From the IMG/VR virus record IMGVR_UViG_3300035698_008359, positions 1 through 26,700 of that record: a stretch of DNA of 26,700 nt; one strand, written 5' to 3'. This document shows, one piece after another, positions 1 through 26,700 of the stretch; the stretch's first letter is position 1; each line of letters begins with the position of its first letter. Position numbers and translations under genes: made by a program. The DNA is from a virus. The notes under the pieces are model-generated. The model was not told the origin of the DNA. It worked only from the letters and a program-made list of their open reading frames with translations, and made no database searches.

Positions 1-836
1 ATACCAACAAAAACATTTTTAAATATTGCCGCACCCTTGATGGCCCCGAAAAAGGCAGTAGTAATGCCATCCATAGCACCCTTGGCTCCAAGAATATCTT
101 GTCCGAATTTCACAACCTTGTCGGCCACTATTGTAACCATTGGGCCTAGCTTCTCGCCTAACTCGGCACTGAAATTCGCCACACTTGCTTTAGTTTGGGC
201 CCATCTGTCTTTTAGCGTAAGTACCCCAGCGCCCATTTTCTCAGCGTTAGCAAGCCCGACTCTCATGGCCTCATTTATAAACGCTTGCTTCTTTTCTGCT
301 TCGGTTAATTCTGATGATACCTTTCCTAGTTTAGCTGCATAAATATCATTGGCAGCGTTTACGTCTACTAATATACCTAAGTTATCTAGTATTAATTTTG
401 ACCCACGGCCTAGACCTGTAACAATACTCTTTAACATGAAGTCCATTGACTCGCCGGTGGCTTTAGATGCTGTCCTGGCAACCTTTAACATGTCTCCGAA
501 TTTATCAACGGGTAACCCTAATAGTAGAGCATTATTGGCCTGCTTCATTAAGTTTAAATCGCAAACCGTGCCTTGTGATAGATTTCTCATATTCGTAAGC
601 ATTTTCTGGGCGTCCTGACCCTGCGCTGCCGCTAAGTCTCCGAATGCCTTTCTTACTTCCTGTAATTCTGCGCCCTGAAGAACTAATTTGCCTATTGCGG
701 CCGTTGCGATTCCAACTCCAGCGGCGGCCATCTTTCCAAACTGGCCTATTTTTGATATTGATTTTCCTATACCACCAAGTATTTTTGACCCGGTCTGCTT
801 AATTCTTATTAATAATGTAGCTTCTTTCTTTGCCAT
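1..836 (-). CDS. Tail tape measure protein, N-terminal part (runs off window)
   Basis: About 278 residues are visible, from an ATG at 836 to the window edge; the C-terminus lies outside. The protein starts MAKKEATLLIRIKQTGSKIL and continues with Gly/Ala-rich and amphipathic helical sequence (KSISKIGQFGKMAAAGVGIATAA), then a region with LQEVRKAFGDLAAAQGQDAQKML and SMDFMLKSIVTGLGRGS. This is the typical beginning of siphovirus tape measure proteins, which set tail length inside the tube and help DNA ejection. The ATG overlaps the TAA of the frameshifted chaperone product (TAATG at 838-834), the standard position for a tape measure gene. Identity rests on this synteny and on composition. The true length is unknown. 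Confidence 0.85.
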   Translation of the reverse strand, partial: MAKKEATLLIRIKQTGSKILGGIGKSISKIGQFGKMAAAGVGIATAAIGKLVLQGAELQEVRKAFGDLAAAQGQDAQKMLTNMRNLSQGTVCDLNLMKQANNALLLGLPVDKFGDMLKVARTASKATGESMDFMLKSIVTGLGRGSKLILDNLGILVDVNAANDIYAAKLGKVSSELTEAEKKQAFINEAMRVGLANAEKMGAGVLTLKDRWAQTKASVANFSAELGEKLGPMVTIVADKVVKFGQDILGAKGAMDGITTAFFGAIKGAAIFKNVFVG

Positions 837-1389
837 TATTTCGCCTTCTCATTGGCCTTATTTTCTGCACTAATCCCTGTACAGATAGTTAAAAGGTTAA
901 ATTGAAAATCCTCTATACCTGTTTTAACTACTTCGGATGGCAAGACGCCATATCTTTTAGCCATAATGTCTATTTCTGCAAGCCTTTCTTTATTAAGCTT
1001 AAAACATTCATTTTTTTTTTACCGTACGTGTGATCTATAATCTTATTATATAAAGCATTGGCCATCCCCCAATCATCTATTAAAGAGTTAACGCTTATTA
1101 GCTCCCCCGTATCTTTTTTAGCCGTCAATTTTGGTTTAGAAACGCCCTGTAGAAAAACATGTTTGTAATGTTCCCTTATTTTTTTTACCTCTGATTCGCT
1201 GTAATCAGTTTTGGTTTTAAGTGTTTCAGATCCGTAGGTATCGAAATGCTGAAGCATGACTTGAGCGTTAGCGGTATAGTCAAGAGGATTTAATTTTCTT
1301 ATATGAAAAATAACTCCCATTACCTTTACTTTCTTGGAATCATTCAGAACCTCAACGAGACTCTTCTTTTTAAAAAGATTAAACCACAT
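836..1389 (-). CDS. Tail assembly chaperone, -1 frameshift fusion (gpGT-like)
   Basis: If ribosomes slip back one base on the A10 run at 1020-1011, the frame stays open to TAA at 838-836 and gives about 184 residues. After the slip site the new frame reads NECFKLNKERLAEIDIMAKR and then YGVLPSEVVKTGIEDFQFNL, ending ISAENKANEKAK. This is coherent protein sequence and resembles the T extension of gpGT proteins, which joins the tape measure to the tube subunits. In zero frame the codons are GGT AAA AAA AAA ATG, so the heptamer A AAA AAA is in correct register. The extension ends exactly on the tape measure start (TAATG). The region 836-970 would otherwise be a gap in very dense coding. Frameshift efficiency cannot be judged from sequence. 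Confidence 0.8.
970..1389 (-). CDS. Tail assembly chaperone, short form (lambda gpG-like)
   Basis: This 139-aa protein lies between the tail tube gene and the tape measure gene, where long-tailed phages keep their tail assembly chaperone. It contains FHIRKLNPLDYTANAQVMLQHFD near residues 28-50, the kind of segment seen in gpG-like chaperones, and ends HTYGKKKMNVLSLIKKGLQK. The codons for GKKKM run over ten consecutive A residues (1020-1011), a classic slippery site. The short product is expected to be made in excess over the frameshifted form. Chaperones of this kind bind the tape measure protein during tail assembly. Family assignment is by position and frameshift signal; sequence similarity alone would be weak. 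Confidence 0.75.
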   Translation of the reverse strand: MWFNLFKKKSLVEVLNDSKKVKVMGVIFHIRKLNPLDYTANAQVMLQHFDTYGSETLKTKTDYSESEVKKIREHYKHVFLQGVSKPKLTAKKDTGELISVNSLIDDWGMANALYNKIIDHTYGKKKMNVLSLIKKGLQK

Positions 1390-1400
1390 AAAATAAACTC

Positions 1401-2450
1401 CTAAACGTAACTAGCCGTATCGTTTACAACAGTGGCCCTTATCGGATAGCCACCGGCACTCGAGCAATCATCTAGAATATTAGCGACAACCGATGTTTTT
1501 AAAATTTCATCAGGCCCACCTATTTCAGGCTCGGACGCTTCATTTATGTGAATATTAGGCATTACTATCTTAAGACTCTCTCTCACAGCAGATCCTGTAA
1601 TTGTAGGCCCTAAAAATTCAAGCTCTGCACTGTATTCCGTTCCGGCTAACATGGCATCGTAGGCGGTAGTCGTATCGAATCTTAATCCGAAATTAAGATT
1701 AGAAGTGTTGATCCCTACTGGTAGAACATTTAACGTATCCGATCCGATTCTTCTTGAGTCATTATCTGCTTTAAGTGAATTGGCCATACTTAGTTCGAAA
1801 TTTTGAATATGCCAAAAATTTACAGAACTTAAGCTTGCAACCGATCCATCGATACTTAATCTTCCATTAACAAATGAAAACACATTATCACACGCGCTAG
1901 TCAGAGCCGTCTCTATATCGTTAGTTGATATACTAGAATTAAAAGCTATTAATGATGTTGATATTTTAAGAGCGTCGTCAATTTCTGCGGATAACGTTAT
2001 CTCATTAACTCTAACTCCTATATACTGAGAAACTTTACCGGCAGTAACCTGACCTCTTCTTGCGTTTATGCAGATGGATCCATAAGTTAAATCCATTGCC
2101 CCTATGTCATACTGATGTTCGAAGGCAAGCCCCCCAGCAGTTTCGCCCGTTGCAGTTGAGCTGGTAATGGAACCTCCGAAGGCATTTTGTAGGAAGTAAT
2201 TACAGGCGTCCGATCCCGCACGGTAGTAAAACTCACAATCACCATCAACGACTTTACCCATTTTAATTTTTTGGGCGTAAAATCTACCCCTTCTTATTTC
2301 TTCTAAAACCTTGTTCTCTTGCTTTGTGGTCAAACCAAAACTAAGAAAACTTAAGCCTGCTGTACAAGTGCTATAAGTTCCGAGAGTAGTCTCTCTGCCT
2401 AGTGCCACATAACTCAATGGACTAATTAAACTTCCAGATCCTACCGTCAT
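1401..2450 (-). CDS. Major tail tube protein
   Basis: This 349-aa protein begins MTVGSGSLISPLSYVALGRE and contains segments typical of Phage_tube_2-like tail tube proteins: EIRRGRFYAQKIKMGKVVDGDCEFYYRAGS near residues 51-80 and later RVNEITLSAEIDDALKISTSLIA. It would polymerise as stacked rings to form the tail tube. It sits directly upstream of the tail chaperone, the conserved place for this gene. A GGGGGAATT leader before the ATG gives a good ribosome binding site, in line with high expression. At 349 residues it is longer than minimal tube proteins (about 150-200), so an extra C-terminal decoration domain is possible. Family assignment is from recollected pattern and synteny. Confidence 0.75.
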   Translation of the reverse strand: MTVGSGSLISPLSYVALGRETTLGTYSTCTAGLSFLSFGLTTKQENKVLEEIRRGRFYAQKIKMGKVVDGDCEFYYRAGSDACNYFLQNAFGGSITSSTATGETAGGLAFEHQYDIGAMDLTYGSICINARRGQVTAGKVSQYIGVRVNEITLSAEIDDALKISTSLIAFNSSISTNDIETALTSACDNVFSFVNGRLSIDGSVASLSSVNFWHIQNFELSMANSLKADNDSRRIGSDTLNVLPVGINTSNLNFGLRFDTTTAYDAMLAGTEYSAELEFLGPTITGSAVRESLKIVMPNIHINEASEPEIGGPDEILKTSVVANILDDCSSAGGYPIRATVVNDTASYV

Positions 2451-2493
2451 AATTCCCCCTAAATAATCTCGTCATACCGACGAATTTTATATT

Positions 2494-3480
2494 TTATGTA
2501 CTCGAAACAAATGAGTATCTATGTTCTAAAGCTATCTCATTAAGTGATTTATCAATTTTCGCCATCTCTGTTGATATTTTCAACCTCTTGCCGATTATGT
2601 CAATCACTTTCCTTGAGTCCTCTTGTTTAAAATTATAATTCATATTAGTGGTCAAGTCACCAATATAATCTAAAGCGAATATCGTATTGCGTGCACATTG
2701 AACAACGGGAAGTTTGAAGGTTTTAATATACATGCTCAACCATCTTGATGAAAATGCCAGATTATTTGATGTAAAACATAGCTTCCCTGACACTGTTTTG
2801 CCGTAAATATGCCTCATGTAATTATCCTTACCGTCTCCATCTTTAGAAAATGCATAATATTTATTTCTTTGCCAGGAGTAATCATAGCCTATTAGCAGAA
2901 TCTTATCATATCCGAAAAAGTTACGCTTTCCCGAGTTATCGCTCTGTGTTAAAAATACTACCATGGCGTTCGATACATTTGTGGCCGCTGGTATTACGTT
3001 AGAGCATCCAGATAGGCCCATAAACTCCTTTTCGCTGTGTATAATGTCCTTATTTGCATAAAAGTATATGTCTTTCCAGTTTCCGTTCTCTGACCATTCT
3101 GGATTACCACAAACATTATTAAACATAACAACATCTTGAAGTTTATCTTCCCACGGTTTTAAATATTTTTCATAATTAACATTAGCATCACAAACCATGC
3201 AATAAGTCGGAGTAATGCCGTGATCTATTAACGATCCAAGAGTCTTATCACAACATATTATATCTACTTTATCTTGATTTTCTCTGATAATATCAATGTT
3301 TTCCTCTAGTGAATAACCGTTGGCAACACACAAGACGGCCTTACCTATCCCAATATTCTCAAAGTCGCTAATCAGCTTCATGTCATATGAAGAATGCTTT
3401 GTGGCGTGTTCTCTCCATTGTACCTTCCATTGGTTGTAGGCATTCCATGACTGTTCTGTAATTTCTCTGTCGCTAATCAT
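2494..3480 (-). CDS. DUF115 / MptE-like domain protein
   Basis: The 328-aa product has a Rossmann-like core with KAVLCVANGYSLEENIDIIR (about residues 47-66), DIICCDKTLGSLIDHGITPTYCMVCDANVNYEKYL (about 73-107) and KILLIGYDYSW (about 193-203). These match the layout of the DUF115 family, which includes archaeal MptE (6-hydroxymethylpterin pyrophosphokinase) and the Maf flagellin glycosylation factors: GxSL loop, D at the end of a strand, then a GI.P..... D segment. The actual reaction here is unknown. The gene sits inside the tail operon, between a DUF4258-like gene and the tail tube gene, so a role in modifying a virion or host glycan is possible but inferred. The phage also carries nucleotide-sugar genes at 14.5-16.2 kb. 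No signal peptide is visible. Confidence 0.65.
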   Translation of the reverse strand: MISDREITEQSWNAYNQWKVQWREHATKHSSYDMKLISDFENIGIGKAVLCVANGYSLEENIDIIRENQDKVDIICCDKTLGSLIDHGITPTYCMVCDANVNYEKYLKPWEDKLQDVVMFNNVCGNPEWSENGNWKDIYFYANKDIIHSEKEFMGLSGCSNVIPAATNVSNAMVVFLTQSDNSGKRNFFGYDKILLIGYDYSWQRNKYYAFSKDGDGKDNYMRHIYGKTVSGKLCFTSNNLAFSSRWLSMYIKTFKLPVVQCARNTIFALDYIGDLTTNMNYNFKQEDSRKVIDIIGKRLKISTEMAKIDKSLNEIALEHRYSFVSST

Positions 3481-3493
3481 AAATATTCTCCCT

Positions 3494-3766
3494 TTAGAAT
3501 TTTCCGCGCCTCAATCCTAGTGATTTACAAGCTCGCCTATTTTTCTTTTTGTCACTTCTGAATGATTTAATTTTATCGAATCTATCAGAGCTAGACCCGG
3601 CCCATGTAATTGTAATGATTTTTTTGATTTCGCCATGTTCAGACGTTACCACTTCCACTCCGTTTTTGCCAATATACTTAGTAATTCCCAGATCAAGAAT
3701 CTCTTTATTTGAATGATTTTCTATTGCCTTTAGTGCTTGTCTTGAATTAATCTTCCGTTCCTTCAT
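3494..3766 (-). CDS. DUF4258-like small basic protein, true start probably upstream
   Basis: From the first ATG (3766) the protein has 90 residues: MKERKINSRQALKAIENHSN and onward, with a strand-rich middle (YIGKNGVEVVTSEHGEIKKIITITW) and a very basic C-terminus. The ATG has no Shine-Dalgarno sequence. In the same frame the sequence is open further upstream and reads IKNKLGFIFTRHSRER, which completes a DUF4258-like pattern (H..ERM.ER.I..). A strong GGAGGG (3823-3818) sits just before an in-frame ATC at 3814. The real protein is therefore probably 106 residues with an ATC start, or the ATG has mutated to ATC. DUF4258 proteins share a fold with RelE-type toxins, but no toxin role is claimed. 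No antitoxin partner is evident. Confidence 0.65.
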   Translation of the reverse strand: MKERKINSRQALKAIENHSNKEILDLGITKYIGKNGVEVVTSEHGEIKKIITITWAGSSSDRFDKIKSFRSDKKKNRRACKSLGLRRGKF

Positions 3767-3822
3767 TCTTTCGCGCGAGTGTCGAGTGAAAATAAAGCCT
3801 AACTTATTCTTGATATGCCCTC

Positions 3823-4326
3823 CTAATACAATAGTTTAACCTCGTAATCCATAACACCTACTCTTAAATGATTCTCTTCTTCCATCATGTGAGTAAAATA
3901 TTCAACATTGCCAGGAGTTTGAATTGTAGTATTTCCAGCAAGAAAATTATCTTGATTTCTCAATACTAGCTCTATGTTTTCCATTAAATATTCAATCTCA
4001 TTATCGGCTGGGTCTTCATCTCTATTCTTATAAGAATCATTCCAAACACCCGCCACTAGTCTCAATTGTACAGTGCCCCACCTTTTACCGATAGCGTCAT
4101 TTCTAGACATATCTTGCTTTTCTATATTCTTTCCTGTTATAAAGACTGTTATAAATGGAAAATCTGTAGCATCCGGTCTTATCCTTTCCGGATTAGTTTT
4201 AAGTATGCTCTGAACAGGTGTGACCATGCTTTCTGATAGATAAGCGTCAGCGGTTGCTGTATTGGCATCCTGTAGAAAAGTTTGTACATTCTCTTTTATC
4301 TGATTTAAGTTTAATTGCGTGGCCAT
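3823..4326 (-). CDS. Tail terminator / neck-region protein (Mu gp37-like position)
   Basis: The start was placed at the ATG at 4326 (protein MATQLNLNQIKENVQTFLQD, 167 aa) instead of an in-frame upstream codon at 4401. It is preceded by AGAGG with correct spacing and its ATG shares a base with the stop of the previous gene (TAATG). The protein has SILKTNPERIRPDATDFPFITVFITGKN, then strand-rich sequence with WGTVQLRLVAGVWN, and ends VGMDYEVKLLY-like (LRVGVMDYEVKLLY). This alternation and the place after a gpG-like gene fit a tail terminator or tail completion protein that caps the tube and joins it to the head. The assignment is by gene order and general appearance, not by a decisive motif. Confidence 0.6.
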   Translation of the reverse strand: MATQLNLNQIKENVQTFLQDANTATADAYLSESMVTPVQSILKTNPERIRPDATDFPFITVFITGKNIEKQDMSRNDAIGKRWGTVQLRLVAGVWNDSYKNRDEDPADNEIEYLMENIELVLRNQDNFLAGNTTIQTPGNVEYFTHMMEEENHLRVGVMDYEVKLLY

Positions 4327-4853
4327 TAAAATCCTCTTTGCTTTAGCATGTAATCTAGTGTGGCTACCTGAACAAGCTCCAGTGCTTTTAGTGACAGCCA
4401 CATGAAAGGTCTGAGATCTTCCTTGTTTTCAGCTTCCTCGTCAAAGAAGGCTGCGTATGGAAATCCAGAATCAGTCTTTGCGTTATTAAACCATTCGACT
4501 CCAACCTTACTTGTTCTGAATTTTGAAGGCTTAAAAGATTGTCTCAATCTTCCGGTATCTTGCAAAACCTTATTCCCGCCCTTTCCTATTTTAAACATAA
4601 ATGTACGATAACTATCACTCCAGCCACCCCACGGAACGGGAGTTCCGAAAGCATCTATAAAAGTTGTTCCAGTGGCTACCCCCATGGGAGCATCATTAAA
4701 ATGTTTCATTACGTCTGCAAAAATAATAGGAGAAATACTTTTAGCGTAATCCTTTGCCCTCTTATTAATTCTCTTACTATTATTGTGAAGATTATCTATG
4801 TAATCAGAAAGTTTCTTATTATTAAATTGTGCTGATAATATCTGTTCGGCCAT
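4326..4853 (-). CDS. Virion morphogenesis protein, Mu gpG-like (Phage_tail_S)
   Basis: The 175-aa protein carries the pattern of the phage virion morphogenesis family: an N-terminal helix (NNKKLSDYIDNLHNNSKRINKRAKDYAKS), a central KVLQDTGRLRQSF at about residues 94-106, and a C-terminal FPYAAFFDEEAENKEDLRPFMWLSLKALELV at about 131-161. In Mu and related phages this protein helps complete or join heads and tails. It lies between the DUF1320 connector and the terminator-like gene. Its stop TAA overlaps the next ATG, suggesting translational coupling. The GRLRQSF and RPF.WLS motifs make the family call fairly secure. Confidence 0.75.
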   Translation of the reverse strand: MAEQILSAQFNNKKLSDYIDNLHNNSKRINKRAKDYAKSISPIIFADVMKHFNDAPMGVATGTTFIDAFGTPVPWGGWSDSYRTFMFKIGKGGNKVLQDTGRLRQSFKPSKFRTSKVGVEWFNNAKTDSGFPYAAFFDEEAENKEDLRPFMWLSLKALELVQVATLDYMLKQRGF

Positions 4854-5354
4854 CTAAGACCTCTCGGAAGATATGTTATCCAATTTATCTGGATCTATTT
4901 TCCAGCTTGACGACTTGTCTTCATTAAACGTAGGCGTGTAGTCAGAAGAGCTATCTAGTATTTGATTATAACTATCAGTCCTCTCCGGAAGTTCTGAACC
5001 TGATGTGTCATTTATTTTAAGATCGCCAGACTGAATCATTTTTAAATTATCAATTGCCCTTTTAAGGTATCTGTCAGATCTAGCAAACGCTTCTTTTGAA
5101 GATGTACCCCTTGCGCTACCCTCATACATGTAACCCATAGAGAGCCATTCTGATATAGTTCTAATGATCGGGGGTATTGATGTTGCTGTATTAAATGGAT
5201 TTCCACTTATATCGTAAAGCCCCGAGATATATTTATTTACTTCATTCTGCGCATCTAAAGTACATACATTAGCTAGTGAAATTTGAGACGTATTACTAAA
5301 GTCTGTATTAATCATTTTAGCTTGAAAACTTGTATACGTGCAGTAAAGTGACAT
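4854..5354 (-). CDS. Head-tail connector, DUF1320 (Mu gp36-like)
   Basis: The 166-aa protein contains a largely helical core: SLANVCTLDAQNEVNKYISGLYDIS, then IPPIIRTISEWLSMGYMYEGSARG and EAFARSDRYLKRAIDNLKMIQSGDLKI. This is the arrangement of DUF1320 proteins, which act as head-completion adaptors at the portal ring. The C-terminus (SSDYTPTFNEDKSSSWKIDPDKL) is acidic and low in structure, with the PTFN-like peptide often seen in this family. Its ATG at 5354 overlaps the TAA of the upstream gene (TAATG). The call rests on the combination of length, helices and synteny downstream of the capsid gene. Confidence 0.7.
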   Translation of the reverse strand: MSLYCTYTSFQAKMINTDFSNTSQISLANVCTLDAQNEVNKYISGLYDISGNPFNTATSIPPIIRTISEWLSMGYMYEGSARGTSSKEAFARSDRYLKRAIDNLKMIQSGDLKINDTSGSELPERTDSYNQILDSSSDYTPTFNEDKSSSWKIDPDKLDNISSERS

Positions 5355-5641
5355 TAAAACTCCTGTTCTATTCTCTCGCCCTTAGCTTTTAATTGATTAA
5401 CAAATTCCTTAACTTCTTTCTTTTTGGTATTTCCAACATAAACCCGGCTTTTATTACCGTTCTTTTTACTGTCTTCCGGATCTTCGATAATTGTAACCTT
5501 TAAAAGCTTGTTACCGTTAATGGCGTAGTATTCATCCTTGATTACTTTTTTAGCCTTTCTGTCTGAGTCTTCCTTGATTATTTTTTTTGCATGTTCATTC
5601 TGAGGCGAAACCTCGTTGGATTCTTTTCTATTTCTACTCAT
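5354..5641 (-). CDS. Hypothetical charged protein between capsid and connector genes
   Basis: I do not recognise this 95-aa protein. The N-terminal half is strongly charged and likely helical or disordered (RNRKESNEVSPQNEHAKKIIKEDSDRKAKKVI). The C-terminal half looks folded: YYAINGNKLLKVTIIEDPED, then KSRVYVGNTKKKEVKEFVNQL. It lies directly downstream of a hairpin that follows the major capsid gene, and overlaps the connector gene by TAATG. In Mu-like clusters a small gene often occurs here, so a minor structural or assembly role is plausible. Confidence 0.7.
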   Translation of the reverse strand: MSRNRKESNEVSPQNEHAKKIIKEDSDRKAKKVIKDEYYAINGNKLLKVTIIEDPEDSKKNGNKSRVYVGNTKKKEVKEFVNQLKAKGERIEQEF

Positions 5642-5659
5642 TTTTGATCTCCAATTAAT

Positions 5660-5684
5660 AACGGGGCAGTAAAACTACCCCGTT
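5660..5684 (-). terminator. Hairpin after the major capsid gene, weak terminator or mRNA stabiliser
   Basis: An inverted repeat AACGGGG...CCCCGTT (7 bp), a C/A mismatch and a further AGT/ACT stem enclose a tiny loop. It falls in the 54-bp gap between the capsid stop and the next gene. On the leftward transcript the sequence after the stem is ATTAATTGG, so there is no good U-tract. A partial terminator or 3'-end stabiliser that raises capsid expression relative to downstream genes is a reasonable reading. Confidence 0.45.
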
Positions 5685-5695
5685 TATTATTAAAA

Positions 5696-6607
5696 TTATC
5701 TAATATTGTTAATCATGTAACCCGACAAAGAGGCCACAACTTTAAATTGACACTGCTTTCGTACTTCGATAGCTTCCGCATCTTCCCTTTCTTCGTCAAA
5801 CCATCTGCTTACTGCTGGAACCATTTTCTCGAATCTATAACCAAAAGAAGCAATTCTTCTGCCGGATTTCTTTGGCTTATATCCAACGAATGCGAAATCA
5901 TTCCAGACAGGAGTTAATGCTGCAGCTACTCCTTCTGCAGTCGTGTCTCTCATTGCAGATCCGACAAATAATTCTTTAACTCCAATTAGACTCTTAATCA
6001 TATCTTCTGTTACCGAAGCACTTGTGTATTTAATTCTATCTAAAACAGAAACATGATTTTTAATGTCTTTCATTGACTGTTCCGGAATCATTGCAAAGTT
6101 TGCTCTGGTACCTGAATTCTGAAGAATGGCACTTGTAGCTGTATCAAAAATTGGGATTGGATTTGAAACTGTTGTGTTAGCCGTCCATATATTTGCAGCC
6201 GCAAGTGAGGTATTCAGTGACCAGTTTGTAGTCGTAAACAGTGCCGCTGCCGAGTATTCCTTTCTTAAGAGAATCTTATCGGTTAACTCTTCTGTTGTAT
6301 CTGCGCGGAGATCGGAATCGTCATAATTATCCTTATCATCTTGTGAGATATAATCTTTTAACGCATGTTTTTCTAGACTATACGAGTTTGCACTTAGATC
6401 CCAAGTCCATTCTCTTGCTTTTGCCTTGTCGGCCCTGATAGTTTCAGGTAGTTTAAAATTTCTTTCAAATACCGTATATTTATCATTAGTTCTTTTAACT
6501 GAAACCAATGGAAACATCGCATCGGCGATATATTCCGAATTTCTGTATGCTACCGAAACATTGCCGAGTAGCTTATCTTCTTGTCTTAATTTATTTGCTT
6601 TTGGCAT
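5696..6607 (-). CDS. Major capsid protein
   Basis: The 303-aa protein starts MPKANKLRQEDKLLGNVSVA and continues YRNSEYIADAMFPLVSVKRTNDKYTVFERNFKLP, a start typical of a large group of HK97-fold-type coat proteins in Mu-like head clusters. Later segments include TTEELTDKILLRKEYSAAALF, the E-loop-like middle, and a C-terminal VPAVSRWFDEEREDAEAIEVRKQCQFKVVA. The gene is preceded by GGAGGGAG close to the ATG. It is the second gene after the protease/scaffold gene and directly follows the decoration protein. No N-terminal propeptide is obvious, in line with a separate scaffold. Fold assignment is inference; the role as the main coat protein is well supported by position. Confidence 0.85.
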   Translation of the reverse strand: MPKANKLRQEDKLLGNVSVAYRNSEYIADAMFPLVSVKRTNDKYTVFERNFKLPETIRADKAKAREWTWDLSANSYSLEKHALKDYISQDDKDNYDDSDLRADTTEELTDKILLRKEYSAAALFTTTNWSLNTSLAAANIWTANTTVSNPIPIFDTATSAILQNSGTRANFAMIPEQSMKDIKNHVSVLDRIKYTSASVTEDMIKSLIGVKELFVGSAMRDTTAEGVAAALTPVWNDFAFVGYKPKKSGRRIASFGYRFEKMVPAVSRWFDEEREDAEAIEVRKQCQFKVVASLSGYMINNIR

Positions 6608-6635
6608 AACTCCCTCCGTGAAGTTTAATTATTTA

Positions 6636-7007
6636 TTATGGAATACTTTCAAAACCTGGCATTACATTAACCTGAACTACTGTTCCGGTTGCGGCGCATT
6701 CTTGAATTGCAATTCCTATATATGCTGTTGGTGCAGTAACGGCGGCAAATGCAACGGCGTTACCGTTAGCGTCACCACTTATTAAATCACCAGCAGAAAA
6801 TGTATCATTAGCAACTATTCTAGCTATTCCATCTAATTGAACCGGAATGGCAGTGTTTGTATCTAATACTGTGTCAATTGTTACCCCAATTGGAAGGCTT
6901 GTTACTGAGTTTAAATAAGCAACAGTGTCACATGCGCTTATATATACTATTCTCTGTGCGGCCAAAGTAGTTGCTACTTTATACCCGTGTACATTTCCAT
7001 TCGCCAT
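6636..7007 (-). CDS. Capsid decoration protein, DUF2190-like
   Basis: The 123-aa protein is small-residue rich and strand rich: MANGNVHGYKVATTLAAQRI, DTVAYLNSVTSLPIGVTIDTVLDTNTAIPVQLDGIARIVA, then FSAGDLISGDANGNAVAF and a C-terminal AYIGIAIQECAATGTVVQVNVMPG. The motifs (LPIGVT, taIPVQL.GIA, FSAGDLIS.DA.GNAV) are typical of DUF2190 capsid cement proteins, which bind the outer capsid and stabilise it. It lies between the protease/scaffold gene and the major capsid gene. Its ATG directly follows the TAG of the protease gene. Confidence 0.75.
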   Translation of the reverse strand: MANGNVHGYKVATTLAAQRIVYISACDTVAYLNSVTSLPIGVTIDTVLDTNTAIPVQLDGIARIVANDTFSAGDLISGDANGNAVAFAAVTAPTAYIGIAIQECAATGTVVQVNVMPGFESIP

Positions 7008-7562
7008 CTAATCATCTCCTTGATCGTCGTCGTTTTCTTCGTTTAGTTCTACTTCTTTAGTGGCCATGACAGCGCGATATGCTTCTGAATAGCTACACTT
7101 ATTTTCACTTGAATAATTCTTAATTTTTTCTGAATCTTCTTCTGTCTCAGGAGTCTCACCTTCTAATGAACCCTCTTCTAGATTAACATTAGCAGTCTCT
7201 TTGATTAATTCAGTATATTTCTTTAAAACTTCTCTTTTTGATAGATTAGTTTCTCCAAAACTGTACTCTTTTTTCTCTGCACCCATTAAAGCGAGAGCAA
7301 ATTCCCTTGCTGACTCAGGCACTTTATTCTCAACGATGAATTGTTCATTCTCAGCTGTCTCTTTTGCAAGCTCTAGCTCCAATTCTTTTGCCTCTGAACT
7401 TGCCTTAAATTCCTTAAGCTCTTCAATCTCGGCATCTTTAGCCTTAATTTCAGTGTTCTTAGTTTCTAATTCTGCTTTAGTTTCTGTAACTTCAGAGGTT
7501 AAAACTGTTTCAGTTTCGGCCACCTTGGCGTCCATTTCCTCTTGTGTGTATTGTTTTGGCAT
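7008..7562 (-). CDS. Nested scaffold protein made from an internal start
   Basis: Inside the protease gene, in the same frame, GGAGGT (7574-7569) stands six bases before an ATG at 7562. This gives a 184-aa product starting MPKQYTQEEMDAKV, consisting of the coiled-coil and acidic scaffold half only. The Shine-Dalgarno bases encode Gly-Gly in the long protein. Nested scaffold genes of this type are known for lambda C/Nu3 and for Mu I/Z. The scaffold would fill the prohead and be removed by the protease. Evidence is the near-perfect ribosome binding site placed exactly at the domain border. Confidence 0.75.
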   Translation of the reverse strand: MPKQYTQEEMDAKVAETETVLTSEVTETKAELETKNTEIKAKDAEIEELKEFKASSEAKELELELAKETAENEQFIVENKVPESAREFALALMGAEKKEYSFGETNLSKREVLKKYTELIKETANVNLEEGSLEGETPETEEDSEKIKNYSSENKCSYSEAYRAVMATKEVELNEENDDDQGDD

Positions 7563-8087
7563 TTTCTGACCTCCGTTGTCATCAATGTAGTTATAAATCT
7601 TCATAGACTCTATATTATCAGTGTAAACTTTAACCGGACTTGAGTCAACATTCAACCCATAAAGAGCCAAAATATCATCCAGACTAGAAACTGCTGGCAT
7701 ATCAGACCCTAGTAATGCTACTGCACTCAATAATCTCCTGTGATTTTTATCGCCCAATTTAATATTATGATATATCTCGCTTGATACTTTTCGATATGCT
7801 TTATTTTTTAATAGCTCAAATATTTTAGAGGGTATGTCAACAAAATCAGCAAGTAGTTTCTCGCCATTCCTGTATAATTTACCTATCCATCCAGCGGCAG
7901 GGAATCCATCATTCTGAAGAATAACCTGTTCAGAAGAATGACCTAATTTAAGATAAGGCCTAACTGTTTCTGAAGTTTCTTCGAATGCCTTAACCATTGA
8001 GTCTAGGTCTTTTTCTGTGTATTTATCTCCGTTCCATGTACCGGCCGCGAATATCTCAACGCCTTCAATTTTAAATAAGTCTGCCAT
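7008..8087 (-). CDS. Head maturation protease with C-terminal scaffold region (Mu gpI-like)
   Basis: The 359-aa protein has an N-terminal Mu-like protease domain (about residues 1-150) with RPYLKLGHSSEQ (residues 43-54, His50 candidate), GWIGKLYR and YRKVSSEIYHN (residues 98-108, nucleophile Ser candidate at 102-103). The C-terminal half is a scaffold: a long coiled coil rich in Glu and Lys (about 185-250) and a very acidic tail ending NEENDDDQGDD. The two parts are joined around residues 165-175. The protease cleaves scaffold during head maturation. A strong internal ribosome binding site marks a separate scaffold product (listed separately). It is immediately followed by the decoration and capsid genes, as expected. 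Confidence 0.8.
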   Translation of the reverse strand: MADLFKIEGVEIFAAGTWNGDKYTEKDLDSMVKAFEETSETVRPYLKLGHSSEQVILQNDGFPAAGWIGKLYRNGEKLLADFVDIPSKIFELLKNKAYRKVSSEIYHNIKLGDKNHRRLLSAVALLGSDMPAVSSLDDILALYGLNVDSSPVKVYTDNIESMKIYNYIDDNGGQKMPKQYTQEEMDAKVAETETVLTSEVTETKAELETKNTEIKAKDAEIEELKEFKASSEAKELELELAKETAENEQFIVENKVPESAREFALALMGAEKKEYSFGETNLSKREVLKKYTELIKETANVNLEEGSLEGETPETEEDSEKIKNYSSENKCSYSEAYRAVMATKEVELNEENDDDQGDD

Positions 8088-8095
8088 AAGTTATC

Positions 8096-8611
8096 CTAAT
8101 CTCCTAGTTCGTACCATTTAAATACTGCGGAAGCGGTATTACTAGCCACATCTGACATATATCTAAATAAATATTTAGAATTAGCAGGCAAAACAAACTC
8201 GTCTTCCCTTGTTATAAGACCGGTAGACTTCTTTCCTCCTGAGTATTCAGAAAACATTAGCGTTCCCGTAGTGGAAACTGTCGGGCCGGTAAAAATTTCA
8301 ACAGTTGAGTTATTTTTTGTTTTTCTATTGTTGTCGTAAGCTGTTCCGGTAGATCCAGATACAGTTGTAGTTGGATTCTCATAAAACATGACCCTTCCGG
8401 CTTGATCTGAATTAACATTTCCAGTTAAGTGAATTTCCTTCTCTCCTGTTATTAAAATAACATCAAGTGTAGCACTTGCAGCTAAAGGAGTAGTTATATT
8501 AGACCACGTAAAATGGCTTCCCTCGTGTATTTCATGATGTTCATGACTTACTTGCGTTACTGCGTCGGTTAAACTGTCTTTTTGAAAATAGTGCGTTAAT
8601 TCTTCGCTCAC
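8096..8611 (-). CDS. Probable virion protein, beta-rich (head decoration or fibre type)
   Basis: The 171-aa protein begins at a GTG (8611) that overlaps the stop of the previous small gene (GTGA) and has GGAG upstream. The sequence is rich in Ser, Thr and Gly and alternates strands: GSHFTWSNITTPLAASATLDVILITGEKEIHLTGNV, RVMFYENPTTTVSGSTG, TVEIFTGPTVSTTGT, and VLPANSKYLFRYMSDVASNTASAVFKWYEL. It looks like a single jelly-roll or similar beta domain found in structural proteins encoded next to the portal and capsid genes. The exact role (decoration, head fibre) is not known. Confidence 0.7.
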   Translation of the reverse strand: MSEELTHYFQKDSLTDAVTQVSHEHHEIHEGSHFTWSNITTPLAASATLDVILITGEKEIHLTGNVNSDQAGRVMFYENPTTTVSGSTGTAYDNNRKTKNNSTVEIFTGPTVSTTGTLMFSEYSGGKKSTGLITREDEFVLPANSKYLFRYMSDVASNTASAVFKWYELGD

Positions 8612-8772
8612 TCTGCCCTCTCCATGTTATCTAAGTCTATCATATATTCTTCGCCGACGTCTGCCGGAGTTTCTTCGAAAATCTCAACATCTTGATATTC
8701 ATTCATGTAGCCAGTAATGCTATCTTCTATTGAAGGGGTCGACGCTACACATAATAATAGTTTATTTGCCAT
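8608..8772 (-). CDS. Hypothetical small acidic protein (54 aa)
   Basis: An ATG at 8772 preceded by AGGGAGA opens a 54-codon frame (MANKLLLCVASTPSIEDSIT and on to YMIDLDNMERAE) that ends in TGA overlapping the GTG start of the next gene. It begins inside the end of the 76-aa membrane protein gene (11-bp overlap). It fills an otherwise empty stretch of about 150 bp in tightly packed coding. The product is acidic and has no recognisable motif. Confidence 0.7.
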   Translation of the reverse strand: MANKLLLCVASTPSIEDSITGYMNEYQDVEIFEETPADVGEEYMIDLDNMERAE

Positions 8773-8992
8773 TTAAATTCTCCCTGTTTGTAAGTTTATC
8801 GAGTTTGGATTCTATTCGATTTAACTGCCCTTGTACAAGAGAAAAGCTATCTTTATTGACATAATTTTGCTGCGTATTGTCTCTAAGACTATTTATCTGC
8901 GAGGTAGTGTTATTATGAAGATAAGCGGTAGCCCCTATTCCAGATCCAAGTAAACCTAAAACAATAATAATTATTGATAGTATAATTTTCAT
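8762..8992 (-). CDS. Small membrane-anchored protein with coiled-coil tail
   Basis: The 76-aa protein starts MKIILSIIIIVLGLLGSGIGATAYL, a single hydrophobic segment (residues 3-24), followed by a polar region and a likely coiled coil (FSLVQGQLNRIESKLDKLTN). An N-in/C-out topology with a periplasmic helix resembles inner-membrane spanin or holin-accessory proteins, but no family is recognised. Its start overlaps the stop of the portal gene by ATGA. It could be a lysis component, since no lysis cassette is otherwise evident on this strand; this is inference. Confidence 0.7.
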   Translation of the reverse strand: MKIILSIIIIVLGLLGSGIGATAYLHNNTTSQINSLRDNTQQNYVNKDSFSLVQGQLNRIESKLDKLTNRENLNGK

Positions 8993-11193
8993 TTAGCACT
9001 AAATCCTTCGCCCTTATTTTCATCTATAAATGAGCTAACCGGAACCTTGCCGACTTTTTCTGTTGGCTTAAAGTCCTCAAATATTGTTATTGGAATTAAT
9101 ACAGATCTGCAATTAAAATGAAGCGGAGGAACTGGTTGGGTTCCGGCCTTAAATTTCTTACCATGTAGACCGCTGCAAATGGCAGTAGTTCTCCCATCCA
9201 TGATAGCACTGTATTCGTAACCATCGACCACGCCAGATTCCTCAAAAAATTCGAGTCTCCCTTTATTCATAGTTTCAGTTAACTTAGTCCTGGCATATCT
9301 CTCCATTCTTACTTTCGCTGACTCCTTAGTTTTTGTTAAGAATTCAACAACACTAGGAATATTCTTGCCATCCTTAATGGCCTCTCTCAATCCGACTCGG
9401 GTCTGCTCATTAATATAATAATCCCAGCCGCCGACAGCGTCAAAAGTCTCTTCTTCTAAAAACGATAGAAATTGTGCCGAAGGTAATGGCTCCGCGAATT
9501 CTCTTACGAATAACTCATTTTTGGCATCGCGTTTAGACTCTTTAAAATTATCTCTTAACGACCCTTTAAATATAGTCTTAATTGCACTCAATTTCTTAAG
9601 CTTTAAGTCTTTCATTCTCTCGGGTTTACCCTGAAGTATCTTTTTCTTGCCTATCTGCTCAATTAGATCATTAAACATGAAATCTATCGGAGAATTAAGC
9701 TCTGACATTATCTTACTTAAATTACTCTCTAATCTTTTCCATGTATTCTCAGCATTAAATCGCATACTGGCCTGTGAATCAGTGGGTTTAAATGGAAAAT
9801 CTTTGGCAAAATTTTTCTTAGTATTCTCAGACTTACTGTCTTCTATTTCATCAATAGCGTCCTCTCCATCTTTAACTATTTTATCGTCAACAGGTTTACC
9901 ATCTTTGCTATCGTCATCTTTTGAAGGAAAACCGCCAAAACTAGGCTCTGGTACCCTTTCAATCTCGCCCTTTGGAAAATTAATCATATCTCTAAAGTGG
10001 TTTATCTCTTCATCACTCGGAACCCACGCCTTTGCTTTAACAGCATCTAAAAATAATTTAGCATAGTCAGTAACATCGTCCTCGGTAATCGGATTTAGTT
10101 TAAACTTCGGGGCATTCTCTACTACTCCAAAATTCCAAGCAACAATAGGCCTAACTAGATGAACATTTATTAGTTTTTCTAATGTAATTCGCTTTCTAGC
10201 TATATGCCTGAAGAATATATCAACCTGCTCCCTGCCTAGTGCCTGACTACCGCCAGAAGACGACGCCGCGCCTTGAAATCCCAATAAGTCAGGGCAAAAC
10301 ATCGATCTTCCTATATACATATTAAATAGATTTAACGCCTTCTCGTAGGCCTCTCCATTAGACTTAGCTTCCAAAAACTCGATGTCGATATCTTTAGGTA
10401 TTACCAGTGCAGTTTTAGCTTGAAATCGCTTTAAAGACGTTAGTAGGCTCGCTCTTGATGTCTTTTGTATACTTTTGTCATATTTACCAACAGGAATAGG
10501 CTTGGCCATAGATTCCATGAATATAGCGTAATATTTAATCAATTCCTTCTTAACGAACCATGATTCGTATGCTGCCCTTAAATCCGATGTACCATAAGGA
10601 TTTTGAAATAATGGATTATTAACATAATGTATTAAACTAGATGGTTTGACCTCTAAAGAATTGCCTTTCGCTGCATATTGTTCAAATTTAGATATATTTC
10701 CACGCTCGTCTGTGTGAAATAACCACGTTTCCGGATCTCTAGTCTTTAAATCCTTAATTCCAAGTTTATTATCTTTATTTACTTTAAAAATCTTTTCGGT
10801 AGTTGAGTTTCCAAAATCGTAAGAGCTTAACATCTCCTCCAATCTATCTTCAAATGGAAAATCAAGCTCATCTGTAAATGTATTAGTCAGAGAGCTTATC
10901 ATCTCTGTGGAATCTTCTGAATCTTCCGTATCGTCTGCTACGAAAGAGAACCCTGATGCTAAAACTAAGTCTTTTACTATTCTTAAACAGACACTTGCCT
11001 GGTCATCTAGTCTCATTTGTCTATATATAGAATAGTCGCCTCTTTTCTGATAAATATCGTCTTGATTATATGGCTTCCCTTGAGTTTCCGGAACTGCCGC
11101 AGACTCTTGATAAGTCCTTTCAATCATATTTACTACTTGATTATCTGGCCCGCTGACATAACTCCGTAAAACTTCTTCTTTTGATTCGTCCAT
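8989..11193 (-). CDS. Portal protein (DUF935) fused to MuF-type head protein
   Basis: The 734-aa protein carries two domains usually encoded by separate genes. Residues about 20-430 match the DUF935 portal family (Mu gp29): YSIYRQMRLDDQASVCLRIV, then LSSYDFGNSTTEKIF, RDPETWLFHTDERG, HYVNNPLFQNPYGTSDLRAAYESWF and GSQALGREQVDIFFRH. A charged linker (about 430-480, GGFPSKDDDSKDGKPVDDK) leads to the second part with a C-terminal MuF domain: YEYSAIMDGRTTAICSGLHG from about residue 659 and PVPPLHFNCRSVLIPI at about 688-703. The portal forms the 12-fold packaging ring; MuF proteins are minor head proteins, sometimes injected. The fused form would put one MuF copy on each portal subunit. No frameshift is needed to read through. 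Confidence 0.85.
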   Translation of the reverse strand: MDESKEEVLRSYVSGPDNQVVNMIERTYQESAAVPETQGKPYNQDDIYQKRGDYSIYRQMRLDDQASVCLRIVKDLVLASGFSFVADDTEDSEDSTEMISSLTNTFTDELDFPFEDRLEEMLSSYDFGNSTTEKIFKVNKDNKLGIKDLKTRDPETWLFHTDERGNISKFEQYAAKGNSLEVKPSSLIHYVNNPLFQNPYGTSDLRAAYESWFVKKELIKYYAIFMESMAKPIPVGKYDKSIQKTSRASLLTSLKRFQAKTALVIPKDIDIEFLEAKSNGEAYEKALNLFNMYIGRSMFCPDLLGFQGAASSSGGSQALGREQVDIFFRHIARKRITLEKLINVHLVRPIVAWNFGVVENAPKFKLNPITEDDVTDYAKLFLDAVKAKAWVPSDEEINHFRDMINFPKGEIERVPEPSFGGFPSKDDDSKDGKPVDDKIVKDGEDAIDEIEDSKSENTKKNFAKDFPFKPTDSQASMRFNAENTWKRLESNLSKIMSELNSPIDFMFNDLIEQIGKKKILQGKPERMKDLKLKKLSAIKTIFKGSLRDNFKESKRDAKNELFVREFAEPLPSAQFLSFLEEETFDAVGGWDYYINEQTRVGLREAIKDGKNIPSVVEFLTKTKESAKVRMERYARTKLTETMNKGRLEFFEESGVVDGYEYSAIMDGRTTAICSGLHGKKFKAGTQPVPPLHFNCRSVLIPITIFEDFKPTEKVGKVPVSSFIDENKGEGFSAK

Positions 11194-11205
11194 GATCTTC
11201 CCTGA

Positions 11206-12738
11206 CTAAACTAAGATATATTCATCAATGTTATCATACATATCCATATTGGGGCAATTCCTAATAACCATCTGAACTCCGATGGCCATGGCGATAACTC
11301 TATCGTCCTTTTTGCCGTCTTCGGCCTGCGGTTTACCCTCGTTATTAACAAAGGTTATACACTCTTTAGCCGTCTCAATATCATTTATCTGAACAGTCCC
11401 ATTGTCAACACCATCAACTAGCGTATCTAACATTACGGGTCGAGTAACCTTATCCGTAAACCATCCAGGTCTATCTCTATCGTCTGAATAATAGAATAAA
11501 TTGGGATAATAAAGATAATCCTTAAGCTCTAATAATACAGCGTGTCCATGATTATTTCTTTCAACTGCCATTATCGGAGGCTTTAGCTTCTTGGCCCCGT
11601 ATAGTTCACACATATTAACTAATTTTTTGGCAAACTGCTTAGGTTTGAGTTTATTTGATGAAAATATTGCGCATTGCTGCGCTTTAGAATTCAAGATTAC
11701 ACCAATCGAGTTATCTCTTCCAACACCTTCCGCCGGATCTGCCGAGCATACATAATAATCTTTTGAGCTATAAGGTATCATTATCTTTATATCATCAACC
11801 CATTCAATTTCAGGTTTAAGGTTAGCTATGACGGTTTTAAGGTTGTCTACATCGAAAACAGAGCTACTAGATCGCATAAAACAAGACTCATCGTCATATG
11901 GAAATTCTTGATCGAACATATCAACACTTTTCAATGATGCTATTTTCATACGCCTGAATTCTATTTGCTCTTTAGTTAACGTATAGCCAGATGTCTTTCT
12001 AATATTGGCTATATATTTTTTTTCTTTCCCTGTTGTTGGCCCTGTGTCTATATCTGGTAGTGAATACTCATCTCGATAGAACCATGCGAAAAAGAAGTTT
12101 TTTCTATATGCAATATTAGCTAAACCCCAATCATCGTAATACCAATTCATGCCATTTGGAGTCGTTTCACTTGAGTATCTGACGTTCCATGGTACTGCCG
12201 AAGTAGTGGCCCCTATCTTTGTTTTATCCTGAAGCGCTGTTTCTGATAGATGTAGTCTGTGTACCGTTGCAGACCTATGCTCTAGGCCAACATATATTCT
12301 AGAGTTGTTAGATGGAAAATAATACTCATGTTTTGACCCGCCGCCCCTGTCTAGTTCTGGTGTTATCTCTGGAATTATCTTTTTCATGCTCTTATATGCG
12401 TACGTGGCAATCCTAAATATCTTTTCAATTGAAATCTTCTTATCGGATTGGATATAAGCGTTAATATTCTCCATCCACAACACATCATCCAAATAGCAAA
12501 GAACAAAGAATGTCGTTATACCTAACTGTCTGGCCTTGAGTACATTGGCATCTTTTACTAACACACCATCGACAAAACACGCATCCCATAATTTTTGCTG
12601 TTCAGTATTAAAATTGAATAGTATGTCATTTCCATCCTTATCTACGATGTGATAAAGATTGTTCATCCTCCAGAATTTCGACTTGAAACAGTCGTAGAAT
12701 TCTTCTTCTGTTAAGTCGCGTAATTCTTCTTCGGTCAT
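11206..12738 (-). CDS. terL: Terminase large subunit
   Basis: The 510-aa protein has the two-domain terminase layout. The ATPase half shows a variant Walker A, LKARQLGITT at residues 67-76, and a Walker B region RLHLSETA at 161-168, where Ser-Glu replaces the usual Asp-Glu. The nuclease half has CSADPAEGVGRDNS (331-344, Asp334), AVERNNHG (391-398, Glu393) and KKDDRVIAMA (477-486), the acidic residues expected of the RNase H-like nuclease. It cuts concatemers and pumps DNA through the portal. It follows a terminase small subunit-like gene and three micro-genes, and directly precedes the portal gene. Its ATG overlaps the previous stop (ATGA at 12738-12735). Confidence 0.9.
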   Translation of the reverse strand: MTEEELRDLTEEEFYDCFKSKFWRMNNLYHIVDKDGNDILFNFNTEQQKLWDACFVDGVLVKDANVLKARQLGITTFFVLCYLDDVLWMENINAYIQSDKKISIEKIFRIATYAYKSMKKIIPEITPELDRGGGSKHEYYFPSNNSRIYVGLEHRSATVHRLHLSETALQDKTKIGATTSAVPWNVRYSSETTPNGMNWYYDDWGLANIAYRKNFFFAWFYRDEYSLPDIDTGPTTGKEKKYIANIRKTSGYTLTKEQIEFRRMKIASLKSVDMFDQEFPYDDESCFMRSSSSVFDVDNLKTVIANLKPEIEWVDDIKIMIPYSSKDYYVCSADPAEGVGRDNSIGVILNSKAQQCAIFSSNKLKPKQFAKKLVNMCELYGAKKLKPPIMAVERNNHGHAVLLELKDYLYYPNLFYYSDDRDRPGWFTDKVTRPVMLDTLVDGVDNGTVQINDIETAKECITFVNNEGKPQAEDGKKDDRVIAMAIGVQMVIRNCPNMDMYDNIDEYILV

Positions 12739-12869
12739 TGGGTAGCAATAAAAGGAAAAATTAATACATTAAAAACACTAACAATAAGACCGATTACAGC
12801 AAGAGCCATGCAAATAATCGCGCCCACTAAGCATAAAAGATCCTTATTAAAGGGGTTGTTATTATCCAT
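12735..12869 (-). CDS. Micro membrane protein (44 aa)
   Basis: An ATG at 12869 with AAGGAAA upstream follows the TAG of the preceding gene directly. It encodes MDNNNPFNKDLLCLVGAIIC and then MALAVIGLIVSVFNVLIFPFIATQ, ending in TGA inside the terminase start (ATGA). Residues 11-40 are hydrophobic: one long or two short membrane segments. The frame bridges two genes with overlaps on both sides, which supports it as real. A holin-like role is possible because of size and hydrophobicity but is not shown. Confidence 0.7.
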   Translation of the reverse strand: MDNNNPFNKDLLCLVGAIICMALAVIGLIVSVFNVLIFPFIATQ

Positions 12870-13046
12870 CTAAATTTCCTTGTAAAAAAACCTTTTATTT
12901 CTTCCGACTTTCCAAAACTTTGCCCTAAACACTGTACCATTTGACCATAGAAATTCCATTTTTGCGTCCGGATAATCCTGACTGAACGAGAACGGGAATA
13001 TTGCCCACTCTCCATTTAAACATAGAACAGCTACGCAGCGTTTCAC
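12870..13046 (-). CDS. Hypothetical 58-aa protein, GTG start
   Basis: A GTG at 13046 overlaps the TGA of the upstream gene (GTGA) and opens a 58-codon frame: MKRCVAVLCLNGEWAIFPFS, FSQDYPDAKMEFLWSNGTVF, RAKFWKVGRNKRFFYKEI. The high content of aromatic residues (five Trp or Tyr and many Phe) and the strand pattern look like a small folded domain. AGGT lies at suitable spacing. It ends one base before the next ATG. A longer frame on the same strand in another phase (12827-13015) lacks these signals and was rejected. Function unknown. Confidence 0.7.
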   Translation of the reverse strand: MKRCVAVLCLNGEWAIFPFSFSQDYPDAKMEFLWSNGTVFRAKFWKVGRNKRFFYKEI

Positions 13047-13393
13047 TTTTTACCTAATATCCTACTCATTATAGATTGATGGCTCATTGTTCCATCTTCT
13101 GATGATAAATCGATTCTGTCTTTTACTTTACCAATTAATCTTTCAAGAATAAAGTTGAGTCTAGTTTGATCTCCCATGTCGATTGACTTCATTACAATAT
13201 TAGCAACCATGGCATCAAGCGCTCGAGTTTTGTCATTCTTACAAATCTTTCTAAGATCTTCTTTACTCATCTCTAAGTACTTCTTAAGCACTCTTTCAAT
13301 TTCGACTGAGTTTAATTCTCTGAGAGTTTTAGGAACTATTGAGGTTCCTTTTTTACGACCCTTTCCGTGAGTGTTTCCTTTTTTAAAAGCCAT
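13043..13393 (-). CDS. Terminase small subunit-like protein
   Basis: The 116-aa protein starts MAFKKGNTHGKGRKKGTSIV, a basic Gly/Lys tail seen on DUF5681-type and other phage small-terminase-like proteins. It continues with helices: TLRELNSVEIERVLKKYLEM, KEDLRKICKNDKTRALDAMVANIVMKSIDMGDQTRLNFILERLIGKV. It precedes the large terminase subunit with only two micro-genes between. Small terminases bind the packaging site and regulate the large subunit. The assignment is from the N-terminal signature, helical content and gene order. Confidence 0.65.
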   Translation of the reverse strand: MAFKKGNTHGKGRKKGTSIVPKTLRELNSVEIERVLKKYLEMSKEDLRKICKNDKTRALDAMVANIVMKSIDMGDQTRLNFILERLIGKVKDRIDLSSEDGTMSHQSIMSRILGKK

Positions 13394-13433
13394 TAGTTTA
13401 ACTCCCGTCTAAAGTATCGTCAACTATTTGACA

Positions 13434-13523
13434 TTATTTCATCTCAATAACTGTTATTGTTACCATAAGTATCATATAAAATAAATAGAAGAATGTTAAG
13501 AAAAAAAGCGTCGGCCTGTTCAT
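13434..13523 (-). CDS. Micro membrane protein (29 aa)
   Basis: An ATG at 13523 is preceded by TAGGAAAATT, in which the TAG is the stop of the phosphoesterase gene. The frame encodes MNRPTLFFLTFFYLFYMILM followed by VTITVIEMK and ends in TAA. It is almost entirely one membrane segment. It occupies the 137-bp gap between the phosphoesterase and the small terminase-like gene. It is very short, so confidence is moderate; a holin-type or toxin-like membrane peptide is possible. Confidence 0.5.
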   Translation of the reverse strand: MNRPTLFFLTFFYLFYMILMVTITVIEMK

Positions 13524-13530
13524 AATTTTC

Positions 13531-14292
13531 CTATATTTTATTTGAGTAATGAACCCCGTTATAGATACATGTGTGTTTTTTTATTGAGATCGTATTAAAG
13601 AACCAATTACTTCCATCTATCTTAACTAACTCTCCAAACCCCTGTGTCCATTTCTTGTGATATTTAACATAAGAAAAAACCTCTTCTTTTGGATTTCCTA
13701 GCCATGGTAGACAATATGCTTTACTTTCCTTGCCATTTAACCCCACATTACTGGCCATCTGTTCGACATGGTGGTGTCCATATATAACGCTAACTCCTGG
13801 CGATGCTGCTGTGGTTGCTAGGGCATGTCCTTTCCCTGCTGATAATCCCTCGTGCCTTACCGCTATATCTTTTAAACCTAGTGGCCTGTATGCTTGGTCT
13901 GGTATCTTCTCGATAAAGTTAATGTCGTACTTATCCGCTTGAATTAGCCGTTTGGTGTTAATTAGGCCATATAACTCTGCAGCATTATTGGCTATATAAC
14001 TACAAAGTCTGGCCTCATGATTCCCTTCTACGAATGTGATCTTTACGTTTGGGAACAATTTTCTTAACTCTGCTATCCTTTCTCGTATTTTTGCCATTTC
14101 ATATGCCACACTAACTGTAACTCTTGGGTTTTTCTTATGATTCATAAAATTGTAAAAATCTACAAAGTCTCCAACTATTATAATCTCGGCAAGTCCGATC
14201 ATGTCTTGTGCAACCGCTAACATTAGGCCGTAGGATAGTTTGTCTTCGAATGGAATATGTGGATCTGAAAAAAGAAGTGCTCTCTCTACCAT
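13531..14292 (-). CDS. Calcineurin-like metallophosphoesterase
   Basis: The 253-aa protein has all signature motifs of the family: LLFSDPH (residues 6-12, Asp10 and His12), IIVGDFVDFYNF (38-49, Asp42), FVEGNHEARL (87-96, Asn91/His92), RHEG (His147) and IYGHHHVEQ (170-178). These residues hold two metal ions that hydrolyse phosphomonoesters or phosphodiesters. The substrate is unknown. It lies at the head of the packaging/structural operon. A second, unrelated-length phosphoesterase is encoded at 19901-20428. The ATG is preceded by GAGGGCC. Confidence 0.85.
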   Translation of the reverse strand: MVERALLFSDPHIPFEDKLSYGLMLAVAQDMIGLAEIIIVGDFVDFYNFMNHKKNPRVTVSVAYEMAKIRERIAELRKLFPNVKITFVEGNHEARLCSYIANNAAELYGLINTKRLIQADKYDINFIEKIPDQAYRPLGLKDIAVRHEGLSAGKGHALATTAASPGVSVIYGHHHVEQMASNVGLNGKESKAYCLPWLGNPKEEVFSYVKYHKKWTQGFGELVKIDGSNWFFNTISIKKHTCIYNGVHYSNKI

Positions 14293-14459
14293 GATAAGGC
14301 CCTCTTTATTATTCTACATGAATTTAATTTATAATCAAACGCGGTGGGCTAATTGTCATTTTAATCCTCCATTAAAATAAAGACGCGGCTTAGTGTGTTA
14401 TTTATTTATTGACAATAATTAACCCCGCGCCTACTTAAATCGTAAATCTATAACATAGG
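14293..14459 (-). promoter_or_regulatory. Structured intergenic region with SD-in-loop hairpin and a 13-bp palindrome
   Basis: This 167-bp gap separates the sugar-nucleotide genes from the structural operon. It contains a perfect inverted repeat ATTTTAAT-GGAGG-ATTAAAAT on the leftward strand (14378-14358), so that the GGAGG ribosome binding sequence forms the loop. An ATG overlaps the end of the stem and opens only 11 codons (14359-14324, MTISPPRLIIN). Upstream is a 13-bp palindrome TTATTGACAATAA (14406-14418), operator-like. GCGCGG/CCGCG blocks in otherwise AT-rich DNA could form a larger stem around it. I see no convincing sigma-70 promoter. A control region for the late genes is inferred. 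Confidence 0.5.
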
Positions 14460-15296
14460 CTAACCTCCTATTATTTCCGAATCAAAAGTTTCTCTTTTTA
14501 CTCCCGGAAAATCTTCATATTTCTTAACGTCTTTCCTTCTCAAAAAGTTCTCAACCGTTGCACTGTAAAGAATCTTTCCTAAATCTATTTTTTTATCGCT
14601 TGAAAATATAGCCAAGGCTTCAAGGTCTTTTGGCAAACATGCCCCGGAAAAACCTCTCTTCCCATCAGGCCCCGGAACTATTGTGTGCATTTCGTTAATA
14701 TAACCCGTCTCTAGCGCCATATTTCTAACCTCTTTATAATCCGCGTCAATATTTTGACACATGTCATATATCATGTTCCAGTACTCTATTTTCAGGGCAC
14801 CAAAACAATTATGAGCGTATTTTGCTAGTTCGGCCTCTTTGTTTTTAATCATGCTTACTTTTTTACCGGGGAACATCTCGTGAATAGCTGCCAGTATGTC
14901 CTCGGAAACCACCTTATCGTATTCCAGCCCGCCGCAGATTATATCTAACCTTGCAGCATCCTTTAGTCGTGTTCTTTCTGTGAAAAACTCAGGCATGTGA
15001 ACTATTATTTTTTTCGGAAACCCTTTAGATATTTTCTCACAGGTTTCCGGTAATATGGTTGACCTAATGAATACTGTACAATCTGGACATCGATTAACTG
15101 ACTCACGAAGCGCCCTATAGTCCTGACCCATTCCAATAATAGTATCAACAGGAACAGCTATAAAAACATGAGTACACCCTCTTAAATCATCCTTAAATCC
15201 CTTTACTGGATCATATCGCTTAACATTAAATCTATCTTTCAATTGTTGATAGGTCGTATCTCCTACCATTCCAAGTCCTATAATTCCTATAATCAT
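14460..15296 (-). CDS. Short UDP-glucose/GDP-mannose dehydrogenase family protein
   Basis: The start was set at ATG 15296 (MIIGIIGLGMVGDTTYQQLK, 278 aa) because it overlaps the previous stop (ATGA) and has GGGAGGG six bases before. Motifs: NAD-binding GLGMVG (7-12), RSTILPET, MPEFFTERTRLKDA, the helix HNCFGALKIEYWN with Lys169 and Asn174, and the catalytic-Cys motif GFSGACLPKDLEAL (Cys220). Family members oxidise UDP-glucose to UDP-glucuronate or act on similar nucleotide sugars. Normal enzymes have about 400-450 residues; here the C-terminal nucleotide-sugar-binding domain is missing, with only about 55 residues after the Cys motif. The catalytic residues are kept, so the protein may use a different substrate or a partner. 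Confidence 0.8.
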   Translation of the reverse strand: MIIGIIGLGMVGDTTYQQLKDRFNVKRYDPVKGFKDDLRGCTHVFIAVPVDTIIGMGQDYRALRESVNRCPDCTVFIRSTILPETCEKISKGFPKKIIVHMPEFFTERTRLKDAARLDIICGGLEYDKVVSEDILAAIHEMFPGKKVSMIKNKEAELAKYAHNCFGALKIEYWNMIYDMCQNIDADYKEVRNMALETGYINEMHTIVPGPDGKRGFSGACLPKDLEALAIFSSDKKIDLGKILYSATVENFLRRKDVKKYEDFPGVKRETFDSEIIGG

Positions 15297-16180
15297 AACA
15301 TACCCTCCCAATTGATATTAAAATGTTCTGGCTCGTATCCTAATTTTAATCTGGCCGCAATAATCGAAGCTTTAGAATCTTTTATATCGCAATCTCTATG
15401 TGGAAGAAATTCTATCGGCTTGTTATATTTCTCGGCAATCTCTTTAACACTTTTAGATTGACCGGTGCCAATATTATATGTTCCACTTTCGCTATCTTCT
15501 TTTAAGCAGCACTCTATCGCCTGAACAATATCACTAACATGAGTAAAATCTCTTTTACAGTCTCCGAATATCTCGATTTTATCTTTTTTATTAAACACAT
15601 CGAAAACATTTCCAGTATTACCTTGGCCATAAACATTAAAGAATCTCAAGTTGAAATACTCTAAGCCGTAGTGTATTCCGTACTGCTCAATCATTAATTC
15701 ACACATTCTTTTTGATGCTGCGTATGGCGAAAGACAATTACCTATAGATGATTCATGTTTCTGATCCGCGTCGTTGTCTCCGTAAACTGAAGAGGATGAG
15801 GCGAAAACTACCTTTCCTATATCGTTCTCTCTGGCAAAATCTAAAACTTCCATAGTGGAAACTACATTGTTTTTAAAAAAATCCTCTGGTTCTTTTATAG
15901 AATCTGGCACTGATTTACTGGCTGCGAGATGTACTATTGCATCTATGAATTTTGCATCGCGAGGACTAACAGTATTTAATCCGGAGTAAATACAGTAATT
16001 TTGTCCAATATTATAAATGTGTTGCTCAAACGTTTTGGGCCCCTCAAGGCCTTCGCTTAACTCTTTAATTCCTAAAAAGGGTTTTCGATCTAGCCCGACA
16101 ATGTCATGTCCCTCATGAAATAATTTATATACCAAGTGAGTCCCAATAAACCCACTGCACCCTGTTACTAAAATATTCAT
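15293..16180 (-). CDS. NAD-dependent nucleotide-sugar epimerase (extended SDR, GalE-like)
   Basis: The start was set at ATG 16180 (MNILVTGCSGFIGTHLVYKL, 295 aa) with AAGGAGAATTTAAT before it; a longer frame from 16234 adds 18 residues that do not belong to the fold. Motifs: TGCSGFIG (6-13), Asp after the second strand (GLDRKP), VHLAA, ASSSSVYG (Ser129-131), SPYAASK (catalytic Tyr153, Lys157), RFFNVYG and RDFTHVSDIVQAI. These define UDP-glucose 4-epimerase-type enzymes. Paired with the dehydrogenase it overlaps, a UDP-glucuronate/UDP-galacturonate route is an attractive guess. A candidate promoter lies about 20 bases upstream of the leader. Confidence 0.85.
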   Translation of the reverse strand: MNILVTGCSGFIGTHLVYKLFHEGHDIVGLDRKPFLGIKELSEGLEGPKTFEQHIYNIGQNYCIYSGLNTVSPRDAKFIDAIVHLAASKSVPDSIKEPEDFFKNNVVSTMEVLDFARENDIGKVVFASSSSVYGDNDADQKHESSIGNCLSPYAASKRMCELMIEQYGIHYGLEYFNLRFFNVYGQGNTGNVFDVFNKKDKIEIFGDCKRDFTHVSDIVQAIECCLKEDSESGTYNIGTGQSKSVKEIAEKYNKPIEFLPHRDCDIKDSKASIIAARLKLGYEPEHFNINWEGML

Positions 16181-16205
16181 ATTAAATTCTCCTTGTTGAA
16201 TCGGA

Positions 16206-16234
16206 AATATACCACAAATAAATCTGCTTTCCAA
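16206..16234 (-). promoter_or_regulatory. Leftward sigma-70-like promoter with extended -10
   Basis: On the minus strand TTGGAA (16234-16229) is followed by exactly 17 bases and TATATT (16211-16206), with TGG directly before the -10, an extended -10 signature. Transcription would start near 16199, about 20 bases before the epimerase ATG. It is the first promoter position after the direction switch at 16.2 kb and could drive the sugar-nucleotide and late genes. Confidence 0.6.
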
Positions 16235-16238
16235 TGCA

Positions 16239-16267
16239 TTGTATAACTTACATGGGCGTGATAATAT
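16239..16267 (+). promoter_or_regulatory. Weak rightward promoter candidate for the plus-strand operon
   Basis: TTGTAT (16239-16244), 17 bases, then TAATAT (16262-16267) lie upstream of the only plus-strand genes; GGAGG at 16277-16281 then serves the ATG at 16288. Matches to consensus are partial (3 of 6 and 4 of 6). The call relies mainly on the need for a promoter in the 107-bp divergent region. Confidence 0.35.
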
Positions 16268-16287
16268 TTAAAAAACGGAGGTTTTAA

Positions 16288-16800
16288 ATGAAAAGAACGC
16301 TAAGACTATGGACTTATCCAATTAAATTTGATCTTTGGTCATACCTTATAAGAAAAAGAACGGGTGGGTTAAGCTCTCATGTTATAAATGTTGACATAGA
16401 CTCAAGTGATTCTATGTGCTATGAGGCAATATTTAAGGGAGTAGTCGAGAGGCCGCTTTTCGAGTCATTAGAAGGCAAGCGCGTTGTGGCATATTGCTAT
16501 ATTAATATTACTGATGAGAATTATAAAAAATGGATAACATATCTAAAGGGAAGAGTGGGGTCTCCGTATTCTAAAACTGGAATATTTGGGAATCTATGCA
16601 GAATAACTGAATCTCTCGGTATAGGCAATAATGGAAATTCGAAACTTGTATGCTCTGAGTTATCTACTGCCGCAGATCAAGAAATAGGAGTATTAGACCT
16701 ATCTATAGATCAGGATTATGTAAACCCAAGGGAAAATAAAGAAATTCTAGATGACGCCGGGCAGACAGTTCATAGAAATTCATTATGGGATATGCCATGA
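16288..16800 (+). CDS. Permuted papain-fold hydrolase (NlpC/P60 superfamily, YiiX/YaeF-like)
   Basis: The 170-aa protein has the order His first, Cys second: GGLSSHVINVDIDSSDSMCY (His31) and, much later, GNSKLVCSELSTAADQEIGV (Cys122). This is typical of circularly permuted NlpC/P60 enzymes. Between them is KKWITYLKGRVGSPYSKTGIFGN, a segment common in this group (Y..lkgr.g.pY...g). Members act as amidases or peptidases on peptidoglycan or lipids. No signal peptide is seen. It has a strong GGAGG ribosome binding site and is coupled by ATGA to the lipoprotein gene. It could be the lysis enzyme of this phage or serve host-surface modification; the plus-strand placement apart from the late genes makes the role uncertain. 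Confidence 0.65.
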   Translation: MKRTLRLWTYPIKFDLWSYLIRKRTGGLSSHVINVDIDSSDSMCYEAIFKGVVERPLFESLEGKRVVAYCYINITDENYKKWITYLKGRVGSPYSKTGIFGNLCRITESLGIGNNGNSKLVCSELSTAADQEIGVLDLSIDQDYVNPRENKEILDDAGQTVHRNSLWDMP

Positions 16801-17183
16801 AAATAATAATTTTATTATTAGCGTTACTAATATCTTCTTGCTGGTATCGGGACAAGAAAAAATATCTGGTAGATAAATTGATAGATTCCGGCGTTAATTA
16901 TGTCATTTCTGAAGGTATATGCACAAATGAATCAGAGGTAAGAAAAGGAATGACTGAAGTCGGATACAAATGGGCCATTATCAGAGAAAAACAGGCGATA
17001 GATAATAAGGGAATAGCTGGCTCTGTCTGTAAAGGTTGCGGCAAATATATAATAAATAGATTCGAAAAAAAATATATAATTCCAGAAATGGGATGCAACA
17101 CCGAAAAATATAAAGAGTTAAAAGATAAGGGTATCAAGAAAATAGGCGAGACATGCGACGATGTTATAGACGCGGCTACTTAG
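16797..17183 (+). CDS. Small Cys-containing lipoprotein
   Basis: The start was set at the ATG at 16797, which overlaps the previous stop (ATGA), giving 128 aa: MKIIILLLALLISSCWYRDK. This is a lipoprotein signal peptide with ISS-C at the cleavage site, followed by a mature part with KGMTEVGYKWAIIREKQAID, VCKGCGKYIINRF and a charged helical C-terminus. Three or four Cys in the mature part could form disulfides, consistent with export. Phage lipoproteins of this size include outer-membrane spanins and superinfection-exclusion proteins. The pairing with a papain-fold enzyme fits lysis, but the separate plus-strand operon also fits a host-modifying gene. Its end overlaps the convergent gene by 8 bp. 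Confidence 0.65.
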   Translation: MKIIILLLALLISSCWYRDKKKYLVDKLIDSGVNYVISEGICTNESEVRKGMTEVGYKWAIIREKQAIDNKGIAGSVCKGCGKYIINRFEKKYIIPEMGCNTEKYKELKDKGIKKIGETCDDVIDAAT

Positions 17184-17418
17184 TTTTACTAAAAGTAAAC
17201 ATCTTTTTTATTGTTGTTTCAACATCTAAAGAGTTAAATCCTGACTTGTTTATTGCCTTTATGTTTCTACTTATTGTCATTTGACTCATTCCAGTTTTTA
17301 AAGACGCATCGTTTATAGATTCATATTCTACGCCGTCTATTATTATTCCAATGCTTCGCTCCTTGCTTACCCTTGCCGCGTTTTGTTTCCATCGGTCTAT
17401 ACCATCTATGTATTTCAT
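17176..17418 (-). CDS. NUMOD-like helix-turn-helix protein
   Basis: The start was set at ATG 17418, which overlaps the stop of the upstream zinc-finger gene (ATGA); the longer frame from 17442 has no better signal. The 80-aa protein MKYIDGIDRWKQNAARVSKE contains GVEYESINDASLKTGMSQMTISRNIKAINKSG (about residues 28-59). This resembles the NUMOD1-type DNA-binding repeats (…S..eAa…tGis…I.r..k…) found at the C-terminus of homing endonucleases. No nuclease motif is present. Together with the upstream zinc-finger gene it may represent the DNA-binding parts of a homing-type endonuclease without the catalytic part, or a small regulator. Its 3' end overlaps the lipoprotein gene tail to tail. Confidence 0.6.
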   Translation of the reverse strand: MKYIDGIDRWKQNAARVSKERSIGIIIDGVEYESINDASLKTGMSQMTISRNIKAINKSGFNSLDVETTIKKMFTFSKTK

Positions 17419-17687
17419 ACAGCAGCCCCGCATTTTATACAATTTTTCTTCATACTGTCTCTTGAGTTTCCACAGCCTCCTACTTTTCTTTTATAATTTA
17501 TAGATTTACACTTTTTGCAAATAAAATATTTGTCAGGATTAACTTTAATGTCTCTTTTTTTGAAATCCTTCTCTTGAGTAATACAATAACATTTCTTACA
17601 AACACTATTTAGACCATCGGAAGAGTCGATTCTTCTGTAAAATTCCGTAAAGTCTTTATTTTCTCCGCATATTCTACATTTCTTCAT
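17415..17687 (-). CDS. Four-CxxC zinc-finger protein
   Basis: The 90-aa protein begins MKKCRICGENKDFTEFYRRI and has CxxC pairs at residues 4-7, 30-33, 57-60 and 83-86, plus Cys72. The first half (CRICGENKDFTEFYRRI..DGLNSVCKKC) is the zinc-binding module common at the N-terminus of phage HNH-type proteins. The second half repeats the pattern as a second zinc finger. No HNH catalytic residues are visible. A GGAG lies upstream of the ATG. It is coupled to the helix-turn-helix gene by ATGA. A DNA- or RNA-binding role is likely from the zinc fingers; more cannot be said. Confidence 0.65.
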   Translation of the reverse strand: MKKCRICGENKDFTEFYRRIDSSDGLNSVCKKCYCITQEKDFKKRDIKVNPDKYFICKKCKSINYKRKVGGCGNSRDSMKKNCIKCGAAV

Positions 17688-17725
17688 TTTTTGACTCCGT
17701 CTGTTAATTTATATAAAATATAAAC

Positions 17726-17778
17726 ATGTGTCTCATTACACATTAGGCAGCTTTACTCAAGGATGAGTCGAGCTGTCT
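17726..17778. repeat. Two adjacent perfect or near-perfect inverted repeats
   Basis: ATGTGT-(6)-ACACAT at 17726-17743 abuts a second dyad at 17745-17778: AGGCAGCT, two bases, ACTCA, loop AGGA, TGAGT, two bases, AGCTGTCT. The second pairs over 8 bp (one G-U) plus 5 bp with a 2x2 internal loop. Neither is followed by a U-tract in the leftward direction, so they are not typical terminators. They fill half of the 195-bp gap between the methyltransferase and the zinc-finger gene and could be protein-binding sites or structured leader RNA. Confidence 0.6.
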
Positions 17779-17797
17779 TAATTGATTAAATCTCTCC

Positions 17798-17828
17798 TGT
17801 ATAAATCCCGTTACTATTGTATAAATCC
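17798..17828. repeat. 20-bp-spaced direct repeat TGTATAAATCC
   Basis: TGTATAAATCC occurs at 17798-17808 and 17818-17828, each followed by a CGTTA(C/T)TAT-like sequence, so the two units are about 19-20 bp long and lie two helical turns apart. They are in the same gap as the two dyads. Two sites on the same face of the helix suggest cooperative binding of a regulator. Confidence 0.5.
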
Positions 17829-17882
17829 TCGTTATTATCGCCTATATGGCATAAATTGTGCGTAAATTATCACTTAATTATT

Positions 17883-18641
17883 TTAATCACTTACTTTATT
17901 TTCTGGGGTTTCGGTTGGTATATGATTTTCGATTCTATCCTTCGCAATTTGAAAATATTTATCATCCTTTTCTATTCCAATAAATTTTCTATTTAAATTC
18001 TTACAGGCCACACCGGTTGATCCGCTGCCCATTGTGAAATCTAAAACGGTTTCGTTTTCAAGAGTGTAAGTTTTGATTAAGTACTCTAATAGTGTCACTG
18101 GTTTTTGCGTTGGATGAAAACCAACTTCACATATAAATTTTTGCCAAGAAGACGGCACTCGCAAATTAGTGAGAGTTATATCTCTCACCTTAAATGATCC
18201 ATAGTTATCCGTTTTCCCTCCCTTATCTCTTTGCTTTGCTCCGGCTAACCTCTTCCCACCGCCCGTTCGTTCTTGCATTTGCTTATTATATGTCCATTTA
18301 CCTTTGCTAAATATAGCTACCGCCTCATGCTCCTTCATTGGCTCCCTAACGGTGTTGGCAAAATTACTCCCTCTGTTTTTTATCCATATCCACTCATGCT
18401 TAAACATTTTTACATTGCTCATAATGAGTGCGGATGAAAATGGTTGCGAGCAGTGAAGAGCAATAATGCCTGTGTTTTTTACTATCCTATCTAGTTGCTC
18501 CCACATCGATTTAAAAGGTATGACAGAATCCCATTTACACCGAGTTATGCCATAAGGCGGATCACATAAAACCATATCAATAGAATTATCTGGAATATCT
18601 TTCATTAATTCTAAGCAATCGCCATGTAATAATTTTATCAA
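17883..18641 (-). CDS. Orphan DNA methyltransferase, beta class (N6-adenine/N4-cytosine)
   Basis: The 252-aa protein begins MIKLLHGDCLELMKDIPDNS and has the catalytic motif CDPPYG (residues 26-31) ahead of the SAM-binding motif DFTMGSGSTGVA (201-212), the order of beta-class enzymes. HPTQKP (176-181) is also typical of the N6_N4_Mtase family. It would transfer methyl groups from SAM to the amino group of adenine or cytosine. No restriction endonuclease is adjacent, so protection of phage DNA against host restriction or regulation is likely. The recognition sequence cannot be deduced. AAAGGAG gives a strong ribosome binding site within a leader sequence repeated before the next gene. Confidence 0.88.
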   Translation of the reverse strand: MIKLLHGDCLELMKDIPDNSIDMVLCDPPYGITRCKWDSVIPFKSMWEQLDRIVKNTGIIALHCSQPFSSALIMSNVKMFKHEWIWIKNRGSNFANTVREPMKEHEAVAIFSKGKWTYNKQMQERTGGGKRLAGAKQRDKGGKTDNYGSFKVRDITLTNLRVPSSWQKFICEVGFHPTQKPVTLLEYLIKTYTLENETVLDFTMGSGSTGVACKNLNRKFIGIEKDDKYFQIAKDRIENHIPTETPENKVSD

Positions 18642-18647
18642 CTTAAC

Positions 18648-18908
18648 TCCTTTGTCGTAGTAGTCTAATTTATTAATAACATTTCGTGATACTTATCAGT
18701 TCCAAAACCGTCGCCGTCGCCCATTTCTACAAAGTCAATCCTGAAACCAGAAACGTCTACAACATTAAAGCAATCATTATATTTTTCACTCGCCGCCTTT
18801 AAATCAATTGAAACCTTTAATCTTTTTTTAGGGTTCTCATTATCTATTTTTTGCAGCTTTTTAATTAATTGTTTTAATGTCACTTTTAATCCTTTGTCGC
18901 AGTAGTCT
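18648..18908 (-). repeat. Duplicated gene-leader sequence AGACTACTRCGACAAAGGA
   Basis: The 19-bp sequence occurs at 18666-18648 and 18908-18890 (minus strand), differing by one base (A or G at R). Both copies end with the AAAGGA ribosome binding site of the gene that follows (methyltransferase and the 72-aa gene). This looks like a duplicated leader or a recombination junction used when small genes were inserted. Confidence 0.65.
18665..18883 (-). CDS. Hypothetical 72-aa protein
   Basis: The protein starts at GTG 18883: MTLKQLIKKLQKIDNENPKK, then RLKVSIDLKAASEKYNDCFNVVDVSGFRIDFVEMGDGDGFGTDKYHEMLLIN. The first 20 residues form a basic helix; the rest is strand-like with an acidic Gly/Asp loop. 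The pattern (helical start, then VxIxxxx, ending in a short strand) recalls small phage proteins of unknown function near methyltransferase genes. The ribosome binding site AAAGGA lies in the repeated leader. Function not recognised. Confidence 0.65.
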   Translation of the reverse strand: MTLKQLIKKLQKIDNENPKKRLKVSIDLKAASEKYNDCFNVVDVSGFRIDFVEMGDGDGFGTDKYHEMLLIN

Positions 18909-18913
18909 TTTAT

Positions 18914-18943
18914 CCTACCGATTCACTTAGTGTCGGTGGTAGG
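18914..18943. other. Long hairpin between two small genes
   Basis: CCTA-CCGA, two bases, CACT, one base, AGTG-TCGG, three-base bulge, TAGG forms a 12-bp interrupted stem between the stop at 18953 and the start at 18883. T-runs follow it only in the plus direction (TTTT at 18944), whereas the genes read leftward, so it is more likely a processing or regulatory structure than a terminator for them. Confidence 0.45.
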
Positions 18944-18952
18944 TTTTAGTAG

Positions 18953-19432
18953 TTATATTTCTTCGGAATCCGCTAACGCTTTTCGAGCTATACCCGCAAA
19001 AGCATCACTGTCAAATTCTGTGACGCTGCCTTTAATTTTAAAAAGGTCAAATATATCCAAGTATATATCGTTAGAGTCGAAAGGTTCTCCGGCGTAATGC
19101 CTTACCACCTCTTTGTATTTCTTTTTTTCAGCTTCTAGCTTGTCGATTTCCTTGCTTTGAAAATACTCCCTCTGCTTAACTACCCCTAAACAACGTTCAT
19201 CATCATCGAGCATACCCCTTAGTTCTTCGATCTTAGCCTCTAACTCATCTCTTTTCCTAGCATTGAATCTCTTATCGATTCGCCGTTCATGCTTTAGTTT
19301 CTCGTTATTAGCTTTTAGCTTGTCGATTTTTTCAGCCATAGCGAATACGTTCGGAGCAGGGAAACTTCTTTCGAAAGCCCAGTCCTTGCCAAACTCTTTA
19401 ATCATTATGTCTTGCCAATCCTCTTTACTCAT
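18953..19432 (-). CDS. Hypothetical coiled-coil protein
   Basis: The 159-aa protein has a short N-terminal domain (MSKEDWQDIMIKEFGKDWAF), then two coiled-coil stretches (AEKIDKLKANNEKLKHERRIDKRFNARKRDELEAKIEELRGML and QREYFQSKEIDKLEAEKKKYKEVV) and an acidic C-terminus (FDSNDIYLDIFDLF ... FAGIARKALADSEEI). The two IDKL segments are encoded by nearly identical DNA and recur in the upstream gene, suggesting local duplication. The start overlaps the previous stop (ATGA). No enzyme motif is present. Confidence 0.7.
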   Translation of the reverse strand: MSKEDWQDIMIKEFGKDWAFERSFPAPNVFAMAEKIDKLKANNEKLKHERRIDKRFNARKRDELEAKIEELRGMLDDDERCLGVVKQREYFQSKEIDKLEAEKKKYKEVVRHYAGEPFDSNDIYLDIFDLFKIKGSVTEFDSDAFAGIARKALADSEEI

Positions 19433-19542
19433 CTCTCATCCATTAATGCTTTTATTAGATTTTGGTAAACAGGCTTTCTAGTTGTTTTCCCTTTTATGTC
19501 TTCCGCTGCTTGCCTTATGACAGCTTTTAGCTTGTCGATTTT
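19131..19542 (-). repeat. Three copies of a 20-bp sequence encoding KIDKLKA
   Basis: GCTTTTAGCTTGTCGATTTT (plus strand) occurs exactly at 19311-19330 and 19523-19542, and with two differences at 19131-19150. All are read in the same frame as IDKL(K/E)A within coiled coils of two adjacent genes. This indicates recent duplication of coiled-coil segments or gene conversion. Confidence 0.7.
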
Positions 19543-19662
19543 ATCCTCTAACTCTTGAATATAAATACCATTCGGTTCTATTCTCTTTCCGCAATCTTTA
19601 TTAATACAATTGTCGTGATATGGCGACGGTGACGGTATTCTGCATTTGCAATAGTCAATCAT
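19429..19662 (-). CDS. Hypothetical small Cys-containing coiled-coil protein
   Basis: The 77-aa protein MIDYCKCRIPSPSPYHDNCI begins with a Cys cluster (C5, C7, C19, C24) that could bind zinc, followed by one coiled-coil helix (IYIQELEDKIDKLKAVIRQAAEDI). It ends KALMDER. Both its start and its end overlap neighbours by ATGA, and the same 16-base junction AATGGATGAGAGATGA occurs at both ends. It probably shares ancestry with the coiled coil of the next gene. Function not known. Confidence 0.65.
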   Translation of the reverse strand: MIDYCKCRIPSPSPYHDNCINKDCGKRIEPNGIYIQELEDKIDKLKAVIRQAAEDIKGKTTRKPVYQNLIKALMDER

Positions 19663-19772
19663 CTCTCATCCATTTCTACCGGAAGATCAATGCTGTAGCC
19701 GCAATCGTTTTCTATTTTATCCTCAAGCCACATTTTTAAATCAGTAATAAATTTTAAAATAATTTCTTCCAT
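19659..19772 (-). CDS. Hypothetical 37-aa protein
   Basis: An ATG at 19772 preceded by AGAGG encodes MEEIILKFITDLKMWLEDKI followed by ENDCGYSIDLPVEMDER. It is an acidic, mainly helical peptide and ends in TGA overlapping the next ATG. The last residues and the stop region are identical in DNA to the end of the next gene (16 bases). The gene fills an otherwise unexplained 110-bp gap. Confidence 0.6.
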   Translation of the reverse strand: MEEIILKFITDLKMWLEDKIENDCGYSIDLPVEMDER

Positions 19773-19805
19773 AGTTAAAACCTCTACTTTTTTGATTGGT
19801 TGTTA

Positions 19806-19892
19806 TTATTCTACTCTCATGAAAACTTCATCTTCTGGTAATCCGCAATCTTTTATCCATTCGCTATATGATCTATTGCACTCTTCTGTCAC
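19806..19892 (-). CDS. Possible 28-aa protein, doubtful
   Basis: A GTG at 19892 opens MTEECNRSYSEWIKDCGLPE followed by DEVFMRVE and a double TAA. The reading frame extends upstream to 19972 without a stop but offers no better start, and the Shine-Dalgarno signal is weak. The sequence looks protein-like (amphipathic, Trp and Cys). It may be the remnant of a gene cut off by the phosphoesterase end, or a real micro-gene. Confidence 0.35.
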   Translation of the reverse strand: MTEECNRSYSEWIKDCGLPEDEVFMRVE

Positions 19893-19900
19893 TAAAAGTC

Positions 19901-20428
19901 TTAGTTTTTTAATATCCCTACCTCGTAATGTTTTCCTTCTAAAATTTCTGCCACTTCTCTTAGTTTTTCATGCGCTACTGGAACTCCATTGAGGCCTTCA
20001 ACTGAAACAGAAATTCTGTCTCTACAAAATGATTTACACATTAAAGGCGAATGATCGTGGGCGTTAATATTTATCCTGCCTCTTGTGTTTAAAATTGGAG
20101 CATGAGACAACCACATTCCTTTATATTTTACGAGGCCGCGAACTTTATTAAAAACAGATAAATATTGAGCCATTGGAAAATTGTCATGATTGCCCATTAT
20201 TAAATGTTTTACTCCGTTTAATTTTCTTACTAATTGTATTCCTTCTCTGGAAAAAGAAACATCTCCGTGAACCCAAGTTACATCCTGTTTTGTGACAACA
20301 CTATTCCATTGATTAATTATCCAGTTATTATGCTCTTCTACTGTTTTTGTGTCTCCCCTGAATCCCTTAGAAAGAGTGGTGATATTTTTATGGTCAAAAT
20401 GTAAATCACCTATGTGAAAAACTGTCAT
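19901..20428 (-). CDS. Metallophosphoesterase, phage type
   Basis: The 175-aa protein MTVFHIGDLHFDHKNITTLS has Asp8 and His10 of the first metal site, WVHGDVSF (Asp56), IMGNHDNF (Asn80/His81), MWLSHAPI (His109) and INAHDHS (His124, His126) replacing the usual GHxH. This set is complete for two-metal catalysis. It belongs to the short phosphoesterases often found among phage early genes, with unknown substrate (nucleotides, cyclic dinucleotides or RNA ends are possibilities). It is distinct from the 253-aa protein at 13.5 kb. Confidence 0.85.
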   Translation of the reverse strand: MTVFHIGDLHFDHKNITTLSKGFRGDTKTVEEHNNWIINQWNSVVTKQDVTWVHGDVSFSREGIQLVRKLNGVKHLIMGNHDNFPMAQYLSVFNKVRGLVKYKGMWLSHAPILNTRGRININAHDHSPLMCKSFCRDRISVSVEGLNGVPVAHEKLREVAEILEGKHYEVGILKN

Positions 20429-20444
20429 GTTGATTCCTTTTTTG

Positions 20445-21128
20445 TTATTCTTCTTTTTCTATGTATTCGTAATTTTCGTTTACTAATTTGTAATATTTTC
20501 TTGAATCAGGATTTAATTCAAAAGATAGCTCGAAAGCGTCTCTTGTTCTGGCCTCTATTTCCCTAGAAAAACAAACGGCATTTTTTATTTTAAATGTTCC
20601 CACGTTACTCCCGGTGTCTTCATCAGCAAACTTGTATATGAATTTCACATCCGGGAATGATATTGACAGGGTTACGACTAGTTTAGGAACACCACTCCAT
20701 GCGGTTTGAAAATATATAGAGTTTTCAGTATCGCGACTATCGGGAACAGAGTAGGCGTTCCACTTTGTACCCCAATTCTCTCTGCACCAACCATGCCATG
20801 TAGTGTGGCCATATAGTTTTTTATTTACCTCGTATTGCAATCCTAGTTCTCTGCTCTTCTTTTTGTTTTCCTCGTTAAGTTCGTTAAATCTTTTGTGTAT
20901 TTCATCATGTCCCAGCCGAGAACTTTCAGAATCTCCATAAAGAATATATTGACCCATCTCTCCGTAACTTCCACTTTCAATACTTAAAGATTCTGGCATA
21001 AGAATTATATTATTAAAGTCTATTGTTATTTTTTCTCCCTTAATTTCACCTGATAAAAATTCTTTTACTTTTAATACTTGATCTTTATCCCCTATCATTT
21101 CTAATTTACTTGTCACATGATTTGGCAT
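20445..21128 (-). CDS. Api92-like ferredoxin-fold protein
   Basis: The 227-aa protein starts MPNHVTSKLEMIGDKDQVLK and contains ILMPESL, then LYGHTTWHGWCRENWGTKWNAY (about residues 109-130), FQTAWSGVPKLVVTLSISFPDVKFIYKFADEDTGSNVGTF. These blocks are the hallmark of the Api92-like (DUF1281-related) family, common on phages and integrative elements. Two ferredoxin-like subdomains are known for this group; the biochemical role is not established. It sits with resolvase and phosphoesterase genes in the early region. The start follows the family N-terminus exactly. Confidence 0.8.
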   Translation of the reverse strand: MPNHVTSKLEMIGDKDQVLKVKEFLSGEIKGEKITIDFNNIILMPESLSIESGSYGEMGQYILYGDSESSRLGHDEIHKRFNELNEENKKKSRELGLQYEVNKKLYGHTTWHGWCRENWGTKWNAYSVPDSRDTENSIYFQTAWSGVPKLVVTLSISFPDVKFIYKFADEDTGSNVGTFKIKNAVCFSREIEARTRDAFELSFELNPDSRKYYKLVNENYEYIEKEE

Positions 21129-21155
21129 TTATCTCTCCCTAGTTATAAGTTATTG

Positions 21156-21545
21156 TTAAAACTCTTCTACAAAAATTTCAACTCTTGGGTTAACTTTATC
21201 TTTCGCTCCGTAAATATATCTGGCCTCTGGTATAAAATCGACAGTATCTTTTTCAATACATCCGTTATTAACTAAACAGTCAGCAAAAAATTTATGTTGT
21301 ATTGCACAATAATTATCTAGATCTGTTCCATTTCTTTCGGGATAATAAACGAACGTTAAATTGGCTTTGCTTACCTTAAAACCTTTCACGAGAGGGGTCA
21401 TATATCGATTGTAAGCCTTTTTTATACCGTTATTAGTCTGATAGTGCCAATTCCTGTATTTATTAACAGAGAGGGGATATTTCTTACCTGTCAATTTTTT
21501 GGCAAGTTTTATGTGTAACGGTGCAATAACATGTAATACTTTCAT
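21156..21545 (-). CDS. RusA-like Holliday junction resolvase
   Basis: The 129-aa protein has NKYRNWHYQTNNGIKKAY at residues 28-45 and the acidic core TDLDNYCAIQHKFFADCLVNNGCIEKDT (74-101, with Asp75, Asp77, Asp89 and Asp100), then a C-terminal strand RVEIFVEEF. This is the RusA arrangement: D.DN..K...D.L....i..D. RusA enzymes cut four-way junctions with two metal-bound Asp residues. In phages they resolve replication and recombination intermediates before packaging. The length (about 120) is normal for the family. Confidence 0.8.
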   Translation of the reverse strand: MKVLHVIAPLHIKLAKKLTGKKYPLSVNKYRNWHYQTNNGIKKAYNRYMTPLVKGFKVSKANLTFVYYPERNGTDLDNYCAIQHKFFADCLVNNGCIEKDTVDFIPEARYIYGAKDKVNPRVEIFVEEF

Positions 21546-21546
21546 T

Positions 21547-21747
21547 TTACTCTTCCCCGTCTTTGCATTCTTGGCATCTTACAAATATATAACCATCATC
21601 ATCATCCCCTTCGTCTATTTCTTTGTTAAATAGATTGCAATGATATATACCATTAATTTTTTCTGTATAACTACATTTTGAAGAGCACCTTTCTTTATCA
21701 CGATCTAAAACCTTAATCACATGATTAATTTTAATTATCTTCTCCAC
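21547..21747 (-). CDS. Hypothetical small Cys-rich protein
   Basis: The 66-aa protein MEKIIKINHVIKVLDRDKER continues CSSKCSYTEKINGIYHCNLFNKEIDEGDDDDGYIFVRCQECKDGEE. Five Cys in C..KC, C, C..C arrangement suggest zinc binding or disulfides; a similar pattern (CS..C.Y....... YHC.LF......... R...C) occurs in small phage proteins. It lies directly between the tRNA-like gene and the resolvase. Function not known. Confidence 0.65.
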   Translation of the reverse strand: MEKIIKINHVIKVLDRDKERCSSKCSYTEKINGIYHCNLFNKEIDEGDDDDGYIFVRCQECKDGEE

Positions 21748-21764
21748 TTACTTCTCCTTTTTAT

Positions 21765-21870
21765 TGGTCGCCTAGACAGGATTCGAACCTGATATGTAAG
21801 TCACCGACCTATTCTGACTTAATGACACGTGTGCGGCTGAGAGTTTCCCACTACTACACCAAGCTAGGCG
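21765..21870 (-). tRNA. tRNA-like gene with encoded CCA, isotype unresolved
   Basis: On the minus strand CGCCTAG (21870-21864) pairs with CTAGGCG (21775-21769), giving a perfect 7-bp acceptor stem, followed by discriminator A and an encoded CCA. The T arm CAGG-TTCGAAT-CCTG is consensus. A D-arm-like GTGT-AGTAGTGGG segment follows the acceptor. The total is 106 bases with CCA, longer than class I (about 76) and even typical class II. The middle contains TAAGTCA-(11)-TGACTTA, a strong 7-bp dyad resembling a long variable arm. I could not find a normal 5-bp/7-base anticodon arm, so the amino acid is not assigned. It may be class II with an unusual core, carry an insertion, or be decaying. Confidence 0.65.
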
Positions 21871-21878
21871 AAAATTAA

Positions 21879-22229
21879 TTATTTTTTATACTCTTTTCCA
21901 TCTGCGGTTATTGGTTTAAATTCTGTTAGGATTCTATACGTGTTCGAGGACATTCTTTTTCTTATAGCCTCCTTGGTATTCCTGCCTGCCACTAAACCCC
22001 ACTCCTTAGTCATTGGGCACTTCTTCTCCCAATAATAAAACAACTCAGGTTCTGGTTTTATTTCTTCGAATTGCTTCTGATTTGGATCTCTTTTACACCA
22101 CGCAGTTGCAAAGCCTCCTCTCGGTTGCTCACATTTTAGAGTATTCCCTTCCACCTTGAAGCTTTGATCGCTAGTTTTAACCTTATAAATCTTCCCCTCT
22201 TCCAACTCCATTAAACTTAGTTCACTCAT
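21879..22229 (-). CDS. Hypothetical 116-aa protein
   Basis: The protein MSELSLMELEEGKIYKVKTS begins with a small-barrel-like pattern (EEGKIYKVKTSDQSFKVEGNTLKCEQ), then a mixed region with AWCKRDPNQKQFEEIKP and a second half FYYWEKKCPMTKEWGLVAGRNTKEAIRKRM resembling short DNA- or protein-binding modules of early phage proteins. It lies directly upstream of the tRNA-like gene. No family recognised. Confidence 0.65.
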   Translation of the reverse strand: MSELSLMELEEGKIYKVKTSDQSFKVEGNTLKCEQPRGGFATAWCKRDPNQKQFEEIKPEPELFYYWEKKCPMTKEWGLVAGRNTKEAIRKRMSSNTYRILTEFKPITADGKEYKK

Positions 22230-22256
22230 GTTTCCCTCTCTTTTTCTTTAATACGT

Positions 22257-22511
22257 TTACTCTAAATTCCCTGCTAGGAGATTTACTACTAAATCATTTT
22301 TAGATTTATCTGATATGATATCTGTTATGTCATAGGTAACATTTTCATTTGGACTATATCTTATCTCTAATAGTTCTGCATTTTCAGGTACGGCTTCATC
22401 TCCACCTGACGAATAGGATGGCCCTGTTGCGGCAACCCCCCTTTCATAGTCAAAATCTACCTCGCACTCCTCTAGTTCGCCTATGTCTGTTACTTTAGTT
22501 ATTGTTTTCAT
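22257..22511 (-). CDS. Hypothetical acidic 84-aa protein
   Basis: The protein reads MKTITKVTDIGELEECEVDF DYERG and AATGPSYSSGGDEAVPENAELLEIRYSPNENVTYDITDI. The pattern E.EVDFDYE.G.aaTGPSY.SGG.pAvPe recurs in small proteins of many phages and prophages near recombination or methylation genes, but no function is known to me. It is strongly acidic and may mimic DNA, which is only a suggestion from charge. The start overlaps the upstream stop (ATGA). Confidence 0.7.
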   Translation of the reverse strand: MKTITKVTDIGELEECEVDFDYERGVAATGPSYSSGGDEAVPENAELLEIRYSPNENVTYDITDIISDKSKNDLVVNLLAGNLE

Positions 22512-23128
22512 TTATTTACCCTCGCTTTTTTTCTGTGCATTATTTTTAATGCTGTTTCTATGTTGCCGTGAGCATCAACCACATCCCGTACAAAGCATTG
22601 CTGAAATATTTGAGGATCTACACTTGTGTTATTCAAACAAGCTTTATAATCATCTCCCCAAAGCTCCTCAAGCCACTGTTTATATTTTTGCGCAAAAAGT
22701 TCCTCTCCATTTCCTCTTTTATTATAGGCCTCAATCATTAACGCTTTATTTTTAACAAACTGCTCCTGCTCTACTTTCATAGTTGCTTGACGTTGATTAA
22801 ACTCTTTACTTTTATTATCTTTCCTTTCTATAACTTTATGTTTATAAGCAGCATCTCTTATAGCTTTAAAACTCTTAGGAAACGTCCCCATATCTCTAAA
22901 GTGTTGCATTGCCATATCTAATCCATTCGGATTAATTTTTTCTTCTACTAAAGTACGAGCTAATGTATCTATCATGTCATTTGATACAAATTCATGCTCT
23001 GTTAGTTTATATAAATGGATTAACCTGTTTTTATATTCTGCATATATCCTATCAAAATAAAGCTTATTTCCCTTAGATGAATTCAATTGCTGAACTATGG
23101 ACTCGTTTGTTAATTCGCTGTAGCTCAT
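22508..23128 (-). CDS. Hypothetical protein in helicase-loader position
   Basis: The 206-aa protein is highly helical: SYSELTNESIVQQLNSSKGNKLYFDRIYAEYKNRLIHLYKLTEHE, then LARTLVEEKINPNGLDMAMQHFRDMGTFPKSFKAIRDAAYKHKVIE, and a C-terminal part with FAQKYKQWLEELWGDDYKACLNN. No Walker motifs are present. It directly follows the replication-initiator-like gene and the iterons. By analogy with lambda O/P gene order it might recruit a helicase; this is inference from position only. GAGGAA precedes the ATG. Confidence 0.65.
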   Translation of the reverse strand: MSYSELTNESIVQQLNSSKGNKLYFDRIYAEYKNRLIHLYKLTEHEFVSNDMIDTLARTLVEEKINPNGLDMAMQHFRDMGTFPKSFKAIRDAAYKHKVIERKDNKSKEFNQRQATMKVEQEQFVKNKALMIEAYNKRGNGEELFAQKYKQWLEELWGDDYKACLNNTSVDPQIFQQCFVRDVVDAHGNIETALKIMHRKKARVNK

Positions 23129-23156
23129 ATTACATTTCCTCGAAAGTCTGTTAACT

Positions 23157-23310
23157 ATTGCGCTCTTAATCTTATTCCTTATCTAGATACTTATCTTTTT
23201 CTTGATCCTTTTCTATATCTATATATTTATATATATCTTTTTCTTTTTCTTTTTCTTTAAAAGAGGCTTAACCCTTACTTAACCCTTACTTAACCCTTGC
23301 GCTACCCTTG
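23157..23310 (-). other. Putative replication origin: 11-bp iterons beside an AT-rich tract
   Basis: Tandem units CTTAACCCTTA at 23267-23277 and 23278-23288, CTTAACCCTTG at 23289-23299 and a degenerate CGCTACCCTTG at 23300-23310 repeat with exact 11-bp period. They overlap the last codons of the initiator-like gene. Next to them (23190-23266) is an AT-rich stretch with three CTTTTT hexamers and TATATATTTATATATAT, suited to strand opening. Iterons at an initiator gene followed by an AT-rich tract is the lambda-type origin arrangement. No convincing gene is seen in 23157-23278. Confidence 0.6.
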
Positions 23311-23689
23311 CTTTCCTGTCTATCTCTTTGTTTAAAATCTCAAAATCTATAGGAAATCCTTCGTTCTTTAAGTCGTGTTTTTCAATTAAATCAATAACGT
23401 ACATGTGGGGCTTGCAAGTAGCCTTTAGTTTTTTGTACTGGAAAAGAACAAAATCCTTTATGAGATATTTATTATTGTCTATTTTTTTAATATGTTCTGA
23501 AAATATGTCCACGTCTGTCTCAGTAATATTTTCACCGATCATAAAAGAGGCCAATTCTATGTCTACTTGGAAGACACCAAGATTGTCGCATATATCCAAA
23601 AGGTAAAACCAAAGCACTTTATTCTTAGGAGTCAGTTTCCTAAACCAGGGCTTTTTCCATTTGTCAGTATCAGTGAATCTCTTTGACAC
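23279..23689 (-). CDS. Replication initiator-like protein, N-terminal winged-helix type
   Basis: The 136-aa protein starts at GTG 23689 with GGAGG before it: MSKRFTDTDKWKKPWFRKLT, then KNKVLWFYLLDICDNLGVFQVDIELASFMIG and KYLIKDFVLFQYKKLKATCKPHMYVIDLIEKHDL. This N-terminal domain is shared by many phage replication proteins (DnaD/replisome-organiser type), which normally go on to a C-terminal part. Here the frame ends ARVAQGLSKG at a TAA lying within the 11-bp iterons, whose non-triplet period closes all frames. The protein may be naturally short, or shortened by a change in repeat number. It likely binds the adjacent iterons (inference). Confidence 0.65.
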   Translation of the reverse strand: MSKRFTDTDKWKKPWFRKLTPKNKVLWFYLLDICDNLGVFQVDIELASFMIGENITETDVDIFSEHIKKIDNNKYLIKDFVLFQYKKLKATCKPHMYVIDLIEKHDLKNEGFPIDFEILNKEIDRKARVAQGLSKG

Positions 23690-23709
23690 TTTCTGCCTCC
23701 TAAAAAGAA

Positions 23710-23743
23710 GCCCCTTGATAGCTTATGCGAGGAATCAAGGGGC
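23710..23743 (-). terminator. Rho-independent terminator in the leader of the initiator gene
   Basis: On the leftward strand GCCCCTTGAT, a 14-base loop, and ATCAAGGGGC form a perfect 10-bp stem followed by TTCTTTTT. The Shine-Dalgarno GGAGG of the initiator gene starts right after the T-run, so the terminator sits in that gene's leader and would act as an attenuator. Its loop GCATAAGCT is complementary to AGCTTATGC found 63 bases upstream. Confidence 0.8.
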
Positions 23744-23804
23744 CTATAAGTTAACTCGCTTTAGAAACGAGAAATAAATTTAATTGTGCTGCATAAGCTT
23801 GGTT

Positions 23805-23833
23805 AATTTATATTGTTAAAATTAGTTTGTAAA
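23805..23833 (-). promoter_or_regulatory. Candidate promoter upstream of the attenuator
   Basis: On the minus strand TTTACA (23833-23828) is followed after 17 bases by TAAATT (23810-23805), or after 15 bases by TATAAA (23812-23807). Either would start RNA close to 23800-23797, at or just before the segment AGCTTATGC that can pair with the terminator loop. The match is moderate, but the position between two genes and ahead of a terminator supports it. Confidence 0.45.
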
Positions 23834-23844
23834 GCCGATTGTAA

Positions 23845-24939
23845 TTAATACCTAATAGAAACGTTTTCAATATCACCAAGAGCTATTAATTTCACAAGTT
23901 CCTTGGCCTGTTCTTTTGTTAGAAAAGAAGCACAATCTACAAAATTAGCTGCAGCCTCATTGTTTATTTTTGCGCAATGCTTTTTATTAGCCTCTCTTTT
24001 TTCAATAGCCAATCTTTCCTTTTCCTCTTTCGCTGCAATTCTTTTCTTTTCATCTTCTACTGCTTTTTTAGCGGCAAGATCAGCATCAATTTTAGCTTGT
24101 TTTTTGGAAGCATCTAATCTTTTCTGAGCGTCAATTTTTTCTTGCGCTGCTCTCTCTGTTGCTTCGATAGCTTCTTTTTCTAGTCTGTCAGCTCTTTCTT
24201 TTTCTGCTTTAATCTTTTCATCTGCATCCTTTTTATCATTCTCAACCTCTGCGGCTTTCAGTATGGCTTTTTCTTCCTCTTCTTTCCTAGCCCGATTGGC
24301 CGCCTCTTCTTCTAGTCTTTTATCCCGATCTTCTTTTTCACGCCTCTCGCTCTCTTCTCTAAGTCTTTTTAATTCAGCTTGATCTTTTACCTGTTTTATT
24401 TTTCTTAAGAGTAAATCATCTAGAGTTTGTGTGGTCGTTCTTTTTGCCGTATCGAATCTCATTTCAAATTCTTCTCTACATTCTCCGGTTTTAATTGACT
24501 CAGCCTCAAAAACAAGAGCTTCTAATTCCTTGATAGTTAGATATTCAATATTAACAAGAGCCAAATCTTTTAATACTTGTAGGTCAAGCTCGTGCTTTGC
24601 GATTCGTTCCTTGTCTTTATTTTCCCAATCAGTCAAAGGCTTTCGAACGTTAACTTTCATTTCATCAAGCTTGTCTCTGTAAATTCTTCTTGCTTCATCT
24701 ATAACTTTACATTGTGATTTCATATCAGAGACAAGGTCTTTCCCTTTCCCATCAAGATAAACTTTTGACTTGGCAACTTTTGCGGCCATTGAAGCAATTT
24801 CCTTTCGTCCGGTAGGAGTACTAAGATCAGGCACAAATTTATCAACCTCATCTTTAATTGCTTTTAAGATAGGATCAACCCCATCTTTAGTAAAAATTTC
24901 TAGAACATTTTGTTTTTCAATCGTAATTAATTCGCTCAT
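23845..24939 (-). CDS. DUF1351-like coiled-coil recombination-associated protein
   Basis: The start was set at ATG 24939 (MSELITIEKQNVLEIFTKDG, 364 aa) with TAGGAG at good spacing; a GTG three codons upstream is too close to that signal. The N-terminal part (DPILKAIKDEVDKFVPDLSTPTGRKEIASMAAKVAKSKVYLD) is typical of DUF1351-type phage proteins. A very long charged coiled coil (about residues 185-325, many RKEEEE and AAEKE repeats) follows. The C-terminus HCAKINNEAAANFVDCASFLTKEQAKELVKLIALGDIENVSIRY matches the tail found in proteins next to YqaJ exonucleases and annealases. Its exact role in recombination is not known. It is followed leftward by the promoter/attenuator region. Confidence 0.75.
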   Translation of the reverse strand: MSELITIEKQNVLEIFTKDGVDPILKAIKDEVDKFVPDLSTPTGRKEIASMAAKVAKSKVYLDGKGKDLVSDMKSQCKVIDEARRIYRDKLDEMKVNVRKPLTDWENKDKERIAKHELDLQVLKDLALVNIEYLTIKELEALVFEAESIKTGECREEFEMRFDTAKRTTTQTLDDLLLRKIKQVKDQAELKRLREESERREKEDRDKRLEEEAANRARKEEEEKAILKAAEVENDKKDADEKIKAEKERADRLEKEAIEATERAAQEKIDAQKRLDASKKQAKIDADLAAKKAVEDEKKRIAAKEEKERLAIEKREANKKHCAKINNEAAANFVDCASFLTKEQAKELVKLIALGDIENVSIRY

Positions 24940-24950
24940 CCCGATCACTC

Positions 24951-25616
24951 CTATTGTTGCCCGAACTTAAGTCCTAAGGTTGTTAGCATTTTATTCATAT
25001 CATAAATAAACTCATCTACACACTCGTCAAATTTTTCTTGCATTTTCAAATCTCTATCTATTGTAACCGCGTGGAACATACGACCGTTAAAACGAGGATC
25101 GTATTCAGCAAAAATATATTGGTCAGTATTTAAAACTCTCATTCCATACTGAACTTGCTTTATCCACTCGTCTTTTATTTCTCCGTTACATATAAAGTTT
25201 ACATAGTTTTTAGAATTCCAAGGACATTTTATCTCAACGGGAAGCGGGGCATCTGCAACAACTCCATCCGGCGAAACTAACTCTCTAAAAGTGTCGTCTT
25301 TGTAGGCAAACGGAACCTCTTTTATTGTTAATCCTGTTTGAAATTCTAAAGCACTCCGGGCACCCTCTTCCGCTTGAATTCCCCATGCGAGAGCTTTAGC
25401 ACTTACCGGCTCCGGCATTTCTCGCGTTGCAATTTGAGCAACTAGGCTGCACATATAATCTATCCTGCCTTTTGTTTTTCTACCCTTTAAAACTTCAGAG
25501 GCTTTACTGGCGGAGATTACTCCGAGTTTTCTGTGTGTCCACTCAGGCGTTAGCTGTTTAATTTCGTGAAGATCATTCTCTTCTAGCTTTCTCATTATCT
25601 TTTCATAGAAATTCAT
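24951..25616 (-). CDS. YqaJ-family viral exonuclease (lambda Exo-like)
   Basis: The 221-aa protein has the features of the YqaJ family: TPEWTHRKLGVISASKASEVL (residues 23-43), AWGIQAEEGARSALE, RELVSPDGVV (Asp117), PVEIKCPWNSKN (126-137, Glu128 and Lys130) and KQVQYGMRVLNTDQYIF. Asp, Glu and Lys form the PD-(D/E)XK metal site. Such enzymes degrade one strand of double-stranded ends to feed an annealase; no RecT or Erf gene is seen in the window, so it may lie just beyond the right edge. The start overlaps the previous stop (ATGA). Confidence 0.88.
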   Translation of the reverse strand: MNFYEKIMRKLEENDLHEIKQLTPEWTHRKLGVISASKASEVLKGRKTKGRIDYMCSLVAQIATREMPEPVSAKALAWGIQAEEGARSALEFQTGLTIKEVPFAYKDDTFRELVSPDGVVADAPLPVEIKCPWNSKNYVNFICNGEIKDEWIKQVQYGMRVLNTDQYIFAEYDPRFNGRMFHAVTIDRDLKMQEKFDECVDEFIYDMNKMLTTLGLKFGQQ

Positions 25617-26215
25617 TTACCACCTCTTTGATTTGGTTTAAATAATGCATCATGATCCGACCATCCTATGCTTTTTCTAGATCTTATTCTACCAGGAGGA
25701 ACCTCTAAAGCCTCGGCCCATCTAAAAGCGTTCTGAGATACCCCATGTGCGAATAGATTTCTCGAAACGCTCGTATTTGCTGACTGCTCCTTTTTTGTGG
25801 CCCACCTACAATTATTAGGAAAGTAACCCGAGTTATTATCTATCCTATCAAGAGTATGCTTTTTACCAGGCTTATCTCCCATGTCTTTAAAAAATAAATC
25901 TGGTGAGATTTTCCATCTATCACAGACGGTTATTCCTCTGCCTCCATAACGACTATACGTAGGATCTTTTTTATTGTGGCACCTTGCAATCATTCCAGCC
26001 CATGTAATATATAGTGGGTGCCCGGATAGTCCATGTGTTCTATATCTGTCAGCCTTTAGGCAACCACAAGACTTAATACGACCAGTTTTAATATGATTAA
26101 TTCTTATTCTTTTAATAACGCCGCATTGACACAAGTAATTACCCATTTTATTATTACCCTGATGACCGCTTTTGGATAAAAAAGTTAATCTAGATGAATC
26201 CTTATTCACTTTCAC
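25613..26215 (-). CDS. HNH/AP2-type free-standing homing endonuclease-like protein
   Basis: A GTG at 26215, nine bases after GGAGG, gives MKVNKDSSRLTFLSKSGHQG and a 200-aa protein; an ATG at 26239 is the alternative start. The N-terminal part has CQCG ... SCGCL, a zinc-binding module, followed by RTHGLSGHPLYITWAGMIARC, YSRYGGRGITVCDRW, FFKDMGDKPGKKHTLDRIDNNSGYFPNNCRWATKKEQSANT. This is the standard layout of a phage family of HNH-like proteins; DRIDNN..Y.P.NCRW carries the probable catalytic core. The C-terminal 50 residues look like a DNA-binding helix pair (NAFRWAEALEVPPGRIRSR). It overlaps the zinc-ribbon gene and sits inside the recombination block, as expected of an inserted mobile gene. 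Confidence 0.75.
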   Translation of the reverse strand: MKVNKDSSRLTFLSKSGHQGNNKMGNYLCQCGVIKRIRINHIKTGRIKSCGCLKADRYRTHGLSGHPLYITWAGMIARCHNKKDPTYSRYGGRGITVCDRWKISPDLFFKDMGDKPGKKHTLDRIDNNSGYFPNNCRWATKKEQSANTSVSRNLFAHGVSQNAFRWAEALEVPPGRIRSRKSIGWSDHDALFKPNQRGGK

Positions 26216-26342
26216 TATCACAATCCTCCACTTCATCACTCGTTGTTATTATTCCGGCTCCGCATTTTGGGCAGTCCTCAATATACTCCATTGTAAAGCC
26301 CACCCATTCACACAAAATGCACCGATGTTCTAGGCAGCTCAT
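26202..26342 (-). CDS. Zinc-ribbon micro-protein (46 aa)
   Basis: An ATG at 26342 overlaps the stop of the upstream gene (ATGA) and encodes MSCLEHRCILCEWVGFTMEY followed by IEDCPKCGAGIITTSDEVEDCDSESE. CxxC pairs at 8-11 and 24-27 form a classic zinc ribbon. The acidic tail overlaps the start of the endonuclease gene. Small zinc ribbons of this kind are frequent near phage recombination genes; the role is unknown. It explains the otherwise empty 26240-26338 region. Confidence 0.75.
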   Translation of the reverse strand: MSCLEHRCILCEWVGFTMEYIEDCPKCGAGIITTSDEVEDCDSESE

Positions 26343-26653
26343 TCTTTATCCTTTACGAATTGAGGCAAAAACCCTAATGAGTATTCTACCATTTCAACCG
26401 TTAATTCATCCATCTTATTAACAGAGCAGCCGAACTTTGTACTTAAGTGTGTAAATAATTCGTATTCGGTTCTACCTGTTTTCGGTAAAAGCTCTATAAT
26501 TTTTTCAAGTTCTTTTATGTCTGCTAAAATAGGAGCATTAAAATCGATTCCACTTGATTGATTGTCAATATCTAAGGCAGTACTTAAGCGGTCTTGTTTT
26601 TCGTTCTTAGGCCATGTTTTCGAAGCTCTCTTAATGACTGTCTTTTTTATCAT
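26339..26653 (-). CDS. Hypothetical protein, possibly 5'-incomplete
   Basis: From ATG 26653 the protein has 104 residues: MIKKTVIKRASKTWPKNEKQ with a basic start, then NAPILADIKELEKIIELLPKTGRTEYELFTHLSTKFGCSVNKMDELTVEMVEYSLGFLPQFVKDKE, mostly helical. The same frame stays open upstream to the window edge (WKKKQKGPWLTDEGE before the Met), so the real start may lie outside. GAGGG precedes the ATG at a slightly short distance. Not recognised. Confidence 0.6.
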   Translation of the reverse strand: MIKKTVIKRASKTWPKNEKQDRLSTALDIDNQSSGIDFNAPILADIKELEKIIELLPKTGRTEYELFTHLSTKFGCSVNKMDELTVEMVEYSLGFLPQFVKDKE

Positions 26654-26700
26654 CTCTCCCTCGTCTGTTAACCACGGCCCCTTTTGCTTTTTCTTCCATG

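Follow-up and report, generated by a model that had tools for sequence, protein, structure and literature searches.

The window analysed here, the whole 26,700-nucleotide viral stretch, carries on its minus strand a 136-aa open reading frame with a GTG start (23279..23689), a homologue of Pan5_50 that encodes a putative replication protein. Immediately 5' of its start codon (23689) and Shine-Dalgarno sequence AGGAGG (23696..23701) lies an intrinsic terminator (23743-23702, minus strand). Its 10-bp stem is formed by the 5' arm GCCCCTTGAT (23734..23743) and the 3' arm ATCAAGGGGC (23710..23719), which enclose a 14-nt loop, TCCTCGCATAAGCT (23720..23733), and are followed by the U-tract TTCTTTTT (23702..23709). 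The last nine bases of the loop, K' (GCATAAGCT, 23728-23720), are complementary to a segment near the 5' end of the leader, K (AGCTTATGC, 23791..23799), which is the exact reverse complement of that part of the loop. Both the terminator and this 9-base complement had been proposed in a sequence-only reading of the window, and both were confirmed on the minus strand. The small linker hairpin CTCG...CGAG (23755..23771, minus strand) named in the same reading is present in the minimum-energy fold, with its end at 23755 instead of one base away at 23756. A promoter-like site, TTTACA-17-TAAATT (23805..23833, minus strand), matched 9/12 in a consensus scan and would place the RNA start near 23798, at K. 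We consider this site weak, since sites of this kind occur in the region just as often as chance predicts. The order of promoter followed by K is also present in relatives.

Even allowing one mismatch, the K 9-mer has two sites only in the window, K and K', and no 9-base complement of the loop was found elsewhere in the window besides K and the loop's own complement. A loop complement of at least 9 bases within the 100 nt upstream arose in ~0.05 per cent of 20,000 shuffles (~5e-4), a value for one preset test of a pairing that was itself first picked by free search of the sequence. A second pairing suggested earlier, between CTCGC in the loop and GCGAG in the small hairpin, is at chance level; because at least 5 bases were reached in ~46 per cent of shuffles, we give it no weight. 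It would also compete with K' for two bases.

Plain folding of the leader gave the terminator and the small hairpin (z = -2.4). The complement of K extends into neither terminator arm, so K cannot invade the stem, and the leader is better described as a pseudoknot or kissing element than as a classical either/or antiterminator. In stepwise minimum-energy folds, K is the partner of the loop once the loop is complete and is displaced only when the 3' arm has grown by 8 nt; the terminator then wins, within a model that cannot draw pseudoknots.

Homologues of the 136-aa product were found in Pseudanabaena phage Pan5 (Pan5_50) and in about 500 IMG/VR stretches, and the window leader stands directly before this Pan5_50-like gene, as kissing-loop terminator leaders stand before that gene or its transcription unit. 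The product had no match in Pfam or PHROG. Its N-terminal domain was modelled as winged-helix-like (pLDDT 83), and a Foldseek search with the domain model gave no significant match, with winged-helix domains at Z under 6. In one relative (L002) a DnaB helicase gene follows the homologue, and in another the gene directly upstream of the class A leader (L104:1461-1889) encodes a DnaA C-terminal (DNA-binding) domain. Given the winged-helix-like model, the DnaB gene after, and the DnaA C-terminal domain before, a role as a replication (initiator) protein is plausible. The end of the window's reading frame is an 11-bp tandem repeat, GTTAAGTAAGG (23266-23298, minus strand), after which lysine/glutamate-rich sequence continues in another frame. 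The window gene looks shortened or frameshifted, as its relatives reach ~250 aa with a KDKDKD linker.

No close relatives of the window's exact leader were found, and the covariation data come from other phages with homologues of the downstream gene, whose products are 38-50 per cent identical to that of the window and whose leaders we read directly. Many of these homologues have, at the head of the same unit, a 5' hairpin (H1) with a 7-8-nt loop perfectly complementary to the loop of a terminator. In class A (L104 type) and class B (L156 type), the promoter-like motif TAnnTTTG, H1, a linker, and an intrinsic terminator occur in that order, and the terminator's U-tract reaches, or nearly reaches, the first ATG. 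We take TAnnTTTG in these leaders to be a Bacteroidota-type promoter. Where a homologue has no leader immediately in front of it, covariance models of class B (R1) and class A (R2) often find one a few hundred bases upstream of the gene (e.g. L126, L134, L171, L226). In several phages (among them L126:1640-2008 and L171:1652-2008), homing-endonuclease-like reading frames of HNH or GIY-YIG type lie directly behind the terminator, between the leader and the replication-type gene, so the leader keeps its place beside the promoter.

The H1 and terminator loops differ from phage to phage and match within each: GTACGAA/TTCGTAC in L104, CTGCGAA/TTCGCAG in L105, GAGCGAA/TTCGCTC in L111, AGTCCAG/CTGGACT in L113, AGTCGAG/CTCGACT in L121, GTAGGAT/ATCCTAC in L152, GTCGGAT/ATCCGAC in L153, GTCGCAT/ATGCGAC in L156, GTTGCAG/CTGCAAC in L190, ATGCGAC/GTCGCAT in L217, GTCGTTT/AAACGAC in L222, GTACGAG/CTCGTAC in L171, and GTACCAG/CTGGTAC in L175. 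The loops of class D (L144) are GTGGCAC/GTGCCAC, and the loop pairing is 6 bp in class C (L141, L142, L154) and in L216. Across 14 distinct loop 7-mers, every cognate pair matched perfectly (14/14) and no non-cognate pair did (0/182).

We counted the kissing helix as a pseudoknot on alignments made by sequence alone. In class A, 97.3 per cent of cells were paired overall and 100 per cent in the kissing helix, with changes on both sides in 5/7 of its pairs; in the kissing helix of class B, 95.5 per cent of cells were paired and 4/7 pairs had changed on both sides. The whole-structure covariation score was 0.40 and 0.51 in the two classes, against 0.02-0.12 in slid controls, in which 30-48 per cent of cells were paired. 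These counts are not independent events, because the aligned sequences are related. One row misplaced by MAFFT (L217, alignment A4) was kept and counts against pairing, and alignment A6, with shifted L190-type rows, was left out of the counting. These comparisons make it near certain that the relatives have a covarying loop pairing. Differences per site in class A were 0.38 in the loops, 0.24 at third codon positions, and 0.008 in the linker, which suggests that the loop letters are under pressure to diverge yet stay self-matched. Recombination or relaxed sequence constraint could be another source of the high loop diversity in class A.

Compared with classes A and B, K of the window lies outside any hairpin and the terminator loop is 14 rather than 7 nt. 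Folding placed no stable hairpin around K, and the upstream segment is not presented in an H1 loop. What the window does have is a terminator loop perfectly complementary, over 9 bp, to an upstream segment. The class A model R2 had no match in the window record, and we therefore file the window as the same kind of device and not as a member of class A. Its nearest gene homologues by sequence (L002, L003, and L018 among others) have no such leader directly upstream; L002 has a stable hairpin before the start, with neither a U-tract nor a clear partner for the loop. The window leader thus seems to be a diverged form of such an attenuator that has no H1 hairpin.

We conclude that the window leader is probably a transcription attenuator in which the terminator loop pairs with K, placed before a phage gene likely to act in replication. 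We put this no higher than probable because no close relatives of the window leader were found and it is unlike the other leaders in hairpin, loop, and model match. The sequence-only reading had proposed a kissing or switch attenuator. The kissing part is well supported, mainly by covariation in the relatives; a classical either/or switch is not supported, since K cannot invade the stem. On leaving RNA polymerase, the loop would pair with K while the 3' arm of the terminator is still to emerge. In the stepwise folds this partnership lasts for 8 nt of synthesis past the completed loop, so the pairing would be available as polymerase nears the U-tract. The stem would then close around the K-paired loop to give a pseudoknotted (kissing) terminator. 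In such a model the stem and the K pairing can coexist, with the nine paired bases adjoining the 3' arm and the five free loop bases spanning the deep groove. We lean slightly towards a pairing that promotes or locks in termination over one that delays terminator formation, since the relatives conserve the loop-loop helix along with both stems. Read-through would then depend on competition for K or K', whether from a protein, from a second leader RNA, or through the speed of transcription. More speculatively, loops that change faster than third codon positions and yet stay self-matched hint that the released leader may also act on leaders carried by further copies of the genome, controlling dosage or superinfection with a specificity of its own.

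Attenuators usually work through an upstream segment that steals one arm of the terminator stem. In plasmids pT181 and pIP501, where the upstream segment competes for a stem arm, the outcome is decided by an antisense RNA transcribed from the complementary strand, and in ColE1 the kissing loops of RNA I and RNA II are 7 nt. We know of no system in which a conserved leader hairpin and a terminator loop pair within one RNA. Mutually exclusive pairing with the terminator 5' arm, as in pT181 and pIP501, is absent in the window, where K pairs with the loop only; here the stem would stay intact, and we identified no antisense gene in the sequence. As far as entries in reference lists tell (PMC8383071 for pT181, PMC7430163 for pIP501), these plasmids attenuate transcription ahead of a replication initiator gene, as the window leader probably does ahead of its putative one. 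In ColIb-P9 (IncI-alpha), an RNA pseudoknot before the replication initiator gene repZ is a switch that opens repZ translation (PMC8383071); the partner in the window leader is instead an intrinsic terminator. Loop-loop kissing between RNA I and RNA II takes part in ColE1 replication control and can be stabilised by the Rop protein (PMC8683028), but those are two RNAs from opposite strands, whereas here both loops would be in one leader and one of them belongs to a terminator. With the loop and not a stem arm paired, the window type would show a terminator gated through its loop. It would also provide a concrete way to study when, or how far, these uncultured phages replicate. The naturally orthogonal loop pairs make cis and trans action directly testable.

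Trans action alone might explain the leader. In satellite phage P4, the CI RNA pairs with the leader segments seqA and seqC, which leads to termination, and the replication genes are not expressed (PMC4825925). Like the P4 CI or c4-type RNA, the window has self-complementary segments and a premature terminator in the leader of a probable replication gene (PMC4825925); it differs in having no c4 match in Rfam and in that the partner lies inside the terminator loop itself. A terminated leader of this kind would serve as an immunity or dosage RNA, pairing with nascent leaders of other copies and forcing their termination. We regard this as possible but doubtful. The leader heads a probable replication unit, and the diversification of loops beyond third codon positions is what specificity would predict, but intramolecular pairing should beat intermolecular pairing, and an integrase in 2/17 records means that lysogeny is not indicated for most of these phages. 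Equally tentative is the wider proposal of a widespread, uncatalogued class of phage attenuators built on kissing between a leader hairpin and the terminator loop, whose rapidly diversifying, self-matched loop codes would provide phage-specific dosage or superinfection control of replication genes with neither an antisense gene nor a repressor protein.

An ordinary terminator with a chance 9-base complement, in which the hairpin would end or dampen upstream transcription and K would have no role, is unlikely. The window is a single case with no close relatives and no H1, unlike the other leaders, and one 9-base complement also occurred among about 150 unrelated terminator-like hairpins (L081, A/T-rich and within a gene). 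Chance is countered by the shuffling value of ~5e-4 and by the same arrangement before the homologous gene in other phages, where it is selected according to the covariation. In a scan of the collected loci, 16/164 distinct terminator-like hairpins had an upstream loop complement of at least 7 bases; ten were a kissing leader or its antisense reading, from the window or relatives, and the remainder were single A/T-rich or coding cases.

We think it very unlikely that the leader is a ligand-binding riboswitch, in which a small molecule bound at the kissing junction or a conserved linker would set termination. A pseudoknotted leader with a terminator, and the almost invariant class A linker, would fit such a device. 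The loop letters are free to vary, though, and each of the four classes, A to D, has its own linker, with no visible aptamer core in common. Rfam 15 gave no family over the gathering threshold in the window, nor at E up to 5 with lax filters. Its three matches in the relatives stayed below threshold, and none fell on a kissing leader's own strand, which bears out the earlier remark that no known riboswitch class was recognised. Least credible is a DNA-level operator with K and K' as half-sites of a DNA-binding protein and their complementarity a mere inverted-repeat symmetry: on one sequence a DNA inverted repeat is indistinguishable from RNA pairing, but in the relatives K and K' sit in RNA hairpin loops with a U-tract, and between L104 and L105 they change together, each pair internally matched, while the first 115 residues of the adjacent protein are identical, and this speaks against K being read by a DNA-binding protein.

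In the open-access literature searched, we found no published description of a kissing-loop terminator leader. The terminator stem pattern GCCCCTTGAT...ATCAAGGGGC has matches in two contigs (L102 and L103). Searching viral contigs for the DNA pattern K-N50-80-K' returned 9 stretches, which we set aside as unrelated because none has a terminator. A single-protein search of GTDB genomes gave no homologue; with alignment A1 as query, four loci were retrieved, and we recognised no kissing leader at any of them. Among 296 genomes of the phylum of G001, R1 had no match and R2 had six weak matches whose loops lack a complement and which we rejected as generic terminators. Pan5 is the only cultured phage with a homologue; the gene there overlaps an HNH reading frame and has no leader, and neither R1 nor R2 matched the Pan5 stretch.

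Marine leaders (L024, L025, L034, L035, L040, L063, L083) have terminators, and no conserved kissing pair was seen in them. In six of these (L034, L035, L040, L024, L025, L083), the terminators have structured loops of 40-60 nt and lie ~135 bases before the gene start; one of them contains AATTCAGCGATTATACTTTGTG as a conserved core. The loop of L040 includes eight bases, GTTAGTAA, whose complement follows the U-tract; L035 lacks this match. Elsewhere in the window, the DNA of a reading frame at 25613-26239 (minus strand) shows ~70 per cent identity, over some 150 bases, to homing endonuclease genes from phages of Staphylococcus and Alteromonas.
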